DNA of 64,000 nt, taken from the NCBI GenBank assembly GCA_029204225.1, contig CM055095.1, forward strand, positions 73,630,753 through 73,694,752, given 5' to 3'. Both the position numbers and the translations under genes were made by a program. The notes beneath the pieces were generated by a model. It was given only the letters and a program-made list of their open reading frames with translations, searched no databases and was not told the origin of the DNA. This DNA is from Diphasiastrum complanatum (taxonomy: Eukaryota; Streptophyta; Lycopodiopsida; Lycopodiales; Lycopodiaceae). Positions 1 through 64,000 of the stretch are shown here, in pieces. The first letter of the stretch is position 1. Every line of letters starts with the position of its first letter.

Positions 1-43
1 AGTATTTAACATCATTCAGCAATTGATGACAAGAGGTGTACAC

Positions 44-3000
44 CTGATTGGAACACCAACAGCTTTCCACCTGTAGGCTTCAGTGCAAGAAAAGCCCCCT
101 GCAATATGAAATATCTTAAATAGAGAAAATTTGATCTAATATGCACTTGTATTCAAAAAGCCCCCTGCAATACGAAAACTCTTGACAAAGAAAATTTGAT
201 CTAACTTCTAGTTCTGCTCAATGACATTAGACATACTATGCCCTGTTTGGCTTACAAAAAAGTAGAATCATACCATATAAAATGATATATGTAATCGTCA
301 AAGTTCATGAGGTATTTCTAAGTTTTTGTTGATAACCTTTCCTACTTACAAAAACCGGTTACTCAGGATCTTCATAAAATGGATATTGAGTCAAGAGGCG
401 ATAGAAAAAGTTGTAGTTAATCTGGATGAAGTTTGAAGAGCCAACATCTGACGCCAAGAGTAAATAGGTCAGAATTTTGTCAGAAACCACTCATGTTCTA
501 TGCAGTTTCACAAAAACCAACCTTCACAGCGGCTCCGAATGCAGAATCAGCAGTCCTATTGTCCTGAAACATGCTTGGAATATTCTCCAGAAGCTGTTCA
601 AGGTGCTCCCGACTCTACACAGAAAGATCCTTGATTACTACAATCACAATGGGAAAGCTTTTACTTGATTACCTTCTCAGGGACATCAACATCAATTCAG
701 GACTGCTGCAGAACTGATGAGAAACTAGTATGGAATGACTCACCAAAAGAATCAAAATAACATCAGATGCCTAACTTCGCACACATTAAAACAAAGACTG
801 CTTATTTAAAAACACCAAATGTAAAACTGGCCCTCTTCAGTATGTTCAAGCTCCAGAGTGCTTGGTTCCTACAACAATTTCAGGTGACTTTAAAACAGGC
901 TATGCATCCACGTGGCGCAAAAACTCTTCGAACAAAACAGATTACTTTAAAACCATGCTGACATTGTCAAAAACAGAAAGAAATGTTGTCCTTGAGAGAT
1001 ATTAGGTTGGCATACGCCTACAACTGGAATGCTAACCAAGATTCTTCATCAGAAGCATCCAAAATCAAATTATGCCACTATAAATTGAGAATTTCCATCA
1101 GAACTAAATTGAACTTACAATCTGAGTTCAAAATCCAACGTAAATTTGTGAAAGGCCAAACAAAAAGGGCTGAAAAGACATAATTGTCAGTACCAAAGTT
1201 CAGCATTGGCAAATTGCCAAAGACATGGACTAAACAGTTAGTTGAAACAATCTGGACTGTCCATACCACATGGTCTGAAAGCCAACACAATCTGGTCAGC
1301 TGGCCAGAGGTGGGTCACCAACTCTAGTGGATCCACCTTGGAGGTCTACATGAAGTCACGATTATATTAGGCAAACTGAAGCAAGCATTCCCTCCAAAAC
1401 TTAATGAGGCAAAGTGTTATGATGTTAGGAAAAAATTTACAAGCAGAGAAAACATTAGTTCAATGTTCTCAAGCATACCCTAGCATAAGGTGTTTTTCCA
1501 TTATGGACATATAATACTATTAAGGCCTATGGGCCCAGAACCCATTTCACTAATGAGGATCAGTGGACAGACTCTATCAAAAAATGTTGAAAATACTTAA
1601 AACAAATCTAACAAGATATGAGCAGACAAGTGACAAACCCTATGTACTCCAAATAAATCATATTACCTCAGAGAGTGAAACAATGAGGTTTGTTTGGAGC
1701 GGAGCATAAACATCTTGAACATCCGGCACAACAAGCATCGGTGGCTGCAGGATCACACACGAATTCGTTCAGCATCTTTCCTTCAAAAAACATTTAATTA
1801 CCTCCAAGCTTGCAAACTCAAATTCCCTAGTCTAAGGCCCATTGAATACTTCAGGTTCAATGTCATGACACAAGGTGCTCTAATTTTTAGTTCTACAGAA
1901 GCAAGGTCTCAAAGACATGATATTCAACGAGAACTCAAATGGGCTTAATGGAAAACAATGAATGCAAACAACCACCAATATCACTGGATTGTCCAGTGAC
2001 AATGAGTAACCTATTTTCTGTACTATTTGTACAGAATACAGTAAGAAGCTGATCCCATGGCATAGGACTTTGAAATCTCAACTTCAGATCGAAATAAGCT
2101 CTCGTAGTTTTTTAGGCTGCATTGCTTCAATCATATGCTCAACAAGCTTCATAGTCAATGAGATACATTATCAACACCTGATGTAAGGCTTTGTTCAAAT
2201 TGTAAAAGTGAATTGCTGAGTCAAATGTGGCTATTCCAACCATGGTCCGAGGACCTTCCTGTCCAGCACACACAAAAAGCCCATAAACTCAGACCAGATT
2301 CTTGAGAAATACCAACACAATCCATAGAGCAGTAACTTCCTTTCCCATTAAATGTTTTTGACAAAAATAAACTTATTTTTAAGACAAAAATATATATTTG
2401 TTTAAGCACGTTACTTTCCGATTTTTAAAATCTGGATTTCATGAGGAAGATTTCAAATATATTACATAGCAAGACCCAATTCTTAAAGTGAAGAAATAGT
2501 CACATCCAATGCAAGAAAAAAAGAAAAAACGCGTCATACCGGTAGATCAGCAAGGACCCGCTGGATTGCACTACATGCTGCTGCTGCTGCACCAGTTTGA
2601 ACAGAATTTGAAGAAACGTCTACTAAAAAAAAAAACACTGCAGGCATTGGTGGACGAACCTGTATTGGACACAAAACTCACGAATGACTCCAACTGCTAC
2701 TATAAAGTCCAAAAATTGTACATCAGCCATTCAAACTGCCCAGGAAAACTAAAAAACAGTGTATGATTGTACAAACAAAAGCACATATTGCACCCACAAT
2801 AACATATTTAAGCAGAAGTACTTCATACAAGTACCACAATAAGAACGTCAACGACCCGCTTGCTTGCACATCCGCAGAACAGTTCATACTAAAGGATGTG
2901 ATATCAGACTTAGGGCTAAAACTATGAAAACACTAAGAACACTTATTTGCATATGTTTGCAGATTATATGAGATATTCAAGAAATGCATGCACCGATCCC

Positions 3001-6000
3001 TGACTGTGGATTTATTCTATTCAAATACTTTATGTTCGACTCTGAAAGCAACAACTTTGGTCTCAAAGGGTCATTTCTTATGTTTTGTACAAGGCTTATT
3101 CTTGCAACAATGTAGCCAGCTATGATTTTTTTGTCAATTGGCCATTCCCATCAAAGTCTGTAATGATCAAAGCACCTAATTGACAGTCATCATTTCAAAA
3201 CCTTTAAACTCATCCTCTGCCACCATAGAGTGAATTTCCGGCATTTTTAGGTACATGTTTCTGGAAATAAAGTGGAGAGAACTAGTGTGGTACGTAAGAC
3301 CAAAAGTGAAATGTTAAAAAACCAAAATCAGCACAAACCATGTACTCTTTGGATGCAACAAATTCAACAGTGCCCCTTGAAAGTTCTGGCCTCCCATCAG
3401 CATCTCGCCTTCTACCATCCGGCCCCAAATTGCAATGGTATTCCCTGGGTGTCTCATTCGTAAACCCTGTGATGGGATACGGAAACAACAATATTAAGTC
3501 CTACAGAGAGTGTAGAAGTTGACAGAACACAGCAATCATTTTTCCATTCAACTCATTCACTGAACGAACTAGTTGCCAAACTTTTAAAAGAAAGCCGAAG
3601 GTCATGAAACCGTCATCTCAATCTGCCAGAAGTTTTTGCTAAAAGTACTCATTATCAAAATAAATGAAGTGGTTAAATGGTAGGCGCGTGCCAAGAAACA
3701 AAAGACACAAGATTTGAAAACACGCAAGCACACTTCAAAGAAAATGTTTGTGACTCGTGAGTATACCTAGTGTTTATAATAATGCATTTCTTTGGACAAA
3801 AACAATAATTCAATATCCATACCACAAATGTTGCAGACAAAGCGCCAACCCTGGTCGATGAATTTCATAAATGGATTCATGTAGGCTTTGCATCGAGAGC
3901 AACGAACTGGGCCCTCTTCTCCAAAGTTTACAACCTATGAAAGTGAATTGTCCAAAAAATAGGTTGAATTGAGTTTGACTGCAGTTGGATGTCATATCTC
4001 ATTTACATTACCAACTGACAGAAAACTTCTTGGAGCAATAAATCATTGAGTTTTCACATTTTAATATGGCTTCGTTACTGTACAAAATAACCATCAACCA
4101 CTCAATGTGTAGTCTTCTTTCATATGTGTTAAAGATTTTTTACAACCACCAGGTGGAACTCAAGAGTTTCCCTAGCATCGGGTAACATTCAACTACCACT
4201 CTCTTCATGGAAGAAGAAAAAGAGTTAGGTCCATGAAAACAAAATTGCAATAATCCAACAAAAGGAAATCTACATATTTCCCTTGTGAAGCCCATCCTAT
4301 TAAATAAATTCACCATGAATAGCATACGGATATATGCCACAACATTTGTAGCCATCTCAGATCACACAAGAGTAGCATCTGTAACAACGTGGTCAAAAAA
4401 TGTAAAGAAAATCAAGTCTAGAACTAAAGATTTATCATCCATTTAATAAATATCTTCCTTATTGGAATGGAAACTTTGCAACCAGAACTATATTATCACC
4501 TTAGCTGGTTCAAAAAGGTCAAGCTAGATGCTTAGAGAAGATAGCAAGGTTGAAATGCACCAAAAGATCTGCAAAGAAGACGAAGAACCAATCCAAATGC
4601 TATATAGAAAACACAAAAAATCTTAAATTGAACCTCAATTTTGGGTTCTTCAGGTTTTTCTCTTTCATATATTTTGGGAGGTATTTCCTTGATGACAATA
4701 ACATCTTAGCTGCCCTTATCATTTAAGCACTACTTGAAACTTACAAACTCTCACTTTTTACGATTTTTAGTTTCTATTCCTTTTGTATTGTTTCATCTGG
4801 TAAACGAAACATCTGCAAGCTGGGCAAATCACTTCAGGAACATCTATGAATAAGCAATGATGGGAAGTACCCAGTAAAGTGTAATACAAATCCTGTAGGT
4901 GACAGTAACTAACCTACATAAACAAACATTTGAGGATGATGGATATAGGATGGAGCATTTTGAGAATAGCTTTGGATGTTAATGATTAAAATGTAGACTT
5001 CCACATGAATCTTCAATCAGAACCATGGTAATAAAACAATTTGATTGAAAGACTTTTTAAATCTTCTCAGCTAGTTGCAAAACTTGAATGTTGCTATAAT
5101 CCCAGCTAAATTTCAACTTGCACATATGAGTTTTCAAGCACAGTCATACAGAGCTATAGTTTTGAAAGCCAGGGAGTAAGTAGACATAACATTGAGGTGC
5201 TCTATAGATAACCGATTGTAAACGTATCATGGTCACAACATAATAAAAAAAAATTTACCTCAATTTTAATCTTTCAGATTTTCTTTCGAGCCTTCAAACC
5301 TCGATAAAAGTCTCAAATCATATATAGTGGTGACTACGAATGGAAGCTTGTGGAAAAGATAAGGATCTTGATACTCCAAGCCACTGCTTATGTTCTCCAA
5401 CTTTATATGTTTAATCACAGAATTGAGTTCCATCCTATTGTGTATTGTGAAGGTTTGTGAGAGTGAGAGAGTGAGAGTGTGAGAGAGAAAAAGAGAGAAT
5501 TGTGAGGTGAGCGTTTATGCTTTTGCTTGCTTCTCTATTATGCATGTACAATGCCTAGATCGCTAGTCATGTGTAGCCAAGAAGAGAGCTAACCTTCATC
5601 AACTTATTAGTGAAGGACCATATCATTACATACATTAGTGAGGTAGTTACACTAAGGCAAGCTTAAAATATACTGAGAGAGCAATTCGAGACCTCAAATT
5701 CATCCAGGATTATGTTTAGGAAGTTGAAACTGAATAATGTCTGAATGGAACAAGGTTAGCATATTCAGAACTACTTGATCAGAATCAAGACTATGAGAGA
5801 CGAATTGCATTCCAGTGGCAAGCTCATACGTGATGTGGAGCCAGTCCACAATGCATTGTGTGGCATTGTAGAATCCTATCAAATGTTTGTGAGCATAATA
5901 GCATCAAGGGAGACATTGCTGACCCTTGATGAGCTCACAGAAATTTTGAGGCAGGAAAAAAGAAGTCAAAACAACAGTATTCCAAGGCTCAAGAGAATGA

Positions 6001-9000
6001 AGGATCGTCCAATAAGACCAAAAAGAAGACTAAGTGCTTCTTTTGTGGCAAAAAGGGGATTGAAAAAGTGAATGTCGCAAGTCTCTAGCTGAATCAGACA
6101 AGGGAAAACCAAAGCAAGCAACTAACATTGTCAATGAAAGAGCAGTTGAAGATTCAAGCATCGATTATTGTCGTAAGAAGCCCCGAAGGTATTACGACCA
6201 CTGCCAATAATTTGTATATACTACTTTCTTGATTCAATCTAATGTCTTATTGCGTTCAGAATAATGTCAGTTGTGAATGAATGCTTGTCTGATTCATCGT
6301 TTTATGTGATGCTACTCGTATTGATTCACCCGTAAACTGTCTGTTCTTTCCACTGTCGCACATTAAATCAATTTGTGTATGGCTATGTAATCAATCGTAT
6401 AGATCCTCACGATTTCAAAGTGTGGATCAAGTAGAGTTCAAAGTAATTGTGAACAGGCGTAGTGCATTGTGTCGAGGAAACGGATCTCACGATCCATTCA
6501 TTCACCTTCGTTTCCCAATAACATTTTGGTTATAGATGCTTCTTAGCTTGAGAACAACGTAGTGGAGTTCTTGGAATTGGATAAAAGCTACGATAAGCTA
6601 ATGAAATTTTAAAAGAAGCCGAAAATTTCGGCATGGGGTGAGATGAGTTGATTGAATAAAAAGCATTTGTGAGTGAAACTGCACAAAAATCACACGACGT
6701 AAATCAAGCAATCCATGGAGAGAGCTTCAAGGTCTAAGAGATCATTAGCACAATATTGGGTAAAATTCACCAGATTTGTTTTGAGATTTGTATGTAGAGC
6801 TAAGGAAGCGGATGGTGCGTCCGGACGCGCGTCCTCGTCCGCGTCCCAACGCGGACGCGCCAGGGGTGCGTCCGGGTCCCCGGACGCGTCCACTTTTTTT
6901 TTTTTAATTTTTTAGTTTTTTTAGTTGTATTTAGGCAAAAAAAAATAAAAATAAAAATAAAAATAAATATGGACGCGTCCGACCCCGCGTCCAGGGGTCG
7001 GACGCGTCTGGGTCCGGAGGCGGAATGCCCACGTCCGGCCCGGACCCTCATGTATGATGTAGAGATAGGAAGTGCCTTTGCATTGTTGCTAATTTTTTTC
7101 ATTTTTGACCAAAAAAAAAAACGTAGATATCACCATATAAACTTCTCTAGAAATGGACCTGTACATTTTTGTTGTTGCCTAGATTTGACTTGAAGTTTGA
7201 AGTTTAAACTTTAGTAATCGACTTTTAAGGCTTTTTTAGGTCCTACATGTTGATTCTTGTTTGTTTACTCTCTGTGACATAGTAAGCATTATCATCATGC
7301 AAAATTGATTCTTTCCAAATAAAATGCATGCCAACAACTCATGTTCAATACCATCTTAGTGCGGATCACTAAATTATCATTTATAAGCCATCAAGTACCA
7401 ATTGCAAAATATAGAAACCTATCCTAAAAAAGTGTTTGCTTGTTAGTTATGTCTTGACCTACATGAGGGCTACGAAAGTTCTTGTAAAAAATTGGACTTG
7501 CCCATTGACTTCTACTGATTTAAAGCTATGGTTAAAAACTTCCATAATGTCAAAGAACCCCCTTCTCCAGAAAAAAAAAACCTTGGCTCATTTTCCAAAT
7601 TAAGTCCTGGTATATTGATCTTTATATGCCAATTATATTATAGCCAAGAAGTTTTTTTATAACTTATAAAATAACTACATCATTAAGCAATCACACAGCT
7701 ATGAAAACCTCCCACATACATCATACTCCTCCCATCCCATCCACATTATACAATTAAAAAGGTTAGACACTAGGATAAATAGTACGAAATAGACATGATT
7801 GTCATCTCCCTTTCAATAAAGGAATTAAGATGCAAAAAACAACACCTAAAATCTAAAATGGAAACAACTCATTGAGGGAGGAAGCCAATACGAAGGAGAT
7901 TTGGATTTGAATGATGCCTACCTCAATAGGGTCTTCTAGGGAATGAGGTAGCGCAAGGGGCTGCACTATCACTGCCAATGGCATTCCTGATGTCGAAAGT
8001 AAATCTCCAGAACATGGTATCTGCACAATATCTAAAAAACAATCAAAAACTTTGCCATAAAGGCACAAAAACTTGAAAAATCTATCTTAGGAAAACCACT
8101 TTAATTGATGTAGGTTAGCAAAAGGAAATATTTGGGGTCCAATTATCAGGTAAATATCAATTAGTACAAAGAAAAGAACTTTAAACGAATAAATGAATTC
8201 AAGCTCACAACCAGCAACAAATGCCTTAGCTATGTAGAGAAACACTCACTTCCAAAAAAGATAGAAGAATTTTGACAAAAAATCTATATAAATATATACA
8301 AGTCAATTGAAAATCATATATAAGAAACTACAATGAAAAAATCTATCCTCGTCCTCCATAATTGTCCAAATTTTTAAGTACAATGCTCTAAAAAATGAGC
8401 AGTACCTGGTATAATGTGCTCCGCATCATTCGTGGACTACAACTCCCTCTGTCGCGCACAACAAAATTGGTAGTTGCAGACTTTTTGAAGAAGGCATAGC
8501 ATCAACATGAATGTTAGCCAAAGTACATGCAAAGTTACTTAACCAGCTAACTATTAGAATAACTAAATTATTGAGAAACTTTTAGAAAACATCCCAAAAC
8601 CGAATATAAGTTTGGCTTTGTACATCTACCTATAAAATCTACGATGACATAGCCAGATCACTACTTGCTCACTTAAGTAAAGCTAATTTGAAAACACTGG
8701 ATATCCTTCAACGTGTCAGAACTTCCAAGAAAAACCTTAAATGCACCTTCAGAAATAGTGCACAGTAAAAAAAAAAAGCCACTAACAATGAGAAGCAAAA
8801 AGTAGCTAGCAGCAACTTGGATGAAAATGGAAGAATAAAATTGGCTAATAATGCCAATAACTACATCATCCACATTTTTAGTACACGGGTTTTTAGGTGG
8901 TTTGCCAAAACCCTTAAAAAAACGTACCGGGGGAAGATTGATTTGGTTCAATGACTGCGTCTCAAAAAAAGTTGGAGTAAGACTTGATTGTGGGCGTGGA

Positions 9001-10159
9001 ATCTGGTTGGGATCAATCCGTGAAGTCCCTGAGACCAATTGAGCTGCTGGTGGTGAACTTGTTTGTGCAAAACCTGGCACCTTTGCAGCATAATTTTCTG
9101 CGCCAGGAGGGAGGCCCATGCCAGGAAGTGCTGCTGAAGGCATAGTTTGGGCATTTAGCCCATGAATCGGTGGACCCTGAATAAAGTGTAAGCACAAGCA
9201 TGAAGTAAAAATTGATCAAAGAAACAGCCGATGAAGCATTGTACAAAACATGTAGTGATGACCTGATATGTCCTAAGGTGCCCACCAATGCCGGCACCCT
9301 TCGATCGTCATTAATGGCAATCCAATTGTGAAAGTACATTTTACAATTTACTGAAAGCAGTTTGTGTAATAAACCTAAATGGAAGAACTATAATTAAAAT
9401 GTGCATTGGGAAGATAAATGCAAAAGGGATGCTTACGGGAGGAGGACGACTGCCATAAGGTGGTGCTGCCTGCCAGGTGGGTCCTGATGCAGCGGGCGGC
9501 TGTGCCGAGAACATGGGCGGGGGTGGTGGACCAGCCAGGGGTGCTTGATTTTGCATAGCAAGTGACATATCACGAAATTGTGCAACAGGTGGTTCAGTTG
9601 GCAAATGGCCTTGGGGGTAACTTCCAGATTGAGAAAATTGAGGACCTCCTCCTTGAATTGGGCGATTCGGCAGAAACCCTAGAGTCTGCTGAGGATAAGC
9701 AATGTGTCCAGGCACAAAGGCCGACTGACCAGCTGATGATGGTGGTGGAGCCGGAGCGCCACTTGGTGGATAGGCTTGCGCAGCAGAGGTGAATTGAACG
9801 GCAGGGGGCTGAACAGGAGGATCTGGTCTGTTGGCATAGGCTGATTGTGCAGCTGGAGCAGAAGAATATAGCGCTGGCCTTCCGCCGACAAATGACGCTG
9901 GACCGTTTCCGAGAGATAGTCCAGAGGGAGCTCCAGCTGATCCTGGAGGTCCATATCTAGGGCCTTGAATTGTTCCTGGTTGGAAAATCCCCTGCTGCTG
10001 TTGGATTGGCGGTTGAGAAGGCCTCAATAGAAGGCCAGGGGGCATTGCACCAAAGCTGTTTTGACCAGCACCAGGGGAAAATGAATAAGGAGGAACAGCT
10101 GCAGATGAACCCAATGGGACTGCTCCCGCCGCGCTTGCACTCGGCCTGATCGATGACAT
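44..10159 (-). CDS. SEC24: SEC24, COPII coat cargo adaptor (5' part, runs off left edge)
   Basis: Sec24 pairs with Sec23 in the inner COPII coat and selects cargo at ER exit sites. I rebuilt ten coding exons with GT-AG introns in consistent phase: 10159-9437, 9176-8928, 8480-8406, 8020-7922, 3934-3823, 3466-3339, 2659-2540, 2258-2178, 1744-1667, 614-522; an eleventh, 98-44, is the last in the window. The start is the ATG of [10 protein letters not shown], because upstream sequence looks like 5' UTR with an intron. About 600 codons are seen of roughly 1,000 usual for plant Sec24. In order: a Pro/Gly/Gln-rich N-terminus, the [10 protein letters not shown] block, the zinc finger (CSRC...CNIC), the [13 protein letters not shown] block, and the trunk with [33 protein letters not shown] and [12 protein letters not shown]. 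No stop lies inside the exons, so the gene looks functional. The C-terminal helical and gelsolin-like domains lie outside the window. Confidence 0.95.
90..215. repeat. Short tandem duplication of a SEC24 intron end and splice acceptor
   Basis: Two copies of about 55-60 bp, starting near 90 and 155, share aaaagccccctgcaatay and aaagaaaatttgatctaa. The left copy holds the true acceptor of the SEC24 exon at 98-44. The right copy repeats the acceptor and the first ten exon bases 66 bp upstream in the gene. Use of the upstream acceptor would read GGG GCT TTT TGA, an early stop. Confidence 0.75.
5760..6115 (+). mobile_element. Ty1/copia gag relic in SEC24 intron
   Basis: The translated fragment has the end of a copia gag (UBN2-type) domain followed by a degenerate zinc knuckle resembling CFFCGKKG. 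It is a broken fossil, opposite in strand to SEC24, with no LTRs recognised nearby. It is old: only gag is recognisable. Confidence 0.6.
6795..7062. mobile_element. GC-rich palindromic insertion (MITE-like) in SEC24 intron
   Basis: Two GC-rich arms (about 6,805-6,892 and 6,970-7,050) built from repeats of ggacgcgtcc and related words flank an AT-rich core of T and A runs. The arms are imperfect inverted counterparts, with ggacgcgtcc at both inner edges. The flanks carry tgtagagc and tgtagaga, a possible imperfect 8-bp target duplication. It has no coding capacity: open frames across it are products of the repeats. Possibly a non-autonomous DNA transposon; the family is not certain. Confidence 0.5.
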
Positions 10160-10264
10160 TCTTGATCGACTATTCCTCCTGCCCAAATCCACAATCTGAA
10201 GATTGACTGAATCACCCAAAATAAAATTTCTACCAAATTTGATCCACCTACCCTGCCAAAGCAA

Positions 10265-10457
10265 TTTCCATGCTCATTGATGATGCATTAGGCTGCTTTC
10301 AGCTGCATTTCACTGCGATGCATGTCTGCCATTGTTTGCACTTAAGGAAGAGTGAAAATTTGATGCACATCCGCCTAAATGTAGCTTGGGATCTGCAAAT
10401 GTGTTAAAGCCGCTTCTCCCCCATTCTTACAGCGTGCACGACAAACCGCAAGAAGCG

Positions 10458-10499
<42 letters not shown>

Positions 10500-11140
10500 T
10501 TATATTCTCTTTGCATCACCTCTTTTTGTGGACCCTAGTAGGCTGGGACCCTAAGCTTCACTTGGTCACATGCACAATGCACATCTCACATATCCCTTGC
10601 ACAAATTTCTCTTAACACTCTAGTGGATGGCCGTCTGCTTTTGGATGAAGGAGTTTTGAGCACATGCACTTGGTGTGTCACGCTCTTGTTGACTAGTTCT
10701 TAACTAGTTCTAAGAATCACCAAATCTAAGTTTTAAAAAACGTTCAAAAAGTTCAAGTTTGAGAAGAGGAGGTTTCGATTAGCAAAAAATCCCATCTTTC
10801 ATGCTCTTCAGTTATCAAGAATATAGGTAGTTGGTCATATTCATCAAGTATCTAACACAATACTTGGCAGACATTATGTGGGTATTTGTATGGATACCAA
10901 ATTTTTCATATCTTATAATTCTAGATTGAGTCATAGTATGAAAATCTTGATATACATGAGTAGCAATATATATTGATACCATGTTGAAAGCCTTTTCACC
11001 TATACACCTAGCCAACACTAATTAATCCAGACCTAATTGTCCATCCACTTTTGGAAGCCAATGATTTTGAGTTTTGAGCACATGCACTTAGCTTGGTCAA
11101 AAACCAAAGTGAGATCAAGCCTACAAAGACTTCAAATCAT
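10265..11140. other. SEC24 upstream region, no gene seen
   Basis: This stretch holds the putative SEC24 5' UTR and promoter, the GA tract and AT-rich DNA. I see no convincing coding frame or RNA gene. Confidence 0.5.
10458..10497. repeat. (GA)n microsatellite upstream of SEC24
   Basis: A run of about 19 GA units lies some 300 bp upstream of the SEC24 start, within the presumed 5' UTR or promoter. GA tracts are common near plant transcription starts; a regulatory role here is only inferred. Confidence 0.85.
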
Positions 11141-11149
11141 AGGTTGATT

Positions 11150-11865
11150 GTTTTGGAGAAATGAAGGAGGTGTGAAAGATTGCGAGAACTCGAAGTGTCG
11201 AGAGACATTGTCGAGTTATCGCGTTCGATAGTGCTACGGAAGACTTAGTGAAAGAGAGCACAATATTTAGATCATCTGTCACAACAGAACCAATCGATTA
11301 ATCGATGAGTCAGTAGGTGTCTTAGACAACCATAGATACAGAATTCAAAGGCATCAAGGACATCCATGATTTCGCTCTTTGACTTAGTCGATAAGACACA
11401 CAAGGAGACTAACGAGCATTCGACTCACGATCACAAATTATACACCAATTTGAAGAACACGGTATATAATAAAGATGCGCGAATATACATAAAATTGTTG
11501 TAAAGAAATCTATGTATTAGTATACAAGCCTATAAGAACAATCTAGGCTAAAACAACATGAGTGTCGTTGGTGCGACACTTCTGATCAAATAGATCGATG
11601 CATCTATTGTGTGATCTCACTGAGCATGTACATCTAACTCTATATATGTATACGATGTAGTTACTTTATTACACGTCAACCTTTGGGTTGGGCTGATCAT
11701 TTGGTAAAGCGGGTGTGTAGGCTCGATAGTGGTAACGATAGTTCGAGACGTTAGTTTTGCCGTTAGGTTCAAACATCTTCCGAATAGTAAACAGTCGATA
11801 GTTGGATTGTCAATGAATTGTTGAGTCGTGAGATTGTCAATTATCAAAGGATTGTTAACTATCGA
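11150..11865 (-). repeat. LTR-like repeat, copy 1
   Basis: About 700 bp shared with 14,845-15,680, including agtgtcgagagaca and gagtgtcgttggtgcga. It sits beside the minus-strand polypurine tract and LTR start at about 12,080, so it is probably the LTR of the copia fossil. Confidence 0.6.
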
Positions 11866-14844
11866 AGGTGTAAAGTGACTCTTTGACTTATTCGGTTGAC
11901 TTGCGATAGTTAGTGAATCGTATCTCAAACTTGTGTGTATTTCTACAAGTTCTTCAACCGTGGTAGGTTCTCAAGTAAATAACCAAGTCTAGGACTCTGT
12001 CAAGGATAGTTGAAAGAGATAGCTGGTAACAGAGACAATGGCAACTGGATCAAATGGTTGAAGTGGAATTGAAATTCCAACACTCCCCCTTAATTTCACT
12101 TCAAACATTTATATATTTTTAAATTTAGCATTTTCTTAAGCAAAAGATGTTTTTTCCTAGGCAGAGCCTTGGTAAATATATCAACTAACATATGATTTGT
12201 TGAACAGACATGGTTTAAATATATTTTCTCTCAAACAAAATGAAATTGAATTTCTATATGTTTAGACCTAGAATGAAATCTAGAATTGTAAGTAAATTAA
12301 ATGCAGCTAATGTTGTCGCAATAGATGGTAGTTGGGTTCATTTTTTTGAAATTTAGATCCTGTAGATGAAGCATCAGCCAGATGGCTTTCTTTGTTGCTT
12401 GTGTTGCTGCTACATAGTCGGCTTCAATCGAGGATAATGAGATTGACTTATGTTTTCTACTATTCCAAGAAACTAGTGCAGATGATAGGTAGAAACAACA
12501 TTCAGAAGTAGACTTCATGGTGTCTAAGGCTCCTCCCCAATCCGAATCAGAATAGCCAATAAACATAAAATTGTAGCAAAATTAACAAAATAACAAAGAA
12601 CTTGGTTCTTTGTCGCTTAAATGTATTTCATCGCCCTTTTGAGTGCTTTCCAATTTTGGATTTCTAAATTCGACATGAATTGAGAAAGTGAGCTACTGTA
12701 TATGCGAGATCGGGTCTGGTGCAGACCATTCCATACATCGGGTCTGGTATGGATAGTTCTTTATGTCAAATCTCAGCAGGTGCCAAAGGACACATATATT
12801 TATTGAGTTTAAGTCCTGGATCCATTGGTGAATCAATTGGCTTTTATTCGAGCATTTCGAATTTCTTTAGAATGTTTTACAGATACCGCCATTCGCTTAG
12901 AAAGATAGTCTTCCTGGTTTGTTCATGAAGGATCTGAATATCAAGCAAATAATGAATTGGTCCTAGATCTGTCAAGTTGAATTCTTTAGAACTTGGACCA
13001 TCACATTTGAAACAAACATTTGAGTTAGCAACATTCGAATGAAAGTCAATCTACAAAAGATAATCATTGATTCGTTTGAACTAGACTCTAGGTGTCTGCT
13101 TAAGCCCATAAATAGCTTTATGAATCTTACTGACTCGATCTTTCAGACCTTCGACAATGTAGCCTTTAGGTTGTTGCATGTAGATATCTCCGTGGATGAA
13201 ACCATTCAAAAATGTAGTTTGTACATCCATCTAATGTACTTCAAGGCCTTCAACTACTACAATCATCAACAACGTTCGAATAGATGCAAGTTTGAAAACA
13301 AGACTAAAGGTCTCTATATAGTCGATACCTAGCACTTGTGAGTAGCCTTTGGCTACAAGTCTTGCCTTCCATTTTGAAATCGATCCGTCAAAGTTGTATT
13401 TTTTTTTGAAGATCCACTTGCAATCTATTTTCCTTTTGGTTAGTGGTTCCACAAGAGTCTAAGTCTAGTTGTTGATTAGTGAATCGTATTCATTATCCAT
13501 CGTTGTCTTCACATGTCAGAATCTGCATTCGATAGTGCATCATGAGTGGCTCCTCTACTGTTGTCAAGAAAGCTTGAGGAGTATACCTCTCTAGTGTATG
13601 TGTCACTCGAGTAGATCTTCGAACATTCGATTGTTCATCATGATCTGACTCAGAAGAAGAATGACAAGGTGCAAAAGTGGACGAAATTGAGACCGGGTTG
13701 TCTTCGTTATTGGCAGTCATTGGAACTAGAAATAGTTTCATGTTTCTTCATCTTGAAAGCATGAAATTTGTCTTATAGGAAAACTGTTGGATTTACTCAT
13801 AAATCCCATGTTAATCTTAATGCATTCATATTGCTGCAGTTTTACATGCATTGTTGCACAATCTGCAAAAATATTCAAATGTCGAAGACAGGTATCAACA
13901 CCATAGTCAAACTATCAAGCTAAGTCAAACTATCAAAGTCTATGCAGTATCAACAGATGTTCGACCATTTGATTTGACAAACTGTTGAATCAAACAATCA
14001 AACTCTTGTCACACTCCAGTCAGACTATCAAAGTCTATGCACTATCAACAGATGTTCTCGACCCTGTTAAATCTCTTATTGATTAGTCTGATTTGTCGAA
14101 TAATTTGGTATCGCAATATTCTATATCTATCAATCACACTCTATAATTGTTTGTCTACGAAATCACTTAAGTACTAATAGAGCTCGATAGTTCGTCCTTC
14201 TACTTTGATTTCATTACTATCATATCATCTTTCCTTCTTCCAATAATTACAACATCATTGTCAACAATAGGTGGTCCGCCGACTGTAGCAAGTTGATCAA
14301 TTGTTAGCAATAGGTGGTCCGTCGACTGTAGCAAGTTGATCTAACATGATTAACATGGTCACTAATGGAGGTTGATTCTGACATCTTACAAGAGAAGAAT
14401 TTCTTTTGCAAAAATAGATCAGTGGCTATATTTGGGGTCTCGTATAGGCTTATGGGAGTTTCTCAAGCTTGCTTAGATATTTTGTTGTTACTGATATGAG
14501 ATATTTGCTAATCTTTGAGATTCATGGATATCAATGCGAGAGCTCTACATCTTTGGATTTCCATTTGGCAATAAGATTAGCATCTTGTGGTGGTAGGATT
14601 GAATATCCATCGACCACATCCCATAAGTTTTTCTCCAACAATATCATCTTCATGCCATACTTCCACATGTGAAAGTCATCGCCATTGAATCACTCGATGA
14701 GTTAAATTCCAAAAGATAATTGTTCAGTGTGTCTAGAAAAGAGAATCACTCGATGAGTTAAATTCCAAAAGATAATTGTTTTGTGTGTCTAGAAAAGAGA
14801 ATAATTGGAAATGCTATGACAATCAACACAAGATTTGATGCCAC

Positions 14845-15680
14845 TCTTGAGAAAATGAGAAAGGTGCAAAAGATTGCGACAGCTCAAAGTGTCGAGAGAC
14901 ACTGTTGGGCTATCACGTTCGATAGCGTTGCAGAAGACTTCATGAAAGATAGTACCATATTTAGATCATCTGTCACAATAGAACCAATTGATTAATCGAT
15001 GAGTCTATAGGTGTCTTAGACAACCATAGATATAGAATTCGAAGGCATCAAGGACATCCGTGATTCTACTCTTCGACTTGGTCGATAAGACACACAAGGA
15101 GAATAACGAGCATTTGACTCACGATCAAGAGAGTAAAAATCGCAATAATCATTCACACATTATACATTGATTTGAAGAACACATAGTATATTAAAGATGC
15201 GTGAATGCACATCAAATTGTTGTAAAAAAATCTACTTATCAGTCTACAAGCCTAGACGAACAATCTAGATTTGAACGTTAGTGCTAGGCTGAAACAACAT
15301 GAGTGTCGTTGGTGCGATACTTCTGATCAGATAGATCAGTGCATCTATTGTGTGATCTCACTGAGCATGTGCATCAAACTCTATATATGTGCACGATGTA
15401 CTTACTCTATTACACGTCAACCTTTGGGCTGATCATTTAGTAAAGCGGGTGTGAAGGCCTGATAGTAGTAACAATAGTTCGAGACGTTAGTTTTGCCGTT
15501 AGGTTCAAATATCTTTCGAATAGTAAATAGTCGACAGTTGGATTGTCAATGAATTGTTGAGTCGTGAGACTGTCAATGAGTCGCTAGTTTTGCTGTTAGG
15601 TTCGAACGTCTTCCGAATAGTAAACAGTCGATAGTTCAACTGTCGACTAATTGTCGAGTCATGAGACTATCGGCTATTGA
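14845..15680 (-). repeat. LTR-like repeat, copy 2
   Basis: Diverged second copy of the repeat at 11,150-11,865, lying between the RT and integrase pieces. It is preceded at about 14,685-14,800 by a tandem duplication of about 58 bp containing cactcgatgagttaaattcc. It may be a solo LTR or a rearranged end. Confidence 0.6.
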
Positions 15681-15893
15681 AGTATTGTGTGGAGGCTTAT
15701 GATCCCACATTATCCAAAGTTAATGTTTTATATTGTAAAAAATTTCAATTTTTTGTGTCATTCTTTTTTTTTTAAGTGTGTCCACCCCGGACGCCCTGGG
15801 TCCACTTCTATATATACACACAATAAATAAGTGAATAAATAAATGATGGCCACATATTAACCAGCAAGCATGATGAACAGGAAGATTATGGAC

Positions 15894-16145
15894 AAGAAGC
15901 AAATGTGGCGCATGTCTATGGTGGTTGGAGCCATCATAGTGATTCTTTCAGTATTCGGAGTTGGATGTGCGAAGGCCAGGGAAAAGCACCCCACCGGCGA
16001 GGTCAAACCTGGATTAAAAGAGCTCTTAAGAAATTTGCTAACATATGTGTTTCACAACCACATGCATCTATATGCCACGGCTAAAAGCTTGCTTGTGATT
16101 TTTGTATTGGAAAGTTTGGCTTGGACATCCTTTTTGGATATATAG
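15894..16145 (+). CDS. Small ORF with predicted signal peptide or membrane anchor
   Basis: From the third in-frame Met (MDKKQMWRMS) the peptide has a basic start, a hydrophobic core (MVVGAIIVILSVFGVGC) and a charged mature part KAREKHPTGEVKPGLK, then a second hydrophobic stretch. That is the layout of a small secreted or membrane peptide, or of a first exon. I recognise no family. The setting is repeat-rich and no promoter is clear, so this may be chance. Confidence 0.3.
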   Translation, partial: KKQMWRMSMVVGAIIVILSVFGVGCAKAREKHPTGEVKPGLKELLRNLLTYVFHNHMHLYATAKSLLVIFVLESLAWTSFLDI

Positions 16146-18200
16146 CAGACTGTATTCTTGGACTACACTACATATCTATGGCTATGTAACACTATGATGG
16201 AATTTATTATCCCTTGAATTTCGAGGACTCGAAGCTTAATTAAGATACAATTCTGAAGATGGTCTTACTACGTCATATTATTTTTTCCACAAGAATTCTA
16301 GAGTATTTCTTGAAAGACTACTCTTTTGATTCACTTTACTTTGTTTCTAGCATGTGTCAGATCCTAATGAATGACATGGAACAACTAAATAGTAACTACT
16401 CAAGTTTAATACGTGTTGTAAACAATAGACGTTGCATTCTCTTTGGTGTGAATATAAACAATCACGACGACATAACCATTTGTTCTTTCTCTTTCGAGAC
16501 TAGTTTCTGGAAGTTAATCTGGAGTGTGTAACCATGATTCTTCATAAGAACGTGAGGTTGAATCTTTATCAATATATATTGAAAATTCAAAAGCATATGC
16601 ATACATGGTGTCTCTTGTTTTCAGCATTAAGCTGACATATGCTTGTTGAAAATTCTTAGAAAGACAAACCCTTGAAATTAAATCCACCTGAAAGTAGAAA
16701 TTGAATTTGTATTTGTTTCTTGATTTACCCCAACCAAGTGCCAATATATGAACACTACATTTACATATAAATGTGATGGATGATTGATTTTGCTTAGCTC
16801 AAGGAAAAGGATACATGGTTGGTAGTTGGACTTTAGAAGAAAAATTTGAATTTATTGTATTTTATTTCATTTCATGAGGTCTCTCTAGACTATTTTCATA
16901 TTTTATCACATATTCTAATGAGAGTAAATTGTAAAAAAAATTGTCAGCTTTGGAAAAGATTTGCATGGAAGGCTACTTTAATTTGCCTTGTTGAAGACCT
17001 TTAAATAGTGGAAAGATCTTGATTCCTTGAGACATTATGCCTCGAATCCATGTTTGTTGGAAAGCATGAACATAAGACAACGTAAAACACTGGATGGCAT
17101 TCAAAACATATTATGAAAAGTGAAAATGATATCACCTACTTTCTTGGCAAATTATGAAATTGTATACAACTTGAAAATGAACTCACCTAGAGGTTTTAAA
17201 ATGTTGTGCTCCAAAACGGCGTTTCGATGCAACTTAGATCAATACATGAAACCATTTTAGCAAGCGTGGCCATGAGTTTTAGCAAGTATGACCATGAGTT
17301 TATTTGACTTTTATTTTTATTGTTGAACATAATTTTGAGGGGAGGGAGCTTTTAGTGGTATGTTTCAAGTGGTTGCTCATGATTAATTATTTAGCCACTA
17401 TGTACAAACATATGTTGTGTACCTTACTAGTTTTGTCTATGATTGCTTACTAGGTAGATCAATTAGAAATTTTGATTGCAATTGCACAAGATGGAATGAA
17501 ATTTATTATTTTTGAATATTTCAAATCTATTTTTATCAAAATCAAAATACAACATGATATGAATTGCACACAATTTCATGTGTTTTATAATTTCTTATAT
17601 TAAATTATTCCATAAATCATTTGATATATTGATTTGATATAAAATCTTACAATTTGGACCAAATGTTTATTTATACAATAACAAAATTCTTTTGATAACT
17701 AATTAATCTTGTTTTCAATTGATAGTCAAAATAAGAAACGTTTTAGTTTGAATACTTGAAATATAGCTAAAATAATAGATTAACATTTTAATATACTTCA
17801 AAGAATCATTCAACAAAAGTCGACCAAGACAATAAAATATTCATCATTTTGTGATTTTTACACAAGCTCTTGACATACATTGAAATACTTATAATTGTGT
17901 ATATATTTTCTTACAATTGTCAATTACAATATGTAGAAGAAATCTAGAATAGCTTATATCTCGATAAGCTATTAAATGTATGTCAAGTTTACAAAGCATT
18001 TAAGATTAAGTCTGGTGTCACTTGACGAGCCTAACTCAATAGAATAAACTACACCATGATTACTAAAAACTCACATCAGTAAGTAAATTGTGAATAAATA
18101 GTTATTATGCAATTGTTAATGACAGAATTTTGTTAAGCTAAGCTTACACTAATACCTTGTCAATTATAGCATTCTCAAATTGTATTGGACAAATTTCCAA
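16146..18200. other. AT-rich region, no gene seen
   Basis: About 2 kb of AT-rich DNA with no convincing coding frame, RNA gene or recognisable repeat end. Confidence 0.4.
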
Positions 18201-19694
18201 GACTAAAATACATGTTCTCTAGAAAATTGAACCTTAACTTACATGTAAATGTCTATGAGGTTGGCCTTCATTTCTAGTTTTCAGATAAGAGAGAATGTGT
18301 ACATAACAAAGACAGCCAAACACTCGAAGGTGTTTTGGCTCGGTTTGTAGCCATAGAAAGCTTTGAAAGGAGTCTTTGAGTCGACTACTTTGGTACTCGA
18401 ATAGTTCTGTAGATAACAAGCTCTTGAAACAACTTCAGCCCAAAAATTCTTGGTGAGCTGAGCGTTTGACATCATTGATCGTGTTGGATTGAGTAATGTT
18501 CGGTTCTTCCTTTCGACTACTCCATTCTGCTGTGGTGTGTAGCTAGTGGTGAACTGATGATGAATGTCGAATGATGCTAGATAGTCGTACATTTTGTCTA
18601 ACATGAACTCTCCACCACTGTCTGTATTCGTGTTCTTGAGTCGTTGACCAGTCTGTCTCTCAACAAACTGTTTGAAATCTTAAAAACAGTTGCATGCCTC
18701 ATACTTGTTCTTTATGAACAAAATGCTGGTAAATCTCGAATAATCATCGATAAAAGTGACAAAATATAGTGCTGAACCCAGAGAGGGAGTACTCATAGGG
18801 CCACACAGATCACTATGTATCAATTCTAGAATGGACTTAGCTCTAGTGGCTTGTCCCTTTGGGAATCTTGATCTAGGCTATTTGCCTAGTAGGCACATCT
18901 CAAGACATGTCGAATGTCAGTGTGGAGGCAACATTGAAGTTTAAATCCTTGACCATATTATTATGATGCATATACAAGATTCATCTCATGTTTAAGTGTC
19001 CTAATCTTCGATGCCATAATTGGGCATTTGAAGTACTCATATTAGTAGAAAGTGCATATTCGTGACCTAGAATCTACAAATTACCTTCTTTATTTGCAGG
19101 GAAATCAGAATCCAATCAAATGCACTTGTGCTCTTCATTTGAGATGGAGTTTTGGTGTAGATTTTGTTGTGAGAAAAAAAAGACGTTTACGTAGGTGTTT
19201 CAAAAGATATAGAGTTCTTCCAGTGTACATGTGTAGTTGTAAGATTGCATTTGATAACACGTCTTCGGAGACATTAGCATTGATTAGTATGTGGAGAGCT
19301 GAGTTAACTAATTTGTAGAGGAGGGAGATTGTGATGCATTATAACACCCAGTCTACAGGAGACATTGCAATGAGCAATAGAACATTGAGTGCATGGGCTT
19401 CTAAGAAATATGGCTTTCTTGTATCAAAGATGACAATCTCTATTTACCATGACATGCAAATACTTAAACATCAATGGAAGAGCATGCATACACATTTGAC
19501 ATGGATTCCTATGACATGCAAATGGTACTAGACAACCATTCATACACATGCATATCAAATTCATAAGCATACCATAGATTGATTGTCATTCCATACACAT
19601 GCATAAGCTTAGGACACCAAATTTACAAGCATGCATGAATATAAACTAATGAAACGAACATGCAACAGGTTTTGGTTATGGTTTTAGAAGTGGA

Positions 19695-19755
19695 TAGAAG
19701 TGAGAGAGAGAGAGAGAGAGTGTGTGTGAGAGTGTGTGTGAGAGAGAGTGTGTTG
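19695..19755. repeat. GA/GT microsatellite
   Basis: Compound run of (GA)n and (GTGT) units. No gene around it is recognised between about 18.96 and 20.7 kb. Confidence 0.8.
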
Positions 19756-20719
19756 GTGTTTCCAAAATCTTTCCACCAATCCAAGTTGGGCATAACCTTC
19801 TTATGCCATAGTTCCAAGCTTCCTTCTCCAAGAACCTACACACAAAGAAACAAAAGCAAAAGGAAAGCTAGAATGAAAAGGGATGAATGGGCAAGGAGGG
19901 GGGCAAGTTCCTCTTCTTATAGGAAGTGGTGAGGCTTGGGGAAGTGGATGAGGTGCCGTATACAAGTGTGAGAGGTGTAAGGGGGACTCTAGGTGAAGTA
20001 AGGGGTAAGTAGAGTGAGGAGGTGAGGTGTATAGGTGTGAGAGGGTTGTCATGGACTTGTAAATGAGAAAGTGAGAGATTGGGAGGGCACATTTTCTTAG
20101 GTGTACCATGGCTCTTGGCCCTGTGGCAAAGTAGGTAAGTTACATATTGACATGCATGAAAGGTAGATAGCCTAACATTTAATGTTAGCCACTTTCGAGT
20201 TGTATTTTCTTGGTTACAACATTGGGATTTCACCCAAGTGCATTTATTCTATGGTAGAAGGTTAGTATATGTCCATCTTATCTTGCATAATATCCATCAA
20301 TTTCTAGGCCCTTTTCCTAGGGGTTGCCCATCCCCAATCATAGTGGAGAGAGTCACAAAGGGTGATCAGTCCTCTCGTTTCTTCTCCAAATCTTTATAGA
20401 CTCGATTGAGCCTTCTTTATAGACTTTGGAAAAAGCCTTCTTCTGGTACCATCTTTAGCTTAAATAAGCTTTTCATTCTTCAGGCACTCATTTAAGTACC
20501 TGCACATACCCTTGAAGAAAAAGTTAGGTGTCATAACATACCATTTAAAATAAATGGCTCATCATAAGATTCTACTTGTAGAACCTGCACATCAAACTAT
20601 TAGCATTTATCTACAGTTTTTCATCTCTTGTCTCTAGGTACTGATACCTGCACAAGCATTTCATAAGTTAGAGTAACAAGCTCGTTTCATACAAAAAATA
20701 ATGGAAGATAGGATAGCCT

Positions 20720-21865
20720 TTATTCATTGGGCAATTTGTCTATACAATTTACACTAGTACATGCTGATACTTCTCTCAAAAGATCATTGCTTACATTCAT
20801 CTTCACACAATGAAGTGCTAGTCTAGATTTCTTCTTGTATTTGATCAAATCATGTGCACCTAGAGGTTCATCTTCATCATCAATCAAGAACTCATAAAGG
20901 TCTTGGAGCACCATTAGTGACTCCATCCTAACCTTCCAAATAGAATAATTTGTAGAATTCAATCTCTCCCTAACTTCTAGAAGGTATGCTCCAATAGATC
21001 CACAAGAAATAGATTTGATTGAACTTGAAACTCACAAAGGTTTCACACTTGCAGTGTTTCACTCAAATTTTATTTATAATCCAAAAAATGGACTTGTAAT
21101 CACAGTTTTGTCACTCCCTCACAAAGTTGGAATGAAGATAAGATGATGTGAAATCTACTTTCAAACAAATCCTATCAATTTTGGCTATTTTTGGACAAAA
21201 AATGACTTAATCTCTCTCACACACTTTGTACCTTCAAGACCTATAAAACAAGTTTAGAGGACCTGACTTCGGCCTAGATTAATTAGATCTCATGAAACAA
21301 ATCCAAATCTAATTAAAGGCACCTGATCTTGGTAGCTTTTCCTAGAATTTCCACCAAAAATTACATCAAAAGCTCTCAAATTGAATTTATGGTGACCAAA
21401 TGAATATGGTGCATTAAATGAAGGTTCAGAAGTGCCCAAACATGGGAATAGTACGGATTTTGAACCCTTTCAACTTTGAGATCAAATTCCCTCACCAAAA
21501 CTTGGCTTCTAGCTCGCCCTCACAAGACTAGTTTTTAGCACCAAAAACTGCTAAGAATGGATTTGAATTGATCTATGATCAAAGCTCTTGTACTTGGCTC
21601 TGATACCATGTGAAAGTACAGTACTTTTTAGACCATAAATGGATCTTAGAAGATCCACAAGAGTGATTATGTACTTGCTTAATCAATGCATAAAAAAACT
21701 AGACAACAAATCCTGATCTAGATTGGCATTGGACACACAACAAGCATTGATAATCTAAAACAGAAAGCATAGAGGAGCAAACTCGAGATTGCTAATGAGC
21801 CCCAAAAATAATCTACCTTCTCACTAGGGGAGCTTGGAATACATAGCAAAAGTGACTTCCTTTGT
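20720..21865 (-). mobile_element. Ty1/copia 5' end relic: LTR edge, primer site and gag start
   Basis: On the minus strand: a partial LTR (from about 21,865 down to 21,609), a primer-binding site reading tggtatcagagcc (21,608-21,596, initiator-Met tRNA type), a leader, and a gag start with NYSIWKVRMESLMVLQDLYE (about 20,962-20,720). The gag start is close to that of the young element at 49.7 kb, so both belong to one family. This copy is broken and only its 5' end is present. Confidence 0.75.
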
Positions 21866-22540
21866 GGCGTTAGGTGGATTTCTAGCATGTAATCTTAGTG
21901 TCATTGTACATACGCAGAGATTGAGCTATCAATAGAGAGAAGAGAGCTAGTTCCTATAGTAGTCTGTGCATTCCTTACTCTGTTATCTGTTACAGTTGTA
22001 TTTCTTATCAATTGAGCGAACACACTCTGAGTTAGTTTGTAACCGATTGTGTAGACATATGTGCGGCATTTACTCTTCACTTGTACTGAATTCCAGAATC
22101 TCTAACTTGGTTTTGCAGGCGCTATCTGTGAGCAACACTTCTAACTAATGTGTGCAGGGAATTAGCCGAAAAAATAATTTTGAATGGGCTATGTGTTCAA
22201 ATAAAGAATTTAATTGATGTTTTGTTTTGTTTGCTTGTTGTGATAAGAACTAGTTCTTTGTGATTGTTAAGAGGGATTGAAAGCCGAATAGATTCTGTTT
22301 GAAGGATCTGTTTGTCTGTTGCTATCAGATTAATTGCTTACTGCATTCCTAAGAGTCTGAAAGATAACGTACCCTTCTATACCTTCAGACCTTGACCAAA
22401 TCGTTTCATGGTTGGTGTTTATGGATGCCAATTCACTCAATATCTTTGGATAACCAAACTTGTCATTGTAATACTCTGTCTTGAATATTACATTCACAAT
22501 CTGTCCATCACCCTTTGTACACTCATCGATATGAAAGAGG

Positions 22541-22700
<160 letters not shown>

Positions 22701-22774
22701 AAACGATTAAACCTTTTATACTACTTAATTCATTGATTTTGTGGAAATCTATAACGACTAGGCTACCACATAAC

Positions 22775-23348
22775 TTGGCGCCATTGTTGAAGAGACGAAT
22801 TTTCATCTTTCCATGATTTTTAAGTGTACTAAGTCCGCTGAATATTATTCATGTAATGTATGCCACGAGATCAGCCACGTACAACTATTGAACAGAAACG
22901 TTTAGAACGAGCACAACGATTTGAAGCTTATAGAAAGACACGCGACTTATATTTTCAGAATCTACGAAATTCACCAATAAGGGTAAGACTAAGTCCTGAA
23001 GCATTTGATAATCTTTACAATACTTCCGTAGCACCTGTAAATACATTTGAGCGAGAGCTTGCCAACTCATCAAATCCATCTGAATCTTCATCTTCGGAAC
23101 ATAGATCTGATTCTAGTTCTGAATCTGAATCTAACCAAGGTCGTGAACCATCTTTGAAAACTACATCTACACCATCTGAACATAGTTCCGAGTCATCTGA
23201 TCCACCAGATCTGTTACCTGACCCACCACTTGATAATATGGAGAATCCAGCACCACCCACATCTACCAAGATTAGATATGACTTCTTCAAAGGGTCATCA
23301 TCTGATGATGCAGATAGCTATTTAACTGAGGTATATGGCTCTGAGTGA
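22775..23348 (+). mobile_element. Ty3/gypsy-like leader and gag start
   Basis: A primer-site-like ttggcgccattgttga at about 22,775 resembles the tRNA-Asp-type site of Athila-like elements. It is followed at 22,860 by an open frame of about 160 residues. That frame has a basic start, a Ser/Glu-rich middle (SSSSEHRSDSSSESES) and IRYDFFKGSSSDDADSYL, which resembles the start of a gypsy capsid-like gag domain. No pol is seen after it. A partial, broken fossil. Confidence 0.55.
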
Positions 23349-25860
23349 CTCCCTCTAGGCTTTCCCATGATCTCACCACCTGAGAATCTGCACCATGGAA
23401 ATTCCAACACCTGTGCCAAGCCTAGACTCCTGCAAATACACCCAAATGCGTGAAAGCTATAAATAGCTTATCCGCATCCATGATGGTAGATGCCTCCCCA
23501 TCGATGCCAATGCCAATGACTGGCCCCCTACTGTAATGCCAACCTGTACTACCAAATGAGCACACCATGAAGTCCTCGCCATCAATGTCCCCTACAGTAG
23601 ATCACTAGCAAAACACCCATCATAGTGTTTGCCCTCCAATCACAGCCCGTGCGATCTCCATCAGTTCTCCAACCTAGAGCTGGCTTCCAAAGCTTCACGC
23701 TTTGTCCATTTGCGTTTGCAGCTTTCTGATTCCATCATGAATCCCACTTGTAAGTCATGTCCATGCCAATGACTCAAGTCCAATATGAAATAGCTGCCCC
23801 CTGATGATCATCCCATGTCATCTTGCAGTGCTATCCCTACCAGGTATTCCAATGCCATCTCTGATTACAAAGATCTGAGCATCTACCATGTAGTGCCCAC
23901 CTGTATTCCACCAAGCTAGCTCCAAGCTGCTCTTGTGAATGGTTCCAAACCACTCTCTGAGAATACATTGAGATGTAAACTCCAAAGCCACCATCAACTC
24001 CCTCACATGACTGTGCATACCAATATCCCTCCAACTGACCTTGTGAGATCTTCCACGACCCAAAACAAACGATCTGCACCCTGTCATCACTGAAATCTGC
24101 ATCCCTAATGCAAAATCCTGATATGCAAATTGACTTGACTTATCCAAACTGGCAGTTGAAGTGTATCTCTTCGATGACAAACCTGATACACTGCTCCACA
24201 ACTACAATGACTTGATCAAAATTGACTTACCGACTGCAAAACTACAAATCATCACACTCACCACTCACCAAGAGCATCCAAAGTGTGATTATTGACCCGT
24301 TCTTCATCCTCTGCGTGTCCCACACACAGCTCGTCCAATGCAAGTCTGCTATCTTGCCCAATGGCTTCCAACTGGCACCACCTCGCACTTCCATCACCCG
24401 TGACCACCAATATGTGTGTACCTCCAAGCTAGCCCATATTTCCCTCCGAACGAAAAATTTCCAAGCTACAGATGCGTGTGTCAATGCAGCTATCACTTGA
24501 CTCAACAATGCCACTGTCGATCATACCTGTGAGCGCGTTCCCCCCAAAACGCCACCTAACATTGGTCGGTTCTAGCTCCAAAAGTTGAACGTGATCACAA
24601 AAATTTTTCACTTATAACTGACATACCATGCCTACCTCTCACCTGTGATTGCTTGCCCTCTCAAAATTGTCACCAATGATGAGTAGTCACGCCGCCAAAC
24701 TGCACTTCCGTCACCAAAACTAGCTTTCTCCACACAATTCCGCTACCATTCGCCCCCATACTACATTTACCGCCTCCAAACGCCTTGTTACCCTGTCATG
24801 AGTAAGTAATAATGATTTCGAAGTGATAATCCCACATTGTACCACCCTGTAGCAGGTTTCACCAGCCAAAAATTGCCCCAAATTTGGCCCTACGGTACCC
24901 AAATAGACCTACCTCACAGAGGTCGCCCTACCTCAAGGCATCTGATGCAATTTACACCTCCTTGTTTGGTATCCAATTGACTGCAAACAGTCTGTTTTCC
25001 TGAGAAATCTGCATATAGCTCATAGAAATGGAAAATTCCTCAATTTCTCAGTTTCTCACCAAATCTGACCCTATAAATTTCTATGGCTCTCTTTGTCACT
25101 GCTCTTTGCATAGTCATGCAAGTCGGCCCGTTGCGCCAAACGGCTATCTACACAATGAATTATGAGGCCACCATCGATGATTTTCCCGAAACCACCGAAA
25201 CTGCAAGTTTTTCTGTGAATTCTCCCCGGAATTCACCTACGATGATCGTTCTGATCTTCCCCGAAGTTCCGATTGAAGAAACTTTGTTGTCTCCTACCAT
25301 CCGAACTGCCGATACCCCGTATGGAGTCTTCTCTCTTGAGATGCTTTGAGTGCTATTTCTTCTGGTGAAAGACACTATCCCATAGCTCCACCGGATCGTG
25401 CATACCTACAACACCCTGACGCTCTTATACCAAGTTGAAATTTCGATAGAATCTAGTGCAGTATGCAGATCACATCACACAATCACCATAGCCACTCCAC
25501 ACAAGCTCTCATAGATGGCACAACAAAAGTTATTAGATTACAAAGAAACACTATACATATAGAGTATTCACAAACTGCATGAAAAGGCAGGTGTCCTAAA
25601 ATTGGCCTACCACCTATCAAACTAAGGTCGGGCCCAATATGGCCAAATTCGACCGACAAACTTGGGACATGCCCCCAAGTATAGCAAGTACTGTAAATAA
25701 CTTTGTACATGCTAATTCTTCCTATGTGTGGCTACTCGGCTAACCCAAGTATCCGGCTACGGGATCAGTGCCCGATCAATATATCTAAACGGGTCACGTC
25801 CCGATCACAACCGTATACAGTAAACCAAATAAACTGTACAGTAATTACATCATCACATTT
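23349..25860. other. Unassigned repeat-like DNA
   Basis: Moderately GC-rich DNA with short open frames on both strands and no domain I recognise. It may be the remainder of the gypsy-like element that starts at 22.8 kb, much decayed. Confidence 0.3.
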
Positions 25861-28560
25861 AGAGCTTATATAAAATGTATATCAGATTAACTCTGATTTC
25901 TAACTATTAGATCTTGGCCTATATCTAGTATAAGGAAGCTTGTTAGACTTTCCATAAGATCCACCAATCTTATTGATGCTAAAAGGTAAATTTGGAAAGT
26001 TGAGACCAATCTCCTTTTCCATTCCATCCTTTTTGTTAACCATAACAAAAGCATCAAGCTTGAAAAGTCTACCTTGTCTATCGCCCCTAGCAAGCAAGAT
26101 GTTTTTCTTTGTAATGAAACAAGCATTGTGAAATTTTAGAGTAATGGACTCAATTTGATCTACAAATGATCAATAAGATGATTGGAATCTTGGAATCTTG
26201 ATCTATATCAAAACTAGCATCCAAATCTAGCTTTTGCTTGACAATTTCTATATATCCAAGCAAGAACAACCAAAAATAATGATCCAAAGGCTTCACATGT
26301 GTGAAGTACAACCATTGCATAACCTGCTAACAGAAATAAGTTTACTTAAGAAATACTAAGCATTCACCCACAAAGAACTTGCTTAAGAGAGTGAAAATAC
26401 CAAGATTGCTCCCAAAGCAATGTTTCTCATCATTAGCCTCCAAATGGATCTCACATGGATGATATACGCCATATATCAGCACATGTGAGATGGCTCATAG
26501 TGCTTGTCCATATCCACTTTGTCTAAGATTCCACAAAAGGCTAGTGTTGATCTTCTAGATTCCTACAATCTAGGAGATAACTCCTACAATTTATGAGATT
26601 TGACATTTGGCTCAAATTTCTATATACAATTGATCTAAACTTTATGCTTGACATTTCACACATGGGAGACCATTCCTACCCATGTGATATAACATTTTCT
26701 ACCACTAGAATGGTGCCAAGTGGCATAATACTACTAAACTAGTTTTTGGCCAATTTAACCACTAGTTTCCAAATTAAATGAGATGTACAACCTACATGAT
26801 CTATCTAAATGACTTAGGCATAGATTTCACACGTGGGAATAGGCTCCACACATTTCTAATGATGATAGGTTCAAGTCGTTATTGTATTTACAAGATTTGA
26901 TCAAGTTAGCTTTTGCCAATTCTAACACTCCTCCTCAAAACTAACTTGATAAAAGCATGATGATCTTAAGCTTGACTCCATGGGCTGAATTGGTCTTCAA
27001 AGATGGATCTTGCTAGTTCAAAGGTGTAAAGATCAGCCAATGAGTTTGATGAAGATCCGCAATCACCATATTCATGATAGTGCCTCGATGTCTTCTTTGA
27101 TGAACTTGGGAGCCTTGCACCATCCTAGCACCTCCAAAATTGATTCATTCCAAATTTCATGTAGATGCTTGACCTTGAGGCATTCTCTTTCTTGATGTGC
27201 ATGCTCCTCCTTGATGGAAATCCCAGACCTCCATGTCTCATGATGATCACACTACAAACATGATCATACAATGTGCACTTTCTATGATCATCAATATTAC
27301 TTATGCTAGAAACATAAGTCCAAAAATCATCACAACTTGGCATGATTTTTCTAATATTAAAATCAAAAAGTATTTCCATCGCAATAAGGCTAACTACTTG
27401 CTTATGGATATTAGTGTCCACTTTGGATGCTTCACTTATTCTTATAAGAAGTTTACAACTTGCCTCTAAGATTGAAAATTTACAATTTTCAACATTATGA
27501 ATGAACACATCATTCTTGATCTTATTGAAAAACTCAAACATCTTACTTTTGGAATCCAAAAGCTCAATCCAAGTGTATCTAGAGCAACCATCAATAAAAG
27601 ATACATACATTAATGCACCTCCATTAGATGCTTGTGAAAAAGAGTGCACATCACTATGAATGGGATCTGATGACTTAGAAGATCTAGTAGAAGAGTTAGC
27701 AAATGGTTGCTTGTGAGCCTTTGAGAGGCTACAAGTCTCACAACTCTTTCCACACTTTGAAAATGCTTTTGTAAGGCTGAGTTCAAGCTCCTTTGTGCAT
27801 ATGATCTCCATAGATTTGAATTTGGGGTGGCCCAACCTCTTATGCCAAAGCTCCACTTGTGTAAGCTCTTCCTTAGCCATGTTCACACTTCCAAGAAACA
27901 CATTAGCATCAAGCTTAAATAGCCTCCCTTGCTTAAATCCCTTTAGAATGCAAGTGTCATTCATCACAATAGAGCAAATACCTTGCTTAAAATGGACATC
28001 TAAACCACTATCCATTAGTTTTCCAACACTTAGCAAGCTCTTAGTAAGATTAGGACCATAGAGTACATTTTCTAGATCCAATCTTTTAGAAGATCCAAGA
28101 CTTAAAGATATTGTTCCCACTCCATCTATTCTACATTCTTGATCACTTGCTGTTAGAATAGATTTTTACAACTTACAAAAGGTACAAGAGTTGAGAAGAA
28201 ATCCTTTTGGAATGTCATGTGAGAACTAGCCCACTATCAGTCCATCATGTGTCATTGGAGTAGCTCTTGCTTGTTGGAGTAGATGCCATCAAGGATGAAT
28301 CAACTTCATCCTCATAATCCTACTCCTCCTCAAGGATAAGGTTGCCTTGCTTGCTCTCACTTTGTGCATTCTTATTTTTGTAGCACTCGAATGCAAAGTG
28401 CCCCTTCTTTCCACAAAGAAAGCACTTTTGTTTGGCTTTGTCTTTTCTCTTTCCTTTAGAGCTTGATTCTTGATCATCATCACAGATTTCACATTTATCC
28501 AATGGTTTGCTGTCATGTAGAGAGAGTCCAATGTGAAACACTGCCTCTACCATCTAGAAA
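25860..28560 (-). mobile_element. Broken Ty1/copia element, minus strand
   Basis: On the minus strand: gag zinc knuckle CFLCGKKGHFAFECYK (about 28.45-28.37 kb), protease/pre-integrase with KQGRLFKLDA and ELWHKRLGHP, integrase start with SDPIHSDVHSFSQASNGG (to about 27.5 kb), then 3' coding end, polypurine tract and an LTR beginning tgttagaattgg near 26,936. RT is absent. A further pre-integrase scrap lies at about 26.1-25.9 kb. Several breaks and at least one inner insertion; older than the element at 48.2 kb but of a related family, sharing the CACATGTG/CACGTG-rich LTR style. Confidence 0.8.
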
Positions 28561-28599
28561 TAAGCAGGCTGCTCTGTCACCCATAAACTGTTATTACGT

Positions 28600-30224
28600 A
28601 GCAGAGAGCTGAAATGAAACAATATGCAGCCCTTCAAATAATGCATGAAATGTATGAAGTCCCCATCTTCTGCCTCTAAAATGTTGAGAGAAATGAGTTA
28701 TTGAAAGGTATCTTCAGATGTGTAAATGTAACCTTCAATACTTCAAATATAATAGGTACTTGAGGTACGTTATGTCCTGTACAGACCTGTGTAGGACTAT
28801 AAAAAAGTTACACATGGCCAGTATCCTGCCACGTATATCAGTGTAAATATTGAGTGGTCAACTCGAACATTTATTCGGTAGATCAAATATTTATCTGATG
28901 GTCGAATATTTGTTTGTCTGACAGTCGAATCTGTAAGTTTTTGATAGTTGGTGATAAGTGTCGATAGAGATAGGTTCGATAGAGAGGATGGTCACACAAC
29001 TGCATTTGAATATTCAATAGCTCGTGTCTAAAAGGCCGCTCAAGAACACATAATGATGGCTGCAGACCTGTATGTCTGGATTCGAATAGAATTCTGTCTG
29101 CCTGGATTCGAATGTAAAGCTGTCTGCAAACTTCCGATAGAGATAAGAGTTTGAAAGGGAGAGCAGAAACTGACAACACAAGCAGCCTCATAATTTTGAA
29201 TAAGTGAGAAAGGCGAGACTACTCCCTCCCTGCAGCATTCGACTGTTCGGAACTCTTCAACATCATAGCTATTGCCTTTCATAACCTTTATAAATAGAAA
29301 TAAGTCGCTGCAACTGCCACTTGGTATCTGAAGAGAGTGTAGTCTGCCAACTCTTGATAACTAGTGCTTCCTTCCAATTGTTAAGACAGCAGCAACCGTG
29401 TATAACTTGCAAACAACCGCTTAGAATGCATTGACATGGATCGCTTATAGGTCTGCCGTCATAGATTTGTCGTCGCGAAGAGTGCCACTTCGGACATTGA
29501 AAAAGCGCTGGTTGGAAAAGCATTTATAATTGTCGCTTCTAGACTATGAAGCACTCAATCTGAGTGAGCCTCAAGTCTATTGTTGAAACTGCCAGAGATC
29601 GATGCAGTATAATGTTGGCCATTCTAATTGTCTCGAATCTGCGTGAAGTACGTTGGTTCAGATTCGATGCCTGGCATGGAAGGTGCTCGAATGTTCAACA
29701 TTCGAATACAAAGAGATATAAATCTGCGAGGAGAGAGAGAGTCTTGAATATCCACAGGTAGACGACGTTGAGAGATAACCACTACAGAGACGCGACAGAG
29801 AACGAGATTGAGGTCTGCCCACTGGTAAAACCGCCACCTGCTGACTGGAGTTGCCTTCAACAATGCGCTGTGTAAACTCGAAGAAAATGCTTGAAGGAGA
29901 GGGCGCTGCCCTATTTGATATGGAAGAGAGAGTATAGTGTTGTCAAAATAAAAAGAATGAGCGCTGTACTGGCGCGAGTGTAGGTAGGCCGATAAAACAA
30001 AGATCCGATAGACAGTTTGCTGTGCAGGTCCGACAATGAAGAAATTGACATTAGCAACTGCCCACGTAGAGAGAAAGAAGAACAATAGTTCATCTGAACA
30101 TTGGAATATCTGCTTCCTTAGAACACGTTGAGAGGCATTGTGGGCTTGCGCTCATGGATGAGCATGCTATTATTCATAAGAGAGAGAGAGAAGAATAACT
30201 ACGCGTGCTGGCAGTTTTATATAT
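28600..30224. repeat. Repeat-like DNA rich in TTCGAA/TCGATA words (left hAT flank)
   Basis: Many attcgaat, tcgatag and ttcgac words recur, with short GA runs. A similar composition reappears at 45.25-45.6 kb, on the far side of the hAT element, as expected if the hAT landed in one older repeat. I see no real gene. Confidence 0.4.
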
Positions 30225-30232
30225 GTATATAT
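30225..30232. repeat. hAT target-site duplication, left
   Basis: gtatatat directly abuts the left terminal catagatc; the same 8 bp abuts the right end at 45,142-45,149. Confidence 0.65.
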
Positions 30233-30330
30233 CATAGATCCAGCGGTACCAGGATCCGCGGATCCCGGTACCGCGGATCCAGTGTGGTACCGTGTATCCA
30301 TACTGATCCGTGGTACCACATATATATTAT
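30233..30330. repeat. hAT left end: GGTACC/GGATCC palindrome cluster
   Basis: About 100 bp with four GGTACC and several GGATCC or CCGCGG palindromes, flanked by TA-rich DNA. Such subterminal repeats in hAT elements usually bind transposase. Confidence 0.6.
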
Positions 30331-30658
30331 TTTTTAGTATATAATATTTTTTAATATTTAATATATTATTGTATTTTTTTTTAACCTAATTCCCCCTCCC
30401 TCGCTTCATCCCCCTCCCTCGCTTCATCTCTCTCCCTGCCCGTCGCCCTACTGTCCGCGCCCTCCCTACTGTTCGCGCCCTCCTTGCTGTCCACCCATCG
30501 CCCTACTGTCCGCGCCCTCCCGACTGTCTTCGCATTGCACTGATCGCGTCCTCCCCTGCTATTGCTATTTCGGCCTTTATTGTGGTTTTTTCAAGCCTTC
30601 CGACTCCTATCGCACCCACAGAGATCTCTGCCTTCTTTCCCCAGTCTTTTCTACAGAG

Positions 30659-33600
30659 ATGGTGCATTCCAACCTTGCCGATCTGTTGGACGAGGTGGAC
30701 ATTGTTAGGCGGGTTCCCGACAAGTCTAACAAGTCCGGTGCAAGGATAGTGCGCTGTCGATATTGCCTGACAGAGTTCGTTGCCACCCTCACTCGCCTTA
30801 AAGGTCACCTACTCGGCGCACGCGCGAGAGATGGTGGCACACTTAATGCTGCCCCCTGTGCCAACATGTCCATTCCCGTCAGGCAGGGACTTTTGGATAC
30901 CTACGGGCCACGTCTTGTGGCGGGGGAAAACACCATTTCGGAGGGTGTTCTTCGGTTTTGCACCGCTCCTTACGTGGTTGACCCCGAGTTGCTGCCTGCT
31001 TGGCTGGCACGCACGAGGAGAGGGAGTGCATCCTCGTCCAGTCCCTTTGCCCCTCGTCCCTCTCAGACAGTTCCGCCTCACGCACCCCCATCTGCACCCA
31101 TTCCGGTGGACCCTGTCCCACCGCGTCCGCCAGTTGCCACTGTGGTTCCACCACCACCTACTGTTGCTCGCACTCCCCCAGTTTACGACTTTCTCATGGA
31201 CTCTCCGCCTCCAGAGCAGGAGCAGGCCCCGGATGCCAGTGACGAGGCCTTCCAGGATGTTGAGGAGATCCCTTCCTCCCTCCCTTCACATCCGGATGAC
31301 CACCCTACCCAGCAATTTTCGTATCCCATGCCAGCTGTGCACCCTCCACCAGTGTACCCCACTTACGCTGCTGCACCCATCCCGGCCAGTGCATCCCACT
31401 CTCCCCATTCCACGTCTACAGCTGATGCATCCACTAGTGCCCAGGCTGTCGCGTCATCATCCATTCCCGTCACGTTTGGTGCACCGTGCTGGAGGTCCGC
31501 TACCCGTCACCCAGCTGGGAGAGTTCTTAGGCAGCAGAGCATTCGCGGCGCGCATCAGCTGCACATGGATAGAGAGGCCACACAGGCCGTGGCCAGCCTG
31601 ATTTATGAGCTGAACCTTCCATTTGCCATCACCGACTCCGAGCCCTTCAGAAGGGCCTTCCGCCTTGCACAGTCTGTCAGCCCCAGCTGGAGAGTCCCTA
31701 GTTCAGAGGTAAGCGGTACAGTGTTGTAATTGTTCTTTATCTTTTCAGTGTTTGCTAGTTTGTTTTTCTGTCGATGTTACGTTTTTTCGTAATGCCCTAA
31801 ACCACATGCCTCTCACCTGCAGGATGACAGAGCTGAAGTTCATCTGGGAGACGCGGTGGAACTACTTCCACAGGAGTATCCACAACGTTGCACACATGCT
31901 GCATCCCCTCTTCCTCTCTCCGACACAGATCGCAGACATGGAGCTCGAGGCCGATTGGCTTCAGTACATTCACAGGGTGGGTCCACACATAGGTTTGGAT
32001 CCTATCAAGCTCATGGAGGAGCTCGCTGCATTTCGTTTCGACATGGGCACATTCGGCCACCCGGCTGCTCAGGATCCAGAGAGGAGGCAGCTACCCATTA
32101 CCTGGTAGACCATGTTCGGTAGCACATACCCATCTATACAGCGTCTTGCACTGCGTGTCCTTTCTCAGGTATGCATCTCATTTTATCCTCCATTGTTGTG
32201 TTTCGTTGAAGACAATGTGCTGAAGTATTTCAATGCACGCACCACAGGATTGTGCTGCCTCCGTGTGTGAGCGTAATTGGAGCACATGGGCACTCATTCA
32301 CACGAGGAGAAGAAACCGGTTGTCAGTGAGTCAGTTGGAGCGGTTGGTGTTCTGTAGCACCAACGCACGTCTCGCCAGGAGACTTCCGATCATTACGAGC
32401 GCATTGTAGGTGATAAGCTAACCTTTCATAGCATGTTGGTTGACTCCTGGTATGTTGGTTTCATTTCTTGATAGAGTTGTTTCTCTGACATGCCAATTTT
32501 AAACCTTGCAGACGAAGATATCCGATTTGGAGCGCCAGGTTGACTTGTCTATGGACAGCACCCATCCCATGCCTGCAGATGACCTGGGCACACAGTTGAT
32601 GGCAGAGAGAGAGAGGGAGCTTGTCGAGATGAGAGAGAGAGAGACAGAGCTTGGGCTTGATCACAGAGAGCCCCCATTGTACGAGGCAGATGAGCCAGTG
32701 TCAGAGGATGATCAGGATGAGGATGAGCCTATTTGGGTTGTGTTCGCCAGATCAGAACGGGATGAGGCATATGATACAGGTGTTGGGCACACGCCTAGAG
32801 CAGGGGTCATAGGTGCATCACGTGGTAGAGGTGGGACACATGCCACAGATTATACCGGGAGACGGACAGGGCACACAGGTGGGGCCAGTGGCATACCTTC
32901 TTATGTTGATATGATGGAGGAGGCTCTTGATAGGGGGCAGACTGATTTGGGTTTACCTTCTGCAGCTGCTTGGATGAGTGCATCACAGAGCCATAGGCAT
33001 TTCTATGACAGCACACCAGAGGAGTCACCAGATGACTTTGATTGTACCGATTGGGAGGCCATGCCGGGTCCGCATGGTGCACAGGATGAGGCACGGGATG
33101 TTCCCGAGGATGGTGTTTATGATGAGTCCCAGAGCCCAGACCATTTGTATTCGGATGCCCAACTGGACGACTTGATTGCAGACTTGGATTCAGAGGCCCA
33201 ACAGATGCCAAACGTCAGGGCACCCCCATCCTCTCTAGCCAACATGCCCTACACAGAGTCTCAGCCAGAGCAGCTACACGAGGTGCCTGCAGTTCCTCCA
33301 GTTCCTCAAAGGGTGTATGTGCGCCGCACAGCACCTCCAGTGCCACGGATACCGTTGAGGCTTGCAGCCCCTTCATCGCCATCCACTTTTGCAGCAGCAG
33401 GCCACCATTTGTGCCCAGATCTTCTCTTGCAGCACCCACATCTACAGATGCTCCTCCAGTGGCAGTACCCACAGCACATCCTCCTCCATTGGCAGCACCC
33501 ATGGCACCGGCTCCTCCTTTGGCAGCACCCACAGCACATCCTCCTCCTTTGGTAGCACCCAGGATGTACCAATACCGTCCACCACAGCACCCCTTTCAGT

Positions 33601-33998
33601 ACTTATCATCGCTGTACTTGCCTCCTACAGGTACGGCCCCTCCACATCTAATTCCTTCACCAGCAGCAAGCCCACGGGCACACACTCCTCGGACCTATCC
33701 TCCACTATCAGCTGCACAGGGATACCCATCTTTGGCTACTCTATCCCAGCCGGCCGCAGCTTGGGCTCAACCTAGTCAGTCAGGTGATCTGCATGGGGGT
33801 GATGAGGCATTGACGGCTCCCCTCGTCCGCAAGAGGCCAGGAAGGCCCAAGGATGCACCGAACAAGAAAGGCAGGGCACAGAAACTGCCAGGGAAAAGAG
33901 GACGACCTCGCAGGGCTCCAGTTGCTGGTAGAGGTGCTGTATTACAGCCAGCTGCAGCAGGTGTTGTTGGTTTAGCCTGTTTGGGGGGTGATGCATAG
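30659..33998 (+). pseudogene. hAT transposase lacking catalytic core, with AT-hook tail
   Basis: Exon 1 (30,659-31,708) starts MVHSNLADLLDEVD and has a BED-type zinc finger (C33, C36, H50, C67; VRCRYCLTEF...RLKGHL). A Pro-rich linker follows, then the start of a DUF659-like region (NLPFAITDSEPFRRAFRLAQ). Later exons (31,823-32,168; 32,248-32,405; 32,512 on) carry the C-terminal dimerisation domain: DPERRQLPITW, MFGSTYPSIQRLALRVLSQ, CERNWSTWALIHTRRRNRLS. The 300-400 residues normally between them, with the DDE core, are missing. Exon 2 is out of frame with exon 1, and TAG replaces the second Trp of the ITWW motif at about 32,106. A long acidic then Pro-rich tail ends in AT-hook motifs (KRPGRPKDAPNKKGR, GKRGRPRRAP). 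Not an active transposase as it stands. Confidence 0.75.
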
Positions 33999-34079
33999 GC
34001 AGATTGGGAGGATGAGGATGACGACTCTTCCCCCTCGGATACACAGCCCATGTCAGTACCAGACAGACATAGATATTAG

Positions 34080-37000
34080 TTGCGAGAGGGCACATAATAA
34101 GGATCGACCCGCAATTGGCGAGGGCTGGCGACGTAACTCCTGATTGATTCTGGAGTTTTCTCAAAAATGATAATTCTCCATGCCAGCTGCTCTCCCAATG
34201 CAAGTATTTTGTCCAACTCTTTGTCGACCTCTATCTCAGAGGCCTTAAACTTCAGAATCCAACCACCACGTGAGGACTCATGCGGATGTTGGTTTAAGAA
34301 ATTCTAGATCTGGTCCTCGACGCTGATGGGCCTTTTGAATAGAGGTGTGGTCCTTGATGAGGATGGACCCGCTTGCACTGCCGGTAAAATTGGCGGTTGT
34401 TCTTCTATATCTAGAGCTCCCCCCTGGTCTATGTTCGAATCTAGTCCTGTATTCATTGGTACATCTTCTTGGCGCATAGGGGAGAATTGCGGCATGACTG
34501 GTACGGGGATTTGTGGTCTGGCTTCCAATACCTGAGCGGCTGTTTTTTCATAGACGTGGATGGTTTCTTTAGCCTTTTCCAACTCAGTTGAAGCGGCTCC
34601 TTTGAATCTGTCAAAGCGGCCTTGGAATCCCTGAAGGGCCACAATGTATGTTTCCACTTTCTTAAACAAATACGTGATTTTGGTTGGTGTGACTGGATGA
34701 TCGGGTATTTGTGTCTGAAGATACACATCACGCTCAAGGGTGGTCGCATCCAATTCACCTTGGAGACACGTGCGATCCTATTCCGCCATCTGCAATTCAC
34801 CCTTCAGCAGTTGCACTTGTTGTTTTGCATCCTGCACGGCCTTAATCCACCTGATCCTGTGCAGTTGTCAGGGTGTTTTGCAAGGAGCTGACATATTCTT
34901 CAAGGCGATCAGCATGTTGTTGTGCCAGCTTCTTTTCAGCTTCAGACTTGTCTTCATGCTACTTGGCAATCTTCAACTCTCGATCCAGCTGAACAATCTT
35001 CTGGCTGATCAGAGTGTTTTCGGACCCCATATTGAAAATTCTTTGCTCCATTTCTTTCTTCTTATCCAGCATAGACTGGATCACTTGCGCAAGGCTTGAG
35101 ACCAAACTGAGAGCATCACCAGAATCTACTGTCGTGGAGGCGGCAGCAGCAGGAGGACCTGATGGTACTGTCCTTGGTTGGCATGGAATAGGTGCCAGTA
35201 CTTCTTCTTCTTCAAATATATCTTCATCCTCAAAACCCTCCGGCACGGTGGCGTCGAACTGCTTCGGTGATTTCACAATTTTGTCGACCTGAAGTGTGGC
35301 TGGGCTATCTTCAGTGTGAGGTTGCTGGCTTACATCTTCAACACCAACCGTAGTGTCATAGATCTGTTCGAATTCTCTTCTAGGGGATTGGAGATCAAAG
35401 GGCGCAGGGCTCTGGGGCATTTCAAAAAATCTGGTGGCCCCAAGGGGGTCGGAATCATCGAACATATCCATGAGAAACTACGTGTTTGGTGAATCAGCTT
35501 CGGTGTGTGGGGGTGAGGCGGCCTGGGCAGCTACGATGGGAATGGTAGCTCCAATGGTCACAGAATTTTCTTGATTGGAAGTAGAGGCAAGGGAAGCATT
35601 AGAGGCGGGGGAATAGGTAGTTCAGTGCGAACAAAAGTAGGGGGTGGAAGCGCAGCTGACGATGTGTGCCTAGTGCGATGTCGTGATGCGGAAGGTGAGT
35701 CAGGAATGACGTTCTCGCTGCGTGGACAACGAAGACTATGGAAACTCGAGGCCCAGTGAGACGACTCGACGGTGCTTCTTCATAGACCGAAAGCACAAAA
35801 TCTAGGTGGAAGCCATGGATTTTGTTTTCTAGGTGAGAGGCGGCTAGAAGAGACAATAAAGAGCCAGCAGCAAACTGTTGCTTAGTATTGCCCTTAATAG
35901 CTCGTTTGAGCTCACCCAAAACAGTCTTGAACCAATTATATGGTTCAAGAGGGGCTTTGGTCAACTTAGTATAGGAGCAACTATCCTACGGAGGATCTGT
36001 GAAGTTATGCGGTCTTTCCTGAGGTTGCCAACCATCAAGAAATTATTCAGTAGCTGGGCAACAACATGTATGACATGCTCAGTGATGGCTTCAAGGAGGT
36101 ATCCATCGTTGGTCCAATGCAGATCATTGGTGAGGTCGATGTATGGCTTGATGGCTTGTTTGGCCTGCTTATGATTGGGTGAGGCTTGTGTACCGGACGA
36201 TATACCTATGGCTGCAAGGGCAGCCTCAATGACATGCACCTTGTGTGTTGCTCCCTGAAAAGTGCTATAAAGTTTGGATTTCTCTTCCTTCCACGTACTG
36301 AAGGCAAGAGTGACAAAATCCATGTTGATTCTTCCAGAAAAGGCTCTCTCATGAATACCCATTGCAGTGAGCAGAGGCTCCGCAAGGGTCATCCACTGAG
36401 TGATCATGCTTGTGTTAGGAAGCACATTCAGTGGAAACGTGATTGGTGTATCCAAAGTTCGATCTAATAATGAAATCTCACTCAAATTTGATTGATTATC
36501 TTGTTGACACATATATCCTACGGTAGAATCAATCCTTGCAGAGCTTCATTCTAGTTGACAGTATCCGTTTGAGAATCGTAATGAACTCCCAAATGTTTCT
36601 CTGGATGGTCACAAGTGTGATCCGTTGTTGACAAATTGTCATCTTCTTTTTGAACTACTGGTTTGATAGTCCAAGTTTCACAATTTGCAAAAGTGATTTT
36701 TCCAGTACCCCAGTTATGAATTACTTGCGCAACTCGTAACCATGGATGTCCCAATAGAACTCGGTAGACATTTGGCGCTTCTGGTAAGTCCATCACTACG
36801 AAAGTAATGACGAACTGTAATCCCGCAATTCTGATAGGTATATCTTCAACCATTCCTTGTGGATGAACTATCGTTTGATCAACTAGCTTAATAGCAAAAG
36901 TAGCAAGCTTGATCTTTGCAAGGCCCCATTTTGCACACAGCTTTGTAGAAATCAGGTTAACTCCTGAACCACCATCTATCACAGCTGCTTCCTTAGGAAA

Positions 37001-37400
37001 TTGTCTATGCTGTATCGGCAGAGTGATATTCTTTTGTTCACTTTCCCAAGCGGCTCCAACATGGAGTACTTCATTAGATTCTTCAAATCCAGCACAAAAA
37101 AAGTGGCTCCTGATGGACTTCTGGTTCTTCTTGAGCTAACTTTTGTGCTAAGACTTCTTTTGCTTTTGGCACCAACTTGAGGAACTCTCCCAATGAAATA
37201 TTGATCTTGCTAGACAAAATGTTCATGAGCAGTTCTGTTTGCGGTGCTTTCGGTTCAGTCATCTTGAAGGGTTCTTCATGATGATGCAACTGGTCATTCA
37301 TATCTGTATGTGAATTTCTTGAAGAAGGAATTTCTGTTGTTGCTTTAGCAGCTTCAAGCTCCTCTTCTTCTTGCAGATGTTTAATCCACTGCCTCATATT
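34080..37400 (-). mobile_element. Gypsy-like retroelement relic with unusual coding set
   Basis: On the minus strand a retropepsin-like domain (IDGGSGVNLIS ... LLGHPWLR, about 36.98-36.55 kb) is followed by frames of unknown role, including acidic and coiled-coil segments (about 35.47-34.96 and 34.75-34.3 kb). The last part, with GPSSSR...EDQI and RGGWILKFKASEIEVDKELD, has a second diverged copy at 46.0-46.4 kb. No RT is seen. A broken fossil inserted in the hAT element. Confidence 0.55.
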
Positions 37401-37449
37401 CTGATATCTTCGTTTTTCTACATGAAGATATAGAAGACTTGTAGGCTCC

Positions 37450-38180
37450 CTAATCTATCTTACTATAACTAGACCTGATCTAAGTTATAGTGTGGGTAAA
37501 CTAAGCCAATCTATGTAAAATCCATTGGTTTGTCATTGGAAAAATGCAAAAAGGGTGTCGAGGTACATCACGGCCACCAAGAACTTTGGCATTTTGTATG
37601 ATGGATCTAATCTTGCCTTGAGGGCATATTTGGATGCTGATTTTGCAGGTGATAAAGTGGATAAGTGGTCCACATGTGCTTTTGTTACCTTTCTTTGCAA
37701 TGGCATAGTGTCACAATTTCTCTATCTTCAAACGAGTTGGAATACAAGGCGTTAACAGTTAGACTATGTTGGGGTATTCCCAACAAAGTGTAAATAAATA
37801 AAATCATCCAATAAAATGTGTTGCGAGGGCATGGCATCATGCACGTATAAGCCCATGGCCCAATGAGCACACAAGCCAAAGTGTAAATAAAATAAAATAG
37901 ACTTGGGCCTTTGTAATTAAAATAAAACTTGAGGCCCAAAGTCAATTTTAAACTTAGAGTTTACTTTTTAGATTTGGGTCCAATTTTAAACTCACATGTA
38001 CTTTTGGTGGACCCTTGGATCAAGTTGGGTCCAAGATGAATGGATAGGATCAATGTGAATATTAGCCAATAGGATTGAGGGGCAAGGGCCTTCCCCATTT
38101 TATAAAAAGGCACCATTGTACACTATTTGGATGCTTAATAGAGAGGAGGAGACTCTACTATTTTGAGAGCTCAAGCATCC
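37450..38180 (+). mobile_element. Ty1/copia 3' end relic: RT end, RNase H and LTR
   Basis: The translation shows WKNAKRVSRYITATKNFGIL and LRAYLDADFAGDKVD, the copia RT-RNase H junction. An LTR-like start, tgttggggtattcccaac, follows at about 37,769. Broken fossil; nothing of its 5' half is visible nearby. Confidence 0.65.
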
Positions 38181-38249
38181 TCATTTGCTAATCAATCTTG
38201 CTTATGCTATTGATGTGTTTGCTTGTTATTTCCATTTCTTCCATGCTTT

Positions 38250-40265
38250 TTGTTTATGATTAGTTAAGGTTTCTCCATAAGCAATGACATTGAGCATTTG
38301 AGCTAACCTCCATCTCACCTCTCTCTCTTTCTCTCTTCTCTTCTCTCTTCCTCTTCTTGTCTATCCTTTTGTGGTGACCTGGTTTCGGCAGTTTGTTAAT
38401 GTTTTTGGCTTTTTACTGCTAAAAATCCTAAGCCTTTTCTCTTATCGCAATGTATAAACAGTTATTAGATTGTATCTAGTGCTTTCTAAGAATATACTAT
38501 ATTTGTTTATGCATTAGCAAATTTTTTGAGGAAGGATATTTGAATTTTATGTGACTATTGAAAGGGCTTAACTTTAATTGGAAAGCCAATACTTGGAAAA
38601 CTATTGCAAGGCAGATTCGAATATTATTTTTCTTCAAACCTCATGCATTTCTAAAGACCATTTTGCCCATACATGTGCTTATGGTTTGAAGGCACTTCTT
38701 ATTTGCTAAACGCTCTATGTAATGAAGGCCTTGCCTACTATCATATTTCAAAGGCAAATAACCTGAAGGGCAAGGGCAATGACACATATGCCCTTACTTC
38801 TATGGTTTCTTCCACACATTTCTAGTAAGACCAGCGAAGGCAGCACTCTCTTCCTCTCATGCAGGTTACCAGCAAAGCAGCAGTTTCCAGATTCTCCAGT
38901 GGCGAATTTTAGCAGTCAGCCAGCAGGTCAAAGAGCAGCTATCTACAAACAGATTTGGAGGATGTTTTATAGCGCACTATCCTTCTTCAAGGATTCTAGC
39001 AGTCAGTTTCCAGACCTAGCAGCGGTTCTGCTTCTTACCAGTGGTAGCCATCATCAATCTCGCCTCCAACGGCTGTTTCCAATCACAAGCAACTATGAGA
39101 CAGTTTGGAGATGGTTTGTAGTGCACTTCTAATGCATACTAAATTGTAGTTCCAGCAGACTAAAATGGCAGTTTTCAAGGCGGATTCTCTCACACATTTT
39201 ATGAAGATGGCTTCTATGACAGCGACTGACCTATAGCCAACCCACCATCACATTTCCTACAACCGTATGCATTTCATACAGCTAGCAGACAGCCGCTCCT
39301 CTAGCGTACCTCTTCACAAGGCTGTTTCCTTTCACAGGGCAACATCTCATGTATTCTAACCACTAGATCTATTTGGAAGCAATGTGTTGGCTTATGGAAG
39401 CCATGTTCCAAATGTCAGATCCTCATTTGCTCTCTCTTTGCAGACAGTTATCAGAGCCCACAGCTTCTAGCACGTTTTTCCTTGGCTATATCATGACAGG
39501 CTTATGCCATTGTAAATCATTCAGACACAATGTAGAACAGAGGCTTAGAAGCTCTCTGTTGGTGCTTTAATGTAGATTTGTTGTTTTTCTTATTCATCTA
39601 CAAGCTCATAACCTTTGTGTTCTCTGATTCTTATATAGAGGTGTAGCAATCCCTCTTCTTTGTAGTGTCTAGACTGTAGTACTCTACAAATGGTGATACA
39701 GATAATGTAAATCTGAGTGTTCTGAATCACACAACTTGTTTCTATTGTGAATACCTTCTATGCTTTTCATGGTGATTCATTTTGGTAGTAGAAAGTTTAT
39801 GGCACTGTATTGTTTAAGCCTATACATAGTGTTTGGGCTGGAATTGATTAGTGAAGTGTCTCTAGACTTCAATCTTGTGATTTGCGCAGATCATAGGAGT
39901 TAGATTCATGATAAGCTATTGTCAAGATAACGGAAACATTGTGTGTGTACTGGCAGCCCCTTGTGAAAACATCGGTTGATGACCAGTTTGCAATCACTTC
40001 TCCTCTCCACTCCATTCATTCTTAGTTAATTCTGGTTTTGCACTAATAATCACAGTATTAGCCTTTTTCTTGCTCTCTAGTAGGAACGATACCCGTTTAT
40101 ACTACAAATATCAATCATTTTGCTGTTGGTATGCCGCGGCACCTTTCCCTTCACCCATAAGGTTTTTCCATAAGCAATGCATTGAGCATTTGAGCTAACC
40201 TCCATCTCATCTCTCTCTCTTTCTCTCTTCTCTTCTCTCTTCCTCTTCTTGTCTATCCTTTCCTT
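38250..40265. repeat. Duplicated CT-rich segment bracketing about 1.8 kb
   Basis: A segment of about 85-100 bp, from cataagcaatg...cattgagcatttgagc through ctcttcctcttcttgtctat, occurs at about 38,272-38,352 and again at 40,168-40,262. The DNA between has no recognised gene. The pair may be the two edges of an insertion or LTR fragments. Confidence 0.55.
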
Positions 40266-40455
40266 CACCCAAAAGCATGATGAATGTTAGAGGAGTAGAG
40301 TTAAAGGAGGGTAGTGTTAGTGGTGAATAGAGTTAAGGGAGAAAGAAGGAAGTTAACTAAAAATAGCATCTATGCATAGTTAGGTACGTATCTAGTGATC
40401 TAACCCTTGTTGACAGGCGGGAGGGCTTTACTACGCGAGATCTTTGACCCTACAG

Positions 40456-42910
40456 TGGCGCCGTTGCCGGGGATAGGTTTCCACTAACTAGTTTAGCTGC
40501 ATTTTAGTTATTTTCTTGCTTTTTAGAGTAGTTTTAGGTAGATTTATGTGTGTTTAGAATTAGTTTTCTGTATTTTTTTTGTGTTTGGACTGTTCACAGC
40601 TAGCGGAGGAGGTGTGAGAGGCAATCTGCATTTTGGAGAGAAAAAGAGCCTAAAATCTCATCAAATTTTTATATCTCCAGAACCAATGTGAATTAACCCT
40701 TGCATGACTGGCAGTAGCTCCAAGTTACTGTCCCAGACCTACATAGAAACCTGCAAGAGTTAGTTCCAAGCAGATTGTAAAAATCAGAGAAAAATCATAA
40801 AAAATTCAAAAAAACCATTGAAAAAATCTAAAAAAATTCAAATATTCATAAGAACTCTCGTAGAATCCTCTGAAGTTCCATCTCAGTGAGACCAGGACAC
40901 AGAGAAGCTTGCGAGAGTTAGTTTGATGGCTAAGTATCTGTGCAAGAGTTCATAGTGAAAAAAAGACGAGAAAGTACCAATGAACCCTCGCAGACAGCAA
41001 AATTTGCAGTTCCAGTGGTCAAGAACTCTCGCAAAGGATTCTAAAGTTCCATCTCAGTGAGAACAGGACACAGAAGAGCTTGTGAGAGTTAGTTTGATTC
41101 CAGTGAGCAGAAAATTGGATCTAAGTGCAAAAAAATCACTAAAAAGTAAAGTTCCAGCAAATCCTTCCAGTAAGAACTCTCGCAGACCCTCTCAATCAGT
41201 TCAAAATGTCAATTTACATCAGTGATGAAGCCTGCGAGAGTTAGTTTTGAGATTTGGTGAAGATCAAGCCAAAAAAGTGGTTTTGAACTCTCATAGACAG
41301 TGAAATTTTCACTTCTTGTGAGAGTTAACTCTTGCAGAGAATTCTATAGTGAGATCTGACCCAGATCCAGCTACTGTGAGCCTTGCGAGAGTTACTTCCC
41401 AAGGACTTGAGAGATATCATGTTTTTTATCTGCAAAAATAGTTAAAGAACCCTTGCACAAGAGAACCCTTGCAGACCAGATCAGTGGAAAGATCTGCATC
41501 AGATCTAGCTACTGTCAAAATCTCATGTCAATCAGTGCAAGGAGTAAAAAGTTATCAAGGAAAAATCACTACAAAAGGTCTAAAATTCACTTCCGGTCGA
41601 TTAGATCGATCAGATCCTTGAGATCCAGACTGCATCCTACTGCATAAACAAGATCCAATTACTTTGGAATCCGCCATTGGATGAATTTGAGATTAGGATG
41701 ATCAATAGCACAAACAATTGCAAATCAAGCACCACACCTTCCCAGATTAGTAGCTGTGCAACAAGAGGCAATACCGGAACTAAAACCAATGGATTCAATG
41801 GGCCAACCTGTACCTGTCGCTCCCTTGCAAGCAATCCAAAGAGCACCATAGATGGAAATACCAAAATACGACGGATCATCAGATCCCATCCGATTCCTCC
41901 AGATCTACGAGCAAGCTTGTGAAATCTACGGCGAATGGACACCTGCGGAGAAGCTGATGTTGTTTCCCATGTCCTTATTGGCAGTGGCTCAGGTTTGGTT
42001 TTTCAACCTGTCAGAGGAAGAAAAATCTATCTGGGAAGCGGTTAAAGCGGCTCTCATTATGCGCTTTAAACCAAGAAAGTTCCTGGAAGACCTGTTCCTC
42101 CTATTGAGCAAAGTCAAGATGGGAAAACGAAAAAGGGTCTGGGACTATATTGAGCGGGTCAAACACTTACGATCTGAGTGTAGTGCAGCCTTTACTCCCG
42201 ATCACACGGTGATCATGTGGTTCCTAGCCGGACTACCACGAAACATCAGAAGAGAACTGAATCGACGGGAGCAGTACGCTACTTTGCAAGAAGCTATGGA
42301 CGATGCCATCAGGGAAGAGGATGAGGGATCTGACGAAGAATATCCATCCACCCACACCCCTACTCCCTCGTTAGCATCATCATCATTAAATGCATCTGCT
42401 GTATCCACAGAATTACTGTTGGAGCAAATGACGAAATTACACAAACAGCAGATGGAGCAACTTACAACGTAGTTTGACCAGAAACTGAAAGCCTTACAAG
42501 GAGCTGTAGCAGTAATGCCACATCAACCGAAACCAAACCAGCTGTAGTATCCAAGGCGAGAGAATGTATGGTGTTCAGTGTGCCTGCAAAACCATACAGT
42601 GAACGAGTGTCCAGTCTTAAAGCAAAATCTGAGATTGACACATAGATTCTGCCATCTATGCAATGCAACATCACACGATATGGCATTTTGCCCGTTTAAC
42701 CCCCGGATTGTTCAACAGAAGAGAAGTCCTTATCAGACTTCTTATCCTTACCATCAAGGGGCACCCAACGCGGCACCAAGGTATGGCACACCGAATCAAC
42801 AACAGCGTATGGCCTTACCTGCACCACCAGGGCTAGCCAATCAACAAGTGGCCCATGTAAACCTGACAGCAGCGGAACCAGAGATGCAAATGCCACCTCA
42901 ACCTAAGTAG
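40456..42910 (+). mobile_element. Ty3/gypsy (Athila-type primer) 5' part: primer site, leader, gag
   Basis: The primer site TGGCGCCGTTGCCGGGGAT at 40,456-40,474 is the tRNA-Asp type used by Athila-like elements. A leader of about 1.4 kb with inverted CTCGC/GCGAG words follows, then a gag capsid-like domain (41,852-42,472; PIRFLQIYEQACEIYGEWTP, FLAGLPRNIRREL) and a Cys/His-rich nucleocapsid-like part to about 42,910 (CLQNHTVNECPV, CHLCNATSHDMAFC). No pol follows. A truncated fossil inside the hAT element. Confidence 0.75.
40680..41480 (+). repeat. Leader repeat array of AACTCTCGC / GCGAGAGTT words
   Basis: At least a dozen variants of aactctcgcaga alternate with its inverse, gcgagagttagtt, across about 800 bp, for example near 40,853, 40,914, 41,025, 41,168, 41,226 and 41,378. 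They could pair as RNA stems in the gypsy leader. Confidence 0.6.
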
Positions 42911-43680
42911 CAACAATGGCACGGACCAGATGAACCATTTATGGATCTTGCCATAAATGAATACCGTACATTTCGAATCTCAGATTTTGTAATCAACTGT
43001 TTTTGACGATTCGTTAAATCAGGTGAAGATCTCAAGTCTCTCTTGTATTTTTCTTTTTGTTTGGAGTCTGATCTATAAATTGAACCTGTGACACTAGTAG
43101 GTGCTTGAACTGGTTCAGAAGGTGTTGGAATTTCATGACTGGGAATTCTGGCTCCAATCCTAGGATGTTCTAGACCCTTAGAAGGCTCTAAATTTTCAAC
43201 GAATATAGTCCTTTTAGATTTAACACGACGAACATCACTTTGAGAAGGTCTCCTACGAACATGAGAAAAGCTTGAACGTCGCGGATCAAAAGACTTACGT
43301 GGATCTGTTGATTTACCAGAATCAGTAACTGAGTGAATTGAAGCTTTTGACTCATCACTCAATGATTCAACTTATTCAAAAGAACAATGTTCTAGTTGTG
43401 CCAAGTCTGTATCTGAAGAGGAGGACGAGGTCGAAAGATTTGATACAAGTTGAGTTACAGGCGTCATTTCTAAAAATTACTTGTTTGAGGAATTTCAGAT
43501 GATGAACAGGTAAATGATGACGATGTCACATCGTTTACCAAAATATGTTCAGATTCAGGAGTGGCTTTATAAAGAAAACTTTCACTAGGAATGTTAGATG
43601 AAGATATTGTACTTGTTGCAACATATTGAGTTACAACTACTGAAATAAAAGAGGTAGAACTACTTGACATCGTAACCTCA
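42900..43680 (-). other. Unrecognised Ser/Arg-rich coding-like stretch
   Basis: Minus-strand frames read MSSSSTSFISVVVTQYVATS and, further on, RRSSFSHVRRRPSQSDVRRV and YRSDSKQKEKYKRDLRSSPD. Composition is Ser- and Arg-rich with no domain I know. It abuts the gypsy gag fossil and is probably part of another retroelement relic. Confidence 0.3.
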
Positions 43681-44114
43681 AAAAAAAAAATTTACGTACT
43701 TATGCTAAGCGTAGAACCGTTCAAATAGTTAACACCACACTAAATGTGCTCCTCAAACATAACTACAACCTATGCTGGTCATAGAACAAAGAAAAACCTA
43801 TGCGAACCTCAATAGACACACACAGAAAAACCAACTAAATGCAAATGAGCAACAAGCCTAAAAAGTAAATGGTTAATAAAAACTTTCGACGGCTACCATG
43901 CCTTAAATACTGTTTGGCAGCATTCTTAGGGTTAGGGTTAGGTTTGGACTGTCCGGGCTAATACTCGAGGTTGGCGTGGGGTGAGGTGAGTCACGGCAAC
44001 TTGGTCTCAAAGTAAGCTGGAGGACTAGCGTGAGACGAGCCAGACACTAAATACTGCCTCATCTACTGATGAACGTTAAATAACAACAGTCAACCACATA
44101 TGGCTAGACCCCAT

Positions 44115-44456
44115 CTATGCTAAACATTTGTACGGATCCTCCACAGACTCCTCGCCCTCATCAGGTGCATTGTTCTGTCGCTCTCGCTCTGCCTCCCGGT
44201 TAGCCCGAGCTGCCTCCTGGTCAGCCCGACGGCGTGCAGCCCTTTCCCTGACCATGATGAGCTGCCATCGTGTGAAGTTTATTCCGATCTGCTCATCCAA
44301 ATCCAGCTCAACAGCGGGGGCGGGGATCTGCAGCTCTGGGTGTCTCTGCCGAGTCTCTCCCAGCATCTCTGCAATGTCTGCTTCTTGCTTCCGATGTCTT
44401 TCGTTGTGCCTTCGGACATCTTCCTCGAGCTTCCTCCTGGCTTTGCCCTCCGCCAT
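44115..44456 (-). CDS. Small acidic/basic coiled-coil protein near hAT right end
   Basis: An intact frame of 113 codons: MAEGKARRKLEEDVRRHNER starts a strongly helical, charged segment, then a short Pro-containing linker (HPELQIPAPAVELDLDEQIG), a predicted Trp-containing helix (NFTRWQLIMVRERAARRRAD) and an Arg/Glu coiled coil ending DEGEESVEDPYKCLA. No family is recognised. It lies just inside the hAT right end and faces the transposase gene, so it may be an accessory protein of the element. GC content is much higher than in the surroundings, like the hAT transposase exons, which supports common origin. Confidence 0.5.
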   Translation of the reverse strand: MAEGKARRKLEEDVRRHNERHRKQEADIAEMLGETRQRHPELQIPAPAVELDLDEQIGINFTRWQLIMVRERAARRRADQEAARANREAERERQNNAPDEGEESVEDPYKCLA

Positions 44457-44469
44457 CTCACGACACCCT

Positions 44470-44690
44470 GTTGCTCGAAATGACCCTCACGGCCTCTCAC
44501 AGCCTCTCAATGGCTCTCACTGGCTCTCTCACAGCCCCCCTCTCACAGCCTCTCACTCGGTCTGTCACACAGCCTCTCACAATGCCTCTCTCTCACAGCC
44601 TCCCACTGGCTCTCCCTCACAGCTTCTCACAATGCCTCTCACCCCCTCTCACTGGCTCTCTCACTGTCTCGTGAGTGCCTATTTAACCCC
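44470..44690. repeat. Tandem repeat of CTCTCACAGCCTCTCACTGG-like words
   Basis: Short direct repeats of tctcacagcc and tctcactggc run upstream of the small minus-strand gene. Confidence 0.75.
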
Positions 44691-44699
44691 ACAGCCTGT

Positions 44700-44965
44700 T
44701 TCCCAATTTGCTTTTGTTGATGATCCCATGTGCTACTGTACCTGCCCCATGTGCTGATCCCCCACATGCTGCACTGCATGGTCTGCTCCTCCACAGTGCC
44801 CATGTGACGGTGTACCTGTCCAGATGTATTGCTCCCCCACATGCTTCACTCCGATTGGGTCCATGGTCTGCTCCTCCACAATGCCCATGTGCTACTGTAC
44901 CTGCCCCATGTATTGCTCCCCCACATGCCGCACTCCAATTGGGTCCGCTCTCCCACAGTGCCCCC
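44700..44965. repeat. Tandem array in hAT right subterminal region
   Basis: About three imperfect units with ctgctcctccacartgcccatgtg, gtacctgyccmatgt and attgctcccccacatgc words. Likely subterminal repeats of the hAT element and possible promoter of the small gene. Confidence 0.7.
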
Positions 44966-45061
44966 AGTACAGTCCCCCTGTACAGTAACATCTTAGTTTT
45001 TACCTAGTTTTAGCCTGTTAAAAGGGTTTTTTTTTTTTTTAATAATAAAAATATTATTTTT

Positions 45062-45141
45062 GTGGTGCCGCCCTGGTACCGCTGGTCTGAGGGCGGCACC
45101 ATAACCGCGGTACCATAATGGTGGTACCACGTGCCACCATG
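45062..45141. repeat. hAT right end: GGTACC palindrome cluster
   Basis: Contains ctggtaccgc, gcggtacca, and ggtggtaccacgtgccacc before the terminal catg, mirroring the left end. Confidence 0.6.
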
Positions 45142-45149
45142 GTATATAT
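45142..45149. repeat. hAT target-site duplication, right
   Basis: gtatatat follows the right terminal ...ccaccatg and is itself followed by more TA repeats, which lowers certainty slightly. Confidence 0.65.
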
Positions 45150-45619
45150 ATATATATAATCTGGAGTGCTGATCATTTTGAAAAAGATGCATCCACTGGA
45201 ATTTCGCCATAGATTCTCAAAGATGTGTGCCATTTGATAATCGTTATCAAATCTATCCTGATACATGATGCGCTACTAGAAATCTGCTCGAAGTACTTCA
45301 GTGATGATCGCTCCTAGATACATGAGTGATGAGCCCCCGTGGATAATCGGTGCGGTGGCTGCCTTCGAAGAGAGAGAGAGAGAATATGACGTTCGAAGAG
45401 AGAGAAGAGTTCTTCAAATAGCAAGAGAGAGACGCCTGAAGAGGCCTTCGAAAATAGGAAGAAGTCGAAAGTTCTATATTCGAATAAACAACAGGCTCCG
45501 AATGCATAAAGTTTGATAGTTCGGCCCTTCAAATACATAGGGAGATGGCCTTCAAGAAATAAGAACCACAATAGTCCCGAAGAGTGAAGGGTATGAACAT
45601 GGGACACCTCACGAAATTT

Positions 45620-47090
45620 ATTACTTCAGACTTTGGTTGGCCTCCTTTATCACGTGGTATTGAACCTTTTCCATTAACTCTAGGTGCTCCATATTGAAAT
45701 CAGTCTTGTGCGGAAAGAAGCACGTATTCTCCCCCGAAATCCAATTCGATGTTGTCCATGCTATAAATCTGGACTCCTAGGATCCACCCAACATCGCGGC
45801 TCAAAAGTACAATTTGGCTATTGACAATTGGTCTTGGACTTTGTCGGACACCATAGGTACATTTGGATCGAAAGCCAATGCTGGTACACAATTCTCATCT
45901 GGTTGAAACTGATGTCAACTTGGCCAAGTCGTATCCACTACGATCGACCAACTGTATTGTTGGTGAATTATGGGCCAATTTGGAGTATGGATTGTGAGTT
46001 TATCCATTGCCACTCCCAAATCTTTCCATTTATTCCTACGAGGCATTGGAACATAATATGGATCCACCTAGAGCTGGCAAGGGCTTGTTACATAACTCCT
46101 TATTGAATTTGGAGTCTTTTCAAAAGTTGTTCTGCACTATGGTAATTGCTCACCCAATGTGGGTAGCTTATCCAATTCTTTGTCGGCTTCAATCTCTCAA
46201 GTTTTAAACTTGATAACCCATCCAGCCCTTGAGGTTTCATGTGGCTGTGGATGTAAGAACATCTGGATCTGTTCCTCAAGAGTGATCGGTTTTTGAAACA
46301 ATTGTCTGGCCCTTGATGTTGATGGCCCTGCGTCCCTGGCAACGAACCCAAAATTGTAGCGGGCATTTCCTATCCTACCCTCAACCCTAGATCCAAGCAC
46401 ACAAGCATCAAGGAGATGAAGCTAGTTGTCACGTGGAGGTTCGTTCTCATGAGAGTGATAACATATATCATAATCCAGCATGTGATATGATTCATGTCTA
46501 ACACTAAGATCCATTAACACTAAGCATTAACACTACATCCATTAACACTAGATTCACAACAATGATAGAGACTTATTCTTCTCTCTCTCCCTTTCTCTCT
46601 CACAAAAAACATAAGAACAATCAATCCCAATAAGCATCAAATCCAACAAATAGCAAATCCAAAGAAAACATGAGAGTTAGAGGAGGAAAGATGGAGAGCA
46701 AGGACATTCCATATCCAATTCATAAGAGGGCCAACCTGCTTGTATTGAAATGAAGAGAGCATGTGTACAATATTCAAAACTACCACTATATATAGGGCTT
46801 TGGCCTCAAAACCATTTAAACTTGAAAAAGTGAGGGAACCCATTCAAAAATTGGAGGGAACCAATTCAAATTTGAATTTTGGTGGGAACCCCCTATTTTA
46901 TTCACTAACTTGACTAATAGGCCCTGCGACATTAAAAGTCCCGCAGAAAGGCCTAAAGTCCTTTTATTAAGTTGTAACTAATCAATTATCTATGTGATCA
47001 TCGAGTTGGACTTACACACGTAGGGTGTCAAATCCCACTCACTTATTAACTAGGGTTAGGGTTGCCTCGATATCCGCAAACCCTCCAACA
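45620..47090 (-). mobile_element. Gypsy-like relic with minus-strand LTR and second copy of 34-kb family
   Basis: On the minus strand an LTR-like start, tgttggagggtttgcgg, at 47,090 leads to a primer-site-like ttgggttcgttgccaggga near 46,350. Then comes coding sequence (PITLEEQIQMF, SRAGWVIKFKT) close to that at 34.1-34.35 kb. It is a broken fossil; the two copies have diverged clearly, so it is not recent. Confidence 0.55.
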
Positions 47091-47099
47091 CCTTTCCTC

Positions 47100-48229
47100 T
47101 CCAATAATTTCAGTAATGCTTGCGTACTGTGACCGTACACATACATATACTCCTCATGGGTGGGAGACCGCCCTATGAAAAATATCAACTAGTTATGTTG
47201 AGTTTATTTGGCAATTTGAGGCCAATATGCAATTTTTATGTTAGAGATAGACTTTATGAAGCTAATAAGGCCTAAGAATAGTGGATTTACTAGTTTTGAC
47301 TATTAGGCAACTTGATAAGGTCTCATATAGGCCTCTTGTTATTGGCTCAAATACATGCATTGAATCTAGTCATGTTAGATCTAGGTTTTGGTAAAAATCT
47401 AGAAACTTTCATAAGTTGATAAGCTTGTGCAAGAACATCCAAATAGGGAAAGGGGCTATTATAAATAGGCTATAGGCATAGGAGGAACCCATCTCTCTCA
47501 TTCTTCTCTCATTCATTCTTATGGAAAACATTTCTTTGGGTTTCTACATCCATTTTTTGCATCTTGGTGGTGATATAGTGAAATTTTGTGTGTAGAATGC
47601 TATTTTTCTTATGTATTTGGATCCACACGTGTGAGTACTATTGTTGTATTTTTGTTATATGGACATTAATAGTAAATTCACATATCTAAGTTTTTATGAC
47701 AAGTTCTTATTGAGTTTACATCTTCTATGCATAGTAGATGCATGATTTCTACATTTGTAATGATGCTAGATGTTCTCTCCAAATTAGCTAAAGATCAAAA
47801 GGCATAAATGGATCTTTGTAATCTATTTTTTTAACATGTTATTAGAGCTTTGTTGCAAGCTATAATTGGAGAAAAAGCCATTTTTAGAGAGTCATTTGGA
47901 GATGTCATCAATTCTAGAGTGTGCTAGAGTGATTCCTTGTCAAAATCAAGCATTTTCAAGTGGGCATTTTTGTGATCCAAAGCTCAATTTAGGTCAAAAT
48001 ACTTGTAGTAGGATGATTTCCCTCATTGATTGATGTATTTTTGTGACTTTTTATGCATAATAAAGGATCTATATCATTCTTCAAGATTCTATATCAAGTT
48101 TCTACCTTTTGCATGTTTTGTGCGATTAAATATATGCACTTTTGTGGAAACTCTAAAATTGATAGGATCTATTGATTTGGAAGTTTTTGGACTTTTCAAG
48201 AGTGTATTTCAATCTTATAGAGTGCAAAA
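47100..48229 (+). mobile_element. Older copia LTR/leader, split by the young copia
   Basis: A degenerate primer-site-like ttattagagctt near 47,840 follows LTR-like DNA, and a leader runs to 48,229. The rest of that leader and a gag start (GGFMLESNDGL) continue after the young element at 54,536-54,925. Old, broken and truncated. Confidence 0.5.
48225..48229. repeat. Young copia target-site duplication, left
   Basis: caaaa precedes the 5' LTR; the same 5 bp follow the 3' LTR at 54,531-54,535. Confidence 0.9.
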
Positions 48230-49091
48230 TGTTGAAAATTGTCACTTCTCACTTGACATTGGTTCATGTAAATATTGATCAAACATTAAAATATGTTGAT
48301 GATATGATTTCACACGTGTGGATCCTGTTCCCACGTGTGAAAGGATGTACTTTTCATGTTTGTATATATCCAAATTGATTTTGTATCATTCTAGTTAGTG
48401 TGAACATGAAATGACTAGTTTTTAGTCAAGTTGACTAGTCACCTACAAATTAGCTTTCCTTGCATGTGCATGAGTAAATGCTCCCACATGGCAAGTGGAT
48501 GTTCACACGTGTGTGTAGAGTACTAGAAGATAAGAGTTGACCATTTTCTTTAGATCCTATTTTGTAGGGAATATTCCTATATTCTAGGAGACTAGCTTTT
48601 TGGATTTTAGTCATATTCTAGAAGGTCAACTATTGGATAAGAATCAAGGATGGATAAAATGGATAGATCTGGGTGATGTGGCACTTTTCACATGTGTGAA
48701 GGCCTGCTGGACTGTACCAGACTCATGGATGTACTTGATCCATAAAAGGATCATCATTTTGCTAAGAAGATTGATGAGACTTTTGCACTCTACACTTTTG
48801 TGAGATTTCTAGTCATTTGTCTTGTGATTTTTATGCATGATTGCTATCTAGTATCATTGTACTTGTTGTTTCAGGTGCAGGCCGTACAGTGGACAGTACT
48901 CCACACGTGTGAAGCCTCTCTCACTAAAAAAATGATGTGTTGATCCATTGCTCTTGCTTAAATCCAAGTGTAGTGAATCTAGATCAAGATCTAATGTGTA
49001 GAACTTGATAGATTTATTGATTAAGCAACCAATAACTCTCTATGATTGTAAAGTACAATCATTATTGTCCTAAAAACTGTAAAATTTATCA
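48230..49091 (+). repeat. Young copia 5' LTR
   Basis: 862 bp, TG...CA. Contains four CACGTG boxes (48,313, 48,332, 48,506, 48,904) within cacacgtgtg-like palindromes; a fifth position reads cacatgtgtg. Confidence 0.95.
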
Positions 49092-52000
49092 TGGTATCAG
49101 AGCTAAGTAAGAGAGTGATCATTGAATCATAAATCTTGTAAAGATCATTGGCAAAATTTGTTTTTTGGCCAATACTAGTGAGGGCGAGTTCTTCTAGAGT
49201 GATAGCTTGTAATCATTTGGATAAAAATGACTTGGAGGCTGTGTATGTACTTTTCACACGTGTGAAACCGTACAGCAACTTTCAATTCAAGTTACTTTGT
49301 GTTTGTTGGTCCCAAAATCACAATACTAGTTCATTTTTGGTGCTTTTTGAAGCATAGTATTGATCTAGATTCATTCTAACTAATGCCTATGTTCAAATAG
49401 TGTTTTGGATTATTGAAGCATTTCTTTTTAGAGTCTAAGATCAGATCTTAAGAGGCTGATTTGTTCAGATCCTTAGTTGAAGTGAAATCTCTAAGAAAAG
49501 TGTAAAGCAATTTTTTTGTGAGAGTGAAGGCTAGAAATTTTTGGTAAGATCTTTGAGTATCATTCAAGCTTGTGTGCTAGTTTGATAGAGACAAGCCTGT
49601 AGGCATTCTAGAAAGCTTTAGGCCTTTTCATAGATCTTTTAAAATTCAAAAATCTTTGTGATTTTTAAAAGAGCATTCATTCTAAAATGTCATCCATGGG
49701 TGGATATTTGATGGAATCAAGTGAGAGACTCACTTCCACAAATTATTCCATTTGGAAAGTGAGAATGGAATCACTCCTAGTGATCCATGATCTATATGAC
49801 ATAGTTCAAGGAGTAGAGGAAGAGCCTCAAACTCCCCAAGAACAAGCCAAATACAAGAAGAGAGCAAGATTAGCTCTACATTGCATAAAGTTAAATGTAT
49901 GCAATGACCTCTTGAAAGAGGTGTCTTCTTGTACCTCATCCAAAGAGGCTTGAGATTCATTAAAGAGCATTTATGAATCCAACAATACTTCAAGAATCCT
50001 CATGCTAAGAAATCAAGTTTTCCTAAGCATGAAAGGAAGTGGAGAGAGTGGACAAGAGTATCAAATCTCTTAACAAGGAGTTAAGTGCAATAGGAGAGAA
50101 GATCCAAGATCAAGAACTAGTACAAATCATTTTGAATGGTCTAAGTGATGAGTTTACCAACTTAGTCCAATCATTTGCCATTCAAGACTCTCTTCCATCC
50201 ATTGAAAAGTTGCACAATGTTCTTGTGGCCGAGGAGAGTAGGCTTCTACACCTCAAGACAAGAATGGATAGCATGTCACTTAATGGAGGAGAGGAGAAAG
50301 CTAACTTTACATCTAAAGGCAAGAAAAAGCAAAATCCATTCAAGAAAAATCAAGGCAAGGAGGCCGAGATGAAGAATGAAGGATCTACCTCCAAAGGCAA
50401 AGTGAAGAACAGGGCAAAACTAAAGTGTTTCTTTTGTGGAAAGAAAGGACACTTTGCCTCAGAATGCTACTTGAAGAAGAATCAACAAGCCAAAGGAGAT
50501 CAAGTGAACATTGCTCAAGAGGAAGAATATGAGGATGGATTCAACACATCCTTAATGGTTGCATCTACACCAACTTCAAGTCAAGACACATGGTGGATAG
50601 ATAGTGGGGCTAGTTCCCACATGTCCTTTAACAAGCATTATTTTTCTACTCTTCTATCTTGTAATGAGTCTAAGAAGTCAATATACACTGCTAGTGATCA
50701 AGCATGCAAGATAGATGGCATAAGATCTATACCTCTTTGTTTAGGCACATCTAAAAGGATAGATCTAGATAATGTTTTGTATGTTCCTACCATTTCAAGA
50801 AACTTGCTTAGTGTAGGACAATTAATGGACAATGGACTAGATGTACATTTCAAGAATGGAGTTTGTTCCATCTTGAAAAATGATAAGTGCAAGCTAGTGG
50901 CATTAAGCAAGGTAGACTTTTCAAGTTGGATGCTAATGTTGCAAGTGAAAGTGTGAACTTAGCTAGGGAGGAGCTAACTCAAGTGGAGCTTTGGCATAAG
51001 AGATTAGGCCATCCTAATCTTCAATCTATGGAGTCAATGGCAAGCAAGGAACTAGCTCTCGGCCTACCAAGAACTTTCAAGAAGTGTGGAAAAATGTGTG
51101 AGGCATGTGGCCTTGCAAAGTCACACAAATCTTCTTACAAGAAATCTTCATCAAGATCTCTCTCTCCCTTGGATCTCATACATTCTGATGTACATAGTTT
51201 TTCACATGCAAGTAATGGAGGTGCCTTGATGTATGTAACTTTTATAGATGATTGTACTAGATTCACATGGATTGAGTTACTATCAAAGAAAAGTCTTGTT
51301 TATGAAGCTTTCATTAAGTTCAAGTCTCTAGTAGAGAAACAACTTAGTACTTCTATCAAAGCACTAAGATGTGATAATGGAGGAGAGTACACCTCCAATA
51401 AAATGAAAGACTTTTGTGAGATCAATTGTATTAAGTTACAATACACTTGTTCCTACACCCCTCAACAAAATGGGGTGGCCGAGAGGAAAAATAGGAGTCT
51501 ATGTGAGTGTGCAAAGTCCTTGAGGCTTGATGCATCACTTTCTATCTCATTTTGGGGAGAAGCCATAACATGTGCTAATTATTTGTGTAATAGACTTCCT
51601 AGTAGTGCTATAGATGGGATCTCACCTTATCAAGCCTTGTTTGATAAGAAACCCAATGTAAAAGATTTTAAGATCTTTGGATGTACTTGTTATGTACACA
51701 TTCCTTTGGAGACTAGAAGGAAAGAAGATGCTACCTCCTTCAAAGGAATCTTTGTTGGCTATGGAGAAAATAGCAAGGGATATAGGATATATGATCCTAC
51801 ATCCAAAAAAGTAAAGGTAAGCAAGGATGTACTTTTTGATGAGTCACAATTTGCTAAGAGCTTGTCAAATGGATCTAACCCATTGTGCATTGAAGATCTT
51901 GACAAATCCGAGGAGGATCTTGACAAACCCGAGGAGGATCATGACAAACCCGAGGATGGAGATTTGGATCCGAGTCAAAAGGGGCCAAGAAGATCATCAA

Positions 52001-53668
52001 GGAGCAAGGCCGAGCCCTCAAGGCTTACCTATGTGGACAAGGGAAAGCAAAAGGAAGGCTCTACATCTTCTACCTCTTACTCTTTTTTAGCTACATTGAT
52101 TGAAGGACCATCATCTTTTGAAGAAGCATGTAAATCTAAAGTTTGGAGAGATGCAATGCAAGTAGAGTATGATGCATTAGAAGAGAATCATACTTGGAAT
52201 CTTGTAAATCTTCCAAGAGGAAAGAAACCACTTGCATGTAAGTGGATTTATAGAATTAAGTACAATCAAGATGGATCTATTAGTAAATACAAAGCTAGGC
52301 TTGTTGCTAAGGGATTTCTTCAAATAAAAGGATTGGATTATGAAGAAACATTTGCACCTGTAGCTAAGCTTGTAACTATTAGATTAATCATTTGCATTGC
52401 TACTTTGTTCAAATGGGATCTCTACCAAATGGATGTGACAAATGCCTTCTTGAATGCCTTCTTAGAAGATGAAATCTACATGATGCAACCCGAGGGCTTC
52501 ATCAAGGTTGGTGAGGAGCAAAAGGTGTGCTACTTAAGGAAGAGCCTATATGGCTTGAAGCAAGCACCTAGAGCTTGGTACTCTAGGTTGCATGATTTTC
52601 TCTATTCCCTTGGCTTTGTACTAAGTGCTTATGAACCTTCTTTATATTTCAAATGTAATGAAGGAAAGATCATCATTTTGGTTCTTTATGTTGATGACAT
52701 CATTATGGCAGGAAATGATGATGATGGCATAGGCAAAGTAAAAGTTGACTTATCTAGTGAGTTCAAGATGGTAGATCTAGGCTTCCTTAAGTTTATAATT
52801 GGGATAGAAGTGTCTAGAAGTAGCAATTGTACTTTCATAAGTCAATCTAAGTATGCTACTTCCATTCTTGAAAGATTTGGTATGAAAGATTGTAAGGGGA
52901 TTGACACCCCTATGGAGCATGTTGTGAAAGCAACTAATGAAGGTGATGAAGCATCCTTTGAGGACATCACTCTCTTTAGGAAGCTTATAAGCTCTCTAAT
53001 CTATTTAACTATCACTAGACCTGACTTAAGTTTTTGTGTAAGCAAGTTGAGTCAAAGTATGCAAGCTCCTTTAGTTCATCATTGGAAAAGTGCCAAGAGA
53101 GTACTTAGATGTGTTTCTAGTACTAGATTTTTTGGCATACTTTATGAAGGATCTAACTTGCACTTGAGAGCCTACTCGGATTCAGATTTTGCAGGTGACA
53201 AGATGGATAGGAAGTCCATTAGTGCATTTGCAACATTTCTTTGTGGAGGAGTAATATCTTGGCTTTCCAAAAAGCAAGATACAATCTCACTATCTTCTTG
53301 TGAAGCCGAGTACAAGGCATTGACTTCAACAACCAAAGAGCTCCTATGGCTAAGAAGACTCTTGATGGAACTACATGTGCTAGAGGCCGAGGAGATCCCT
53401 TACATATTTTGTGACAATCAATCTTCTCAACAAATTGCTTCAAATCCTATCTTCCATGCTAGAACAAAGCATATTGAGATAGCTCACCACTTTGTGAGGG
53501 AGAAGGTACAATCCAAGGAAGTGCAACCACATCATGTACCATCATCCGAATGCATAGCTGATATCTTAACCAAACCATTGTCCAAAGATCCATTTTTTAA
53601 GTTAAGATATGCTCTTGGAATTGTAGATAGATGTACACTAGATTTGCCAAGTTAGAAGTGAGGAGGAG

Positions 53669-54530
53669 TGTTGAAAATTGTCACTCCTCACTTGACATTG
53701 GTTCATGTAAATATTGATCAAACATTAGAATATGTTGATGATATGATTTCACACGTGTGGAGCCTGTTCCCACGTGTGAAAGGATGTACTTTTCATGTTT
53801 GTATATATCCAAATTGATTTTGTATCATTCTAGTTAGTGTGAACATGAAATGACTAGTTTTTAGTCAAGTTGACTAGTCACCTACAAATTAGCTTTTCCT
53901 TGCATGTGCATGAGTAAATGCTCCCACATGGCAAGTGGATGTTCACACGTGTGTATAGAGTACTAGAAGATAAGAGTTGACCATTTTCCTTAGATCCTAT
54001 TTTGTAGGGAATATTCCTATATTCTAGGAGACCAGCTTTTTGGATTTTAGTCATATTCTAGAAGGTCAACTATTGGATAAGGATCAAGGATGGATAAAAT
54101 GGATAGATCTTAGTGATGTGGCACTTTTCACACGTGTGAAGGCCTGCTGGACTGTACCAGACTCATGGATGTACTTGATCCATAAAAGGATCATCATTTT
54201 GCTAAGAAGATTGATGAGACTTTTGCACTCTACACTTTTGTGAGATTTCTAGTCATTTGTCTTGTGATTTTTATGCATGATTGCTATCTAGTATCATTGT
54301 ACTTGTTGTTTCAGGTGCAGGCCGTACAGTGGACAGTACTCCACACGTGTGAAGCCGCTCTCACTAAAAAATGATGTGTTGATCCATTGCTCTTGCTTAA
54401 ATCCAAGTGTAGTGAATCTAGATCAAGATCTAATGTGTAGAACTTGATAGATTCATTGATTAAGCAACCAATAACTCTCTATGATTGTAAAGTAAAATCA
54501 TTATTGTCCTAAAAACTGTAAAATTTATCA
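53669..54530 (+). repeat. Young copia 3' LTR
   Basis: 862 bp, over 98% like the 5' LTR by eye. Contains five CACGTG boxes. Confidence 0.95.
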
Positions 54531-54535
54531 CAAAA
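54531..54535. repeat. Young copia target-site duplication, right
   Basis: caaaa follows the 3' LTR, matching 48,225-48,229. Confidence 0.9.
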
Positions 54536-54925
54536 TTTCATGATATTGTAGGTTGATCATGTGTTGATCAAGTGTCATTAATTCTATGTGTTGATTTTGC
54601 TAGTTTTGTGCAAGAAAGAGATTTGAGAGGTTCCATATCTTTGTGATTTATTCTTGGATTCATTTGTTGACTTTCAATGCAGTTGTAAGTGCATTGGAAC
54701 AGGTTGAATGAGAAGATCAAATCATTGCAACATGGCTACATATGGAGGCTTCATGTTGGAGAGCAATGATGGGCTTATCTCAAGCAACTGATTCAACTTG
54801 GAAGGTGAGAATGAAGTCTCTCCTTGAGATGAATGAGTTAATGAATATTGTTTTTGGTGTGGAGGAAAGACCTTTGGCACCTCAAGAACAACTGTTGGCA
54901 TTCACATTAGATTAAATGTGATACG
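54536..54925 (+). mobile_element. Older copia leader and gag start, right part
   Basis: Continuation of the element into which the young copia jumped. It reads into a decayed gag N-terminus and stops matching near 54,925, where the four-gene block begins. Confidence 0.5.
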
Positions 54926-54986
54926 AAAAATTGAAATTAAGTATCATATCAGAGAGATTTTTGGCGCCCAGGCTTTGAAAATAGCA

Positions 54987-56336
54987 ATGGCAAGGAGACC
55001 TAGATCTACAATCGAGTCTGTGATTCTTTACAATGAGAAAGATGAAGCTGATAACTGGAAGCCAACAAAATATACGAAGAACCCATGGGTATTGCTGCAT
55101 CCATCATCAAAGGGCAATTTTCGACAAAAGAAAAGAGCAAAAATGACTTACAAATTTTATTGAAAGCAAAAATTTTGGAGTTTAAGACTACCCCGAGAGG
55201 TCAATCTATATCAGAAGCCTTAGTACAACATGTATATATGCATTCAAAAATCAAAGTACATGATATCAATCCTCATGATCATCAAAAATATAATTGTAAG
55301 TATATCAAAACATATGTACTCTACAGCAATCATAGGTGATTTTCTTTATTAATGCTCTTCAGATTATGATTTGAATGCTTCAACATTGTTTTTTTCTTTC
55401 AGGTTTATATCCATCATGCATAAGTGAATGGGAGCCCGCACAATCACTTGTAGGAATATTAGATGTGATTCACTCTGATGTTGGAAAGCTGCAATACAGA
55501 GGAAGAAGTCCAAAGGAACTTGCAGATTGTGGTATCTATTTTTATGAATCTTTATATAAGCCACAAACAGATGAAAGTTTTGGCAAGCTCAAAGCAATTC
55601 CATTGCCTAGTTTTCAAAGTGATGAGTGGCCTACTCCTGACAGCATTGTTTCTGAATCCTTGAGATGCAAGCTACTCATGATAAGCACAGGCTCGAAAAT
55701 TGTTCACCTAAGTTGGTTTATCTCATTACATATATTTGTTGATCTTTTCTCGAGTGCTAGTGTTCGTAGGACACTAACTTTATTTGTTTGCAAGGATTTA
55801 TCAGATGAGACTTTGTCAGATCTCATGGATCAAGGCTGGGATAGTAAAACAAATAATGACATAGAATGCAAATTAAAAAGTCCTCAATGATCTTTCGATA
55901 TCATATCGAAAAGCAAATGCTCAGTCTCACATTTAGCTACCAGAGATACAAGAAAATTGAAGGTACATGGCTACCACTGGATCAAGACTTTGAACTAAAT
56001 GGTCACACAAACCGAATGGAGATAAGCATTATCTACAATGAGGAATATTTGACTATGGTTGAGGTGGAAGAGCATTGGAAGCTTGATTTTATCAGAACAG
56101 AGCTCATGCTATTACAAACCAATCTACCAACATATTTTAGTCTTATCATCAAAGGAAGACTCGTAAGTATTTTATATTTATTGCCATTTCAAAATAGGAC
56201 AAAATAATAGAAAATGTCATCATTTACAATTGCACATTCACTAATATTTGCCATGTCACAGATGCGAAAAAGACAGGCGCTGATAACGTGCTGCAAAGAT
56301 CTACCTACAACAATCACCATTGTGGGAGAACAATAG
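54987..56336 (+). pseudogene. Gene 1 of block: unknown spliced protein
   Basis: It starts at an ATG, MARRPRSTIESVILYNEKDE, shortly after the edge of the copia relic. A GT-AG intron (55,296-55,402) joins ...HDHQKYN to LYPSCISEWEPAQSLVGILD in phase. A second intron (56,163-56,261) leads to a last short exon ending TTITIVGEQ and a stop at 56,334-56,336. An AATAAA lies at 56,382. The protein has a GRSPKELADCGIYFYES segment and a C-terminal part with LTFSYQRYKKIEGTWLPLDQ. I recognise no domain. The reading frame is interrupted about twice, so this copy is probably inactive. Its 3' end faces that of gene 2 about 190 bp away. Confidence 0.5.
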
Positions 56337-56529
56337 TTTCAAATAAACTAAGTAAAACTCTGTGTATACACTTTTTCATTCAATAAATGAAAGCCCAAGT
56401 TGGGCATCAGTACATGTATTTTGTGCTGCCAAATTCATAAACTGGAACAACATTTGATATATCAATGTATATTTTCTATGAATTCTATACATGTATTTTT
56501 GTTCTATGCTATCTATATTTGTTTAGATC

Positions 56530-58184
56530 TTAATTTAGTATAACTACATCATCCTTTGCACCATCATCAATAACGGGAGGCTGAAGCCTTGCCCTAGCCA
56601 GTATACTCAGGATAATTTCTTGTCTAAATCTGTACACCTGGCTTGATGTGTACTCAGGAAGTGTAAACTGCAAAATAGAACATTATGTATTAGTAATGGC
56701 CAAAAACATCAACAAAATAGGAAACTAATCATGATTCCAAAATAAGAATAAACAGAATTTATTACCTTAGAAATATCAACATCTTGCTGAAGGTTGAACC
56801 ACTCAAAAAATAACTTTGCATTGTATAATGTGTACCACCCACATTAGAATATTGATTTCAAAATGCTATGAACAGAGTTTACCTCCAAACTGACGATCTG
56901 CCAGTCCACGGAATAGGGAACATCTGTAGGAATATATTTACTTAGATATGGAAGGTATATGTCTACATCCTTATGTGTATTTCTTGTCAAATTCATCTTG
57001 ACACAAAAGCCTTTAATAATATTATCTACAGATCTCTTAATAGAGATCAGGTTTAAACTCCAATGGTCACTACAAAATAAGATTGAAATTTCTTTAGCTG
57101 CAATTCTGAGAACTATTTCCATTGACAATGCCAATGTTAATGCATAAAACAGCAAGAAGCATTTGATATATCTTACTTCGTATGATAAGGGATGAGCAGA
57201 TACTTTGTTGCTGGTGTGAATCCACTTGTCAGACACTGTGACAAAGTGTCATTATTCTCCTTGAAGGCTTGAAGCAGAAAGTTACTCAGCACCAGCACCT
57301 CATTGGATGAATCTCTTGCAATGTCATATTGCAAGAGTGTAAGCCCGGACTCCATCACAGGATCACTGATAGAAGCCCGTCTGTCTTTGAGATCCAAGCA
57401 ATCTAGAACTCTAAAATTAATACTAAAATCAAGTCCATCTAGTCTAAAACAAAAAGGAGTACCAATTGTATCTAAAGTATCGGATATATCTTTCTCAAAT
57501 TTAAGATAATCATCCGAATCTATATATGTATAAAAATTTGGAGGAGGAGGAGGAGGTGGATGTGTAGTATCTACAGGTTTTAAAGGGGTATCCAAAACAG
57601 ATGTAGCTATATTTACAACATTATCAACAGCAGAGTTATCTACAATGGATTCCGGGTTAGGCTTCACAGAATCTGTGGTGTCTACCCTCCTTACTTTCTT
57701 TGGAGCTCTCTTGGGGGCTATCTGCTTCCTAGGACGCTTCGTAGGAAGATCATTCCTATCTAGAGGAGTTGGTCTAGGAGCAGCAGGCTGAGATACGTGT
57801 AATCTACAATACCTATCTCTCATTCTCATCAGGAGCTAAAAATCCTTGGGCATTATGGTGACTCTCTTGGAATGGATTGCAAGCAAAAAAGAATCCTTAA
57901 AAAAAAGGCTAATGTAATCTTCAGCAGCCTCCTGAAGGCACTGAAGAGCACTGGGTGTGAATCTAACTAGCTGTCCGAGATCATTTCTTGTTATGTTTCG
58001 GACAGCACGATAGAATGGAACTCTTGGGATCAACAGAGCTGTTGATCTTTGATACTTGCGTATCTCAGAGAGCCACCTGTTGCAGTTCGCGTTCTAGGTT
58101 TAGAGGGTGGTGTAATGGCAACCGCAGGACTGAGGATGAGCCAGGAGAGAAGAAGTGTCTCCTTGTCTGCTTGCTCCTACCCAT
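56530..58184 (-). pseudogene. Gene 2 of block: histone H3/CENH3-like domain followed by Ulp1-like cysteine protease
   Basis: The first ATG reads MGRSKQTRR, like the H3 tail. The histone fold follows: [18 protein letters not shown] (alpha-N), [12 protein letters not shown] (alpha-1), [18 protein letters not shown] (alpha-2) and [14 protein letters not shown] (loop 2). A basic linker (KRPRKQIAPKRAPKKVRR, a possible nuclear signal) and a Pro run come next. Then there is a Ulp1/C48-like region: LLIPYHT, an intron (57,176-57,070), DHWSLNLISIK with the catalytic-type His, TDVPYSVDWQ, and CGWYTLYNAKLFFEWF with the likely catalytic Cys. A last exon (56,667-56,530) ends PPVIDDGAKDDVVILN. Ulp1 proteases cut SUMO-like proteins. 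The frame is interrupted about four times, so whether the two domains were one protein is unproven. Confidence 0.7.
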
Positions 58185-58201
58185 GGACGTGTACTATGGG
58201 A

Positions 58202-59001
58202 TAGCGGACTTGTGCGTGACGGTTAGGATGAGCAGGGAGAGATGATAAAGACCTCGCAGAGGACCGATATATACGGACAGAATGTACGGTATATCGGACC
58301 TGTGCGAGCCGACTATAAGAGAGAGAAAATAGTTTTGAAGAAAGACGCACAAGTGCGATACAAGGAGAAACGTAGGCAGATGTATCAGACCTGTGCGCAT
58401 GGAAGGCGGTAGGAGGAATATCGATTGTGAAGGACGCGCACAAGTGCGATATGCGGAGCAAAAAAAAAAGTGAAAAAAATTCATCGAAGTTTGTGATTTT
58501 ATATCGCGGTTTGCACGTGCGAAAAAATGTCTTGTCACACGTGTAGGAGTTGTACGGACAAATGCGAGAGTGACACTGTCACCTTGTCACATTACACGTG
58601 TGGGATTTGTACGAGAAAATGCGAGAGCGACACGTGTTGTCGAGCAAATGAATGAACACGCGACACGTGTCCAGGTGTCATTTCACACATGTCCAAGTGT
58701 CACCTCACACGTGCCAGTGCATGTAGTCCAATTGAAAGTAGACACGTGTCCTTTGTCCGTTGACCACACATGCAAACATTTAGTATAAATGGCACAAAAG
58801 TCGATTAATTTTTTACCTTTTCCATTCTCTAAATTGGCGGCATATCGCACTTGTGCGCGTGCATTGTTGTCCATTTGCTTGCAACGATACCTACTTGCGC
58901 AGAAGTGGGATATTCGGTATCTGCCTGACATACATATCCCTCTTGTGCGCCATTTTGATAGTCAGTTTTGTTTCAGTTCTCCCTCTCGCACAAGTGCGAT
59001 A
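58202..59001. promoter_or_regulatory. Divergent promoter with alternating 15-bp motif array
   Basis: The motif CGCACAAGTGCGATA or its complement occurs ten times, with some variation: near 58,202, 58,255, 58,293, 58,346, 58,382, 58,437, 58,843, 58,898, 58,935 and 58,987. Orientation alternates strictly. Pairs span 67-70 bp and recur about every 90 bp. One copy lies just upstream of the gene 2 ATG and one ends 14 bp before the gene 3 ATG. A TATAAAT at 58,784-58,790 would serve gene 3. Likely protein-binding sites; the binder is unknown. Confidence 0.75.
58514..58748. promoter_or_regulatory. Cluster of seven CACGTG boxes
   Basis: CACGTG at 58,514, 58,538, 58,595, 58,631, 58,664, 58,708 and 58,743, several as acacgtgt. 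In plants CACGTG (G-box) binds bZIP and bHLH factors. Two imperfect units of about 60 bp (cttgtcac...acgtgt...atgcgagagygacac) make up part of the cluster, which sits between the two arms of the 15-bp motif array. Confidence 0.8.
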
Positions 59002-59015
59002 TTCATGTTACTGCC

Positions 59016-60532
59016 ATGGCCTCTTCCTCAAGATCCTCACGAGATTCAGGCTTGAGTTCATTTCTTAATGAATTTGAGATTACTGAAAACCTAGACTACT
59101 TCCACAGCCTATTCAGGCCATATCTACATGTTTTCAGGACTGCACAACCAAATTTTGATGTATTTTATGAACATTATGTTAGATTCAGAGATATACTTAG
59201 TAAGCATGTTTTCTCCATAGGTCCACTCCAGTACATGCATTATACTGATCTTGTTCATTTCTTCCCAGCTTTCAAACATAGACTGGATAGAATGTTCACC
59301 AAATTGCTTGATCTTTTCAAAAGCAGTTCAACGTGTCCGCATTGCAACAAGAAATGTCGATTGGTTGAATATCAGAGTGGTTTCGTACTTTTTCTATCAG
59401 TTCAGATCCCAGATGATGAGGAAGTTTCTGTTGCTGACCCTCCTTTTGCATCATCCTTTGTTCAGTCAGTTATTAAGGATATCAGTCACTTTCTTATCGA
59501 CACTCCTGATAAGGAAAGTGACTTTATTGATGTAAATACTGATGTTCTCCGGGATTCTTTTATTGGCCAAAATACATCTGATGATGAATCCAACCCTATA
59601 GAAGAGTCGAAATGTCCTTTCAATTTGCCTGCATATTATATTAATGACGATGTATATTTTACTACTGTTGATTTATGTAAATTTTTTTACTATCGTGAAG
59701 ACAAGGTTCTATGTCTATTATCAGGCACAATTTTCGAATTCTCCGACTTTGTAGATTTTGAAACAGATGACCTTGTTGCTAGTATTGATTTTGATGATGA
59801 GGAGGGACTTATGACTGGTGAAGAATGCCTGACTAAGACTTTATCAAATATAGTTGAGGATGGGCGAGGCAGACAATCCGATGAAGAATTCACGACATTT
59901 CAATCCTAGATGGGCTTCCCTCGTCCATCATTAATGCATTTCACTGATGATTCCACTTCAATACGTGGTCATTATATTGATCATCCTGATCTGGTTGCTG
60001 CTGATGATGAAGAATGTGTAAGTGTTTAAACTTTCTTGCATTAGAATGTTTTTAATCACTGAATGTGTTGTTGCTAACATATTTCCTATTGCAGGATGCT
60101 CTCATAATAGATGATTTTGCTATGAGACGAGGTGGTTTCAAACAACTCGCATCCTCGTTCCAGAGGGACCGTGGACTGGGCCACTATCTTAGGCATTTCC
60201 TGAAGAATGATATCTGTATTGCTCATTCCGAGCTGAGCCCAGTTGGGGAGAGTCTTATAATGGCAGTTAAAGCTTTATCATTTTACCTAGGAGGACATAA
60301 ATTTGTTAAGACAAATAAGATCCTTTTTGTCAAAAGATCTTATGTTTTGAACATTTTAGACTTTACTGATGGGAATGTTCCTTTAAGAAGTTCCCATTAT
60401 TCATTGTATTCCACTTATATTGAGCTTAGTGGAAATAAGGATAATGCACATCTATTAGATGCATACGCTAGCAAAGAATTTCTTCATGACAATACTGCCA
60501 TAGAATCTGACACAAGATCTGATGATGAATAG
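59016..60532 (+). pseudogene. Gene 3 of block: unknown acidic protein with a Cys4-like motif
   Basis: The ATG at 59,016 (MASSSRSSRDSGLSSFLNEF) has a strong plant context, gccATGG. The first part is rich in aromatic residues and predicted helical (YFHSLFRPYLHVFRTAQPNF), followed by CPHCNKKC, a possible metal-binding knuckle, and long acidic stretches (NTSDDESNPIEES, DFDDEEGLMTGEE). A GT-AG intron (60,018-60,094) joins HPDLVAADDEEC to a second exon with GHYLRHFLKNDICIAHSELS and KALSFYLGGHKFVKTNKILF, ending SDTRSDDE. One in-frame TAG at 59,907 lies before the intron, so either a short protein is made or this copy is broken. I recognise no family. It diverges from gene 2. Confidence 0.55.
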
Positions 60533-61009
60533 TTGACACTTTGTATTTTGGTATAATACAATCAATACATTTACATTGAGTATTTCTCCTCTCTTGCTCA
60601 ATGAATTTGCAAAGCAATTCTGAACGTGTCATGATTTGATGACAATGATGATCTTCTACTCAGCAATCATCTAACTTTATCTTCCTGTATGAACTTGCAT
60701 GCCTTTCTAAACTTCTTGTATTGTGTGGACTTTGTTATATGTCGAATCTGAACTCTGCGGTAGAACCACTGAAACAATTGACAAATGGTGTTTCGTTTTT
60801 CAATGGTTCCTCCATGTTGTGTATTTCGATGAAATGTTGCTCATGCTTGCCAATGTGACTTCTGCATTCCTTGTGATGACCATACACTCAAGCTTCCATA
60901 TGTATTTGCAAAAAATGTTGTATGATCTCTTAGTATGTGCTGCATATGTCAAAATCATAATGTTAGTCTTACGTTTAGATCTAAATATATATGAGAATTT
61001 GAAAGCATT

Positions 61010-63305
61010 TTGAAAATTTTATACTAACCATGTAATGAGTGATGTGATCTTCTCCCCGTGCTTTTGATACTGCATTAACAAACTCGACACAAGTCCTTTG
61101 GACAGCTTTCTTATCAATATCAGAGTATTTTTCTTTTCTTAAAATAGCAATCATACTATCAAGCTTTTTCCATACATCAACTTTTAGTACTCTGGTTTTG
61201 CCGTCTTTCTCGAAGTCGTGAGTGGCAGCAATAATATCTGTCCAGACTGAGTGTTGAATATTAGAAGCCTTACCAGTATGATTTGATAGGAAATGACGTG
61301 CTTTTGCTCCTCCTATGCTTGTCTTAGTTGGCATATTCCCATTCTTTTCTGAAAGCTTTTCATCTTTTTGAATTTTGACATGTCCTTTATGGAGTCCTGC
61401 TTTTGATAAAACGTCTTCTAATCGAGAGATAGTTTCCTTTGCTAATGATGATGGCTTAGTATTCCAAGCAAAAACTACATGAAGATAAATGATCTTTTCA
61501 TTAATCTAACTTCTGCATGAAGAGTGCAAACATGCACATTTTTTAAGGGGATAGGCAGCACAGGCTTCCAGTTTGGATCGCATATTCTCTATTAATTCTT
61601 GTACTCCTAGTTACATCTTTTGCCATTTTCATACAATACAAACAAGGGTGTTTTGATGTAGCACCGTGAGAGACATTATACATACATTTCAATGTTTTCA
61701 TATCACCTGCTAAGTGCCATTCAACATTGAAGTCTCCAACTCTTGGAACATTGAGAAGTCCTCCATCCATATGGTCCTTGATGATCCTAGGATAAGATGT
61801 CCTTGAGAATATCCATGATAATATATCATGATCCTCTTTCAGCACCTGTCCAAAGAATTAATCAGACTTACTTTACAATGTATTAATACTATTCAATGAA
61901 TGTAATGTAATAATGAGGCTAGTTATCTGAAACGCTACCAACCACCATATATCATTTTCTAACTGGACACTAAATCTGAAATCTTCTTGGTTCTCTGTTT
62001 GTGATAGAGCACCATTCATGAGAGTTATACTAACCCGCTCCACTTTCTGCCCTTTCACAATTTCTGACTCATCTAACTTAAGTACTATGATTATTTTGCC
62101 ATTTACCTTTTCATAGGTTATATCATAGAATGTGTACCTCAGCAAGTAGTTTAGATCAACAAATAAATTGTTTGATGAACTATAGAATATCGATCTTCCA
62201 TCAATTTCATATACCTTAATATGAAATGGAGTTCCAGTGATCTTATGCATACCTATGTTTAATGTATCCTTCTCTTTCTTCAAGTGATATGTCCTAGGGA
62301 TTGGGACTTTTCTAATTTGAACTTGCTTAAAAGCTTCTCTAATTAGTTTAAATATTGTTGCATATGCTTCCCTACTAATACCTGCAAAATCACAAGCACC
62401 CTGAACTATAATCTTATCTAAATTTTTTTGAATGTCCACCATCAAAGACTCTGTTATTTTACACTTTACATTTGAAATCCTATTGTTCATCATGATACGC
62501 TCAGTGGATTTGCAAGTCAATATTGTGCCCAATGACATTCCTAGTGAAGCATTGTCTTTAATATTCCAAGGAGCTACTAATGCAAATCTGCAAAAAAAAT
62601 AGATAGTTAACAGAATATCACCATAGCTGAAATTAAATTCAAATGTCATTGAAAAACTTACAAAAATCAGAATATGCTTACTTGAATGCACGGATCCTTC
62701 TATTTCGATAACCTCCTTTTGAAAGCGTTTGAATATCCTTGCAACTTTGTTGCTTTCGCTTCTTACTTTTAGTCTTCTTCTTTGTCAAATCCACATCCTT
62801 CAATAATTGTAAGTTTTCAGTACAAATAGACTGTAAGACTGATTGCATTTGCTCTAGTTCTTATCTGATATTGATTGTTATCTTTTGTAATGATTTATTA
62901 TCTTTTCTAAGTTGTTCATTTTTTTCTAACGTCTTTTGGAGATGACAATCTCTATTCTGACAATAAGAGGATATCCGAATTAACTCACCTTCTAAAAAGT
63001 GAACTTTATTTATACAAAGTTGTTTTCCATGGTTCTGCAATCTTTCACAATATCCTAGTAATCCACTATGCCCATTGCATATCCATGTAACTAAATGAGT
63101 TATTGAAGAGAATGTGGGATGTGTCAAAGTGCTTGGATCTTGTGGATATAATGTTCCATCTATCCACAAATCCAAGTTTTTTTTTTCCTTCTGCCCTGTA
63201 ACGAGAACGATCCTCAGCAGATATTTGAATTCCTTTGCCTCCTCTTCTCTGCAAAGGTGCCAAATCAATAGGGATATCCACATGTAGATGATACAATGTC
63301 ATCAT
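61010..63305 (-). pseudogene. Gene 4 of block: transposase-like protein (RNase-H-fold candidate) with zinc-type CxxC insert
   Basis: It starts near 63,305 (MMTLYHLHVDIPIDLAPLQR). A leading domain with DPSTLTHPTFSSITHLVTW and CNGHSGLLGYCERL is followed by a coiled coil and a Lys-rich stretch. Introns lie at 62,681-62,588 and 61,938-61,846. The central part has KIIIVLKLDESEI (candidate first acidic site) and DFNVEWHLAGDMKTLKCMYN (candidate second), then ATSKHPCLYC. Next come PVLPIPLKNVHVCTLHAEVR and a C-terminal helical region with KASNIQHSVWTDIIAATHDF. Acid-beta-strand, GDxK and CxxC in this order resemble RNase-H-fold transposases with a zinc insert, as in RAG1/Transib, but I cannot confirm homology. 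The frame is interrupted about twice, once by a long T homopolymer. Confidence 0.5.
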
Positions 63306-63400
63306 CAAAAAAATAATAGAGTAATCAGTTGCATCAAAGTATTATGACCAGATTCTATGAAGCAAAACAAAATACTCATCTTTGATTATATTATATACTA

Positions 63401-64000
63401 TGTACGATCAATCCAATCTCCATGCTTGTATGCTTGATTCAAATTTGAAAATGCCACTCATTTTTTCATTCCAATAGGTAGTTGGCGCTCATATTTTCAT
63501 TCTCGTGGAAGGAATGCATATGTAAATATTTTGCAATTTTTCCTGATTCGAATTTGGGGATGGTGGTCATATTCTAGATCCAGTGAAAATATTGCCCTTT
63601 TCGTAACCAATGGAGAGAATATTTTTGAATTTAGTCAATTTATACTACGAACTGTTAACAGTTCTTAACTGTGACTATAGACGTTGTGGTTAGATCATTG
63701 GGAGTTGGGGAGGCCTTGGGAGTGGTGTGGGCAAGCAAATAAATGATATGGTTTTTTTTTATTTTGATATTTTGATATTTTTCTATATCCTACATGGCAT
63801 TCCTTAAAGGGTCTTTTTGATATTGAGAACTCCTCTAATGTCCTTCAAAGTTTAGGGTCTTTAATCAATCATACGACTATACGTGGTAAAGAGGGTGGTG
63901 TTACAATTCTTGTAAAATGTCCATGAGCACTTAATCAACAATTTTAAGGCACACAAGATGAAGCTAGTACACATACACCAGATAGAAATAGGATGTCATC
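63401..64000. other. Right edge, no gene seen
   Basis: AT-rich DNA without a convincing coding frame. It may contain the right edge of the four-gene block, but no terminal repeat is visible. Confidence 0.4.

Follow-up and report, generated by a model that had tools for sequence, protein, structure and literature searches.

Transposons carrying a histone H3 gene and transposons carrying a Ulp1-type (C48) protease gene are each known, and the protein described here is a new combination of these known kinds of cargo. In fungi, hAT elements of Pyrenophora tritici-repentis (H3L) and Pseudocercospora fijiensis hold a captured H3 in tens or hundreds of copies (PMC3538342, PMC6710886). As far as the accessible parts of these papers go, the fungal elements resemble the transposon family found here (F1) in being DNA transposons with terminal inverted repeats (TIRs) that amplify an H3-like gene. 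Moreover, the fungal H3L fully matches neither H3 nor CenH3, and the same is true of the transposon-borne H3 described below. The arrangement is different: the fungal H3 is a separate ORF without a protease, accompanied by a hAT transposase, whereas in F1 the H3 is fused to a C48 protease and the candidate transposase (gene A) has no Pfam family above cut-off. The P. fijiensis hAT is flanked by an 8-bp target site duplication (PMC6710886). On the protease side, Kaonashi (KI) MULEs and CACTA-ULP elements are, like F1, multicopy plant DNA transposons with a C48/ULP domain (PMC6117577, PMC2528002). These elements are members of the Mutator and CACTA superfamilies and, in the available text of these papers, are described without a histone part, whereas F1 shows no Pfam transposase. 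The animal Ginger1 DNA transposons encode a protein with an Ulp1 (or OTU) domain, for which a role in transposition was suggested in the portion of the paper at hand. In Ginger1 the fusion partner of the protease is a Gypsy-type integrase, in some cases with a PHD domain (PMC2836005); in F1 it is a histone. The accessible parts of the literature on H3 with Ulp1 and on transposon-borne H3 or Ulp1, which included few subscription papers, name no H3-Ulp1 fusion.

The locus lies within a 64,000-nucleotide stretch of the Diphasiastrum complanatum genome (assembly GCA_029204225.1, contig CM055095.1, positions 73,630,753 to 73,694,752), hereafter referred to as the window. The gene of interest, labeled gene C, spans 58184..56530 on the minus strand; the limits given in the original prediction, which was made from the sequence alone, correspond to its ATG (58184) and to the last base of its stop codon (56530). 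In order, gene C encodes an H3 fold, a basic linker and a Ulp1/C48 protease, distributed over four inferred exons (Table 1). Their borders were set by comparing copies, splicing being deduced from DNA. An 85-residue ORF of the window (58093..57836, minus strand) matches the Pfam Histone family (PF00125, E=4.1e-24), and in the same frame a TAG is followed by more open sequence. The H3 residues cited in the prediction are all present, namely the additional residue in loop 1, RFT, EAAEDY and KDF. The prediction had placed the histone either next to the protease or in fusion with it; the latter is the case, as in other copies the H3 and the N-terminal half of the protease share a single exon 1. 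The window copy of the element (63841..54893) itself is dead. In its gene C the ATG is out of frame with the H3, a TAG interrupts the frame and exon 3 is without its start and splice acceptor. Structure prediction for the window H3 ORF alone was of no use (pLDDT 53).

Table 1. Features of the transposon copy in the window (window coordinates)
Feature	Position	Strand	Basis
Remaining F1 transposon; 3' end and its TIR missing	54893..63841	-	blastn of L019, L021, L024, L020 and upstream piece of L021
5' TIR, starting CATTAGAGGAGTTCTC on the minus strand	63806..63841	-	36 of 36 bases equal to the 3' TIR of L019
Gene A fragments, candidate transposase	60981..62784	-	ORFs; LKLDESEI and LAGDxKTLK..HPCLYC by eye
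Gene B, divergent from gene C	59016..60532	+	ORFs, ATG
Region separating the divergent genes B and C, with nine copies of the 17-bp motif RTATCGCACTTGTGCGC in both orientations	58201..59002		at most 3 mismatches
Exon 1 of gene C, encoding the H3-like tail, the H3 fold, the basic/proline-rich linker and the C48 N-terminal half	57177..58184	-	ORFs and copy-to-copy splice borders
H3 histone fold, 76 residues used as query	57839..58066	-	Pfam PF00125, E=4.1e-24
In-frame TAG directly after KDF, interrupting the window copy	57836..57838	-	ORF reading
Gene C exon 2 with DHW (expected catalytic His)	56883..57069	-	most aligned copies keep GT/AG borders
Gene C exon 3 remnant with CGWY (expected catalytic Cys); start and splice acceptor gone	56766..56843	-	copy comparison
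Gene C exon 4 up to the stop	56530..56667	-	copy comparison
Gene D fragments	54893..56207	+	ORFs, within the aligned element

Gene C is accompanied by three other genes, gene A upstream in the same orientation and genes B and D on the opposite strand. By eye, gene A resembles a DDE transposase (LKLDESEI, LAGDLKTLKCMYNVSHGATSKHPCLYC). Two pieces of gene A gave no Pfam family at E≤10; in further Pfam scans at E≤1 gene A had nothing above a cut-off, the only match being a chance-level one to PmbA_TldD (E=0.32, below its cut-off). A search of gene A against PDB revealed no relative, all three of its rows being at chance level. At 14 places, paired by eye, the gene A match begins 3.2-3.7 kb upstream of gene C (among them C8:2.455 Mb, C19:24.03 Mb and C9:50.90 Mb). 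Homologues of gene B from the L021 and L023 copies had no Pfam family above cut-off. The 17-bp motif between genes B and C has nine matches in the whole window, all within the array, with 0.18 expected. Such an array recalls the binding-site arrays of CACTA elements, except for its internal position.

The window contains other mobile elements as well. A Ty1/copia retrotransposon coding region with long ORFs occupies 50033-53655 on the plus strand, and a fragment of another Ty1/copia retrotransposon is present at 27125-28165 on the minus strand (both by Pfam). A GC-rich (0.54) region at 30362-33998 contains overlapping ORFs of 276-455 residues; the three ORFs scanned, out of four, have no Pfam family at E≤0.01.

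To define the element, the whole assembly (1.745 Gb, 5176 contigs) was searched. The 76-residue H3 fold returned 6171 first-look candidates, and all of the best 150, the ones that were scored, matched at 87-100% identity. Because some of them are near-identical assembly duplicates, these 150 matches represent places rather than independent insertions. Within 20 fetched 10-kb stretches the homology is co-linear and ends abruptly, and the flanks differ between copies. The ends lie about -5825 and +3640 from the H3 fold, both with the inverted repeat CATTAGAGGAGTTCTCAATATCAAAAAGACC. At up to 3 mismatches, the TIR pattern occurs 1185 times in forward and 1261 times in reverse orientation genome-wide, compared with 0 and 0 for a reversed-pattern control. 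Inverted repeats at both ends and occurrence at many places are the hallmarks of a TIR DNA transposon. The host of gene C is thus a TIR DNA transposon of about 9.4 kb, family F1, for which we leave the superfamily unassigned; among the scanned proteins of the element Pfam detected no CACTA, MULE or hAT transposase, and the element was filed under none of these. A 9.45-kb TIR pair (C1:48368841-48378291) has 3-bp TCA flanks on both sides, a possible target site duplication. At four other usable TIR pairs no duplication is visible, and one further pair is an inverted duplicate; in this check some pairs were assumed from neighbouring TIRs.

The original prediction suggested a mobile element, and this proved correct, the H3-Ulp1 pair being repeated at many loci inside a TIR transposon. 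The opposite outcome considered in it, a local decayed replicative H3 with no second locus having H3 beside Ulp1, is itself refuted. A chance similarity or a local decayed H3 gene was rejected: the 150 of 150 scored matches are spread across the genome, and F1 is just 53% identical to the host H3 genes.

Two regions of C1, 65.0-66.7 Mb and 95.0-100.6 Mb, are dense in exact TIR matches; along the first run these are mostly in plus and then mostly in minus orientation. None of the best 150 H3-fold places falls within these runs. Two protease places lie in the second run, at C1:96.34 and 97.15 Mb, as do three short matches to H3 at C1:98.3-98.6 Mb. Perhaps these runs are duplications or non-autonomous derivatives. 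We also considered whether stop codons bear a signature of silencing. In 98 interrupted copies 162 of the 192 stops are TAG, yet this is no excess, because exon 1 of L019 has 11 CAG codons as against one CAA and no CGA. Among viral contigs there were five pattern matches, none confirmed as a relative.

The protein could be reconstructed from copies less damaged than that of the window. An alignment of 18 copies and the window revealed three short introns with GT/AG borders in most rows and decayed borders in some. Five of the 19 rows were spliced by script (the others lacked a border matching the script patterns), and three of the five have open frames: L019 (470 residues), L023 (479) and L026 (473). 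The Pfam scan of spliced proteins covered L019 and L023. The Histone family (cut-off 26.4 bits) was matched with E=1e-27 (97.3 bits) and E=3.1e-24 (86.0 bits), and Peptidase_C48 (cut-off 20.7 bits) with E=1.1e-10 (42.2 bits) and E=1.3e-7 (32.1 bits), respectively. The downstream same-strand protease with HW and CGW motifs, proposed in the prediction to be C48-like, is therefore a Peptidase_C48 above cut-off in both proteins. Against PDB, the best 60 of 192 matches of the H3 domain are all named H3 or histone-domain chains; the domain has the complete PF00125 fold and H3 as its nearest solved relatives, as a core histone H3 should. For the protease, a profile built from three sequences detected at E≤10 solely yeast Ulp1 (1euv, E=0.0067) and 6dg4, a Ulp1-like SUMO protease (E=0.03). 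It aligns HW, PQQ (or similar) and CG with the His, Gln and Cys of 1euv, and the Asp of the triad has no clear counterpart at its place in this alignment. In 20 distinct copies, most of them chosen for long frames, the H3 and the protease N-terminal half are present in all 20, exon 2 in 19, exon 3 in 16 and exon 4 in 17. The 16 exon 3 matches keep the Cys in 11 cases and have W or Y instead in four, and one match misses it. The linker between H3 and C48 is basic and reads like a nuclear localisation signal.

The fusion is not peculiar to a few copies. With the 327-residue exon 1 of L019 as the query (9915 first-look candidates), all 122 scored matches span at least 311 residues in one frame, covering both the H3 and the protease N-terminal half at 84-100% identity; 24 of the 122 have no stop. 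Since the ranking prefers full-length matches, H3-less relatives may exist alongside them. The fusion is also found in a second family, F3, of which one copy (L045) was read. Its MARMKQTTR... tail is followed by an H3 fold (Pfam E=2.2e-24), a basic linker and a stretch related to the N-terminal half of the protease, in an order co-linear with that of F1, with 34% identity over 312 residues. Pfam reports no C48 in this F3 piece, which covers the N-terminal half of the protease. Among 128 scored F3 places (67-100% identity), 84 contain a complete H3 fold that shares one frame with the protease stretch and 111 have at least part of the fold together with the protease stretch. The remaining 17 stop before the protease stretch, and in four of these a second piece covers it. 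A third family, F2 (L043, C10:2472950-2474400; L044, C17:36125700-36127000), is a repeated H3-like gene with a proline-rich tail. Its H3 fold ends in ARRLRRER(T/N) followed by a stop, and in these two copies no protease is found in about 0.9 kb downstream of the fold. Many rows of about 45-52% identity in the host-H3 search may belong to F2. The architecture is thus real and present at many loci, and its expected encoding by one mRNA is supported by the inferred splicing. Judging from the sequences, the H3-Ulp1 fusion is general and old.

Is the histone half an H3 or a CENH3? The residues noted in the prediction had pointed to plant CENH3. With hand-entered CENH3 reference rows (A. thaliana, maize and others), F1 (L019) is 53% identical to host H3, 48% to A. 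thaliana CENH3 and 50% to maize CENH3. The corresponding values, relative to the same rows, are 46, 47 and 44% for F3, and 55, 45 and 52% for F2 (L043). Pro63 and (by eye) Ala65 are common to F1, F2, F3 and two plant CENH3 rows. Compared by eye with H3, loop 1 is longer by one residue in F1 and by four in F3, and no longer in F2. Of the residues typical of A. thaliana CENH3, Asp98 occurs in F1 and F3, Trp84 in F3 and Phe124 in F1. Taken together, the transposon-borne H3 resembles plant CENH3 (hand-entered rows) in an LLIPxA-type motif, a longer loop 1 (F1, F3) and Asp98, and differs from it in the 48-50% identity of F1, a tail that starts RxKQTxR and the protease that follows. In the H3/CENH3 tree, a check suggested along with the prediction, F1 and F3 group together (support 89/86). 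The transposon rows and plant CENH3 (hand-entered rows) fall on one side of a branch with 72/92, not starred, and the transposon rows together with all CENH3 rows are separated with 72/83. The AU test, with groups chosen once the first tree was known, rejected forcing the transposon rows with canonical H3 (p=0.034) but did not reject placing F1 and F3 alone with plant CENH3 (p=0.099). The CENH3 affinity is weakly supported: Pro63, Ala65, loop 1 of F1 and F3, the tree and the AU test speak for it, and the greater closeness of F1 and F2 to host H3 speaks against it. We consider descent from a CENH3-like gene somewhat more probable than the contrary. No host CENH3 was recognised among the best 150 genome matches of A. 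thaliana CENH3 or of its C-terminal part; the host gene may be split by introns, divergent or masked by the transposon copies.

The idea that such a histone might direct the element to centromeres was not supported, as the top-scoring copies are scattered. The clustering test used 104 F1 and 111 F3 top-scoring places on the large contigs, which merging of places less than 0.8 Mb apart reduced to 95 and 91. Pairs within 5 Mb numbered 29 for F1 versus 24.1 expected (sd 4.8) and 23 for F3 versus 22.3 (sd 4.4), with ten chromosome lengths guessed, unplaced contigs omitted and centromere positions forming no part of the test. No centromere clustering was seen among these copies, both families being spread about as expected.

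The tail of the histone half is informative. Canonical H3 begins with ARTKQTARKS. The F1 tail reads DRRKQTRRD, with K4 in all 18 script-matched copies and, by eye, in L013 and L014; position 5 of the 18 copies is Q in 13, H in two and a stop in three. By eye, 14 of 15 aligned copies have no other lysine in the tail. The F3 tail, ARMKQTTRL, has one extra lysine at position 19. R2, K4, Q5, T6 and R8 are thus kept in both families, which lack K9 and, by eye, anything matching the K27 motif. Within the fold, every one of the 15 F1 copies retains K115, R116, V117, T118, K122, H113, D123 and R129; all but the last belong to the nucleosome-type contacts. The H3-H3' interface residues H113, R116, D123 and R129 are therefore intact in every one of these copies. 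Several H3 DNA contacts are lost in F1, namely Y41, R49 and R63 (the latter two in 15/15); at position 72 the Arg remains in 8 of the 15 copies.

Selection on gene C was assessed in 15 of the 20 distinct copies. L003, L006, L014, L015 and L016 were omitted (short locus or shifted frame), L017 and L018 are segmental twins of L016, and L001, L002, L004, L005, L007 and L008 repeat other rows. Biallelic sites were divided into those shared by three or more copies and singletons, and out-of-frame ends were masked. In the protease N-terminal half, which played no part in choosing copies, the ratio of replacement to silent changes is 5:14 for shared sites and 40:12 for singletons (Fisher p=1.8e-4; neutral expectation about 2.5:1). 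For all non-H3 segments it is 26:38 versus 90:33 (p=2.9e-5). The H3 fold alone gave 8:19 and 12:14, a difference that is not significant (p=0.26). The low singleton ratio here stems from having picked copies for their similar H3, and this test by itself is therefore not decisive for the H3 part. The plain dN/dS of the fold, 0.13, is biased in the same way, the copies having been chosen by H3 similarity and long frames. Nevertheless, the retention of the H3 fold in both F1 and F3 argues for constraint on this part as well. As shared changes in the protease half are mostly silent and singletons look neutral, constraint acted on the coding sequence during the multiplication of the element, and its later decay was about neutral. 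Our confidence in the anatomy, a gene C fusion within a TIR transposon, together with coding constraint during multiplication, is very high.

What the protein does is a matter of more tentative interpretation. Our working explanation, held with modest confidence, is that the gene C product may be a chromatin-tethered deSUMOylase that opposes the silencing of its own element. The domain content, the fusion, its conservation and its constraint are established, and H4 pairing, deposition, SUMO cleavage and an effect on silencing would be the further steps. The H3 half would pair with host H4, and host histone chaperones would carry it to chromatin, thereby tethering the protease there. The tethered protease would then take SUMO, or a modifier related to it, off histones or silencing factors near the element, and silencing of the element would be delayed. 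Moreover, because counterparts of K9 and K27 are absent from the tail, nucleosomes holding it could not bear those marks on this histone. In the accessible parts of the literature, a link between SUMO and silent chromatin is described for yeast, plants and animals (PMC8131101), and histone desumoylation is connected with transcription elongation (PMC8216275). Features that would favour the explanation are the one-frame fusion, the open spliced frames, the co-linear F3, the constraint on the protease, the kept contacts, the K4 tail and the alignment of the C48 part with yeast Ulp1. We count against it the lack of a clear triad Asp, the Cys kept in just 11 of 16 exon 3 matches, the loss of several H3 DNA contacts, the non-significant selection test of the H3 fold and the lack of a Pfam C48 match in the F3 piece, all of which would weaken it. 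In addition, according to the available text of the respective papers, SUMO was considered an improbable target of the Kaonashi ULPs of MULEs (PMC6117577), and silencing in Arabidopsis did not require one particular SUMO contact (PMC6084981).

A close rival, although we consider it rather unlikely, is that the protease protects the protein itself: a SUMO protease fused in cis would spare a CENH3-like histone located outside centromeres from SUMO-targeted ubiquitin ligases. In yeast, Cse4 SUMOylated at K65 is ubiquitinated by Slx5-Slx8 and degraded, which keeps mislocalised Cse4 out of other chromatin, whereas SUMO on K215/K216 helps deposition, so that deSUMOylation might hinder too (PMC13079627, PMC8216275, in their accessible parts). 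Such protection predicts a fusion in cis, just as found, and is in line with the plant-CENH3-like residues and tree position of the transposon-borne H3. However, most aligned F1 tails have a single lysine left, the CENH3 ancestry is weak and the degradation route is known here from yeast. Less probable still is a reading in which both ideas meet, a centromeric-type histone turned into a counter-silencing tool. Predicted to be nucleosomal, devoid of K9 and K27 sites and equipped with its own SUMO protease, it would escape SUMO-dependent removal and bear no repressive marks.

It is also conceivable, but improbable, that the histone half is the active part, sequestering H4 or H3-H4 chaperones or poisoning nucleosomes and so weakening silencing generally, with the protease secondary. 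The intact H3-H3' interface and the absence of a protease from about 0.9 kb downstream of the H3 in two F2 copies fit such a decoy, whereas the clearest sign of constraint falls in the protease half. A slightly poorer candidate yet is a targeting device, in which the histone half binds nucleosomes, perhaps centromeric ones, and guides the transposase complex, the protease being an accessory. The fusion is encoded next to gene A, the candidate transposase, within one element, but top-scoring F1 and F3 copies are not clustered, and guidance of insertion to centromeres is unlikely. Finally, passive cargo, a host H3 or CENH3 piece captured by transduplication and merely copied along, has a precedent in the H3 capture by fungal hAT elements (PMC3538342, PMC6710886, as far as available) but is close to refuted, as two families only 34% identical both keep both domains in frame and replacements are depleted among shared changes.

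A transposon-borne protease joined to a histone names its likely workplace, chromatin. The fusion also makes the function testable, in terms of H4 binding, entry into nucleosomes, SUMO removal and weaker silencing. Gene C may show that selfish DNA can recruit centromeric-type histones.
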